Shown here: piece after piece, positions 1 through 38,116 of the stretch | Layout: each line of letters opens with the position of its first letter | Numbering within the stretch: position 1 is the stretch's first letter | NCBI GenBank assembly: GCA_947174495.1 | Contig: CAMWJC010000026.1 | Location: 1 to 38,116 of the forward strand | Direction: 5' to 3' | DNA length: 38,116 nt | DNA from: an uncultured Lachnospiraceae bacterium | Lineage (GTDB): Bacteria > Bacillota > Clostridia > Lachnospirales > Lachnospiraceae | Made by a program: the position numbers and the translations under genes | Notes under the pieces: model-generated | Seen by the model: the letters and a program-made list of their open reading frames with translations, nothing else | Told to the model about the DNA's origin: nothing | Databases searched by the model: none

Positions 1-1
1 A

Positions 2-67
2 GAAGGTGGCGTTTCTATTGACCTTGATGATGCATTCGAGCGGTTAAATAGAAAATACTATGGATAA
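2..67 (+). CDS. C-terminal end of a type II antitoxin (partial)
   Basis: Only the last 21 codons are inside the window. They stay open from the left edge and end at a TAA that overlaps the start of the toxin gene by 8 bases. The residues visible (SIDLDDAFERLNRKYYG) are short, charged and helix-prone, as expected of an antitoxin tail that wraps the toxin. The tight overlap with a RelE/ParE-type gene is the main evidence; the DNA-binding half that would give the antitoxin family lies outside the window. Confidence 0.6.
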   Translation, partial: EGGVSIDLDDAFERLNRKYYG

Positions 68-362
68 ATACAAAGTCAGATTAAGCCCGCGGTCTTTCAG
101 AGACATTGATGATATTTTTGCATACATTGCGCTGGAGAAATTGTCTCTTGAAAATGCCAAAGGACAGACAGACCGTATTTGGACGGCATTGAAAAAGTTA
201 GATACCTTTCCGCAATCACACCAGGAGCGTACGGAAGGTAGATATTCAGGAAAAGGATATCGCCAGTTGTTAATAGACAACTATATTGCTATATTCAGAA
301 TTGATGAACTTAATAAAGTCGTTCATGTTGTAACTGTACAGTATCAAGGACGGAATATGTAG
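60..362 (+). CDS. RelE/ParE-family toxin of a toxin-antitoxin module
   Basis: This 100-residue protein has the size and layout of the RelE/ParE superfamily. A beta strand and helix carry the VRLSPRSFRDIDDIFAYI segment (residues 6-23), and the C-terminal half ends in the strand-rich YRQLLIDNYIAIFRIDE and VVHVVTVQYQGR segments. Family members either cleave mRNA on the ribosome (RelE) or poison gyrase (ParE); the sequence alone does not tell me which. The ATG lies inside the antitoxin's last codons, so the pair is translationally coupled. A strong hairpin follows the stop at once. Function is inferred from fold-type similarity and gene order. Confidence 0.85.
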   Translation: MDKYKVRLSPRSFRDIDDIFAYIALEKLSLENAKGQTDRIWTALKKLDTFPQSHQERTEGRYSGKGYRQLLIDNYIAIFRIDELNKVVHVVTVQYQGRNM

Positions 363-403
363 AAAGCAATCGCCCAGAGGGATATTACTTGGGCGATTGC
401 TTT
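363..403 (+). terminator. Strong hairpin terminator after the toxin gene
   Basis: A perfect 14-bp stem, AAAGCAATCGCCCA paired with TGGGCGATTGCTTT, encloses a 13-nt loop and starts one base after the toxin stop codon. The tail is A/T-rich rather than a pure T-run. It separates the toxin-antitoxin pair from the MFS gene. Confidence 0.75.
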
Positions 404-456
404 ATAGATAACTGTTTATTTTTACAAACCCACACTAATGAAAAGGAGAGCATATC

Positions 457-1719
457 ATGAAAGATATCAGTCGTAAAAACTGGGCTTTGATCTGGATTCT
501 GGGCATGACAGGGCAAATCTGCTGGAACATTGAAAATTCCTGGTTCAACAACTTTGTATATGATAAGATTGCTCCGGAACCGGCAATTGTTTCGTGGATG
601 GTAGGGGTCAGTGCCGTGGTGTCAACCTTTTGTGCCTTTCTGGTAGGCACATGGGGAGACAGGAAAGGGAAGCGTAAACCTTTTATCTGTATCGGATATA
701 TTTTCTGGGGGCTGTTTACATTCCTTTTTGGGGCAACGGAAATGATTCCGAAAAATCCGCTTTTACTTGCGGCTGCTACAGTAGTTCTGGCGGATGCCGT
801 GATGAGCTTTTTTGGATCGGTGGGAAATGACGGCGGTTTTTCTCCCTGGACAACGGATATCTCCAACGAGCAAAATCGTGGAAAGTTAGGCGGTGCGTTG
901 GCAGTGATGCCTGTTTTTGCAACAATCTTCGGCGCGGTGGTTTCCGGAATTTTAATTGAGAAGCTGGACTTTTTTGCATTCTTTGGTTTGATGGGAGGAA
1001 TCGTGGCAGCGGTAGGAATCGCTTCGCTGTTTACGCTGGAAGATGCTCCTACTCTGATCCCCAAAAAAGATGAAAAGGGTTTTTGGCATCAATTCCTATC
1101 TGTGTTTAATTGGAATACTGTCAGGGAAAATCAGGAGCTTTTCTGGGTTTTTATTGTGATGACCGTGTATTTTATAGGCTTTAATGTGTATTTTCCCTAT
1201 ATTACCATTTATTTTGTGAATTACTTAGAGTATGACTATGGCATGACCGGCATTATTCAGGGAGTAGGCCTTCTGGCGGCCTCAGCGCTGACGATTCCGG
1301 CCGCAAAGCTGATTGATAAAGGTAAGATGACGACTGTTATTTTTGGTGCGCTGGTCTGCAATACGGTGGGATTGGTACTGGTGAGTATTTCCCAGATGCT
1401 TCCGGTTCTTTTACTGGGAGTTTTCGGAGCAGGGATTGGTTATATTCTGGTACTTCAGACGCTGACCGCATGGATGAAAAATCTTTATCCGGAGGAACAG
1501 CGGGGGCAGTTTGATGGAATTAAACAGATATTCTTCGTATGTATTCCCATGATTGCGGGACCCGCCATTGCCGCGCCGGTAATCAATTACCTTGGCGTTC
1601 AAAGGGAAGTGAACGGTACACTGGGCATGGTGCCATCTCCCAGTCTGTTTTTGATTTCGGCTATTTTGACTTTATTTACCTTAATACCGTTAGTTATTGC
1701 TGCGAAGCATCATAATTAA
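457..1719 (+). CDS. Major facilitator superfamily transporter
   Basis: This 420-residue polytopic membrane protein has about 12 hydrophobic segments. The cytoplasmic loop after the second helix reads GTWGDRKGKRKPF (about residues 64-76), which is the MFS signature. It resembles sugar-cation symporter or SLC45-like members, but the substrate is not evident. An AAGGAGAG ribosome site precedes the ATG. A gene for a DUF2804 protein follows 69 bases downstream; because a candidate promoter lies in that gap, the two may be only partly co-transcribed. Confidence is high for the family and low for any substrate. Confidence 0.88.
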   Translation: MKDISRKNWALIWILGMTGQICWNIENSWFNNFVYDKIAPEPAIVSWMVGVSAVVSTFCAFLVGTWGDRKGKRKPFICIGYIFWGLFTFLFGATEMIPKNPLLLAAATVVLADAVMSFFGSVGNDGGFSPWTTDISNEQNRGKLGGALAVMPVFATIFGAVVSGILIEKLDFFAFFGLMGGIVAAVGIASLFTLEDAPTLIPKKDEKGFWHQFLSVFNWNTVRENQELFWVFIVMTVYFIGFNVYFPYITIYFVNYLEYDYGMTGIIQGVGLLAASALTIPAAKLIDKGKMTTVIFGALVCNTVGLVLVSISQMLPVLLLGVFGAGIGYILVLQTLTAWMKNLYPEEQRGQFDGIKQIFFVCIPMIAGPAIAAPVINYLGVQREVNGTLGMVPSPSLFLISAILTLFTLIPLVIAAKHHN

Positions 1720-1743
1720 CAGTCAGCCTGTAGTGTTTATTGT

Positions 1744-1771
1744 GTGACAGGGCTGTATGGATTTTTATAGT
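1744..1771 (+). promoter_or_regulatory. Candidate promoter for the DUF2804 gene
   Basis: GTGACA and TATAGT are separated by 16 bases, 18 bases upstream of a GTG start that has its own AAAGGAGG site. It is a reasonable but not strong sigma-A match. Confidence 0.35.
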
Positions 1772-1788
1772 AAAAGGAGGAATTACAC

Positions 1789-2817
1789 GTGGAACGAGAA
1801 TTATTAGAGAGAGGGCCGGTACTGGACAAAAAGGGACGTCCCATTCCGGGGTATTCCAGAAGAAGTACACTTATTTATGACCGAAAAGCAATCAAAGCGC
1901 CTCCGTGGCGGATCAAGGAGTGGGATTTTTATCAGATTTCCAATGATCATCTTTGCCTGCAGTTTACTATCGGTCATGCCGCTTATGCTGGACAGGTGAG
2001 CCTGATGCTTTTTGATTTTCAAAAAGGAAAGAAATATTTGGATGAAAGCCAGATCCTGGCGCTGCCATTCAATTCCCTGCATATGCCGGCCAATGCGGAG
2101 GAGGATCATACCTTGTCCTATTCTCATAAAGGACTTCCCAATAAGTATGGGAACAGTGATATTTTTATGAGCTTTGAGGTGGTTTCCGATAAGCGCATTT
2201 TGACCTGCAGATGGAAGGATCTGGAGGCAATGATCACTTTGGAGAGGCAGAATCCGGATTCCTTAGTGGTCAATCTGCCTTTTGATGAATATGAACACGC
2301 TTTTTATTACAATCATAAGATCAACTGTATGACAGCAGAAGGCTATATCCGGACGCACAATCATGAGTGGAAATTTGAGAAGAAGGATTCTTTTGGGATT
2401 CTGGACTGGGGCAGAGGTGTATGGCCGTTTCACAATGAGTGGTACTGGAGTAACGGAAGCGGATGGATTAACGGAGAAATGTTCGGCTTCAATCTGGGAT
2501 GCGGGTTTGGAAATACGGATATTGCCAGTGAAAATATGCTTTTTTATAAGGGAAAATCCCATAAGCTGGGAAAAGTAGACTTTGAGCTGGGAAAGAATTA
2601 CATGGATACTTGGCATCTGCGCGACCGGGAGGGAAGACTGGATTTACGGCTTGATCCTGTTTATGACCGGGAGACGAAGATCAAGCTGCTTTGGGTGGAT
2701 AATCACTGCCATCAGATGTTTGGAAGCTTTTCCGGAACAGCAGTGCTGGACGATGGAACTACTCTTGAGATTAAGGATGTGATTTCCTTTGCGGAGCATG
2801 CGGTGAATAATTGGTAA
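1789..2817 (+). CDS. DUF2804 family protein
   Basis: This 342-residue soluble protein matches the DUF2804 family in length and in its segments: an N-terminal GPVLDKKGRPIPGYSRRS region, then beta-rich stretches with many aromatic residues such as DWGRGVWPFHNEWYWSNGSG (about residues 205-224). The family has no established biochemical role; its strand-rich, Trp-rich composition recalls carotenoid-isomerase-like or lipocalin-like barrels, but that is speculation. The start is a GTG placed 8 bases after an AAAGGAGG site. It follows the MFS transporter on the same strand, so a joint uptake or modification role is possible but unproven. It converges on the broken lipoprotein gene, with one base between the two stop codons. 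Confidence 0.8.
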   Translation: MERELLERGPVLDKKGRPIPGYSRRSTLIYDRKAIKAPPWRIKEWDFYQISNDHLCLQFTIGHAAYAGQVSLMLFDFQKGKKYLDESQILALPFNSLHMPANAEEDHTLSYSHKGLPNKYGNSDIFMSFEVVSDKRILTCRWKDLEAMITLERQNPDSLVVNLPFDEYEHAFYYNHKINCMTAEGYIRTHNHEWKFEKKDSFGILDWGRGVWPFHNEWYWSNGSGWINGEMFGFNLGCGFGNTDIASENMLFYKGKSHKLGKVDFELGKNYMDTWHLRDREGRLDLRLDPVYDRETKIKLLWVDNHCHQMFGSFSGTAVLDDGTTLEIKDVISFAEHAVNNW

Positions 2818-2818
2818 T

Positions 2819-3295
2819 TTACATAGTGCCCTGCCGACCACCTGCCCGACCGCCAAGAACCGTGGAGCCCTTTAACATATCCCACGAAAAGTTATTAATG
2901 GGCTGGCGGGATACCAGGAAATTTCCGGCACGCTGTGTCAGCTGGGCAAAATTGACTACATAATCCTTTGTACCGCCTGCATAGGTATAGATAGTGGACT
3001 CGCTTCCCATAAAGCCAATGTCAGCCTCATCGGTAAGCACGGCGGTCATGGTCTTATCGGCACCGAAACCGGTTACCAGTGTCAGGTCGATGCCTTCATC
3101 TGCAAAGTACCCCTCTTCAATGGCAACGTACATGGGAGCGTAAAAGATGGAGTGGGCGACCTCGTTTAAAGTTACCGGTTTAAGGGAACTGCTTCCTTTT
3201 CCTGTAGCTGACTTAGCGCCGCATCCTGCGAGGGAAGCCGTAATAAGAAGCGAGACAAGGAGCAGGGCAGCCCCCTTTTTCAGTATATTTTTCAT
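2819..3295 (-). pseudogene. Truncated NMT1/SsuA-type ABC substrate-binding lipoprotein
   Basis: The reading frame begins like a solute-binding lipoprotein of the NMT1/THI5 (SsuA, ThiY) type. It has a signal peptide with lipobox LAGC (about residues 21-24), then the family segments FYAPMYVAIEEGYFADEGID and TAVLTDEADIGFMGSESTIY. It stops after about 158 codons at LGGRAGGRQGTM. That is the point where intact members continue for another 150 or more residues, so the second lobe is missing. The stop lies one base from the end of the convergent DUF2804 gene, suggesting a deletion that joined the two. No permease or ATPase gene is nearby. The start chosen is the ATG at 3295, preceded by GGAGG; the TTG at 3307 would overlap that site. 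Confidence 0.82.
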
Positions 3296-3301
3296 AATAA
3301 C

Positions 3302-3400
3302 CTCCAAATAGGATTAAGCCGGCCGTTTTTCGTGCCGGCACATGTTGCTTTATCCTATGCGGGGATTGAGAAAAGTAGCGTGTCCTGCATGTACTTTTTC
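3302..3400 (-). promoter_or_regulatory. Structured 5' leader of the broken lipoprotein gene; possible riboswitch or attenuator
   Basis: On the minus strand the untranslated leader can form two hairpins. Next to the ribosome site, ATAGGAT (3352-3358) pairs with ATCCTAT (3308-3314) and encloses a GCCGGC/GCCGGC inner stem (3334-3339 with 3318-3323). Upstream, AAAAGTA pairs with TACTTTT (within 3370-3400). The outer arm ends one base before the GGAGG, so folding could control ribosome access. I could not match it to a known riboswitch class (not TPP, guanidine-I, SAM or fluoride as far as I can tell). Confidence 0.4.
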
Positions 3401-3430
3401 TAGACAAGAGACGACAAGATAGGATATACT
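3401..3430 (+). promoter_or_regulatory. Candidate promoter for the SPFH zinc-ribbon operon
   Basis: TAGACA and TATACT are separated by 18 bases, upstream of the AAGGAGG-preceded ATG at 3467. It is the only plausible sigma-A site in the short gap. Confidence 0.4.
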
Positions 3431-3466
3431 ATATTTAATAGGGCAAATCTTAAGGAGGATAAAATT

Positions 3467-4804
3467 ATGGGTTTAATTAAGGCAATTACCAGTGCCGCAG
3501 GCGGTGTTCTGGCGGATCAGTATAAAGAGTATTTTTACTGTGATGCATTGGATACAGATGTGCTGGTTACCAAAGGAAAGAAGCGTACCAGCGCAAGAAG
3601 CGGTGGAAATAACAGAGGAGAAGAGAATATCATCTCCAACGGTTCGGTGGTAGCTGTCAATGAAGGACAGTGTATGATCATCGTGGATCAGGGAAAGGTT
3701 GTCGAATTTTGTGCAGAGGCAGGGGAGTTTACTTATGATACCTCTTCAGAACCAAGTTTATTCTGTGGAAATCTGGGACAAAATATCATGCGTACCTTTG
3801 CTACAATAGGAAAGCGTTTTACTTTTGGCGGTGATACGGCAAAAGATCAGAGGATTTATTTTTTCAATACCAAGGAAATTATGGGAAATAAATACGGAAC
3901 TGCCAATCCGGTTCCTTTCCGTGTAGTTGATAATAATATCGGCTTGGATATCGATATTTCTATCCGTTGTAATGGCGAGTATTCTTATAAGATTACAGAC
4001 CCGCTTTTGTTCTATACCAATGTATGCGGAAACGTTACAAGTGATTATGAAAGAACCGAGATTGACAGTCAGCTTAAGGCGGAGCTGATGACGGCTCTGC
4101 AGCCGGCATTTGCTAAGATTTCCGCAATGGGAATTCGTTATAGTTCAGTTCCGGCACATACTATGGAACTTGCAGATGCTTTGAACGAAGTTCTTTCCGA
4201 AAAATGGGCACAGCTTCGCGGTATTGAGATAGTTTCCTTCGGTATTAATGCTATGAAGGCATCCGAAGAGGATGAGGCAATGATCAAAGAACTGCAAAAG
4301 AATGCAGTGCTGCGCAATCCTAATATGGCAGCGGCAACGCTGGTAGGTGCACAGGCAGAGGCTATGAAGGCGGCTGCTTCCAATGAATCTACTGGTCCTA
4401 TGATGGCTTTTGCAGGTATGAATATGGCAACTCAGGCCGGAGGTATGAATGCACAGCAGTTGTTCCAGATGGGACAGCAGATGGGACAGCAGGCAGCACC
4501 TGCAGCAGCTCCGGCACCCGCAGCAGCTCCTGTATCAGGCTGGACCTGCAGCTGTGGTCAGACAGGCAACACAGGAAAATTCTGTTCCGAGTGTGGAAAA
4601 GAAAAACCTGCGGCAGAAGGTTGGACTTGCTCCTGCGGTGCAGTAAATAAAGGAAAGTTCTGTTCACAGTGTGGTGCTAAGAAACCGGCAGGAGAACCTT
4701 TGTACAGATGTGATAAGTGTGGATGGGAACCAGAGGACCCGAAGAATCCGCCTAAGTTCTGTCCTGAGTGCGGAGATCCCTTTGATGAGAACGATATTAA
4801 ATGA
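3467..4804 (+). CDS. SPFH-domain protein with C-terminal zinc ribbons (YdjI-like)
   Basis: This 445-residue protein begins MGLIKAITSAAGGVLADQYK and carries an SPFH/band-7-like core to about residue 300. Such proteins form membrane-associated rings or rafts; annotation pipelines often call this subfamily 'virion core protein'. A Met/Gln/Ala/Pro-rich linker (about 305-355) leads to three zinc ribbons: CSCG..CSECG and CSCG..CSQCG (about 358-405), then CDKCG..CPECG (about 415-436). The ATG follows AAGGAGG. It overlaps the next reading frame by four bases, and the three downstream genes also encode zinc-ribbon or membrane proteins, as in the B. subtilis pspA-ydjGHI operon. Here pspA is absent. The likely role is membrane-stress organisation, by analogy. 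Confidence 0.85.
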   Translation: MGLIKAITSAAGGVLADQYKEYFYCDALDTDVLVTKGKKRTSARSGGNNRGEENIISNGSVVAVNEGQCMIIVDQGKVVEFCAEAGEFTYDTSSEPSLFCGNLGQNIMRTFATIGKRFTFGGDTAKDQRIYFFNTKEIMGNKYGTANPVPFRVVDNNIGLDIDISIRCNGEYSYKITDPLLFYTNVCGNVTSDYERTEIDSQLKAELMTALQPAFAKISAMGIRYSSVPAHTMELADALNEVLSEKWAQLRGIEIVSFGINAMKASEEDEAMIKELQKNAVLRNPNMAAATLVGAQAEAMKAAASNESTGPMMAFAGMNMATQAGGMNAQQLFQMGQQMGQQAAPAAAPAPAAAPVSGWTCSCGQTGNTGKFCSECGKEKPAAEGWTCSCGAVNKGKFCSQCGAKKPAGEPLYRCDKCGWEPEDPKNPPKFCPECGDPFDENDIK

Positions 4805-4818
4805 CGGGAGAAGCAAAG

Positions 4819-5928
4819 ATGAGTGAGTTTGACACGAATCTAGATGCCCAAACAACAGACACTTTAGAGGAAACAGACAAAAAATGTCCGTCCTGCGGCG
4901 GGGTCATGGATTTTGACCCCGCAACGGGAGGTTTGAGTTGTCCTTACTGCGGTCATACAGAAGAAATCCAAACCCGGGAGGGTAATGAGGCGGCAGAAGA
5001 ACTGGCGTTGGAAGATGCAGACAAGGTGGAAAACTGTGACTGGGGTGTAGCCAAAAAGACAGTAATTTGTAAGGCATGTGGTGCAGAATCTGTTTATGAT
5101 GCGTTGGAGATTTCGGCAGTATGTCCTTTTTGCGGATCTAATCAGGTAATGGAGGCAGCGGATCAAAATACTATGGCGCCCGGAGGTGTGGTGCCTTTTC
5201 AGATTTCGGATAAACAGGCTTCGGATCTGTTTAAAAACTGGATCAGGCATAAGTGGTTTTGTCCTAAGATGGCAAAGGAAAGCGCAAAAGCGAAGAATTT
5301 TAAGGGAATCTACTTACCGTTTTGGACCTTTGACGCACTGACCAAATCTCAATACAGTGGTGAGTATGGCAAGGATAAAGTACTGAAAAAGAGAGATGGC
5401 AAGACTGAGGTGAAAACTACCTGGTATTCGGTGCGGGGTGAGCACGAGCAGTTTTTCGATGATGAGCTGATTTGTGCGACAACAAACCATAATCAGTCCA
5501 TGATCCGGGGGGTGGAACCTTTTAATACAGCAGACAATAAGGTATATAAGCCGGAATATGTTGCCGGATTTGCGGCAGAGCGCTATGCAGTCGGGATTAA
5601 GGACGCTTGGCAGATGGCTAAGCAAAGCATCAAATTTAAGCTTCACAACAGCATTCAAAAGCGTATTATAAGTGAATATCATGCTGATCGTGTACGGAAT
5701 CTGCAGATTAATTCAACCTTTTCTAAATTAACTTATAAATACCTTCTGCTTCCGGTATGGATATCCAGTTATAAGTATAAAGAAAAAGTATACCAGTTTA
5801 TGGTGAACGGTCAGACCGGTAAGGTATCCGGCAAGACGCCGATATCCATTCCTAAGATAATTATAACAGTAGTGGCAGTTGTTCTTATTCTGATCCTGAT
5901 TGGTATGTTAGGCCAATATATCGGATAA
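4819..5928 (+). CDS. TFIIB-type zinc-ribbon membrane protein (YdjG-like)
   Basis: About 369 residues. Two zinc ribbons lie near the N-terminus: CPSCGG..CPYCG (about 23-45) and CKACGAE..CPFCGS (about 77-105). A strand-rich middle region contains FKGIYLPFWTFDA, and one C-terminal transmembrane helix (IIITVVAVVLILILIGML) comes just before the end. This is the layout of the 'TFIIB-type zinc ribbon-containing protein' family, sometimes mislabelled as a replication factor Y helicase; no helicase motif is present. An ATG at 4801 overlaps the previous stop, but GGGAG placed 8 bases before the ATG at 4819 makes the later start more likely. It probably works with its two neighbours at the membrane. Confidence 0.82.
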   Translation: MSEFDTNLDAQTTDTLEETDKKCPSCGGVMDFDPATGGLSCPYCGHTEEIQTREGNEAAEELALEDADKVENCDWGVAKKTVICKACGAESVYDALEISAVCPFCGSNQVMEAADQNTMAPGGVVPFQISDKQASDLFKNWIRHKWFCPKMAKESAKAKNFKGIYLPFWTFDALTKSQYSGEYGKDKVLKKRDGKTEVKTTWYSVRGEHEQFFDDELICATTNHNQSMIRGVEPFNTADNKVYKPEYVAGFAAERYAVGIKDAWQMAKQSIKFKLHNSIQKRIISEYHADRVRNLQINSTFSKLTYKYLLLPVWISSYKYKEKVYQFMVNGQTGKVSGKTPISIPKIIITVVAVVLILILIGMLGQYIG

Positions 5929-5980
5929 GAGGGGAGCAGAACAGGAAAAGCCATAAATGTTCAGGAAGGAAACAATACAT

Positions 5981-6751
5981 ATGAGCATTATTTCTATTGT
6001 AGGCATAATTATTATATTGGTTTTGATTCTGGTGATTTTTGGCTGGATTTATTTCTTTATTCGTAAGGCCAAAAGAGCGGTAGAGTCATTTTCCAGAGAA
6101 GCTTTTGGTACATCGGATATTATGCAGGGTTTGAAGCAGGCAGAGCAGGAGTACTCCGTTACACCGAAGTCTGTTTCGGCGATGACCAGCTTGTATCTTC
6201 CTAAAATTAAAAGAGATTTTCCGGAATTTCATTATGATGAGATGAAGGTCAGGGCAGAAAATGTCCTGACTTCTTATCTGCTTGCCGTGGATCAGATGAG
6301 CGCGGGTGTCCTGAAAGAGGGCAATCAGGAGCTTAAGGATAAGCTGAGTATGCGGATTGAAATGCTTAAAGGGGCGGGACAGCGAGAGCATTTTGGGAGC
6401 ATAAAGCTTCACAGGACGGAGATTACGGACTATAAGAAACGTAACGGAACCTGTATCATTACGTTTCAGACTTCTCTGCAGTATTATCATACGAGGAAAG
6501 ACGAAAACGGAAAAATACTCGAAGGCAGGGAGGATATGCTGACCCAGAGTAAATACAATACAGATGTTATTTATATACAGGACAGGGAATTACTAAAGGA
6601 TGAAAGGGATTTATCCCTTGGAATTAACTGCCCCAACTGTGGAGCTCCTATATCGGGGACGGGAAGCAAAGTCTGCGAATACTGCGGTACACCGGTGGTT
6701 GAGCTTAACATTTATGCATGGACCTTCAGTAATGTTACAGAGGAAAATTAG
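5981..6751 (+). CDS. Tim44-like membrane protein with C-terminal zinc ribbon (YdjH-like)
   Basis: About 256 residues: one N-terminal transmembrane helix (roughly residues 2-25, ISIVGIIIILVLILVIFGWI), then a basic stretch, an alpha/beta domain similar to Tim44-like domains (about 70-215), and a C-terminal zinc ribbon CPNCG..CEYCG. I prefer the ATG at 5981, where AGGAAGG lies 11 bases upstream and the membrane helix begins directly; an in-frame ATG at 5957 would add eight residues. It is the third gene of the zinc-ribbon membrane run and its stop is two bases before the helicase start. A partner of the SPFH and TFIIB-ribbon proteins is inferred from order and shared ribbons. Confidence 0.75.
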   Translation: MSIISIVGIIIILVLILVIFGWIYFFIRKAKRAVESFSREAFGTSDIMQGLKQAEQEYSVTPKSVSAMTSLYLPKIKRDFPEFHYDEMKVRAENVLTSYLLAVDQMSAGVLKEGNQELKDKLSMRIEMLKGAGQREHFGSIKLHRTEITDYKKRNGTCIITFQTSLQYYHTRKDENGKILEGREDMLTQSKYNTDVIYIQDRELLKDERDLSLGINCPNCGAPISGTGSKVCEYCGTPVVELNIYAWTFSNVTEEN

Positions 6752-6753
6752 TT

Positions 6754-8994
6754 ATGAGTATTTATGACACTTTAAACGAGCAGCAAAAAAAGGGTGTGCT
6801 TACTACAGAAGGCCCGGTTCTTTTGCTGGCAGGGGCCGGTTCCGGAAAGACCCGTGTGCTTACTCACCGCATTGCGTATTTAATTGAAGAAAAGGGAGTA
6901 AATCCTTGGAATATCATGGCCATTACCTTTACCAATAAGGCAGCGGGGGAAATGAAAGAACGTGTGGAGAAGCTGGTGGGAATGGGATCGGACAGTGTCT
7001 GGGTGACTACCTTTCATTCCACCTGTCTGAGAATTTTGAAGCGCTATGCGGACAGGATTGGATTTGATACAAGCTTTACCATTTATGATTCGGATGATCA
7101 GAAGTCCATTATGAAAGAGGTATGTAAAAGATTACAGATCGACACCAAGATGTTGAAGGAAAGAGCTATTCTCTCTGCCATTTCTTCTGCAAAGGATGAA
7201 CTGATCTCTCCGGAAGAGTATGCTCTCAATATTATGGGAGATTACCGGAAAGAGAAGATAGGAGCAGTTTATCGGGAATATCAGGCGGTTCTGCGCAGGA
7301 ATAATGCCATGGATTTTGACGATCTGATCATGAAGGCGGTGGAGCTTTTTAAGACGGACGGAGAAGTACTTGCCTCCTATCAGCGGCGCTTTCAGTATAT
7401 TATGGTAGATGAATATCAGGATACCAATACCGCGCAGTTTGAATTTGTCAGGCTTCTTGCCGGAGCGCATCGCAACTTGTGCGTGGTGGGAGATGATGAT
7501 CAGTCTATTTATAAGTTCCGGGGAGCCAATATTCGGAATATACTGGATTTTGAGAAGGTATACCCGGAGGCGGAGGTGATCCGTCTGGAACAGAACTATC
7601 GTTCCACGCAGAATGTACTAGATGCGGCCAATGCGGTTATCCTTAACAATAAGGGCAGGAAGAGTAAGACTCTCTGGACAGATAAGGGCAGTGGAAGCAG
7701 CATTCATTTCCGGCAATTTGATACCGCCTATGAGGAGGCGGAGTTCATTGCAGATGATGTGGCAGGCAAAAAGAGAAACGGTGTGGCAGATTACGGAGAT
7801 TGTGCGGTTTTATACCGGACGAACGCTCAGGCCCGGCTTCTGGAAGAACGTTTTGTGATAGAAGGGATTCCTTACAATGTTGTGGGCGGAGTGAACTTTT
7901 ATGCCAGACGGGAAATCAAGGATCTGCTTGCCTATTTAAAAACCATTGACAATGGAAAAGATGATCTTGCAGTAAAGAGGATTATCAATGTGCCCAAGCG
8001 GGGCATTGGAACGACCACCATTGTGAAGGTGCAGGATTACGCAGATATGCGGGAGATCAGCTTTTACGATGCTCTGCGGGAAGCGGATGAAATCATGGAC
8101 ATCAGCAGGGCTACTGCGGCCAAGCTGAAGCCTTTTGTAAATATGATACAGGCATTTCGAAGTAAGCTGGAGTTTTACAGTTTAAAAGATTTGATTGAAG
8201 ATGTGATTGAAACCACCGGATATGTGAAAGAGTTGGAGACCTCCAATGAGGAAGACGCAGAGGGACGGATTGAGAATATCGACGAATTGATCAGCAAGAT
8301 TGTTGCATTTGAGGAAATGCGTGATCGCCCTACGTTAGGGGAGCTTTTGGATGAAATAGCGCTTGTGGCGGATATTGATAATCTGGATGGGGAAGGCAGC
8401 AAGGTACTTCTTATGACTCTGCATAGCGCGAAAGGATTGGAATTTCCTCATGTATACATGGCGGGGATGGAGGACGGGATTTTTCCCAGTTATATGACCA
8501 TCATTTCCGATGATCCGGATGAGATCGAAGAGGAGAGAAGACTTGCTTATGTGGGCATCACCCGTGCCAAAGATGACCTGACTCTGTGCTATGCAAAGAT
8601 GCGTACCGTGCGTGGTGAAACTCAAATGAATGCGGTAAGCAGGTTTGTAAGAGAGATCCCCCAGGAATTGATGGATAACCGGCCCCCAAGCCCGAGAGTC
8701 CGGCCGGTAGCTATTCCTACACCGGTAAGGACAGCCGTGGAAAATAAACCTTATATTGCCGGAGGCGGTATCGGATCACTGCGGGCAGCGGGAATCACTA
8801 AGGGCGTAGGTGCAGTGACCGGCGGAAAACCGGATTATGATATTGGAGACAGGGTAAAACACGTGAAATACGGAGAAGGTACGGTTCTTGATTTAGAGCC
8901 GGGACCGCGGGATTATAAAGTTACGGTGGACTTTGACGAGGCGGGTCAGAAAATCATGTATGCTGCTTTCGCCAAATTGATGAAAATTTCATAA
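6754..8994 (+). CDS. pcrA: ATP-dependent DNA helicase PcrA/UvrD
   Basis: This full-length 746-residue superfamily 1A helicase unwinds DNA 3'-5' in repair and in replication-fork rescue. All motifs are visible: Walker A AGAGSGKTRVL (about 27-37), Ia TFTNKAAGEMKERV, II DEYQDTN, III VGDDDQSIYKFRGA, IV LEQNYRS, V TLHSAKGLEF and VI RRLAYVGITRAKDDL. The C-terminal tail ends in a YDIGDRVKHVKYGEGTV Tudor-like segment typical of Firmicute PcrA, which contacts RNA polymerase. The start is two bases after the preceding stop, with GAGGA upstream, so it is in the same transcription unit as the zinc-ribbon genes. An A/T-rich hairpin follows the stop. Confidence 0.97.
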   Translation: MSIYDTLNEQQKKGVLTTEGPVLLLAGAGSGKTRVLTHRIAYLIEEKGVNPWNIMAITFTNKAAGEMKERVEKLVGMGSDSVWVTTFHSTCLRILKRYADRIGFDTSFTIYDSDDQKSIMKEVCKRLQIDTKMLKERAILSAISSAKDELISPEEYALNIMGDYRKEKIGAVYREYQAVLRRNNAMDFDDLIMKAVELFKTDGEVLASYQRRFQYIMVDEYQDTNTAQFEFVRLLAGAHRNLCVVGDDDQSIYKFRGANIRNILDFEKVYPEAEVIRLEQNYRSTQNVLDAANAVILNNKGRKSKTLWTDKGSGSSIHFRQFDTAYEEAEFIADDVAGKKRNGVADYGDCAVLYRTNAQARLLEERFVIEGIPYNVVGGVNFYARREIKDLLAYLKTIDNGKDDLAVKRIINVPKRGIGTTTIVKVQDYADMREISFYDALREADEIMDISRATAAKLKPFVNMIQAFRSKLEFYSLKDLIEDVIETTGYVKELETSNEEDAEGRIENIDELISKIVAFEEMRDRPTLGELLDEIALVADIDNLDGEGSKVLLMTLHSAKGLEFPHVYMAGMEDGIFPSYMTIISDDPDEIEEERRLAYVGITRAKDDLTLCYAKMRTVRGETQMNAVSRFVREIPQELMDNRPPSPRVRPVAIPTPVRTAVENKPYIAGGGIGSLRAAGITKGVGAVTGGKPDYDIGDRVKHVKYGEGTVLDLEPGPRDYKVTVDFDEAGQKIMYAAFAKLMKIS

Positions 8995-9008
8995 AAAATG
9001 AAATTTTT
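8983..9008 (+). terminator. A/T-rich hairpin terminator at the end of pcrA
   Basis: AAAATTTCAT and ATGAAATTTT form a perfect 10-bp stem around AAAAA and end in a short T-run. The stem begins inside the last codons of pcrA. Low GC makes the stem weak, but position and T-tail fit. Confidence 0.5.
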
Positions 9009-9125
9009 GGTAGTAAAATCCGACGGTAAATGTTATATTATTATTCAGAAAGGAAATACTATTTCAAATAGTCTTGTTCTATATTTGAAAAGAATCCTGC
9101 ACCTAGATATGAAAGGGAGGTATGT

Positions 9126-9470
9126 ATGATGAATACTTGGAATAAGGTTGAGGAATTGATGGAGTTTGTAAAGAGCCATGATATTAAGGAACTGAAGGAT
9201 TACTGGAATCATAAGGAAGAAAAGAAAGGCAATACCCTTCTTTGGATTTTGGCGGTGATCGGAGCAGTAGCGGCAGTAGCAGCGATTGCTTATGCGGTAT
9301 ATCGTTATATGACACCGGATTATCTGGAAGATTTTGATGATGACTTCGATGATGATTTTGAAGATGATTTCTTTGAGGATGAGGAAGATGAAGAAGAGAA
9401 ATCCCCAAAGAAAGAAGAGACTGCTGAAGAAGCTTCCGAAGAAGCCCCTGAAGAAGACAAAGCAGAGTAA
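9126..9470 (+). CDS. Small single-pass membrane protein with an acidic tail
   Basis: A 114-residue protein I do not recognise at family level. Residues 1-36 are an amphipathic, charged segment (VEELMEFVKSHDIKELKDYW). Residues about 38-60 form one transmembrane helix (WILAVIGAVAAVAAIAYAVY). The remaining 50 residues are almost entirely Asp, Glu and Lys. GGGAGG lies 5 bases before the ATG at 9126 and 8 bases before a second ATG at 9129, so the true start may be one codon later. Similar small acidic-tailed membrane proteins are common beside housekeeping genes in Lachnospiraceae; no function is known to me. It has its own terminator. Confidence 0.7.
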   Translation: MMNTWNKVEELMEFVKSHDIKELKDYWNHKEEKKGNTLLWILAVIGAVAAVAAIAYAVYRYMTPDYLEDFDDDFDDDFEDDFFEDEEDEEEKSPKKEETAEEASEEAPEEDKAE

Positions 9471-9500
9471 TTTGTGTAGACACGCAGATGTGATCAATGT

Positions 9501-9529
9501 GGGATGTGCGAAATGCACATCCCGTTTTT
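9501..9529 (+). terminator. Rho-independent terminator after the acidic membrane protein
   Basis: A perfect 9-bp stem, GGGATGTGC and GCACATCCC, encloses a GAAAT loop and is followed by GTTTTT. This is a textbook intrinsic terminator and isolates the small gene from rlmD. Confidence 0.9.
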
Positions 9530-9614
9530 GTCGGATAAAATCTGTTATAAACGTAGTGACAGCCGCGAACAGCATTGATGTGTACAGAATAAAGAGTGTG
9601 ACGGAGTAATCGAT

Positions 9615-11006
9615 ATGAAAAAGGGACAAGTACTTACAGGAGTTGTAGAACGGGTTGACTTTCCGAATAAAGGAATTGTAAGCACCCCGGAAGGGCAGTG
9701 CATAGTAAAAAACGTTTTGCCCGGACAAGTAATAACATTTGTTATCAATAAAAAAAGGAACGGGCGTGCAGAAGGAAGATTACTAAAGGTGGATGAATAT
9801 TCTTCCCTGGAGACGGGAAGTCCCTGCGCCCATTTTGGAGAATGTGGCGGCTGTACTTATCTTTCGCTTCCTTATGAAAAGCAGTTGCAAATTAAGGAAG
9901 AACAGGTGAGAAAGCTTCTTTTGGGAGTGCTTAACAGACAGGAAAGAGAATGGAAATTTGAAGGGATTAAGGCAAGCCCGGTCTGCGAAGGCTATCGAAA
10001 TAAGATGGAATTTTCCTTTGGAGATGCATATAAAGATGGTCCCTTGTCACTTGGAATGCATAAGAGAGGGAGTTTTTATGATATTGTTACAGTCAGCGAT
10101 TGCAAAATTGTAGATCAGGATTATCGGCAAATCCTTTCCTTTACGAGAGATTATTTTGATGGAACCTCTTTTTATCATCGTCTGCGCCATGAGGGATATC
10201 TGCGCCATCTGCTGGTTCGAAAAGCGGCCAGGACAGGAGAGATTTTGATTGCCCTGGTGACAACCTCACAGGTTGACAGCCATATGAAGGAAGAATCCTG
10301 CTTGAGTCAATGGAAAAACGAAATATTAAATCTTGATTTACATGGAAAAATAACAGGCGTTTTGCATATTATTAATGATTCTGTTGCGGATGTAGTACAA
10401 AGTGACCGAACAGAAATTCTTTATGGACAGGATTACTTTTATGAAGAATTATTGGGATTGAAATTTAAAGTATCCACATTTTCATTCTTCCAGACTAATT
10501 CTCTTGGTGCGGAAGTTTTGTATGAAACAGCCAGAGAATATATCGGGCAAATTAATGATGGTGGAATACCAGATAAGATTGTTTTTGACCTTTATAGCGG
10601 AACCGGTACCATTGCACAACTGATGGCACCAGTGGCAAAGAAGGTGATCGGTGTGGAGATTGTGGAAGAGGCGGTGGAAGCAGCCAGAAAAAATGCAGAA
10701 TTAAATGGTTTACATAACTGTGAATTTATTGCTGGAGATGTACTTAATGTTTTGGACGAAATTGAGGAAAGGCCGGATATGATCATACTGGACCCGCCCA
10801 GGGACGGTGTGCATCCTAAGGCATTAAAGAAGATAATCGGGTACGGGATCGACCGGCTGGTGTATATTTCCTGCAAACCTACCAGTTTGGTCAGGGACCT
10901 GGAAGTGTTTTTGGAGAACGGTTATGAGGTGGAAAGAGCTGTGGCAGTGGACCAGTTTCCGTGGACAGCGAATGTGGAGACGGTTGTAATGCTTTCCCAC
11001 AAGTAA
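9615..11006 (+). CDS. rlmD: 23S rRNA (uracil-5-)-methyltransferase RlmD/RumA family
   Basis: This 463-residue enzyme transfers a methyl group from S-adenosylmethionine to C5 of uracil in 23S rRNA. Domains in order: an N-terminal TRAM RNA-binding domain (to about residue 60), an iron-sulfur cluster region CAHFGECGGC (about 71-80) with a further Cys in SDCKIVDQD, and a C-terminal methyltransferase core. The core has the SAM loop DLYSGTGTIAQLM, DPPRDGVHPKAL and the catalytic-Cys motif YISCKPTSLVRDL. Firmicutes often have one enzyme that modifies two sites (RlmCD), so the exact target is uncertain. Start chosen is the ATG at 9615. It stands alone after a terminator. Confidence 0.93.
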   Translation: MKKGQVLTGVVERVDFPNKGIVSTPEGQCIVKNVLPGQVITFVINKKRNGRAEGRLLKVDEYSSLETGSPCAHFGECGGCTYLSLPYEKQLQIKEEQVRKLLLGVLNRQEREWKFEGIKASPVCEGYRNKMEFSFGDAYKDGPLSLGMHKRGSFYDIVTVSDCKIVDQDYRQILSFTRDYFDGTSFYHRLRHEGYLRHLLVRKAARTGEILIALVTTSQVDSHMKEESCLSQWKNEILNLDLHGKITGVLHIINDSVADVVQSDRTEILYGQDYFYEELLGLKFKVSTFSFFQTNSLGAEVLYETAREYIGQINDGGIPDKIVFDLYSGTGTIAQLMAPVAKKVIGVEIVEEAVEAARKNAELNGLHNCEFIAGDVLNVLDEIEERPDMIILDPPRDGVHPKALKKIIGYGIDRLVYISCKPTSLVRDLEVFLENGYEVERAVAVDQFPWTANVETVVMLSHK

Positions 11007-11063
11007 CCGGATTCTCCTGAGATGGACTTAGAGATGAAGGTTTGCGATTAATAAGAGGTTGAT

Positions 11064-11804
11064 ATGAAAAGAGATAATAAACAAGTCGCATATTCCTATG
11101 AGCATGGTGATAAGTCATTACCGTATTTAAAGGATATGATATCAGAAACTCCTGATCCCGAAAAAGGCCGTATTATGAATTATTTAAAGACACATTGTAT
11201 ATTGGCGTGCGCAGGCATTATTCGTGATGAAATCAATCCTGAGAATACAATTGGTGCAGGACATATATTTTCAGATGGCACCTATTTCTGGAATGATGAG
11301 TTTTACAATTATGTAGATAGATATAATATTCCGGTGCCGGGAGAGTTTAGAGCGCATATCTTGGAAAATTATGAATCCAGAATGAAACGTCATACATTAC
11401 TCGGGCTTGTGGACAGCGTAGAGATTCAGAATAATCCGTACTTAGGGTACAAATATAATGTCAGAATTGAGAAAAACGGTGTTATCAGGTACAGGAACAA
11501 TATTGACTGTACGGAGGGTGCTGTACTGTATATTAAACCAGAAGATGCTCAGTACATCATTGAGCCTATTATGACAGAGTTGTTCTGTTATGATACGGAT
11601 GAGCATGGAACAGCGATGATTGACGGATATCATTGGAAGCTGATTTTTTACAAGAAGAGTGATGTTATTGATGAGATTGAGGGCTGGCCTAATGAAGATT
11701 GTTGGCGGTATGACCAAATTAAGAGTATTGTAGAGTTTGCAGAAAGGTTCATTCCAAAAGATCTTGGCTTTGATCAGATGAATCGCGGGACATTTGAGGC
11801 CTGA
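11064..11804 (+). CDS. Protein of unknown function
   Basis: A 246-residue soluble protein with no signal peptide, no membrane helix and no motif I recognise. It contains several Trp/Tyr-rich, acidic segments, such as GHIFSDGTYFWNDEFYNYVD (about residues 67-86) and IEGWPNEDCWRYDQIKSIVE (about 207-226). This composition is reminiscent of small immunity or polymorphic-toxin-associated proteins, but nothing decisive is visible. AAGAGGT precedes the ATG. It lies between rlmD and the CD3324/RNHCP pair, with a 253-bp gap after it. Confidence 0.65.
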   Translation: MKRDNKQVAYSYEHGDKSLPYLKDMISETPDPEKGRIMNYLKTHCILACAGIIRDEINPENTIGAGHIFSDGTYFWNDEFYNYVDRYNIPVPGEFRAHILENYESRMKRHTLLGLVDSVEIQNNPYLGYKYNVRIEKNGVIRYRNNIDCTEGAVLYIKPEDAQYIIEPIMTELFCYDTDEHGTAMIDGYHWKLIFYKKSDVIDEIEGWPNEDCWRYDQIKSIVEFAERFIPKDLGFDQMNRGTFEA

Positions 11805-11814
11805 AGAAGAATAA

Positions 11815-11931
11815 AGAGAGAAAACAAGAAAGATTGCTTGCAAAGATTATGAAGCGGCTCAAAAACAACTCAAACAGAAAATGAGGTTGTCAATGGTGGT
11901 CGGCGCTGATATTATGTTGCTATACGAATAG
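11815..11931 (+). other. Short open stretch without a start codon; possible gene remnant
   Basis: A 38-codon frame runs between stop codons just after the preceding gene, in a different frame (reads about KTRKIACKDYEAAQKQLKQK, then MRLSMVVGADIMLLYE). It looks codon-like, but it has no plausible upstream start or ribosome site. It could be the displaced end of a decayed gene or chance. The remainder of the 11805-12057 gap holds only the inverted repeat listed separately. Confidence 0.2.
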
Positions 11932-11981
11932 AAAGGTTAAAACGGTGAGAACATGAAAAATTATGGAGCAATTGCGCAATA

Positions 11982-12024
11982 GCAATGGCTATTGCATGAA
12001 ATTATCAGGTGTTATAGCCATTGC
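11982..12024. promoter_or_regulatory. 11-bp inverted repeat upstream of the CD3324/RNHCP pair
   Basis: GCAATGGCTAT (11982-11992) and ATAGCCATTGC (12014-12024) are exact inverted copies around a 21-nt spacer, ending about 34 bases before the ATG at 12058. There is no T-run, so an operator or leader hairpin is more likely than a terminator. A further GCAATTGC palindrome lies just upstream. Confidence 0.4.
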
Positions 12025-12057
12025 ATTTCCTAATCGTAAATTATTAGGAGGGCATAA

Positions 12058-12357
12058 ATGGGCTATATAAAAGCAGTTGATGTTTTGCCGGATGAGCTTA
12101 TTTCAGAAATACAGAAATATGTTGATGGACAAATGCTGTATATCCCAAGAAAATGTGAGGAACATTCGAGCTGGGGAGAAAAAAGCGGGATAAGAGCAAG
12201 ACTGGAACAACGTGACAACAAAATATTTGATGAATATGTATCAGGAAAAGCGATACCCGATTTATCAAGGGAGTATTATTTATCTGAAAAGAGCATTCAG
12301 AGAATAATACGAAAAGCAAATCCCTCCGAAAATGAGATCCATAAGGAGGGTAAATAA
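12058..12357 (+). CDS. CD3324-family (Mor-like) putative DNA-binding protein
   Basis: This 99-residue protein begins MGYIKAVDVLPDELISEIQKYVDGQMLYIP, which is characteristic of the small CD3324 family. The middle contains WGEKSGIRARLEQRDNKIF, and the C-terminal half has a helix-turn-helix-like stretch (AIPDLSREYYLSEKSIQRII, about residues 68-87). The family is related to Mor-type transcription activators, so DNA binding is likely but the target is unknown. TTAGGAGGGC precedes the ATG. The stop abuts the TTG start of the RNHCP gene, so the two are co-translated. An inverted repeat upstream may be its operator. Confidence 0.85.
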   Translation: MGYIKAVDVLPDELISEIQKYVDGQMLYIPRKCEEHSSWGEKSGIRARLEQRDNKIFDEYVSGKAIPDLSREYYLSEKSIQRIIRKANPSENEIHKEGK

Positions 12358-12798
12358 TTGAATAGAGAAAATAAAAGAAAGCAATACGAGAAAGGCTACT
12401 ATAAGACACATCCCTGTAATGAGATTTTTACATGCAAAGGTTGTGGGCGTGAAGTGGTACCTCATGGTGCAGGAAGCGATCATAGAAATCATTGTCCTAA
12501 TTGCCTTTTGAGCCTGCATGTGGATATCAACCCGGGAGATCGCGCATCAGATTGCGGTGGGTATATGGATCCGGTAGCAGTATGGGTAAGAAAGAATGGC
12601 GAGTGGGCAATCGTTCACAGGTGCCGTCAGTGCGGCCATATGAGTTCAAATCGTGTTGCAGCGGATGATAATCCGATGAAGCTTATGTCAATAGCGCTTA
12701 AGCCATTAACGATGCCGCCTTTCCCCATAGAGCGTATAGAAGAGATGACCCGGATGATGGGCGGTGACGGAATGTTGTCAGATACAAGTAGGAAGTGA
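12358..12798 (+). CDS. RNHCP-domain zinc-binding protein
   Basis: A 146-residue protein with the RNHCP signature. FTCKGCGREVVP (about residues 22-33) is followed by GSDHRNHCPNCLLSLHVD (about 40-57) and a second Cys pair in HRCRQCGHMSSNR. These give Cys/His sets suited to one or two zinc sites. The family's role is not established; nucleic-acid binding is commonly guessed. The start is a TTG directly after the previous stop codon, supported by AAGGAGGG 7 bases upstream; no ATG fits. A hairpin terminator follows. Confidence 0.87.
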   Translation: MNRENKRKQYEKGYYKTHPCNEIFTCKGCGREVVPHGAGSDHRNHCPNCLLSLHVDINPGDRASDCGGYMDPVAVWVRKNGEWAIVHRCRQCGHMSSNRVAADDNPMKLMSIALKPLTMPPFPIERIEEMTRMMGGDGMLSDTSRK

Positions 12799-12810
12799 TA
12801 AATGCGTGTG

Positions 12811-12846
12811 GGGCGTCTGTGAAATGCAGAGGCCCTGCGTTTTTTA
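12811..12846 (+). terminator. Hairpin terminator after the RNHCP gene
   Basis: GGGCGTCTG and CAGAGGCCC pair over 9 positions with one mismatch around TGAAATG. After TGCG comes a run of six T residues. It ends the CD3324/RNHCP unit. Confidence 0.7.
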
Positions 12847-12904
12847 TTTTCAACAGGCAGGGGATTAGTGTTTTTTGTATACTGTTTTATGGGGGTTATA
12901 TTCA

Positions 12905-12932
12905 TTGACAGAAAAACTGGTATTCTATAAAA
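12905..12932 (+). promoter_or_regulatory. Candidate promoter of pepT
   Basis: A consensus TTGACA is followed after 15-16 bases by TATAAA/ATAAAA, about 70 bases before the pepT ATG. The -35 is perfect; the -10 assignment is approximate. Confidence 0.5.
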
Positions 12933-12999
12933 TGAGGATGTGAAGCACATTATGGATTATCTGGAAGCTAAGGATATCGGAAAATAAAAGGAAAGAAAA

Positions 13000-14241
13000 A
13001 TGGAAAAGGTAATTGAAAATTTCTTAAAATATGTAAAAATTGATACTCAGTCGTCAGAGGATAGCACTTCTTTGCCATCTACACTAAAACAGCATGATCT
13101 GGCAAAGGTCTTGGTTGATGAACTACAAAAAATGGGAGCGGAGGAAATTACTTATGACAGGGAGCACTGTTATGTCTATGCTTCTGTTCCGGCGTCTGCA
13201 GGGCATGAAGCAGCGCCGGTGATAGGCTTTATTGCTCATATGGATACCTCGCCTGCGGTAACGGGAGCCGGTGTAAAACCCAGGATCGTAGAGGAATATG
13301 ATGGGAAAGATATCTTGTTAAATCCGGAAAAGCAGATCATAATGAGGGTTACGGATTTTCCCGAGCTTCCTTCTTATAAGGGAAAAAGGTTGATCGTGAC
13401 GGATGGAACCACCCTTCTGGGTGCAGACGATAAGGCCGGTGTTGCAGAGATTATGGCAATGGCGGAATACCTGCTGGCGCATCCGGAAATCCCTCATGGC
13501 AAGGTGCGGGTTGGCTTTACCCCGGACGAAGAGGTTGGAGCCGGAGCAGACTATTTTGATGTGAAGCTTTTTGGAGCTGATTTTGCTTATACGGTAGATG
13601 GCGGACGGCTCGGCGAACTGGAATACGAAAATTTTAATGCCGCAGGGGCAAAGGTGATCGTACATGGAAGAAGTGTGCACCCGGGGGCAGCCAAAGATAA
13701 GATGCAAAATGCAATTTTGATGGCACAGGAGTTCCAATCCATGTTACCGGTTGCGGAAAATCCCATGTATACCTGTGGTTATGAAGGATTTTATCATTTA
13801 GACCGGTTAAACGGCACGGTGGAGGAAGCAGTTGCGGAATATATTATCCGGGATCACGACAGTAATAAATTTGAGAAGAAAAAGGAAACCTTTTTGCAGG
13901 TGGGAGAGTTTTTGAACAAAAAATACGGTGAAAATGTCTTTGAGATCGAGATGAAAGACTCCTATTATAATATGAAGGAAATCATTGAAAAGCATATGCA
14001 TCTGGTGGAAAACGCCAAGGAAGTGATGCTGGAGCTTGGTATTGAGCCAGTGGTAGTTCCGATTCGGGGAGGAACGGATGGAGCAAGATTGTCTTTTATG
14101 GGACTGCCTTGTCCGAATCTTTGTACGGGAGGTGCAAATTTCCACGGACGTTTTGAATATGCCTGTGTGGATGAGATGGAAAAGATCACACAGCTTTTGA
14201 TAAAAATCGCGCAAGAATATGCAGAAAAGAGAGTCGGCTGA
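13000..14241 (+). CDS. pepT: Peptidase T (tripeptide aminopeptidase)
   Basis: This 413-residue M20B metallopeptidase removes the N-terminal residue from tripeptides using two zinc ions in the cytoplasm. Visible motifs are the first metal His/Asp segment [12 protein letters not shown] (about residues 77-90), the bridging Asp in [14 protein letters not shown], the catalytic Glu pair in [28 protein letters not shown], and late ligands in [19 protein letters not shown] and FHGRFEY. Length is normal for PepT. The start is the ATG at 13000. It probably feeds amino-acid recovery from peptides. It converges with the metallo-beta-lactamase-fold gene, with 11 bases between the stops. Confidence 0.96.
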
Positions 14242-14252
14242 GAAAAGCAGTC

Positions 14253-15047
14253 TTAAATAGTAATGCTCTCCCCGCAGGATAAATAGGAGATAGTCTTTTG
14301 CCTGGCAGATAAGTAATTATACGCCTCTTTTCCAGTACAGTGACAGGTATAAAACCGGGTTTCCTGATAGGCTTGTAATTCCTGTAGAATTTCGTCAAGT
14401 AATGACGTGGGAGCAGATTCCTTGCTGGTGGGATTAAACAGATGGAAACCGCCTATGCATACTTCGGGCTGAAAGGATTTGGCTTTGTCCAGAATATTGA
14501 TGATGCCGCAGTGACCGCATCCCATGACCAAAGCAGTAGTGTTTTCGGTAATGAGCAGATTCTGCTCATGAGAAAAATTGTCTCTGCCAGAGGGACCATA
14601 GAGGACGTCATTTGCGGGGGAATGGCATTTGTCGGTTTGGGTTACGGTAAACAGAGATAATTCTTCATCAATTTTATAATCACCGTCAATTAAAATGATT
14701 TGGGGATCATCTATAAGACTTTGATCCAGACCGATAAATTTATCTCTGCCAAAGGTTTTGTTTAAATGGGGCTCAAAGGCCCTTTTTTGTATGTAAATAT
14801 TTGCAGTGGGGTTGACGGTCATAAATTCGAACAAGGCTCCGCCATGGTCTGCATGTCCATGGGATATGATAACCGTATCTATTTCCGAGAGATCAATGCC
14901 TCGTTTGGCAGCGTTGGCAAACAGGGTATGATCGGGACCAAGATCAAATAATATATGATGATTCTTTGTCTGAATATACAGGGACAGTCCGTGGGCTGTT
15001 TTCAGTTCACAGTTTGATGTATTTTCTACTAATGCAGTGATAATCAT
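14253..15047 (-). CDS. Metallo-beta-lactamase-fold hydrolase
   Basis: This 264-residue protein has the metal motif HGHADHGG at residues 63-70 and the late His motifs GCGHCGIINIL and FHLFNPTS. The type, beginning MIITALVENTS and continuing LSLYIQTKNHHILFDLGPD, is close to proteins annotated as 7,8-dihydropterin-6-methyl-4-(beta-D-ribofuranosyl)aminobenzene-5'-phosphate synthase-like. These are generic hydrolases without a demonstrated substrate. It is not a beta-lactamase. The ATG is preceded by GGAGGG on the minus strand and by a good promoter. Confidence 0.88.
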   Translation of the reverse strand: MIITALVENTSNCELKTAHGLSLYIQTKNHHILFDLGPDHTLFANAAKRGIDLSEIDTVIISHGHADHGGALFEFMTVNPTANIYIQKRAFEPHLNKTFGRDKFIGLDQSLIDDPQIILIDGDYKIDEELSLFTVTQTDKCHSPANDVLYGPSGRDNFSHEQNLLITENTTALVMGCGHCGIINILDKAKSFQPEVCIGGFHLFNPTSKESAPTSLLDEILQELQAYQETRFYTCHCTGKEAYNYLSARQKTISYLSCGESITI

Positions 15048-15077
15048 TTTTGAATCCCTCCGCTTTTGGTTAGGTAT

Positions 15078-15105
15078 ATTATAGCACAGATGAAGATGTC
15101 TGTAA
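15078..15105 (-). promoter_or_regulatory. Promoter of the metallo-hydrolase gene
   Basis: On the minus strand TTACAG (15100-15105) and a perfect TATAAT (15078-15083) are 16 bases apart. A TG two bases before the -10 makes it an extended -10 site. Confidence 0.6.
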
Positions 15106-15164
15106 TTAATCTTTTACCCATAGTAATAGGTGGTAGAACAGTTCTGACCGAGGCAAGTGGGTAT

Positions 15165-15216
15165 GGAGTTAGTCAATTTACGTAGTGTTGACAGAAAAAC
15201 GGCAATTGTATATAAT
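15165..15216 (+). promoter_or_regulatory. Promoter and putative BlaI operator of the blaI-blaR1-like pair
   Basis: TTGACA (15188-15193) and TATAAT (15211-15216) with a 17-base spacer make a near-perfect sigma-A promoter. Just upstream and across the -35 lies GTCAATTTACGTAGTGTTGAC, here split as GTCAATTTACGTAG and TGTTGAC. It has GTCAA/TTGAC outer arms and an ACGTAGT core that resembles the GACTACA/TGTAGTC half-sites of the two downstream promoters. A further GTAGTC lies between the -10 and the gene. Autoregulation by the BlaI-like repressor is inferred. Confidence 0.6.
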
Positions 15217-15269
15217 AGTGAAGACAATAAGTAGTCAGAAAATGCAGTAATCACGAAAGGAGGAAAGCG

Positions 15270-15641
15270 ATGAAAAGTGAATATCAAATATCCGATTCTG
15301 AATTGGAAGTAATGAAAATGCTTTGGCAGCAGAAAGAAAGTATAAAGCAGTCCCAACTGTTTCAATTGTTTGAAAATGAGGGGAAGGAATGGAAAAGGCA
15401 AACATTAAATACATTCCTTTCCAGACTGGAGGGAAAGGGACTGATCAAAAGGGAAAAAGGGATGGTTTCCGTAGTGTGTGACGAAGAGGAATACAATTTT
15501 GCGCAGGTAAAAAGTGCTATTGATAATCTGTATGGAGGAAAACTTAGTAGTTTTATAGCAGCATTTATCAAGAAGGAGGCCGTAAGCAAAGAGGATGCCG
15601 AAGAATTAAATCAATATTTAAAGACACTGAAAAAGAAGTAG
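15270..15641 (+). CDS. BlaI/MecI-family transcriptional repressor
   Basis: A 123-residue winged-helix repressor. The N-terminal ISDSELEVMKMLWQQKESIK and the recognition region WKRQTLNTFLSRLEGKGLIK match the BlaI/MecI/CopY family. The C-terminal helices (FIAAFIKKEAVSKEDAEELN) are the dimerisation part that partner proteases cleave or destabilise. AAAGGAGG precedes the ATG. The M56-protease gene follows 31 bases downstream, giving the classical repressor-sensor pair. No beta-lactamase or PBP2a gene is in the window, so the regulated function differs. Its likely targets are the promoters at about 15188, 17064 and 19062. Confidence 0.93.
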   Translation: MKSEYQISDSELEVMKMLWQQKESIKQSQLFQLFENEGKEWKRQTLNTFLSRLEGKGLIKREKGMVSVVCDEEEYNFAQVKSAIDNLYGGKLSSFIAAFIKKEAVSKEDAEELNQYLKTLKKK

Positions 15642-15672
15642 AAATAAAGCTTATGACAGATGGAGAAAATGA

Positions 15673-17031
15673 ATGAATTATATTTTGACATTATGCTTGT
15701 CCGGTAGTGTGATGGGGCTTATGTATTTTGCTATAAAGCATATGGCTAGCAGCCGTTTGTCCGCAGAGTGGCAGTATCGAATGATCAAGGGAGTCATTAT
15801 TTTTTATTTACTGCCGTTGCCATTCTTAAAGAAGTTTTATGTGGCTGCTCTTAATAGGATTATGAGAAAAGAGCAGCCGGTGCAGGGGATTTTGCAGATT
15901 TATCAGGATAAGAGTCTGATTGTTTTTCAAGAGGGAAAGCTTATCTTCAATGAGAGCTTTAAAATACAATTTCACGCGTTATTGATTTGGGCGGTTATAA
16001 CAACGTGCGTTATATTATGGCAAAGCGTTCGGTACCTGATAAACCGGCAAAGATTGAGTCAGTACAGACAAGGAATAAAAGTGGCTGCTGATGTGAAACA
16101 GATTGAACAGTTTAGGGAGCAATATGCGATACAACGCAAGATTGAATATATAGGTAGCAGCAACAAGAATTCCCAAAACAATGCTGTTTTTACCACTGGA
16201 TTCTTCAGACCGACTATTTTTTGCTTTACGGAAGCAGGGAGCTGGGAAAAGGAGATGATTTTAAGGCATGAGATCATACATATCAAGCGGTGGGATGTTT
16301 TGTGGAGAGTGCTGATGTTTGGCGTACAGATCGCCCATTGGTATAATCCGCTAGTCTGGCTGTTATCCCGTGAATTTGACAAGGTTTGTGAAATGTCATG
16401 TGATGAGCGGGTGCTGCAGGGAGAAAGTAACGAGTTAAAAGGAAGATATGGAAAACTACTGATCGCCATGGCGATGGGAGAAGAGAAGAGGAAACCATAT
16501 ATTTTGGGGTTGAGTAAAAGCGGAGAACAATTAAAGGAAAGGATTGATAATGTGATGAGAGACGGAAAAAGGTGTTTTGGAAAATTGGTTTCTGCGTGTA
16601 TTGTAGGGGCGATGGTACTTTTGAATTCGCTGACGGTATTCGCGTATGAGGATGTGCAATTTGCAAATGCTGAAAAGGATAATGAAAGGTATTTGGAAAG
16701 TGTGCTTAAGAATGATGTTGAATTTATACCGGGCGGAGAAGAGGAAGTTCAAAAATATTCTAAATTAGTTGATTTTATAAAAGATGAAATTATTTATGAA
16801 TCACAATTTACAGATGTAGAGGGAAACATTTATCCGGTATATGAAAATGAAGCAGAAAGTTATGCGGTGTGTGAACACAATTTTGTCGCGGGGACGTATA
16901 AGGAACATGAAAAGCATTCAGACGGAAGCTGTGTGCTGATTTTATATTATGCGGAAAGATGTGCAAAGTGTGGTATAGTGCAGATTGGTAAGGAACAAAG
17001 CAGGATAAATTTTCAACCATGTCCGCATTAA
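15673..17031 (+). CDS. BlaR1-like M56 membrane protease with a Cys/His-rich ectodomain
   Basis: This 452-residue protein has four predicted membrane helices (about residues 5-25, 38-55, 96-115 and 303-322). Between the last two lies an M56 metalloprotease domain with HEIIH at 199-203 and a third ligand Glu in CEMSCDE near 240. In BlaR1 this domain inactivates BlaI on signal. The C-terminal part after the fourth helix is only about 130 residues. It lacks the SxxK/SxN penicillin-binding sensor and instead ends in a cluster C400-x-H402, H412, H415, C420, C430-x2-C433 and C450-P-H452, which suggests a metal- or redox-sensing ectodomain. It is the second gene of the blaI-like operon. Confidence 0.88.
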   Translation: MNYILTLCLSGSVMGLMYFAIKHMASSRLSAEWQYRMIKGVIIFYLLPLPFLKKFYVAALNRIMRKEQPVQGILQIYQDKSLIVFQEGKLIFNESFKIQFHALLIWAVITTCVILWQSVRYLINRQRLSQYRQGIKVAADVKQIEQFREQYAIQRKIEYIGSSNKNSQNNAVFTTGFFRPTIFCFTEAGSWEKEMILRHEIIHIKRWDVLWRVLMFGVQIAHWYNPLVWLLSREFDKVCEMSCDERVLQGESNELKGRYGKLLIAMAMGEEKRKPYILGLSKSGEQLKERIDNVMRDGKRCFGKLVSACIVGAMVLLNSLTVFAYEDVQFANAEKDNERYLESVLKNDVEFIPGGEEEVQKYSKLVDFIKDEIIYESQFTDVEGNIYPVYENEAESYAVCEHNFVAGTYKEHEKHSDGSCVLILYYAERCAKCGIVQIGKEQSRINFQPCPH

Positions 17032-17063
17032 AAATCTAATTCATGGATTTCCCTTTTATAACA

Positions 17064-17115
17064 TTGACTACACTGCGTCTTCATGATAAGATAGAAATGA
17101 TTACAAAATGTAGTC
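17064..17115 (+). promoter_or_regulatory. Promoter with BlaI-type dyad upstream of the secreted PPC-like protein
   Basis: TTGACT (17064-17069) and TAAGAT (17087-17092) have a 17-base spacer. The -35 runs into GACTACA, and the inverted half-site TGTAGTC lies downstream within GATTACAAAATGTAGTC (17099-17115), whose TACA-AAA-TGTA core is a dyad like BlaI/MecI operators. Blocks of this region recur at 19062, including ATGTTTACA and GAAAGGAG before the gene. Control by the adjacent BlaI-like repressor is inferred. Confidence 0.6.
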
Positions 17116-17146
17116 TAAAAACATGTTTACATGAAAGGAGAAAACT

Positions 17147-18184
17147 ATGAAAATGAAGAAACTGTTGTGTATGGTATTAGCAGGCGGAATGCTCTTTTCT
17201 ATGACAGCATTCGCGGCACCGGAGGAAACCTCTGATTATAGTGGAAGTGAAGATGAAGCTATTGAGTATTTGGAATCCTTCAAATTGGATAAAATCGATC
17301 CGATATATATGGATGAGGACGAGGTTGCAGCTTTATTTTCAGGAGATGGAGGTATACAACCTTATGTAACAGAACCGGATGACTGTGAGCCAAACGATAC
17401 GTTCGATACGGCATATCCCTATGATCAGATGCCTATAATGACACCGCAGCTAACGAGTAGATATGATTTATTTACTTTAGGCATGCGGTATGCAGGTCTT
17501 CATTCTGAAGAAGATGAGGATTGGTATTCAGTTAGTCTGACAGCTGGGAAGAATTATTTTGTTGATATAAGAAATCTTGCCAGAAATAATTGGTTTATTC
17601 AGCTATACTTTTTAAGATCAGACGGTACTGGGTATTTCTATTCTACTGATTCAGAGAATATGCCGGTTTTTACAAATAAATCGGAGAAATACTTCTATTT
17701 TACAGCCGAGGATACGGGAACATATTATATAAGGGTTGCTAATGGTGGAGATTGGTCAGACGAAATGTATTATTACTTTTATGTAGGTCCTTCTATTCAA
17801 AGTTTTGATATAGTGGGTATGCCTACTTATGGCGGAGTGAATCTTTTGGGGGATGATTATAGGACGTATACTTGTGATTTGAGCGGTTTGGCAGTACCTG
17901 CGCATACTGCAATTATAAATTTATCTATGAGTGATAATTTTGGTGAGGGAACCGTATGTCCCGAAGTTGATAAGTATATGAGAGCTGACGGAAAGACATA
18001 TTATAGTACTATTGGAAGTAAATCAAATGTTATTAATAACATTACTGATGTATCATTGGGGCAAGTATGGACTATAGGTGGAAAGTGTTCAAAAGGAACA
18101 CACTATACCTATTGGAGTGGAAATCTAAATGGAAGATTCGCCTGTATTATGGCACCATATCCGGGAAACGAAGTATCTTTTTAA
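17147..18184 (+). CDS. Secreted protein with a PPC-like beta-sandwich domain
   Basis: A 345-residue protein with a clear signal peptide (MKMKKLLCMVLAGGMLFSMT, cleavage near AFA-AP at about residue 23). An acidic stretch follows, then a domain (about residues 75-215) with the bacterial pre-peptidase C-terminal pattern: CEPNDTFDTAYPYD, EDEDWYSVSLTAGKNYFVDI and AEDTGTYYIRVANGG. The last 130 residues are strand-rich and unrecognised. No catalytic motif, LPXTG or lipobox is seen, so it should be released or loosely bound outside the cell. GAAAGGAG precedes the ATG. The promoter suggests control by the BlaI-like repressor. The next gene starts 20 bases after the stop, so the two are co-transcribed. 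Confidence 0.72.
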   Translation: MKMKKLLCMVLAGGMLFSMTAFAAPEETSDYSGSEDEAIEYLESFKLDKIDPIYMDEDEVAALFSGDGGIQPYVTEPDDCEPNDTFDTAYPYDQMPIMTPQLTSRYDLFTLGMRYAGLHSEEDEDWYSVSLTAGKNYFVDIRNLARNNWFIQLYFLRSDGTGYFYSTDSENMPVFTNKSEKYFYFTAEDTGTYYIRVANGGDWSDEMYYYFYVGPSIQSFDIVGMPTYGGVNLLGDDYRTYTCDLSGLAVPAHTAIINLSMSDNFGEGTVCPEVDKYMRADGKTYYSTIGSKSNVINNITDVSLGQVWTIGGKCSKGTHYTYWSGNLNGRFACIMAPYPGNEVSF

Positions 18185-18203
18185 ATGGGGAGGCTAAGAA
18201 AGC

Positions 18204-19034
18204 ATGAGTATCAGCGGAGTAGGGAGCACTTACACATATGTTTACAATTCTACAACAGGAAAACTATCAACAAAAGACGGTTCTGCCGATGAATTCGTGG
18301 ATTTTTTTAATGGAGATTTACAGGGGGAATCGTCCAATTCTCTGAATGGCTTTGATGTAAAGGAAAAGCATAATATTGAGGACATGATCAGATGTTTTTC
18401 ATCAGGGATGGGAAAAGATATTTTTCATGGCGCTGATGGAGATAATTATGAGATTACCGGTGAGATTGTTGATGCGGCGACTTCCAACTATTCCGTAAAT
18501 GGAGAAAAGGTTTTAACGGCTTACAGTGCAGTGTACTACACTTATGATGAGATCATGCAATTTGGATCGTTTTTCCAGCCCTACAAAACACGGCAGTCCA
18601 AAGGTTACGATCCGGAAATCAACAGCATTAATATTGCAGTTGGAGATGTGATTAATTTAGGTAATGGGTGCAAATTGACGGTAAAAGAAGATCATATTTA
18701 TGGAGAGGGCTACGGGAAAAGTGATGAAAACGACAGAAAATTAAATCAGTTAGTATGGGCTTTAAGTGCGCTGATTCATTTTGCAGATCAACAGTCGTTT
18801 GCCGACATAATCGATAAAGAAAGCACACCGATGCTTCTGGAGCTTTTAAAACAGATGGGAGTGGATACCGGCAGAGAGTTTACGATCAATGAGACGAAAT
18901 GTGAGGTCGTGAACGGAAGAATAAGAGAAGTGGGCAACACTCATGTAGTGCCAAGCTCCATTTACAATAATGCCTTGAAGCGGTATGAGGAAATGCTGTA
19001 TATTCCTCTGTCACAACGGAAAGAAGCAGAATAA
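18204..19034 (+). CDS. Leaderless protein of unknown function, co-transcribed with the secreted protein
   Basis: A 276-residue protein that starts MSISGVGSTYTYVYNSTTGK, with no signal peptide or membrane helix. A GNGCKLTVKEDHIYGEGYGK segment lies near residues 153-172, and helices follow. I do not recognise the family. Short Lachnospiraceae proteins with Ser/Gly/Tyr-rich N-termini of this kind occur near similar regulators, but I know of no function. GGGAGG precedes the ATG. Its last ten codons (IPLSQRKEAE) recur as a loose fragment after the gene ending at 20498, which shows that a related gene once stood there. Confidence 0.65.
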   Translation: MSISGVGSTYTYVYNSTTGKLSTKDGSADEFVDFFNGDLQGESSNSLNGFDVKEKHNIEDMIRCFSSGMGKDIFHGADGDNYEITGEIVDAATSNYSVNGEKVLTAYSAVYYTYDEIMQFGSFFQPYKTRQSKGYDPEINSINIAVGDVINLGNGCKLTVKEDHIYGEGYGKSDENDRKLNQLVWALSALIHFADQQSFADIIDKESTPMLLELLKQMGVDTGREFTINETKCEVVNGRIREVGNTHVVPSSIYNNALKRYEEMLYIPLSQRKEAE

Positions 19035-19061
19035 ATTTTGCAGTGTATTCCTTTTGTGAAG

Positions 19062-19089
19062 TTGACTACATAATGTGACATGCTAAGCT
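19062..19089 (+). promoter_or_regulatory. Second BlaI-type promoter
   Basis: TTGACT (19062-19067) and TAAGCT (19084-19089) are 16 bases apart. GACTACA-TAA-TGTGAC (19064-19079) overlaps the -35 and resembles the dyad at 17064. The bases around it (CCTTTT before, CATG-TAAG near the -10, ATGTTTACAC-GAAAGGAG after) align with the 17064 promoter, so it is a duplicated control region. Confidence 0.6.
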
Positions 19090-19148
19090 ATACATGGATA
19101 CATAGTATGGTCAACAAGAGAAATGTTTACACGAAAGGAGTAAGAAAA

Positions 19149-19190
19149 ATGAAAAATCTATTTTGTATAATTTTAAAGTGGAATGTTTAA
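19149..19190 (+). pseudogene. Orphan start of a signal peptide (13 codons)
   Basis: After a GAAAGGAG site equivalent to that of the secreted PPC-like gene, an ATG opens MKNLFCIILKWNV and stops. The first ten codons parallel MKMKKLLCMVLAGG of the gene at 17147. It appears to be the remnant of a replaced paralogue, now only a leader in front of the gene at 19203. Confidence 0.5.
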
Positions 19191-19202
19191 GGAGGATAAC
19201 AA

Positions 19203-19778
19203 ATGAAATGTAAGAGTAAAGCAGCAATATTGCAGAAAGTAAAAAAGATGATTAATGCGACTCTTTTATTAGTATTTATGATGGGTTTGTTTGGTTTATT
19301 TTCAATTGATGTTCAGGCAAAAGAGATTGTAGATGACTACTTGCCTGAGGGCTGGACGAGAATTGAAACAAATATATTGACAGGCGAGGAAATATCTGCA
19401 ATTAGTGCAGCTATATATGGTGTAGATGAAACCATACAACCTAAAGCACCAGCCCCTCCACTGACTTCGTTGGAAATTATTGATCTTGCAGTAGATGAGA
19501 ATAATGAAATCCATGTGGTTACAAGAGAAATCGGAACAAGCAAAGAGAAAATGCGTTTTGTGTATTGGAATAATTCCCTTTGTCCTGAGAATATTTATGA
19601 AGTACAGCATTTAGTGGGTGCAGATCATATTATATATGGTTCTATTCATTACTTTCACACAGGGGTATATTATTCCGAATCGGTAAGTGGAATGGTAGTA
19701 AGGGTAACTGCTAAATCAACAAATGCATCAAATCCATGGAATATATTGAATGCATCTAGAACTTTTGAGTTGCCTTAA
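19203..19778 (+). CDS. Small secreted protein of unknown function
   Basis: A 191-residue protein with a long N-region and a hydrophobic core (MINATLLLVFMMGLFGLFSI, about residues 17-36), with likely cleavage after VQA near 38. The mature part is about 150 residues, without Cys-rich or catalytic motifs. It includes EGWTRIETNILTGEEISAIS and GADHIIYGSIHYFHTGVYYS, and reads as a beta-rich exported protein. GGAGG lies 7 bases before the ATG. It is the first intact gene after the BlaI-type promoter at 19062, from which it is separated by the broken signal-peptide start. A hairpin follows. Confidence 0.65.
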   Translation: MKCKSKAAILQKVKKMINATLLLVFMMGLFGLFSIDVQAKEIVDDYLPEGWTRIETNILTGEEISAISAAIYGVDETIQPKAPAPPLTSLEIIDLAVDENNEIHVVTREIGTSKEKMRFVYWNNSLCPENIYEVQHLVGADHIIYGSIHYFHTGVYYSESVSGMVVRVTAKSTNASNPWNILNASRTFELP

Positions 19779-19800
19779 AAAATATATATTTGGGATAAAG

Positions 19801-19834
19801 ATAGGTCTTTCTTCGTAGCGATAGAAAGACCTAT
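19801..19834. terminator. Perfect 12-bp hairpin after the secreted protein gene
   Basis: ATAGGTCTTTCT (19801-19812) and AGAAAGACCTAT (19823-19834) pair exactly around a 10-nt loop, 22 bases after the stop. The downstream tail is TATATA rather than T-rich, so it may be a terminator or an mRNA end-stabiliser. Confidence 0.55.
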
Positions 19835-19913
19835 TATATACAAACACTTATATATTAAAAAATTTGGAGAGTTAGACAAAAATAAGAGGAAATTTTTGAA
19901 GGGGAAATGATAT

Positions 19914-20498
19914 ATGGAAATTGTGAATAATGCGGTTTCTGGTGTTTGTTCAAACGAGTATAAAAGTAAAAATGTGACGAAGCAGACAAATGAATATTCG
20001 ATGAAAACGGATACGCCAGAAACAAATGACAGGATTTTAGGAATTGGATTTTTACATGAAAAAAATAGCAATATATCTTACGGGATGCGGGCTGAGTATG
20101 CAGATAATTATTCAGAGGCTACTCCCGTTATTAAGGTGGTAGTACGAAGGTCAAACGGAAAAGAAGAATATAATATAAATATTAATGATATTGATCCGAG
20201 GAATGCAACAGAAATAGAAATGTTTGCACTGTGCAACTATGCTGATGCAAAAGGGATAGGAACGGGAGGCACGTTTGGAAGTTGGCAGACATTAAATTAC
20301 TATCGTGATAATGCTGCGCATAATGGATATTTCAAACAGACAAATGGAACGGATTCATTTGATAGCGTGAGACAGGACTGGATGGCAATGGTTCAAACAA
20401 TGATCAAGGATTATATAGAGGCAGGATTATATAAACAATCCTTAGATGGCAAAGGATTGCTAGGAATATTTTCAAAGTTTGCGAAAACTTCCGCATAA
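19914..20498 (+). CDS. Leaderless protein of unknown function
   Basis: A 194-residue protein beginning MEIVNNAVSGVCSNEYKSKN, with no signal peptide, membrane helix or known motif. The first third is polar and low in complexity. The middle (YSEATPVIKVVVRRSNGKEE, about residues 67-86) looks like beta strands, and the end is helical (WMAMVQTMIKDYIEAGLYKQ). It may be analogous to the leaderless protein at 18204, since each follows a secreted-protein gene in this cluster. A copy of the last codons of the 18204 gene lies directly after its stop. GAAGGGG is a modest ribosome site. Confidence 0.6.
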   Translation: MEIVNNAVSGVCSNEYKSKNVTKQTNEYSMKTDTPETNDRILGIGFLHEKNSNISYGMRAEYADNYSEATPVIKVVVRRSNGKEEYNININDIDPRNATEIEMFALCNYADAKGIGTGGTFGSWQTLNYYRDNAAHNGYFKQTNGTDSFDSVRQDWMAMVQTMIKDYIEAGLYKQSLDGKGLLGIFSKFAKTSA

Positions 20499-20560
20499 TT
20501 CCTCTGCCACAACGGAAAGAAGCAGAATGAATTCTGCAGAATAAATTTTTAGCAGTGTAT
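20498..20560 (+). pseudogene. Duplicated 3' end of the leaderless gene (remnant)
   Basis: Codons reading IPLPQRKEAE and a stop (20498-20530) are nearly identical to the end of the gene at 18204-19034 (IPLSQRKEAE, 19002-19034). The similarity continues into the untranslated bases (AATTTT..GCAGTGTAT). This is the tail of a lost paralogue, now fused by position to an unrelated reading frame. Confidence 0.7.
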
Positions 20561-20656
20561 CGGCTTATTTGGGATGAATTTTTACATAAAGTATGCTATA
20601 CTTCATACAGAACGAATGAGAGCCGCACAAATTATTAGGCAGAAATGGAGGAAGGT

Positions 20657-21220
20657 ATGCAAAAGGGAAATTTATCAGCAGCAGAGGCACTGCAAAAATT
20701 AAAAGAGGGGAACCAGCGTTACTTAACTGCAATGACAAATCCCGGGGATGTATCACCCAAGATTAGACAGAAGACCTGCGATGAAGGGCAGAGCCCTTAT
20801 GCAATTATCGTGACCTGTTCTGATTCCAGAGTGATTCCGGAAAGTATCTTCAGCGCAGGAATTGGCGAATTATTTGTGATCCGTGTAGCCGGAAATGTGA
20901 TGGATAAGCATCAGCTTGGCAGTATTGAATATGCTGCAGGACATTTGGGATCAAAACTGGTGGTTGTGTTAGGACATGAGCACTGCGGAGCAGTAGGCGC
21001 GGCAATGCAGGGAGAGCCGGATGGGTTCGTGAAATACATAACAGATGAAATTCGTAAGGCAATCGGTGATGAGAAGGATGAATATCGTGCATGCTGCCTG
21101 AATGTTGAAAATGGAGTATCCGTAATCAAAGAAAGTCTTGAGATTTCCGAAGACGATGATCTTAAGGTATGTGGTGCTTTTTACCATATTGGAAGTGGAG
21201 AAGTTGAGTTTCTTAGCTAA
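20657..21220 (+). CDS. Beta-class carbonic anhydrase
   Basis: This 187-residue enzyme interconverts CO2 and bicarbonate in the cytoplasm. The zinc ligands of the beta class are present: C54 and D56-x-R58 in TCSDSRVIPE, then H107 and C110 in LGHEHCGAVGAAM. RVAGNVMD and GSIEYAAGHLGSKLVVVLGH are family hallmarks. The ATG at 20657 is preceded by GGAGG at a 5-base distance; an ATG at 20645 would place the ribosome site inside the gene. It follows the BlaI-linked cluster and ends before a strong hairpin, so it is probably monocistronic. Confidence 0.95.
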   Translation: MQKGNLSAAEALQKLKEGNQRYLTAMTNPGDVSPKIRQKTCDEGQSPYAIIVTCSDSRVIPESIFSAGIGELFVIRVAGNVMDKHQLGSIEYAAGHLGSKLVVVLGHEHCGAVGAAMQGEPDGFVKYITDEIRKAIGDEKDEYRACCLNVENGVSVIKESLEISEDDDLKVCGAFYHIGSGEVEFLS

Positions 21221-21264
21221 ATCTAGATTTGATAGAATGCATTATTGAATAATTGTTGAATGGA

Positions 21265-21297
21265 ACTGCCCTTTGTCAATGAAAGACAAAGGGCAGT
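21265..21297. terminator. Bidirectional terminator between carbonic anhydrase and the convergent gene
   Basis: ACTGCCCTTTGTC and GACAAAGGGCAGT form a perfect 13-bp stem with a 7-nt loop, followed by ATTTTG. It sits between two convergent genes and can serve both. Confidence 0.85.
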
Positions 21298-21344
21298 ATT
21301 TTGCTGATAAATACTGAATTTATTGTAAATTTTAAAAAGTTAAA

Positions 21345-21971
21345 TCAAAATTTTATCTTTTCGCCTGACTGCATAAAGAAGCAGACACCATGATAAAGCT
21401 CCCTGTCATACAGACGAACCAGAATTTCCTGCATACGCTGGTTCAGAATGTGATAGCAGATCTGCTTTGCCCAGGGAATTCCCTGAATATAGTCCTTTTG
21501 TTTATCGTTCAATTCTCCCAGAAGGCATTCAAAAGCGGCAGGCTCCATAAGACCAAAACTGCAAGAAACATAGGCAGAAGAGGGATTTGTCTCAATCTTT
21601 CGGTTCAAAAAGCCGGAAAAGCTGTCTGAGGGATTGAAAGTGATTTCTTTCCAGTAAATAACATCATGCTCATCGGAAGAAAGTGTTACCTTCCGAAAGC
21701 TGGCTTTTCCATATTTGTCATATTCTTTTACGAACATGGATTTTTCTGCGCTGCCACCGTTACCGGGTTCCGAAAGGCGTATAACTCCGGTATCAAGCAG
21801 ATGTTTCCATACTGCTTGTTGAACCTTTGCATAGGGAGTAGGAAAAGCAAGCTGCTCCATAATCTGCTTAACCGAATAGCCCAAGTCCGCCAGGTGGCGG
21901 ATTGCTCCGCCGGAGGCGTTTTCAAAGGTAAAGCCGGAAAGTGCATTTTTGAAATAGTCCTGTTCCGCCAT
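21345..21971 (-). CDS. Protein of unknown function
   Basis: A 208-residue soluble protein I do not recognise. Its N-terminal segment (FENASGGAIRHLADLGYSVK, then IMEQLAFPTPYAKVQQAVWK) could be a winged helix. The rest is mixed, with YVSCSFGLMEPAAFECLLGE near residues 135-154 and a helical end. The ATG at 21971 follows GGAGG by five bases; the upstream TTG would include that site. It is transcribed away from the flavodoxin gene. Confidence 0.6.
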   Translation of the reverse strand: MAEQDYFKNALSGFTFENASGGAIRHLADLGYSVKQIMEQLAFPTPYAKVQQAVWKHLLDTGVIRLSEPGNGGSAEKSMFVKEYDKYGKASFRKVTLSSDEHDVIYWKEITFNPSDSFSGFLNRKIETNPSSAYVSCSFGLMEPAAFECLLGELNDKQKDYIQGIPWAKQICYHILNQRMQEILVRLYDRELYHGVCFFMQSGEKIKF

Positions 21972-22073
21972 CTTGTCCTCCAAGTATATTTTTTGAATGT
22001 CTTGTTTGCTGCATCAATTTTATTATGTCACTGATAGTGGTGTCAAGGCAAAGATATTATAGGAAAATTATAG

Positions 22074-22107
22074 AAATTACACATGTTTTTAAATACATAT
22101 GTAATTT
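22074..22107. promoter_or_regulatory. 13-bp inverted repeat in the divergent region upstream of the flavodoxin gene
   Basis: AAATTACACATGT (22074-22086) and ACATATGTAATTT (22095-22107) are inverted copies with one mismatch, separated by eight A/T bases. It has the form of an operator for a dimeric regulator and lies between the divergent 21971 and 22241 genes. Confidence 0.45.
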
Positions 22108-22132
22108 ATTTGTAATGGCGTGTAAATCAGTG

Positions 22133-22160
22133 TTGACACGAGACAAAATACAAATAAAAT
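22133..22160 (+). promoter_or_regulatory. Promoter of the flavodoxin gene
   Basis: A perfect TTGACA (22133-22138) and TAAAAT (22155-22160) are 16 bases apart, just downstream of the inverted repeat and about 80 bases before the ATG. Confidence 0.55.
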
Positions 22161-22240
22161 TAATTTATATAATCAGATTATATAAGAGATTATCTGTAAA
22201 TAAGGAGGCAGATTATCAGTATCAGATGAGAGGAGAAAAA

Positions 22241-22762
22241 ATGAAAGCAGTAGTGGTATATTACAGTAAAACAGGATTTAGCAAAAGGTATGCAGAGTGG
22301 ATCAGCGAGGAGCTTGCTTGCAAGGCAGTTTCTTATGAGGACAGAGGAAGTATCAAGTGGGATCAATATGATGTCATTCTTTTTGGCGGAGGCTTTCATG
22401 CCGGAAAAATTAACGGATTGAAGTGGTTTAAGGCAAAACTTCCCGAATTGGCGGGGAAGAAGATTATTGTGTTTGCAACGGGCTCGATGCCGCCGGAAGC
22501 TGCGGAGGTGGAAACGACAATGAAGGCGAATTTTACGCAGGCACAGTGGAATCAGGTGAAAACCTTCTATTTATGGGGCGGTCTTTGTTATGAAAAAATG
22601 GATTCCAGAGATAAATTAATGATGTCTGTCTTGCGAAAAGCATTGAAAATATTGAAAAAGACAGAAATGCTTGAGGCGGTATCATCCTCTTATGATAAGG
22701 CTTCAAAGGAGTATCTTGCGCCGCTTCTTCAATACGTAAGAAGCGGGCTGAGTGAAAGCTAA
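22241..22762 (+). CDS. Flavodoxin-domain protein
   Basis: A 173-residue protein with the FMN phosphate-loop start VVVYYSKTGFSKRYAEWISE (residues 4-23) and the later GGGFHAGKINGLKWF and FATGSMPPEAAEV segments of the flavodoxin_5 / HemG-like group. It should bind FMN and shuttle electrons; the protoporphyrinogen-oxidase assignment made for HemG cannot be claimed here. The ATG at 22241 follows AGGAGA; an open frame extends upstream to 22025 but has no support. It has its own promoter. Confidence 0.85.
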   Translation: MKAVVVYYSKTGFSKRYAEWISEELACKAVSYEDRGSIKWDQYDVILFGGGFHAGKINGLKWFKAKLPELAGKKIIVFATGSMPPEAAEVETTMKANFTQAQWNQVKTFYLWGGLCYEKMDSRDKLMMSVLRKALKILKKTEMLEAVSSSYDKASKEYLAPLLQYVRSGLSES

Positions 22763-22774
22763 GTCTTTATTCCC

Positions 22775-22803
22775 TTGTTGCCTTTTGATAAGTAAGGTAT
22801 AAT
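22775..22803 (+). promoter_or_regulatory. Promoter of the endonuclease IV gene
   Basis: TTGTTG (22775-22780) and a perfect TATAAT (22798-22803) have a 17-base spacer, 37 bases before the ATG at 22841. Confidence 0.65.
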
Positions 22804-22840
22804 GATGTGCAAATCAGGAACGTATAGGAGGAAAAGCATA

Positions 22841-23692
22841 ATGCTGACCATAGGAACCCATATGTCCATTGCGGGAGGAATTGCCCAGACAGCGGAAAAT
22901 GTTGTCAAGATGGAAGCAAATACCATGCAGATATTCAGTCGTAATCCGAGGGGATCCGGCTATCGGGTTTATGGGGAGGAAGAAATAGAGAATTTTCAGC
23001 AAATACGCAGGGAAAACAAATTTGGTCCCTTACTTGCCCATGCGCCGTATACTTTAAATCTTGCCAGCGGAACGGAGAAAACCTATGAGTTCGCCTGCAT
23101 GGTCATCCGAGAGGATATCATGCGGATGGATCAGCTGGGGATAGAAAACCTGGTTTTCCACCCGGGCAGCCATACCGGAATCGGTAAGGAAGCGGGCATT
23201 CAAAATATAGTCAAAGGGCTGAATATGGCTCTTACCGGGCAGGAGAATATCACAGTACTTTTGGAAACAATGTCGGGAAAAGGAACAGAGATTGGAGATC
23301 GGTTTGAAGAACTGAGGGCGATTCGGGATGGAGTAAACTATCCGGAGCGGATTGGAATTTGTCTGGATACCTGTCATGTGTTTGCCGCCGGATATGATAT
23401 TATCAATGATTTAGATGGCGTGCTTGAGGAATTTGACCGTATTTTGGGATTGCCATTGCTCCGTGCAATTCATTTAAATGACAGTATGATGCCTTATAAT
23501 TCCCACAAGGATCGTCATGCAGCGATCGGGGAGGGGCAGATCGGTATGGAAGCATTGCTTCGCGTGATGGAGCATCCACTTCTTTCGGATATTCCTTTTT
23601 ATCTGGAAACACCCTTAGATGATCGGGGCCATAAAGAAGAAATCAGTAAAATAAAGGAAATGCTTAAGCAGCGCAGAGAGGAAAAAGCTTAG
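22841..23692 (+). CDS. nfo: Deoxyribonuclease IV (endonuclease IV)
   Basis: This 283-residue TIM-barrel enzyme cuts DNA at abasic sites using three zinc ions. Motifs visible are [12 protein letters not shown] (about residues 4-15), [12 protein letters not shown], the Glu in [32 protein letters not shown] and [12 protein letters not shown], all metal-ligand segments of the family. AGGAGG precedes the ATG at 22841; an upstream in-frame ATG at 22802 has no ribosome site. It has its own promoter and is followed 15 bases later by an Ogg1-type glycosylase, making a base-excision repair unit. Confidence 0.95.
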
Positions 23693-23707
23693 GGACAGGA
23701 GAAAAAA

Positions 23708-24562
23708 ATGGTTACAATAGAGAACGAGCATTTTTCACTGAAGCAGATCTGTGAATCAGGGCAATGCTTTCGATTGGAAATGTTAAAAGAGTGGGAGGAT
23801 CCGGAGGGAAGAACATGGGAGAAATACGGACTCCCTGCTTTTGGGAGATATCTAGTAACAGAACAATGTGGGAATAAGGTGAATTTATTTTGCTCAGAGG
23901 AAGAGTTTGAGCTTATCTGGAAGAATTATTTTGACCTGCAGGAGGATTATGGAAAGATTATTGCTTCCATTGATCCGGAGGATTCTTATTTGAACCAGGC
24001 GGCAGCCTTCGGAAGCGGAATCAGGATTTTGCGGCAAGATTTGTGGGAGATGATTATTTCTTTTATTATCTCCCAGCAGAATAATATTACAAGAATCCGC
24101 AGATGCATAGATCTGCTGTGCAAAAGATATGGGGATCAGCGCCAGACGGAGGAAGGAACAACTTATTATACATTTCCCCTTCCGGAGGCGCTAGCGGAAG
24201 CAGGCGAAGAGGATTTGTACGCCTGTAATCTGGGCTACCGAAGCCGATATGTGAGAGAAACCGCGGCAAGTATCTGCCGTGGGGAAGTAGAGTTGAAAGC
24301 AGTCATGACTATGAAAGCGGAGGATGCGGTAAAGGAACTACAGAAGCTTTGCGGTGTCGGTATAAAGGTGGCTAACTGCGTCAGCCTGTTTGCATTGCAC
24401 CATACCGATGCGTTCCCTGTGGATACACATATCAATAAAGTATTAAAGACACAGTATCCGGAAGGATTTCCTTTTGAACGCTACCCGGGCTATTCTGGAA
24501 GCTTGCAGCAATATATTTTTTTCTACGACTTAAGTAAGAGCAGCAGGAGGATAAATGATTGA
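23708..24562 (+). CDS. Ogg1-like 8-oxoguanine DNA glycosylase / AP lyase
   Basis: This 284-residue helix-hairpin-helix glycosylase removes oxidised guanine. The N-terminal CESGQCFRLEML resembles the Ogg1 N-domain; SFIISQQNNITRIRRCI lies near residues 117-133. The hairpin GVGIKVANC carries the catalytic Lys at 220, and FPVDTH carries the Asp at 239. The 19-residue Lys-Asp spacing equals that of human OGG1 (K249, D268), which argues for Ogg1 rather than AlkA. Its end overlaps the next gene by four bases. Confidence 0.9.
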   Translation: MVTIENEHFSLKQICESGQCFRLEMLKEWEDPEGRTWEKYGLPAFGRYLVTEQCGNKVNLFCSEEEFELIWKNYFDLQEDYGKIIASIDPEDSYLNQAAAFGSGIRILRQDLWEMIISFIISQQNNITRIRRCIDLLCKRYGDQRQTEEGTTYYTFPLPEALAEAGEEDLYACNLGYRSRYVRETAASICRGEVELKAVMTMKAEDAVKELQKLCGVGIKVANCVSLFALHHTDAFPVDTHINKVLKTQYPEGFPFERYPGYSGSLQQYIFFYDLSKSSRRIND

Positions 24563-25263
24563 TAAGGATGGTCTTATTTGATCTGGACGGTACTTTATTG
24601 CCCATGGATCAGGATAAATTTATCGATGCTTATTTTCGGTGCCTTGCCGGGAAACTGGGACCTTACGGCTATGAGCCGAAAAAGCTGATGAAAAGTATCT
24701 GGCAGGGGACAGAAGCGATGGTGTTAAACGATGGTAGCTGTACGAATGAAGAAGCTTTTTGGAATTCTTTTGCCCAAGTATACGGGGAGCAGGCACGGAA
24801 GGACGAGCCGTTGTTTGACGAATTTTATCGAAAGGAATTTCAGAAAGTAGCACAGGTTTGCGGATATCAGCCGAAAGCAGCCGAGCTGATCTCTATGCTG
24901 AAAACAAAAGGACTCCGAAGAGCGTTGGCAACCAACCCCATTTTTCCGAAAGAGGCTACCAGAAGCCGTATCCGTTGGGCGGGGCTTGAACCGGAGGATT
25001 TTGAGTGGATTACCACATATGAGAACAGCCGTTATTGCAAACCGAACACGGATTATTACGTAGAAGTAACAGAAAAATTGAGATGTGATCCCAAGGAGTG
25101 CCTGATGATCGGCAATGATGTGACAGAGGATATGATTGCAGAGAGTGTTGGTATGAAGGTTTTTCTGTTGACAGACTGTCTGATCAATAAGGAACAGAAG
25201 GATCTGTCAGCATATCCCCATGGAGGCTTTGCGGAACTGGAAGAATATATTAGAAAGATGTAA
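24559..25263 (+). CDS. HAD-superfamily hydrolase
   Basis: A 234-residue HAD phosphatase with motif I VLFDLDGTLLP (about residues 5-15), motif II region RRALATNP, the motif III Lys in NSRYCKPNTDYY, and motif IV in MIGNDVTEDMIAE. The substrate is unknown. The start is taken as the TTG at 24559, eight bases after AGGAGG and overlapping the glycosylase stop; the ATG at 24568 is too far from that site but would keep motif I intact. It is the third gene of the repair operon, perhaps handling a damaged nucleotide. Confidence 0.87.
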   Translation: MIRMVLFDLDGTLLPMDQDKFIDAYFRCLAGKLGPYGYEPKKLMKSIWQGTEAMVLNDGSCTNEEAFWNSFAQVYGEQARKDEPLFDEFYRKEFQKVAQVCGYQPKAAELISMLKTKGLRRALATNPIFPKEATRSRIRWAGLEPEDFEWITTYENSRYCKPNTDYYVEVTEKLRCDPKECLMIGNDVTEDMIAESVGMKVFLLTDCLINKEQKDLSAYPHGGFAELEEYIRKM

Positions 25264-25288
25264 ATAAGCAGATATTTCTTAGAGTGTC

Positions 25289-25297
25289 TGTTATAAT
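25289..25297 (+). promoter_or_regulatory. Extended -10 promoter before the DUF5058 gene
   Basis: TGTTATAAT is an extended -10 element, with no clear -35, about 40 bases before an ATG that has AAGGAGG. Confidence 0.45.
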
Positions 25298-25337
25298 GAA
25301 GCAATAGAAGCTATTCATTACATATAAGGAGGTTTTT

Positions 25338-26063
25338 ATGAATTTTAATCCAAACAGCAGTTTCCTATTTATTCTGGCAGCGCTGGTCATTGTATTTGTG
25401 GTGGCACAGTCTGTTTTCTTTTTGGTACGTGCCTATCGCCATGGGATCGCTATCGGTATGGAGAGGGCAAAGCTGCAAAAGACGGTTCTTTCCACGGCAG
25501 TTTTTACGATTGCACCGGCGGTTTCCATTTTGTTGGGGATTTTAACTTTGTCTAAGTTTCTCGGAATTCCGCTTCCATGGATACGATTAAGTGTGGTGGG
25601 AGCGATTACATATGAACTGCCGGCAGCAACATCTACGGCTCAGGCACTGGGACTTTCTCTGTCGGATACCATTACAGACCCCAAAGCATATACGGCGATT
25701 GCATGGGTGATGACGCTTGGAATTATTCCGGGCATGATTATCATTCCGCTGTGTCTGAAAAAGATTCAGGGAGGAATTATGAAGATTAAAAATAAGGACA
25801 GCAAATGGGGAGATCTGTTTATGACCTCGCTGTTTTTGGGTATGATTTCCGCCTTTTTGGGAATGGTTTTTACAGATGTCAGAAGTGGCCTTCAGGGTTG
25901 GATTCCTATTTTTGTACTGCTTTTCTCCGCTCTTATGATGGGAATCTGCGGTATCTTAATCAAGGTCTGCAAAATGAAGTGGCTGGAGACCTATGCTTTA
26001 GCCATCAGTATGATACTGGCAATGATTTTTGCAACAATAATAACACCTGTAATTATCGGATGA
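25338..26063 (+). CDS. DUF5058-family integral membrane protein
   Basis: This 241-residue protein has about six transmembrane segments. The segments VVAQSVFFLVRAYRHGIAIG and PWIRLSVVGAITYELPAATS are typical of DUF5058. AAGGAGG precedes the ATG. Two more genes follow in the same direction within 35 bases each: another small integral membrane protein and a membrane-anchored M20 peptidase. This arrangement suggests a transporter coupled to peptide hydrolysis, but the family has no proven activity. Confidence 0.8.
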   Translation: MNFNPNSSFLFILAALVIVFVVAQSVFFLVRAYRHGIAIGMERAKLQKTVLSTAVFTIAPAVSILLGILTLSKFLGIPLPWIRLSVVGAITYELPAATSTAQALGLSLSDTITDPKAYTAIAWVMTLGIIPGMIIIPLCLKKIQGGIMKIKNKDSKWGDLFMTSLFLGMISAFLGMVFTDVRSGLQGWIPIFVLLFSALMMGICGILIKVCKMKWLETYALAISMILAMIFATIITPVIIG

Positions 26064-26096
26064 TTCAGAGGTATTTAGACAAAAACGGAGGGCTTT

Positions 26097-26753
26097 ATGA
26101 ATACAGCATATAATGATAAATCACATTTTTATGGAAGGATCTGGATATTGACGGCACTGTTTATCCTGCTTTCGGTTCCGGCAGCAATCTGTCTGTATTA
26201 TCAGGCATGGCCGGCAGGAAGCGCTGTGCTGAAAGGGCTTTTGGGAGTAGCGCCGATTTACTGGACAGTTGCAGTGATCGAAGTGTTTACCTATGGACCG
26301 ATGCTTGGGACAGGTGGTTCTTATCTTGCGTTTGTGACCGGAAATATTACAAACATCAAGGCGCCTGCTGCTCTTAGCGCAATGGAAAATGCAGGAGTCA
26401 AGCCGGGTTCGGAAGAAGGGGAAGTGGTCTCTACACTGGCCATTGCTACCAGTTCTATTGTGACTACGCTGGTGATTGCGTTAGGAGTACTGCTTTTGTC
26501 GGCGCTTACACCGGTTCTCAATTCACCGGCATTAAAGCCTGCATTTGACAATATCCTTCCGGCACTGTTCGGAGGGTTGGCAGTGGTTTACATAAGTAAA
26601 AACTGGAAGTTGTCTCTGACCCCTTTACTTTTTATGATCGTACTATTTTTACTTGTTCCTTCTCTTTCCAGTTCCGTGGGAATTCTGGTGCCGGTGGGCG
26701 CTTTGATTTCACTTGCGGCAGCAAGGATCATGTACAAGAAGAACTGGATTTAA
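26097..26753 (+). CDS. Small integral membrane protein, partner of the DUF5058 protein
   Basis: A 218-residue protein with five or six membrane segments. A conserved-looking loop contains VFTYGPMLGTGGSYLAFVTG and NITNIKAPAALSAMENAGVK (about residues 63-102). No family name comes to mind. The Gly-rich re-entrant-like stretch and the pairing with DUF5058 suggest that the two form a heteromeric transporter. GGAGGG lies just before the ATG. Confidence 0.65.
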   Translation: MNTAYNDKSHFYGRIWILTALFILLSVPAAICLYYQAWPAGSAVLKGLLGVAPIYWTVAVIEVFTYGPMLGTGGSYLAFVTGNITNIKAPAALSAMENAGVKPGSEEGEVVSTLAIATSSIVTTLVIALGVLLLSALTPVLNSPALKPAFDNILPALFGGLAVVYISKNWKLSLTPLLFMIVLFLLVPSLSSSVGILVPVGALISLAAARIMYKKNWI

Positions 26754-26786
26754 TCAATAAATTGTGTAAGAGAGGGAGAGATTAAA

Positions 26787-28220
26787 ATGATAGGATATTT
26801 GGTATTAGGATTAATTGTAGTGTGGATTGCAGTGGTTCTGATCCGCACGGCAATTTTTAAGCCATATCCGGAACCGGAAATGGTGGAGGAAAAGGTGAAT
26901 CTTGATGAAGACAAAATTGTGCGGGATATGTCCGATATGATCCGGTGCAAAACCGTTTCTTATCAGGATAAGTCTCTGATTGATTGGAAGGAATTTGAAA
27001 GGTTTCAGCTTCTTTTGAAGGAGCGTTTCCCAAAGGTTCATGAAGCATGCAGTCTTGAAAAGATTGGAGATACCGGTCTTTTGTATTATTTAAAAGGAAA
27101 GAACAGCGATGCTCCCAGAGTGTTGATGGCTCATTATGATGTGGTTCCGGTGGAGGAAAAGGACTGGGACAAACCGGCATTTGACGGTCTTGTGGAAGGC
27201 GGCTTTATCTGGGGAAGAGGAACCCTGGATACTAAAGGAACGCTTTGCGGTGTGTTTGAAGCGATGGAGCAGCTTTTATCTGAGGGCTTTTGCCCGGAGC
27301 ATGATCTGTATCTTTCTTTTTCGGGAGATGAAGAAGTGGAGGGCAGGAGCTGCCCGGCAATTGTATCTTATCTGGAAAAGAAGGGGATTAAACCGGCTTT
27401 TGTGCTGGATGAAGGCGGAGCGGTAGTGGAAAAGGTGTTCCCGGGCGTTACGAGACCCTGTGCCGTAGTGGGAATCGGTGAAAAAGTGGGAATGAATGTG
27501 GAACTTACCATGAAAAGTGAGGGAGGACATGCCTCAACACCTCCTCCGCATACGATTTTGGGACAGCTTTCCAAAGCTGTTGTGGAGATCGAAAAGCATC
27601 CTTTTAAGGCGCAGTTTACCAAACCGGTGAAGGAAATGTTTGATACGTTGGGGAGACATTCCGGTTTTGGAATGAGAATGATATTTGCTAATTTGTGGTG
27701 TTTTTTGCCGATACTGAATGCATTCTGTAAAAAGGCGGGAGGTGAGCTCAATGCTATGATGCGTACCACCTGCGCAGTGACAAAGATGGAGGGCAGCAAG
27801 GCATTTAATGTGCTGCCGCCGGCAGCTTCTGTTGGGATGAACATCAGACTTTTAGGAGAAGACACACCGGATAGTGCAGTGGATTATTTAAAGAAGATAA
27901 TCGGTAATGATAAAATTGATGTTCGGATTCAGCATGCGATGGAAGCTTCCGGATATTCGGATACAGCATGTGAGGAATGGCAGCTTTTGAAAAAGGTGAT
28001 CCATACCACATGGCCGGATGCTATCGTATCGCCTTATCTGATGATGGCGTGCTCGGATTCCAGACATTACAGCCGGATCACAGATCGGATCTACAAGTTT
28101 TCAGCAATGGCTTTGTCAAAAGAAGAAAGAGGCATGATTCACGGAAACAACGAAAGAGTTCCGATTGAAACAATGTATAAGACCGTTGCGTTCTATATCC
28201 GATTGATTCGGTGTCTGTAA
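26787..28220 (+). CDS. Membrane-anchored M20 metallopeptidase
   Basis: This 477-residue peptidase resembles PM20D1 or Gly-X carboxypeptidases. One N-terminal helix (about residues 2-21) anchors it. The catalytic domain has [16 protein letters not shown] (His 116), [12 protein letters not shown], the catalytic Glu in [10 protein letters not shown] and the lid-domain [16 protein letters not shown]. The final ligand region is [13 protein letters not shown]. It likely removes single residues from short peptides or N-acyl amino acids. It is the third gene of the DUF5058 unit. AGAGGGAG precedes the ATG. Confidence 0.9.
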
Positions 28221-28255
28221 ACTAAAGATAGAATATGAAAGAAAGGATGATAATA

Positions 28256-28612
28256 ATGGGAAAGATTACTGTATTAAGTTACGCAAAATGCAGCACCTGT
28301 CAGAAAGCGTTAAAGTGGCTTGATGAGCAGGGAATTGCTTATGAACTGAGACCGATCAAGGAAAACAATCCGACAGCGGAGGAATTAAAGAAGTGGTATC
28401 AAAAAAGCGGTCTGCCGCTCAAACGTTTTTTTAATACCAGCGGAAATCTTTATAAAGAATTGCAGCTTAAGGATAAACTTCCTGATATGACAGAGGAAGA
28501 ACAGCTTTCTCTTCTTGCTACCGATGGTATGCTTGTAAAGCGTCCCCTTCTGGTTAGCGATAACTATGTCTGTCCCGGATTTAAAGAGGCGGACTGGAAA
28601 GCGAATATTTGA
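28256..28612 (+). CDS. ArsC-family (Spx/YffB-like) thioredoxin-fold protein
   Basis: A 118-residue thioredoxin-fold protein with the redox motif CSTCQKALKWL near residues 11-21, DEQGIAYELRPIKENNPT and the late KRPLLVSDN region. Length and motifs fit the arsenate-reductase-like family, which often acts in thiol redox chemistry rather than on arsenate. The ATG at 28256 has AAAGG upstream; the ATG at 28235 lacks a site. Its stop codon lies inside the -35 of the next promoter. Confidence 0.87.
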   Translation: MGKITVLSYAKCSTCQKALKWLDEQGIAYELRPIKENNPTAEELKKWYQKSGLPLKRFFNTSGNLYKELQLKDKLPDMTEEEQLSLLATDGMLVKRPLLVSDNYVCPGFKEADWKANI

Positions 28613-28637
28613 CTTTTAGAAGTGGGATTATTATAAT
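28609..28637 (+). promoter_or_regulatory. Promoter of the CobW-type GTPase gene
   Basis: TTGACT (28609-28614) and a perfect TATAAT (28632-28637) have a 17-base spacer. About 25 bases downstream, AAATGCA and TGCATATTT flank GCTTGCA as an imperfect palindrome, a possible metal-regulator site. Confidence 0.7.
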
Positions 28638-28699
28638 AAAAGGTTGATAAAAGAAATAAAAATGCAGCTTGCATGCATATTTGGAAAGAAGGAATTGAA

Positions 28700-29770
28700 A
28701 TGACAAAAATTGATATTGTGTCCGGTTTTTTGGGCGCGGGAAAAACGACACTGATTAAAAAGCTTTTAGCGGAGACACTTGCGGATACAAAGGTAGTACT
28801 GATCGAGAACGAATTCGGTGAAATCGGGATCGATGGAGGGTTTTTAAAGGAAGCGGGAATTGAGATCAAAGAGATGAATTCCGGCTGCATCTGTTGTTCT
28901 TTGGTTGGTGATTTTGGAACATCACTGAAGGAAGTTCTGCATACTTATGAACCGGAGCGTATTCTGATCGAGCCTTCCGGAGTCGGTAAGCTTTCGGATG
29001 TGATGAAAGCCGTTCAGGATGTGATCGACAGTAAGGATGTGGTTCTAAACAGTGCGGTAGCGGTAGTGGATGCATCTAAATGCAAAATGTATATTAAGAA
29101 TTTTGGAGAGTTCTTTATCAATCAGATTGAATATGCGGGAACTATTGTTCTCAGCCGTACCGGAGATATTTCCGAAGAGAAATTGAATAAGGCGATTGAA
29201 TTGATCAGAGAGCATAATGAGAAAGCAGTAATCATCACAACACCCTGGGAGCAAATTGAGGGGGCAGATATTCTTGCGACAATTGAGGGAGCCAAGGATC
29301 TGGAGGCAGAGTTGATGGAAGAGCTCCGGGCACACCGTCATGAGGAGGAAGAGCATCATCATCACCATCATCACGAGGGTGAGGAGCATGAACACCATCA
29401 TCATCACGAGGGTGAGGAACATGAACATCATCATGATCATGGACCGGAGTGTACTTGCGGATGTCATGACCACGAGCACGGACATCATCATGCAGATGAG
29501 ATATTTACCAGCTGGGGCATGGAGACTCCGAAGGCATACAGCAGAGATGAAGTGGAGAATATTTTGGAAGAGCTTGAAGAAGAAGGGAAATATGGTTTTG
29601 TCCTTCGCGCAAAGGGAATGGTTCCCGGTGTGGATGGGGGCTGGATCTATTTTGATTATGTTCCCGGAGAGAGCAACGTGCGTGAGGGTAAGCCGGATGT
29701 GACCGGAAAATTCTGCGTGATCGGTTCGGAACTGAAAGAGGATGCGCTGGAGCAGCTGTTTGCCAGATAG
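28700..29770 (+). CDS. CobW/ZNG1-type GTPase metallochaperone with His-rich segment
   Basis: This 356-residue GTPase of the COG0523 family hands metal ions to target proteins. The Walker A is GFLGAGKTTL (residues 9-18), ENEFGE is near 36-41, and the metal-binding CICC is at 63-66. A segment of about 50 residues (214-265) made of His, Glu and Asp with EGEEHEHHHH-type repeats and a CTCGC motif should bind several metal ions. A CobW C-terminal domain follows. The ATG at 28700 follows AAGGA; an earlier in-frame ATG at 28673 is unsupported. The metal is probably zinc. A second CobW-like gene follows 44 bases downstream. Confidence 0.93.
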   Translation: MTKIDIVSGFLGAGKTTLIKKLLAETLADTKVVLIENEFGEIGIDGGFLKEAGIEIKEMNSGCICCSLVGDFGTSLKEVLHTYEPERILIEPSGVGKLSDVMKAVQDVIDSKDVVLNSAVAVVDASKCKMYIKNFGEFFINQIEYAGTIVLSRTGDISEEKLNKAIELIREHNEKAVIITTPWEQIEGADILATIEGAKDLEAELMEELRAHRHEEEEHHHHHHHEGEEHEHHHHHEGEEHEHHHDHGPECTCGCHDHEHGHHHADEIFTSWGMETPKAYSRDEVENILEELEEEGKYGFVLRAKGMVPGVDGGWIYFDYVPGESNVREGKPDVTGKFCVIGSELKEDALEQLFAR

Positions 29771-29814
29771 TAAACATTTGACTTAATACAGGTAAAGCAG
29801 AAAGAAGGTATGAA

Positions 29815-30744
29815 ATGAAACCGGTTTATATGATCAACGGCTTTTTGGAAAGCGGAAAAACGGAATTTATCTGTTATACAATTGAACAACCCTATTTTCA
29901 GATCAAAGGGAGAACCCTCTTGATCGTCTGTGAGGAGGGAGAAGTGGAATATGACGAGAGACTTCTCAAAATGAGCCGCACGGATATGGTGTTGATTGAA
30001 GATGAGGAGGAGTTTAATCCGGCTCATCTGATTGAGCTGGAAAAGAAATACAAGCCGGAGCGTATCATTATTGAATATAATGGTATGTGGAATTTTAAAA
30101 ATATGAAGCTTCCTTTTCATTGGAGGATAGAGCAGCAGATCACTACCATTGACGCTTCGACCTTTCCTATGTATTTTACCAACATGAAATCTCTTTTGGC
30201 GGAGATGCTCCGGAAATCGGAAATGATTATTTTTAACCGCTGTGATGATGTGGAAGATCTGAGCGTTTATAAGAGAAATGTTAAGGCAATCAATCAGAAA
30301 GCGGATATTATTTTTGAAGATTCTGAAGGAGAAGTAAATCAGATTTTTGAGGATGACCTTCCCTACAGTCTGGATGCACCGGTTATTGAGTTAAATAACG
30401 ATGGTTATGGAATCTGGTATCTGGACAGTCTGGATAATCTGGAGCGCTATATTGACAAAACGATACAGTTTACGGCTATGGTTTTAAAGCCCTCCGGATT
30501 TCCGTCCGGTTATTTTGTACCCGGGCGTATGGCGATGACCTGCTGCGCAGAGGATATGGCCTTTTTGGGCTTTGCATGTGAGTATGATAAAGCGGATACC
30601 CTGCGTGACAGGCAGTGGGTGAAAGTCACGGCAAAGGTAGCAAAGGAATATTTTGCTGATTACGGAGGAGAAGGGCCGGTGTTGAAAGCAGTGAGCGTAG
30701 AGCAGACCAAAGCACCGAAAGAAGAAATCATCAGTTTTACTTAA
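29815..30744 (+). CDS. CobW-like GTPase fused to a DUF1980-like domain
   Basis: A 309-residue protein whose Walker A, GFLESGKTEF (residues 9-18), opens a CobW-like nucleotide-binding domain. The usual CxCC motif is absent: where it would lie, the sequence reads VCEEGEVEYDE. The C-terminal part (about residues 215-300) contains GRMAMTCCAEDMAFLGFACE and VKVTAKVAKEYF. This resembles the DUF1980/TIGR03943 (YcgQ) domain known from putative zinc-permease subunits. So the protein may be a divergent metallochaperone fused to a permease-ring domain. AGAAGG precedes the ATG. It is one unit with the His-rich GTPase and the CmpB-like gene that follows. Confidence 0.8.
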   Translation: MKPVYMINGFLESGKTEFICYTIEQPYFQIKGRTLLIVCEEGEVEYDERLLKMSRTDMVLIEDEEEFNPAHLIELEKKYKPERIIIEYNGMWNFKNMKLPFHWRIEQQITTIDASTFPMYFTNMKSLLAEMLRKSEMIIFNRCDDVEDLSVYKRNVKAINQKADIIFEDSEGEVNQIFEDDLPYSLDAPVIELNNDGYGIWYLDSLDNLERYIDKTIQFTAMVLKPSGFPSGYFVPGRMAMTCCAEDMAFLGFACEYDKADTLRDRQWVKVTAKVAKEYFADYGGEGPVLKAVSVEQTKAPKEEIISFT

Positions 30745-30757
30745 AGAGGAAAGAAGG

Positions 30758-31675
30758 ATGTACGACTATACCATAACGCAATGGCTGTTTTTCTTTTACT
30801 TTTACTGCTTTTTTGGTTGGATTTTTGAATCCACTTATGTATCGATCAAAAGCAGAAAGTTTGTAAACAGAGGCTTTATGCGGGGACCGTTTCTCCCGAT
30901 TTACGGAAGTGGTGCAATCATGATGTTGGTGGTATCCATGCCATTTCAGGATTATCTGATTCTGACCTATTTTGCCGGCTGTGTGGGTGCTACGGCGCTG
31001 GAACTGGTTACGGGAATAGCAATGGAATCGCTCTTTAAGGTGCGCTATTGGGACTACTCCAATCAAAGGTTTAATTATAAAGGGCATATCTGTTTGTCCT
31101 CGACGATTGCATGGGGATTTCTAACCATACTTATGACAGAATTTCTCCATAAAGGTGTGGAGAGGCTGATTCTGGCTGTTCCATACGGAATTGTAACAGC
31201 TCTTACGGCTGTAGTGTCGGTTTACATAATTGTGGATTTTACACTTTCCTTCAAGACTGCTCTGGATCTGAGAGATGTTCTTATTGGTCTGGAAAAGGCG
31301 AAGGTAGAGATGGAGCGTATCCAGAAGCGGCTTGATGTGATCGTAGCTGTAGCAAACGATGAAATTGAACATCGCAAGCAGGAGAACAGCATGCGCATGG
31401 ATGAACTGATGGAGCATATTGAGAGGCGGTTTAATACAGTAAAAGAACGTATGAGGCTTAATCCTTCCGAGTTTATGGAAGAAGTCCGTGAAGAAATTTC
31501 CGAACTGCGCAGCCGGTATACGATTGAAAAAGAACATCGGTTGCAGTTCCGTCACCTTAAGGATTTCTATCAGAGAAATATGATCAAAGGCAATCCCGGC
31601 ATGTATTCCAAACGTTTCGGCGAAGCTTTGGAGGAACTGAAAAAGGCGGCAGAGGAAAGAAGGAGCAAGAAGTAG
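30758..31675 (+). CDS. CmpB-type putative ABC-transporter permease
   Basis: A 305-residue protein with about five membrane segments in its first 170 residues, containing the PF06541 hallmarks FGWIFESTYVSIKSRKFVNR and FMRGPFLPIYGSGA, with GCVGATALELVTGIAME further on. A long soluble helical tail with coiled-coil character follows (about 175-305, QKRLDVIVAVANDEIEHRKQ and after). No ATPase is adjacent, so transport is only inferred from the family name. AAAGAGGAAAGAAGG precedes the ATG, 13 bases after the GTPase stop. Its stop sits next to the yaaA start, so the four genes may form an operon. Confidence 0.85.
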   Translation: MYDYTITQWLFFFYFYCFFGWIFESTYVSIKSRKFVNRGFMRGPFLPIYGSGAIMMLVVSMPFQDYLILTYFAGCVGATALELVTGIAMESLFKVRYWDYSNQRFNYKGHICLSSTIAWGFLTILMTEFLHKGVERLILAVPYGIVTALTAVVSVYIIVDFTLSFKTALDLRDVLIGLEKAKVEMERIQKRLDVIVAVANDEIEHRKQENSMRMDELMEHIERRFNTVKERMRLNPSEFMEEVREEISELRSRYTIEKEHRLQFRHLKDFYQRNMIKGNPGMYSKRFGEALEELKKAAEERRSKK

Positions 31676-31684
31676 GTGGCAGCT

Positions 31685-32428
31685 ATGAAAATCATTATTT
31701 CGCCGGCTAAGAAAATGAATGTGGATACGGATACTTTTGAGGCGGATAAAATGCCGGAGTTTATAGCAGATGCCGAAATTTTGATGAATGCGGTAAAAGC
31801 ATTGACTTATGCGGAGGCAAAAGCATTGTGGAAGTGCAATGACCATCTTGCAACATTAAATTTTGAACGTTTCAGGGACATGAATCTGCAGCGGGCATTG
31901 ACGCCTGCAATCATGGCGTATGAAGGGCTGCAGTATCAACATATGGCACCGGGAGTTTTCACGGAGCAGGCGCTTTCTTATATTAAGGAGCGCCTTTGTA
32001 TTCTGTCAGGATTATATGGTCTTTTAAGACCTTTTGACAGGGTGACGCCTTATCGGCTGGAAATGCAGGCCAAATTATCTGTAAACGGCAACAGGGATCT
32101 GTATGATTTTTGGGGAGATCGTCTGTATAAAAGTCTTTTGGATTATGACCGTATCATTCTCAATCTGGCGTCAAAGGAATATTCGCAATGCATTGAGAAA
32201 TATATTACGCCTGCCGACAGATTTCTTACTATTGAATTTGGGGAATGGATAGGCGGAAAAGTAAAGCAAAAGGGCACTTTGGCGAAGATGGCGAGAGGCG
32301 CGATGGTGCGTTTCCTGGCGGAAAATCAGGTAGAAGACTTGGAAAAGATCAAAGAATTCCGGGAGATGGGATTTCGTTATCGAGAGGAACTGTCTGACGA
32401 GAAAAGGTATGTATTTCTGGTGGACTGA
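31685..32428 (+). CDS. yaaA: Peroxide-stress protein YaaA (DUF328)
   Basis: A 247-residue protein of the YaaA family, which limits iron-driven DNA damage under peroxide and binds DNA. Motifs are MKIIISPAKKM at the N-terminus, LSGLYGLLRPFDRVTPYRLE (about residues 103-122), ILNLASKEY and KMARGAMVRF. A GTG at 31676 would add three residues; I prefer the ATG at 31685 because family members begin at this motif. It follows the CmpB-like gene almost without a gap. Confidence 0.95.
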   Translation: MKIIISPAKKMNVDTDTFEADKMPEFIADAEILMNAVKALTYAEAKALWKCNDHLATLNFERFRDMNLQRALTPAIMAYEGLQYQHMAPGVFTEQALSYIKERLCILSGLYGLLRPFDRVTPYRLEMQAKLSVNGNRDLYDFWGDRLYKSLLDYDRIILNLASKEYSQCIEKYITPADRFLTIEFGEWIGGKVKQKGTLAKMARGAMVRFLAENQVEDLEKIKEFREMGFRYREELSDEKRYVFLVD

Positions 32429-32471
32429 CTTCAGTACTATAATTTATCGTTGAAAGGGAGGAAACTGTATC

Positions 32472-33059
32472 ATGTTACCTACAAGAGAAATAGCCGAAAA
32501 TCTTTTAAAAGAGGCGGAAAAGTGCAATCCGGGTGCGTGGGGAAATCATAGTCGTGTTGTTGCGCACTGCGCAGAAAAGATCGCGCAGGAATGTGATGAT
32601 ATGGATTCAAACAAGGCATATATATTAGGATTACTGCATGACATCGGTCGAAAATTTGGAGTAAGACATCTGGGACATGTGTCAGATGGTTATTCCTACA
32701 TGATGTCCTTGGGATATGACGAAGCTGCCCAAATATGCTTGACGCATTCTTTTCATAATCAGACTACCGATGACTATATAGGAAATTTTGATACCACGAA
32801 GGATGAATTACAGCTGATTCAGGACACTTTGAAGACAGTGGTCATGGATGAGTATGACAGGCTGATCCAGTTGTGTGATGCTATGGGGGGTGCGGAAGGC
32901 GTATTGGATATCGAAGAGCGGATGAACGATGTAAAGCAGCGTTACGGTTCCTATCCTCAGGAAAAGTGGGACGCCAATTTAAAGCTGAAAAGGCATTTTG
33001 AGGAAAAGATGGGGAAGGATATTTATATTGTAGTGGAAAAGAGCACTTTTAAACCTTGA
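32472..33059 (+). CDS. HD-domain phosphohydrolase
   Basis: A 195-residue protein with HSRVVAHCA starting at His 26 and the HD pair in LLHDIGR (His 56, Asp 57). A further His in CLTHSFHNQ and a late Asp in IQLCDAMGG complete the metal set. The family hydrolyses nucleotides or phosphate esters; the substrate is unknown. GGGAGG precedes the ATG. Confidence 0.9.
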   Translation: MLPTREIAENLLKEAEKCNPGAWGNHSRVVAHCAEKIAQECDDMDSNKAYILGLLHDIGRKFGVRHLGHVSDGYSYMMSLGYDEAAQICLTHSFHNQTTDDYIGNFDTTKDELQLIQDTLKTVVMDEYDRLIQLCDAMGGAEGVLDIEERMNDVKQRYGSYPQEKWDANLKLKRHFEEKMGKDIYIVVEKSTFKP

Positions 33060-33085
33060 AAAACATGAACTGAAAGGTGGGAAGT

Positions 33086-34030
33086 ATGTGGTATCGTAAG
33101 CATACATGGTTAGCGGAGATTGTATTATTTGTATTTATTTTCCTGTGCAGCGGGAATGTAGTTCTGGGAAATGAAGAGATGGAAACGGTATATTATTATA
33201 TTGTACAGCCCGGAGATAATTTGTGGAAAATCAGTGAAGAACTGTACGGAGATGGCAGTAATTGGGAACAGCTGTACGTTGCCAACCGTCATATATTTGA
33301 TCCTGCGTTGATTTATCCGGGATGGAAGCTGGAAATTTCGAGCTGGGAATTTCCAGAAAATGCGGATGAACGATTTATGACAGAAGAACGGAAGGAAACC
33401 AATTTTGAGTGGCTTAAGTGGGGATATGTTCATTATAATGACGAAACGCCAAAGAGGGATGAATATCCGGAAAAAGTTGAGAAAGAAGCGTTAAGGGCAC
33501 TTAAAGAGGGAACGGTGGAAGACTGGCTGAAAGAGCTTTTACAGCCAAGGATTCTGACAGAGGAAGAAAAGGAAAGTTACAGGAAGAAGGACAGTGAGGA
33601 TATACTTTACAGCTATGAAATAGAGAGAGGGCTACCGGAGGATATCTGGTATTCATTGACTGAAAGTGACGGAATCAGGTGGTTAATAATAGAAAATATG
33701 GAAAGAGGTAAAAGTCAGGAATTTTACCTCTTTATGATCGATTCTGCTACAGGAGAAATAGTTGGTCAGTGTGAAAAAATCCATGGAGCAGGCGGCAGAT
33801 TATACCTGACGAGCGAGGATGGGATTTTAATCTGGATTTTGACCAAGGAAACGGGCGGAGATATTGTCGGAGTAGCTGGAGATTACAGAGGATGTTGGCT
33901 TTATATTGGTGGGAATTTTTACTATGAAAAACAGAAAAACGGTACAGTAAAAGAAGCTTATCAGAGTTATGCCAGTATAGGAAACGGAACTTTACGGGAT
34001 TCAGATGCAGTGTGGGAATACCCTTATTAG
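33086..34030 (+). CDS. LysM-domain exported protein
   Basis: A 314-residue protein with an N-terminal signal or anchor helix (about residues 8-28). One LysM peptidoglycan-binding domain follows (about 36-84: YYIVQPGDNLWKISEELYGD and PALIYPGWKLEI). After it comes an unrecognised C-terminal region of about 220 residues that is rich in Glu and Trp. No hydrolase motif is visible. It should sit at the cell wall. AAAGGTGG precedes the ATG at 33086; the GTG at 33077 lies inside that site. It ends at a strong hairpin. Confidence 0.85.
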   Translation: MWYRKHTWLAEIVLFVFIFLCSGNVVLGNEEMETVYYYIVQPGDNLWKISEELYGDGSNWEQLYVANRHIFDPALIYPGWKLEISSWEFPENADERFMTEERKETNFEWLKWGYVHYNDETPKRDEYPEKVEKEALRALKEGTVEDWLKELLQPRILTEEEKESYRKKDSEDILYSYEIERGLPEDIWYSLTESDGIRWLIIENMERGKSQEFYLFMIDSATGEIVGQCEKIHGAGGRLYLTSEDGILIWILTKETGGDIVGVAGDYRGCWLYIGGNFYYEKQKNGTVKEAYQSYASIGNGTLRDSDAVWEYPY

Positions 34031-34063
34031 ATGTTTGATTAAGTTACAAACATCTAATGAGGG
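34021..34063. terminator. 17-bp hairpin shared by two convergent genes
   Basis: CCCTTATTAGATGTTTG (34021-34037) pairs with CAAACATCTAATGAGGG (34047-34063) with a single G-T pair. The stem overlaps the last codons of the LysM gene and ends just before the coiled-coil gene on the other strand, so it can terminate both. Confidence 0.8.
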
Positions 34064-34069
34064 TTACTG

Positions 34070-34477
34070 TTATACTTTCAGTTTGTCGCTTTCAAGCCAC
34101 ATTCTGTTCTCTGTGCTTGTTCCCCATGCTTCAAGTGCTAATTCATAAGTATCGGAAACTTTGCAATCCAGTTTTTTAAGTTCTTTATTGAATTCTATTT
34201 GATTAGCATGTAAGGCAGATACTTCAGACTCTATTTTATCCAGTCTGATATCCATTTTATCCAGTCTGATATCCATTTTATCCAGTCGGCTATCCATTCC
34301 ATCCAGTCGGTTGTCCATTCCATCCAGTCGGCTATCCATTCCATCCAGTCGGCTGTCCATCTTATCCAGCCTGCTGTTTATGTTAACAAGTTCATTATTA
34401 ATCGGCTGCAATTTTTGATCAAGCTTTGTATCAATCAAATTTGCTAATGTTTGTATATCATTGTTCGTTAATGCCAT
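34070..34477 (-). CDS. Coiled-coil protein built on 7-residue RLDxMDx repeats
   Basis: A 135-residue protein. After an N-terminal helix (NNDIQTLANLIDTKLDQKLQ) come seven units of the type RLDGMDS or RLDKMDI, which form one continuous coiled coil, followed by ESEVSALHANQIEFNKELKK and a short tail. Similar proteins occur singly in Clostridia and no function is known to me. The ATG at 34477 follows GGAGG on the minus strand. A decayed copy with one repeat lies near 36909-36986. Confidence 0.75.
   Translation of the reverse strand: MALTNNDIQTLANLIDTKLDQKLQPINNELVNINSRLDKMDSRLDGMDSRLDGMDNRLDGMDSRLDKMDIRLDKMDIRLDKIESEVSALHANQIEFNKELKKLDCKVSDTYELALEAWGTSTENRMWLESDKLKV
34230..34376. repeat. Seven tandem 21-bp repeats inside the coiled-coil gene
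   Basis: Each unit has the form TCCATTCCATCCAGTCGGCT plus one base and encodes seven residues on the minus strand. Units differ at a few positions (CCATT/TCTAT at the start, TTT or TTC in the middle). Copy number can change by slippage without breaking the frame. Confidence 0.95.
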
Positions 34478-34559
34478 ATGGACCTCCTTATTAAGTGTCA
34501 TAAGTATAGCACAGTAGAAGAAGAAAGTCTATGCAATTATCACTTTATATTATTGGAAA

Positions 34560-34598
34560 TTCGTTCTTGAACTGGTAAAGGAGCAGATTGAGTCATAA
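34560..34598 (+). pseudogene. Duplicated 3' end of an SMI1/KNR4 gene
   Basis: Thirteen codons (FVLELVKEQIES and a stop) match the end of the intact SMI1/KNR4 gene at 37999-38034 with only a few changes. The match continues into the following bases (ATAAAGGCAAAG..ATCATGAT). No start or body is present. The rest of the 34502-34914 gap contains a hairpin and no gene. Confidence 0.8.
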
Positions 34599-34631
34599 AG
34601 GCAAAGATCATGATACTGTGGAGATATAAGG

Positions 34632-34684
34632 AAAGCACCAACGGATTGAGTTAATCATCGGGAGGTGCTTTTTGCGTGTTGTTT
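34632..34684 (+). terminator. Hairpin with T-run after the SMI1/KNR4 remnant
   Basis: AAAGCACC (34632-34639) and GGTGCTTT (34674-34681) pair across a 34-nt partly structured loop and run into TTTTTG. It is probably the terminator of the lost gene. Confidence 0.5.
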
Positions 34685-34914
34685 GTTATGATCTTTCTTA
34701 TTTATCTTCAAAAATTGTTTCATTCATTTTAGGAAAATCTAATAATTCAGAAACAGCCATATTTAGATCATATGCTAATTAGTATATATGTATTGATTCT
34801 GAATAAAGAGGAAAACTATATCCTATCAGATAAAATATGAGATTGTCATTTTGTCAGGAAATGAGAGACTAAAATGTTATTTTATAAATAGCAAAGCATG
34901 AGGTGCATTGTTTT

Positions 34915-35109
34915 ATGAAACATTTTGAATTAGAACATATCATTGATAATAAGGAACTGGAAAAACAACTTGAGCAACTAGTGGAGCGTTATAAAACTAT
35001 AAATGGGTGGGATGAAAAAGAATTGCTTCAGTTTGCTGTCAATGCGATGCCATTAACAAAAGTTTATTTAGATTTTCTTGAGCAGAAGGCTAATGAAATA
35101 GAGGAATAA
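34915..35109 (+). CDS. Small helical protein of unknown function
   Basis: A 64-residue, highly charged, helix-rich protein (KHFELEHIIDNKELEKQLEQ, then LDFLEQKANEIEE at the end). There is no known motif. GAGGTG lies about ten bases before the ATG; the GTG at 34903 would overlap that site. Its stop codon is directly followed, in the same frame, by the remnant of a sensor kinase, so it may be a small gene or itself a remnant. Confidence 0.45.
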   Translation: MKHFELEHIIDNKELEKQLEQLVERYKTINGWDEKELLQFAVNAMPLTKVYLDFLEQKANEIEE

Positions 35110-35112
35110 TGT

Positions 35113-35490
35113 CATGATTTAAAGGTATATTTGTACGCTATTATCGGGAATCTGCTGGACAATGCCATTGAGGAGAATAAGAGGCTCCCGAAGGAGAGTC
35201 GATTCCTCCACATTTATATCGGACAGAAGAATACCCAGTTTTATCTTGTATTTACCAACGAAGCCGGGAAGAAGCGCGATAAGCGCAGAAGCATTTTTCC
35301 ATCCGCCAAGGGGGCACAGCATGGTCTTGGTCTTGTTCGGGTAGAAAGCCTTGTGAAAAAGTACGGAGGCCTTTTCTCAGCGGACAGCGAGGACGGCAGA
35401 TTTACGGCGGAGCTGTTGATTCGCTGCTATAGTTTTGGTAGCGGTTCAGTCATGCCCTTCATAAGTTGTCGGAATATGTGTTCTCTCTAA
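35113..35490 (+). pseudogene. C-terminal ATPase fragment of a GHKL sensor histidine kinase
   Basis: The frame opens without a start codon of its own type and reads the N-box NLLDNAIEENKRLPKE and the G-box HGLGLVRVESLVKKYGG, ending in FTAELLIRC. These are the nucleotide-binding parts of an AgrC-like GHKL kinase. The sensor and His-box regions are missing, so it cannot be a working kinase. The upstream bases (CATGATTTAAAG) recur just before the response-regulator gene at 38079, suggesting that the two were once neighbours. Confidence 0.75.
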
Positions 35491-35541
35491 CAATTGAACA
35501 ATACTGCCGGCAACTTATTTCATGTCGGGCGTTCGTCCTAT

Positions 35542-35606
35542 AGAATTAATTGCACAATTTGTCCTTAGTGAGTAAACTCCCATGTACAAATTGTACAATT
35601 AATTCT
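35542..35606. repeat. Long near-perfect palindrome
   Basis: AGAATTAATTG-C-ACAATTTGT (35542-35562) and ACAAATTGT-A-CAATTAATTCT (35586-35606) are 21-base inverted arms with one mismatch and a 23-nt loop. It lies between the kinase remnant and the convergent zinc-ribbon gene. No T-run follows on either strand, so it could be a bidirectional terminator or a small mobile-element remnant. Confidence 0.7.
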
Positions 35607-35611
35607 GCCCA

Positions 35612-35890
35612 TTAACTGTCCCCCGCTCCGTTTGGCTGATTACTCCATCTTTTCAGTGTTGGAAATAACTTCCTCATCCGTTCTCTTGCTTCCTCCGGAG
35701 TCTTACACTCTCCATCTCCCACCCAAAATGGAATACAGCTTTCTATCATTTCCTCCATGGTTTCATCTTTCCCGAAGTTGCCATTGGGAAAGCAGTACTT
35801 GCAATAGTCGGTATTTTTGCTCCCGTCGCTATTGTGCCCATAATCATCTTTTCCCATCTTCATACTGCAGCTTTGACATATTGTATTCAT
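35612..35890 (-). CDS. Putative zinc-ribbon protein (Zn_ribbon_2 type)
   Basis: A 92-residue protein that starts MNTICQSCSMKMGKDDYG, with CQSC near residues 5-8 and YCKYCFPNGNF near 29-39, giving a four-Cys zinc site. The end (ETPEEARERM-like, with KRWSNQPN) is typical of this small family, often found next to regulators. Function is unknown. GGAGG lies seven bases before the ATG. Confidence 0.85.
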   Translation of the reverse strand: MNTICQSCSMKMGKDDYGHNSDGSKNTDYCKYCFPNGNFGKDETMEEMIESCIPFWVGDGECKTPEEARERMRKLFPTLKRWSNQPNGAGDS

Positions 35891-35939
35891 TGCATATCCT
35901 CCATAAAAATTTCGTCCGGCATTGTCCGAACCTTATCGC

Positions 35940-36536
35940 TTATATTTCCTCATACCCGCCGGTAATCTCACATACGTTCTGATCCGGATCATAAATGTCA
36001 AAATGATAATATCCCTCGTGAACTTTTTCAATCTCGGTCATCCTGCCTATGCCCAATTCTCTCAGGCGCTGGTATTCCCTTTTCAGATCCTCCACCCAGA
36101 AATTTAGCACAAACTTATGATCGCCTTCCCCATAGTGATGTCCTGGCAGGTTTTCCTCATTCATGATGGCCAGACATTTGTTGTCAAAGAAAAATTCCGC
36201 AAACTTATTGCCACAGTTCCTGGTAGACACCGCCATGGACAGCAGCTTTTCATAAAATGCTATGGATGCCTCAAAATCCCTTGCAATTAAGTATACACTA
36301 CCCAAATGAACCTGTTGTGGGCGAAGCTTTTTGGCATCTGCTTCCTCCAACAGGATTTCGTCCGTCCCCACGGAAAATAAACGACTCATCTGTACCACCT
36401 TATCAATCTCCGGCAGCGATTGATCCATTTCCCACTTGGAGATAGACTGTCTGGATACGGCGAGTTTTTCAGCTAACTGCTCCTGTGTAAGACTGTTGTC
36501 TATGCGCAATTGCTGAATCCGTTTTCCAATACTCAT
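35940..36536 (-). CDS. HTH regulator fused to a VOC (glyoxalase-like) domain
   Basis: A 198-residue protein. Residues 5-60 are an XRE-type helix-turn-helix (LRIDNSLTQEQLAEKLAVSR and ISKWEMDQSLPEIDKVVQM). Residues about 77-196 are a VOC domain (VHLGSVYLIARDFEASIAFY at its start and FDIYDPDQNVCEITGGY at its end). Such fusions may bind a small molecule and control nearby genes. The ATG at 36536 follows AAGGAGG; an upstream in-frame start would add 25 unlikely residues. Confidence 0.87.
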   Translation of the reverse strand: MSIGKRIQQLRIDNSLTQEQLAEKLAVSRQSISKWEMDQSLPEIDKVVQMSRLFSVGTDEILLEEADAKKLRPQQVHLGSVYLIARDFEASIAFYEKLLSMAVSTRNCGNKFAEFFFDNKCLAIMNEENLPGHHYGEGDHKFVLNFWVEDLKREYQRLRELGIGRMTEIEKVHEGYYHFDIYDPDQNVCEITGGYEEI

Positions 36537-36748
36537 GACTTTTCCTCCTTGAAGTTTTGTAGCATTTGTGTCAATTTTATTGTATCTGTTCGTAAGTAAA
36601 TCATCTACCAATTATTCTTGGAATTTTGGCAACCGGAAGTTGCGCTTTGCAATAGAAAGATTTATATTTCTTCTTTTCTACTTTTTGTATATATGCTATG
36701 TTAATAGTAAATTTGTACAAATAATAGCATGATTAGCGAGGCAATACA

Positions 36749-36895
36749 ATGTCAATGGATCTGGAATGTATGGGAAAAAAGTGCCTCTTAAATACTACTG
36801 AAAATTAAACTCTTTTTAATGAAACTAAGTGTGAAATTGAACATCTAACGATAAAAGAACCTTTTTTGGAAGTTTATATGGGACAGGACATTTGA
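36749..36895 (+). pseudogene. Possible short decayed reading frame
   Basis: An ATG after GCGAGG opens MSMDLECMGKKCLLNTTEN and stops at 36806. The same frame continues past that stop for 28 codons (TKCEIEHLTIKEPFLEVYMG) to a second stop at 36893. It looks like one short gene broken by a nonsense change, but it may be chance. I see nothing else in 36612-36748. Confidence 0.3.
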
Positions 36896-36908
36896 AAATT
36901 CTGAGGGA

Positions 36909-36986
36909 TTTGATTAGCTTGTATGGCAGATACTCCAGGCTCTATTTTATCCAGCCTGCTATTTATGTTATAAAGGTCATTTGCTT
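36909..36986 (-). pseudogene. Decayed copy of the coiled-coil repeat gene with a single repeat
   Basis: On the minus strand the bases encode LYNINSRLDKIE, a short gap and VSAIQANQ. These match NINSRLDK..KIESEVSALHANQ of the gene at 34070-34477, with six of the seven 21-bp units missing. Nucleotide similarity is clear over about 75 bases (TTTGATTAGC and CTATTTTATCCAGCCTGCT). Flanks do not match. Confidence 0.8.
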
Positions 36987-36996
36987 GTGGTACAAT
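36968..36996 (+). promoter_or_regulatory. Candidate promoter of the Nudix gene
   Basis: TTATAA and TACAAT (extended by TGG) have a 17-base spacer, about 50 bases before the Nudix ATG. It overlaps the decayed repeat gene. Confidence 0.35.
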
Positions 36997-37045
36997 GATT
37001 CTAATAGTAAAGAACAGATAAATATTCAGGAAAGAAGGTGATATC

Positions 37046-37498
37046 ATGTATATTCGAAATAATGCCAGAGCATTTATCATAAATGAGCGAAATCAAATAC
37101 TTCTAGAAAGATTTGAATTTCATTTTACAGGACACAGGAAGATTCTTTGGGTTACACCTGGGGGCGGTGTTGAAGGTGATGAAAGCTTTGAACAGGCATT
37201 GGAAAGAGAATTATTTGAGGAGCTTGGATTAACAGTAAATATCACGGAAGAAAGTATATTGACATTAGATATTCCTTTTCATGGAAAAAATGGGGATTTT
37301 GTAAGTCATGAGGTATACTATCTGCTGCGGTTATCCAGTGACACGGACTTTATTCTGGATGGCATGGAAATCGGTGAGAAAAATACCTTTCATGGTCTGA
37401 AATGGTGGAATTTAGATGAACTTCAAAATACAGATTCTGAATTTGAACCGAGGCAGGAAATATTACAAATATTAGAAAAGACAAGTGTTTCCGGTTAA
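37046..37498 (+). CDS. Nudix hydrolase
   Basis: A 150-residue protein with a complete Nudix box at residues 40-62 (G40, E46, R54-E55, E58-E59, G61). It should hydrolyse a nucleoside diphosphate linked to another moiety; the substrate is unknown. AAGGTGA precedes the ATG. It stands before the SMI1/KNR4 gene, with a 65-base gap. Confidence 0.93.
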
Positions 37499-37563
37499 GG
37501 TGGAAGATTTTGGTTTACTGTGTAACTGTTTTATATGGTAAAAAGGTGATGGAGGATTTCAAT

Positions 37564-38034
37564 ATGAGTTATCAGAATTATAAAGAAGCAATGGAGCTGG
37601 CTCCTAAGTGCCAGTTCTATACCACGGCAGGGGGCAGAAGTATCGAAGAAATAAGTAAGTCAGAGGAATTGCTGGAAGTTAGGTTTTCTAAGCAGTGCAG
37701 GGAATTCTATGAGAAATACGGCTATCTCTCTTTTTATGGGAATGAGATATTCGGTATTGATCCTAATGCTGATTCTGGTATATTAGAGGGGAATTCCGTA
37801 GCGTATGCTCTGCATGATCGTGCGGAATATGGGCTGCCGAAGGAATGGATTCCCATCTATAATTTTGATGACGGGTATATGGCATACTTAGACTATTCGG
37901 CATTGAATGAGGAGGGGGAACCCTGTGTTATTGTTGCTGGTTACGATGGCTCTGAATATCAGGTAGAAGAAACGATTGCGGAGGACTTTGGTGAGTTCGT
38001 TCTTGAACTGGTAAAGGAACTGATTGAGTCATAA
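37564..38034 (+). CDS. SMI1/KNR4-family protein
   Basis: A 156-residue protein of the SMI1/KNR4 (SUKH) superfamily, commonly immunity proteins against polymorphic toxins. Segments are ISKSEELLEVRFSKQCREFY, YGYLSFYGNEIFGIDPNADS and IPIYNFDDGYMAYLDYSALN. GGAGG lies eight bases before the ATG at 37564; earlier starts lack a usable site. No toxin gene is next to it, so it is an orphan. A copy of its last 13 codons lies at 34560-34598. Confidence 0.87.
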   Translation: MSYQNYKEAMELAPKCQFYTTAGGRSIEEISKSEELLEVRFSKQCREFYEKYGYLSFYGNEIFGIDPNADSGILEGNSVAYALHDRAEYGLPKEWIPIYNFDDGYMAYLDYSALNEEGEPCVIVAGYDGSEYQVEETIAEDFGEFVLELVKELIES

Positions 38035-38078
38035 AAGCAAAAACATCATGATTTAAAGATTTACAAGGCAGGTGACAT

Positions 38079-38116
38079 ATGAATTACAAAATTTCTGTTA
38101 TTGATGACAATGCTTC
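38079..38116 (+). CDS. Start of a response-regulator gene (partial)
   Basis: Twelve complete codons (MNYKISVIDDNA) are visible before the window ends. The start, with AGGTG six bases upstream, and the acidic pair in the VIDDN segment match receiver domains, probably of an AgrA/LytTR-type or OmpR-type regulator. It follows the SMI1/KNR4 gene by 44 bases. Confidence 0.55.
   Translation, partial: MNYKISVIDDNA

Follow-up and report, generated by a model that had tools for sequence, protein, structure and literature searches.

Among the closest described systems are the staphylococcal BlaI/BlaR1/blaZ and MecI/MecR1/mecA regulons, in which, according to PMC7593790 and PMC5341023, a winged-helix repressor is paired with an M56 membrane protease and the operator (staphylococcal consensus RNATTACAWNTGTARKNT; PMC5341023) sits in the promoters of both regulator and target. 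The locus described here shares these features with them; unlike them, it has no penicillin-binding sensor and no beta-lactamase or PBP2a target, and its TACA-to-TGTA spacing is 3 instead of 2. Another parallel comes from C. thermocellum, where the published work reports, for BlaI_0696, an inverted repeat of 6-N5-6 form that occurs twice upstream of every target, with modest gel-shift support. As in the locus presented here, BlaR1 genes lie alongside, autoregulation is part of the scheme, the regulon is very small and includes hypothetical proteins, and each target promoter carries two 6-N5-6 dyads. The half-sites differ (GACTAC here, GTCTAT or GACTAT there), and the C. thermocellum authors read their BlaI regulons as a beta-lactam response. 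A similar regulon architecture has therefore been published already; the Cys/His tail and cassette cargo are features of the locus here, and the parallel drawn with C. thermocellum covers architecture. The copper repressor CopY (PMC5772342) also has a BlaI/MecI-type DNA-binding domain and TACA/TGTA-type palindromes. Unlike CopY, the local BlaI contains no cysteine at all, and so no CxC, has an M56 membrane partner and scores 54.8 bits with the CopY/TcrY equivalog, under the cut-off of 121.95.

How does the locus compare in its parts? It lies in a window of 38,116 nucleotides, the whole stretch of DNA analysed, and all coordinates below are on the plus strand unless a minus strand is named. We put at roughly three in four the probability that it encodes a local, autoregulated BlaI/M56 repressor/antirepressor switch without a beta-lactam sensor, running exchangeable cassettes of probably exported and leaderless proteins. 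The preliminary description had recognised one BlaI-like and one BlaR1-like gene here, and family searches agree. The repressor gene (blaI, 15270..15641, 123 aa) is a member of the Penicillinase_R family, with its winged-helix and dimerisation domain: it matches Pfam PF03965 at 2.3e-22 with 80 bits (cut-off 22.6) over model positions 1-114 of 115, and MecI structures at 7e-12 by phmmer. Its partner (15673..17031, 452 aa) matches Peptidase_M56 at 5.8e-34 over residues 5-293 only and has the HExxH motif of the metalloprotease domain as HEIIH in the translation. The C-terminal penicillin-binding sensor domain was not found in it; the BlaR1 model is matched only at 8-341 of 585 positions, with 80.6 bits against a cut-off of 400. 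By sequence, this is a BlaR1-like protease in which a short Cys/His-rich tail stands in place of the penicillin-binding domain. The tail codons (16843..17028) spell the pattern CxH..H..C..CxxC..CPH; ten tail residues do not vary among the 10 sequences compared, and the tail has matches across the family. Against solved structures the sole hit, to TnpB-type proteins, is weak and confined to the CxxC part (E about 0.01); we take it as a hint. An AlphaFold single-sequence model of the region was useless (mean pLDDT 42). M56 matches reach 14 per genome among 37 searched genomes of the same genus; in the titles and abstract beginnings of open-licence PMC literature, no description of a BlaI/M56 pair with such a tail was found.

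The candidate operator is a 17-bp dyad, GACTAC-N5-GTAGTC. The blaI promoter P1, placed at 15188 in the preliminary description, is a perfect TTGACA-17-TATAAT (15188..15216, 12 of 12 consensus matches), and directly after its -10 lies operator O1, GAAGACAATAAGTAGTC (15220..15236), so that by sequence comparison the repressor has an inverted repeat in its own promoter, as BlaI/MecI repressors do. The PPC-operon promoter P2 was found by promoter scan (TTGACT-17-TAAGAT, 17064..17092) and holds two dyads, O2a, GACTACACTGCGTCTTC (17066..17082), overlapping the -35, and O2b, GATTACAAAATGTAGTC (17099..17115), directly after the -10, the latter being the sole exact GAYTACANNNTGTAGTC in the assembly. 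A third promoter-like sequence, P3 (TTGACT-16-TAAGCT, 19062..19089), recognised from its sequence and its alignment to P2 and below the promoter-scan threshold, carries degenerate copies: O3a, GACTACATAATGTGACA (19064..19080), and O3b, GGATACATAGTATGGTC (19096..19112). The words that had been noticed as shared by P2 and P3, TTGACTACA at 17064 and 19062 and CATG-TAAG close to the -10, are indeed in both. The GACTACA/TGTAGTC pair reported for P2 is present too, at 17066 and 17109, but each of these words is the outer half of its own 17-bp dyad, the two dyads lying 33 bp apart, and the wide arrangement was dropped as a single operator in favour of 17066-17082 and 17099-17115. The proposal that BlaI-type TACA-n-TGTA dyads are involved holds for the best site, with TACA-N3-TGTA; the spacing is not the staphylococcal TACA-N2-TGTA, and none of the three promoters comes closer than 4 mismatches to the staphylococcal consensus RNATTACAWNTGTARKNT.

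Symmetry in a single promoter proves little. Within P1, P2 and P3, 136, 156 and 155 of 200 shuffles equal the best palindrome, which under the scoring of that test is not the operator dyad, and even in the orthologues L159, L173 and L174, whose best palindrome is the operator, 24, 24 and 15 of 200 shuffles are as good; in L168 and L169 some other palindrome ranks first. Symmetry was accordingly rejected as proof of the operator, the shuffles being equally good. What points to the dyad is recurrence. A matrix trained on the five closest orthologues' blaI promoters, all from other genera (two of them, L173 and L174, from one genus) and with the window excluded, ranks 17066, 15220 and 17099 first, second and third over the 38-kb window. 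One of its five sites (L173) had been chosen by eye; when the picking was redone by machine, with one wrong site, the same three dyads led, O1 stayed in the top three, O3b, rank 10 before, was again in the top ten, and the summed score was reached by 0 of 1000 control matrices. The close matrix places O3a at rank 158, the two remaining matrices at ranks 7 and 6.

Is the operator found near related BlaI/M56 pairs elsewhere, the check that had been asked for? The comparison covered 35 other loci (L175 and L180, with no recognised BlaI ORF, and L048, a near copy of L047, were omitted), and 24 of these pairs could be scored after dropping 11 with no complete tail ORF recognised. A best operon-promoter site with at most one mismatch in ten occurs in 9 of the 24, against 4 of 200 promoters of other genes; the reversed motif reaches this in 0 of 25. 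Test regions were up to 230 bp and controls 130 bp long. At up to two mismatches the counts are less clean (16/24 pairs, 15/200 controls, 6/25 reversed). In the 400 bp that follow the pair, 4 of 24 loci have a site with at most one mismatch (reversed motif 0/25), and further sites were seen by eye. The repressors also seem to follow the base: among sites with at most two mismatches, which come from 24 of 36 loci counting the window, BlaI proteins with WKR go with an outer operator base G in 7/7 cases (L178 at one end only), and those with other residues at that position with a non-G base in 16/17. On the tree, 3-4 events are enough to explain the G/non-G change, and this match therefore represents few independent cases. 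Together with the orthologue matrix and the related-pair sites, it gives good support to the proposed control of P1 and P2 by the local BlaI.

These data bear on two other explanations of the shared sequence. In one, which we consider improbable, a different BlaI paralogue reads the dyads; there are nine BlaI-like matches in the assembly, the local BlaI counted, and the likeliest candidate would be C10, whose promoter carries GACCACTCATTGTAGTC, one mismatch off the pattern. However, the local BlaI's own orthologues have blaI promoters that match the operator, and five paralogue promoters (three further ones were left out) each differ in their palindrome by eye, some sharing ACTAC/GTAGT pieces. 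In the other, to which we give slightly less credence again, no repressor is involved and the promoters resemble one another only because they descend from a duplicated segment and share common sigma-70 elements. Besides the ordinary symmetry of single promoters, it can draw on the homology of P2 and P3, whose alignment runs for about 160 bp and takes in the PPC coding start (score 99; maximum of 500 P2 shuffles, 44). P3 is a diverged P2 duplicate and for that reason not independent evidence. Yet duplication leaves unexplained the same dyad in P1 and in the blaI promoters of other genera, as well as the association between BlaI residue and operator base.

What would the local BlaI be controlling? 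The first target had been described as a PPC-like secreted protein, and its gene (17147..18184, 345 aa) does encode a PPC domain (Pfam PPC, 1.8e-7) behind an N-terminus that by eye resembles a signal peptide. It is followed by p276 (18204..19034), a leaderless partner of no known family with a 50% identical relative in G160, by p191 (19203..19778), with a second signal-peptide-like N-terminus (by eye), and by p194 (19914..20498), another leaderless partner. Pfam names none of p276, p191, p194 and their relatives above cut-off (p191 has only a sub-threshold DUF4479), and an AlphaFold single-sequence model of p276 was useless (mean pLDDT 38). Relatives of p191 (39% identical) and p194 (30%) lie at the BlaI/M56 pair L115, and a weaker p194 relative (E about 2e-5) is beside a pair in G111. 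As a marker of the switch p194 was rejected, only 2 of 72 p194-family places being near a pair with a Cys/His tail. PPC, p276, p191 or p194 cargo was not found beside the five closest orthologous pairs, and at L047 the promoter of a PPC-like gene holds only a shortened dyad. Upstream of p276 and p194 relatives that have no pair, the motif is absent, a weak observation given the lengths available (323 bp in G160, 54 bp in G171, 34 + ~150 bp in G424).

Whether the second half of the cargo belongs to the switch depends on P3. The words ATGTTTACA[T/C]GAAAGGAG said to precede the gene at both promoters are there, but at P3 the ribosome site serves a 13-residue ORF (19149..19190), a remnant of the duplicated PPC-gene start by its translation and the P2/P3 region alignment, and p191 starts at 19203. 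The segment recurs as a cassette boundary: copy A (17032..17191) comprises the stretch before P2, P2 and the PPC gene start, with weak further similarity back to 16992; copy B (19002..19191) the p276 end, P3 and the remnant start; copy C (20498..20539) is 42 bp long and 93% identical to 19002-19043, the p276 end. As a wider repeat of the genus, segment A gave short weak matches only and was set aside. BlaI may control only itself and the PPC operon, P3 being a decayed duplicate and p191-p194 expressed independently, a plausible reading but not the one we favour. The decayed dyads, the sub-threshold promoter score and the remnant into which P3 leads all fit it. Against it, O3b is still in the window's top ten, and at L115, a pair of the same kind, the promoters of blaI and the p191 relative share another word (1/1000 shuffles) whose core occurs only there in 12.5 kb. 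The control link proposed for P3 is accordingly backed more weakly than those for P1 and P2, with its dyads at ranks 10 (19096) and 158 (19064).

Beyond the window, a genome-wide regulon was considered and rejected. GANTACN5GTAGTC with at most one mismatch occurs at 19 distinct places in the 2.9-Mb assembly (78% complete), three of them in P1 and P2 and 14 of the remaining 16 within mechanically called ORFs. The two intergenic places outside the window are a paralogous blaI promoter and a site that lies 5 bp from a start codon and shows no promoter by eye. There is no enrichment of the pattern in the assembly: it has 22 matches and is rarer than its reversed control, which has 83.

Could this be a disguised beta-lactam response, with the gene divergent from blaI as the main target? 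This gene (14253-15047, minus strand) encodes an MBL-fold hydrolase with a Pfam Lactamase_B match of 2.8e-12, which speaks for the idea. Among the matches listed, though, it falls far under every beta-lactamase cut-off, with flavorubredoxins as the best NCBIfam match, also sub-cut-off; the operator lies outside its predicted promoter (15106-15078), and the M56 protein lacks a beta-lactam-binding domain. We regard this explanation as very improbable. As the preliminary description had it, the apparent targets are not a beta-lactamase: they are the PPC protein and others without a known family, and neither a beta-lactamase nor a PBP gene, as in bla/mec operons, is among them. From these comparisons, the BlaI switch appears to act on blaI itself and on nearby genes whose products are probably exported, and not on a resistance gene.

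How would such a switch work? Sequence comparison shows the operator, its occurrence in both the blaI and the PPC promoter, the lack of the sensor domain and the conservation of the tail; that BlaI binds, represses and is cleaved, that the tail faces outward and which way the signal runs are here modelled on the BlaI/BlaR1 family. A BlaI dimer would bind the 17-bp GACTAC-N5-GTAGTC sites. One would cover the start region of blaI-M56 at P1; at P2 two, three helical turns apart, would clamp the PPC-p276 operon at its -35 and start region, and the diverged copies at P3 would probably exert weaker control on p191-p194. The M56 protein would sense a change outside the membrane through its Cys/His tail; its protease would then become active, and cleavage of BlaI would release the genes. 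The signal might, as a guess, be a metal, the thiol/redox state or envelope stress. A bolder extension, which we offer as speculation and think rather unlikely, is that this is a recurrent BlaI/BlaR1-like branch in which a small extracytoplasmic, possibly metal- or thiol-binding Cys/His tail replaces the sensor and the switch serves to run exchangeable cassettes, each made up of an exported protein and its leaderless partner, swapped between conserved boundary repeats as under diversifying selection (competition, immunity pairs).

M56 proteins are easily labelled regulators of beta-lactam resistance, and this locus cautions against calling such pairs resistance genes. It offers a testable operator code for one branch of the family together with a first cargo list, and the conserved tail lends itself to assays of metal or thiol binding.

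The window is the entire contig C26 of a 2.9-Mb assembly (78% complete), and from position 15270 it encodes BlaI (123 aa), an M56 protein (452 aa), a PPC-domain protein (345 aa), p276, p191 and p194, followed by a carbonic anhydrase. What kind of switch do the first two genes encode? Pfam and a search of MecI structures identify the window BlaI as a genuine Penicillinase_R protein similar to MecI. The M56 protein has the HEIIH motif, the BlaR1 model matches its front part only, and profile searches found no penicillin-binding domain in it. Judged by sequence, BlaI is a member of its family and the M56 protein belongs to M56 and is not a BlaR1 beta-lactam sensor. Leaderless p276 and p194, and p191 with its signal-peptide-like N-terminus, gave no family match above cut-off with Pfam and further profile models. 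An MBL-fold hydrolase gene (14253–15047, reverse strand), divergent from blaI, falls under all beta-lactamase cut-offs shown.

The preliminary description had read shared sequence words at the blaI promoter (15188), the PPC-operon promoter (17064) and a promoter-like region before p191 (19062) as possible BlaI operators. The words are present in the window, but alone they prove little, because single-promoter palindromes are ordinary (the best ones at the three promoters are equalled in 136, 156 and 155 of 200 shuffles, respectively) and the third promoter is a diverged duplicate of the second, aligning over ~160 bp that take in the first part of the PPC gene's coding region. Where, then, would better evidence come from? 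The test that matters is comparison with other genomes, not symmetry within the window. BlaI relatives in the same genus (37 genomes) reach 40% identity at best; the closest found, at loci L173, L174, L159, L169 and L168, belong to other genera of the family (45.9–58.1% identity). The dyad search in related genomes, suggested earlier, supports the proposal: GACTAC-N5-GTAGTC-like dyads lie in these five blaI promoters, starting 30–46 bases upstream of the start codon. Scored with a matrix trained on the five sites, with the window left out, the 38-kb window has the 17-bp candidate operators at 17066, 15220 and 17099 in ranks 1 to 3, in that order, and a degenerate copy at 19096 in rank 10. With script-picked training sites, one of them wrong, the same three remain on top; of 1000 control matrices built on different promoters at those loci, 0 reach its summed score, and 32 reach a less stringent measure, namely that four of the ten best sites fall inside the three promoter regions. 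Sequence comparison thereby shows the operator and its sharing between the blaI and PPC-operon promoters.

How did the duplicated promoter arise? Alignment gives boundary copies at 17032–17191 (weakly extending back to 16992) and 19002–19191, and a shortened one at 20498–20539 (42 bp, 93% identical to 19002–19043 at the p276 end); the three flank both exported-plus-leaderless gene pairs. Read most simply, the repeats suggest that promoter-PPC-p276 was duplicated in tandem and that p191-p194 then took the place of the interior of the second copy.

BlaI residues also track the operator. WKR before QT accompanies G as the outer operator base in 7/7 cases, the window included (in L178 at one end only), and other residues accompany non-G in 16/17; in the exception, L163, blaI lies behind the M56 gene, so the region upstream of it is coding. 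The clade that holds the window BlaI has six members (support 100/99). Since the tree requires only 3–4 G/non-G changes, the match is supportive, not independent proof.

In place of the missing sensor, the M56 protein has a conserved Cys/His-rich C-terminal tail. Ten aligned tails share 10 invariant columns (CxH, H, C, A, CxxC, CPH), and the tail occurs in 27/397 sampled family genomes and 9/37 genus genomes, the window's own counted in both. At L165 (2909–4610) an M56 gene that has its own variant ending is followed by a tail copy in a distinct 88-aa ORF, and at L111 (4373–7218) two tandem tail-bearing M56 genes follow a single blaI. Of 35 other loci, the 24 with a recognisable complete tail ORF were used for motif counts. 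The best operon-promoter site departs from the motif at no more than one of 10 positions in 9/24 loci, against 4/200 other promoters and 0/25 with the reversed motif, and at no more than two in 16/24, against 15/200 and 6/25. Within 400 bp downstream of the blaI-M56 pair the figures are 4/24 against 0/25 reversed (up to one mismatch) and 9/24 against 5/25 (up to two). Inspection by eye places a site after the -10 element of the nearest promoter downstream at L169 and L178 and, less clearly, at L168; at L162 a site precedes a gene for an exported-looking protein, and at L173 a second site lies ~3.5 kb downstream (position 8306).

Is the cargo bound to the switch? PPC-like, p191-like and p194-like proteins recur at other tail-bearing pairs. 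Relatives of both p191 and p194 adjoin the pair at L115, and genome G111 has a PPC-like protein beside one pair (L047; BLAST E 1e-8, no PPC match in Pfam itself) and, at a broken pair (L164), a protein with the p194 domain (E about 2e-5). A leaderless protein of L047 has a relative (38% identity) at the L117 pair. By eye, the promoter of the L047 PPC-like gene shows no more than a shortened form of the dyad. L115 (G150:C39) abandons the GACTAC code; its blaI and p191 promoters have AATACnGTAAACnTTTA in common, a sharing equalled in 1/1000 shuffles, and the core occurs at only these two places on both strands of the 12.5-kb locus. Upstream of p276/p194 relatives in genomes that gave no tail match (G160, G171 and G424) no motif was seen, in stretches that are short except in G160, which has no BlaI matches at all. 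By eye, the G160 p276 relative (L039, 348–12420) adjoins a cluster resembling NHLP-type peptide export. At L188 (G424) p194-like and p276-like genes are adjacent with no BlaI/M56 pair in the 2.1-kb stretch covered, so members of the two leaderless families also occur together away from such pairs. Only 2/72 p194-family places lie near a tail-bearing pair, and the five closest pairs have neighbours other than the window cargo; both count against a tight cargo-pair link.

How far might the regulon reach? GANTACN5GTAGTC with at most one mismatch has 19 distinct places in the assembly, three of them in the blaI and PPC-operon promoters; of the other 16, 14 fall in mechanically called ORFs, one belongs to the promoter of a blaI paralogue, and the last is 5 bp away from a start codon. 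With 83 matches against 22, the reversed pattern outnumbers the motif, so it is position that is informative and not the match count by itself.

In the best-supported reading, BlaI would occupy the operators at 15220, 17066 and 17099 and block polymerase, the M56 protein, triggered via its tail, would remove BlaI, and blaI-M56 and the cargo would be expressed. The switch is proposed to work like BlaI/BlaR1, and repression by BlaI and its cleavage are inferred from that family, as described in PMC7593790. Any signal named for it would be a guess. The tail's sole match among solved structures is weak (the CxxC part, to TnpB-type proteins, E about 0.01), so metal or thiol sensing by it is a hint. 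PMC8457756 describes small, autoregulated C. thermocellum BlaI regulons in which dyads are doubled and the cargo is hypothetical, which makes this a known kind of system; what is new, as far as the literature searched could show, is the tail, the cassette cargo and the operator/residue code. By eye, each of five paralogous blaI promoters examined in the window's own genome (L120–L124) has a palindrome of its own, and one of these, GTCTATTAGATATAGAC, fits the motif published for C. thermocellum BlaI_0696 in PMC8457756. Possibly, these loci form a set of insulated BlaI switches within one cell.
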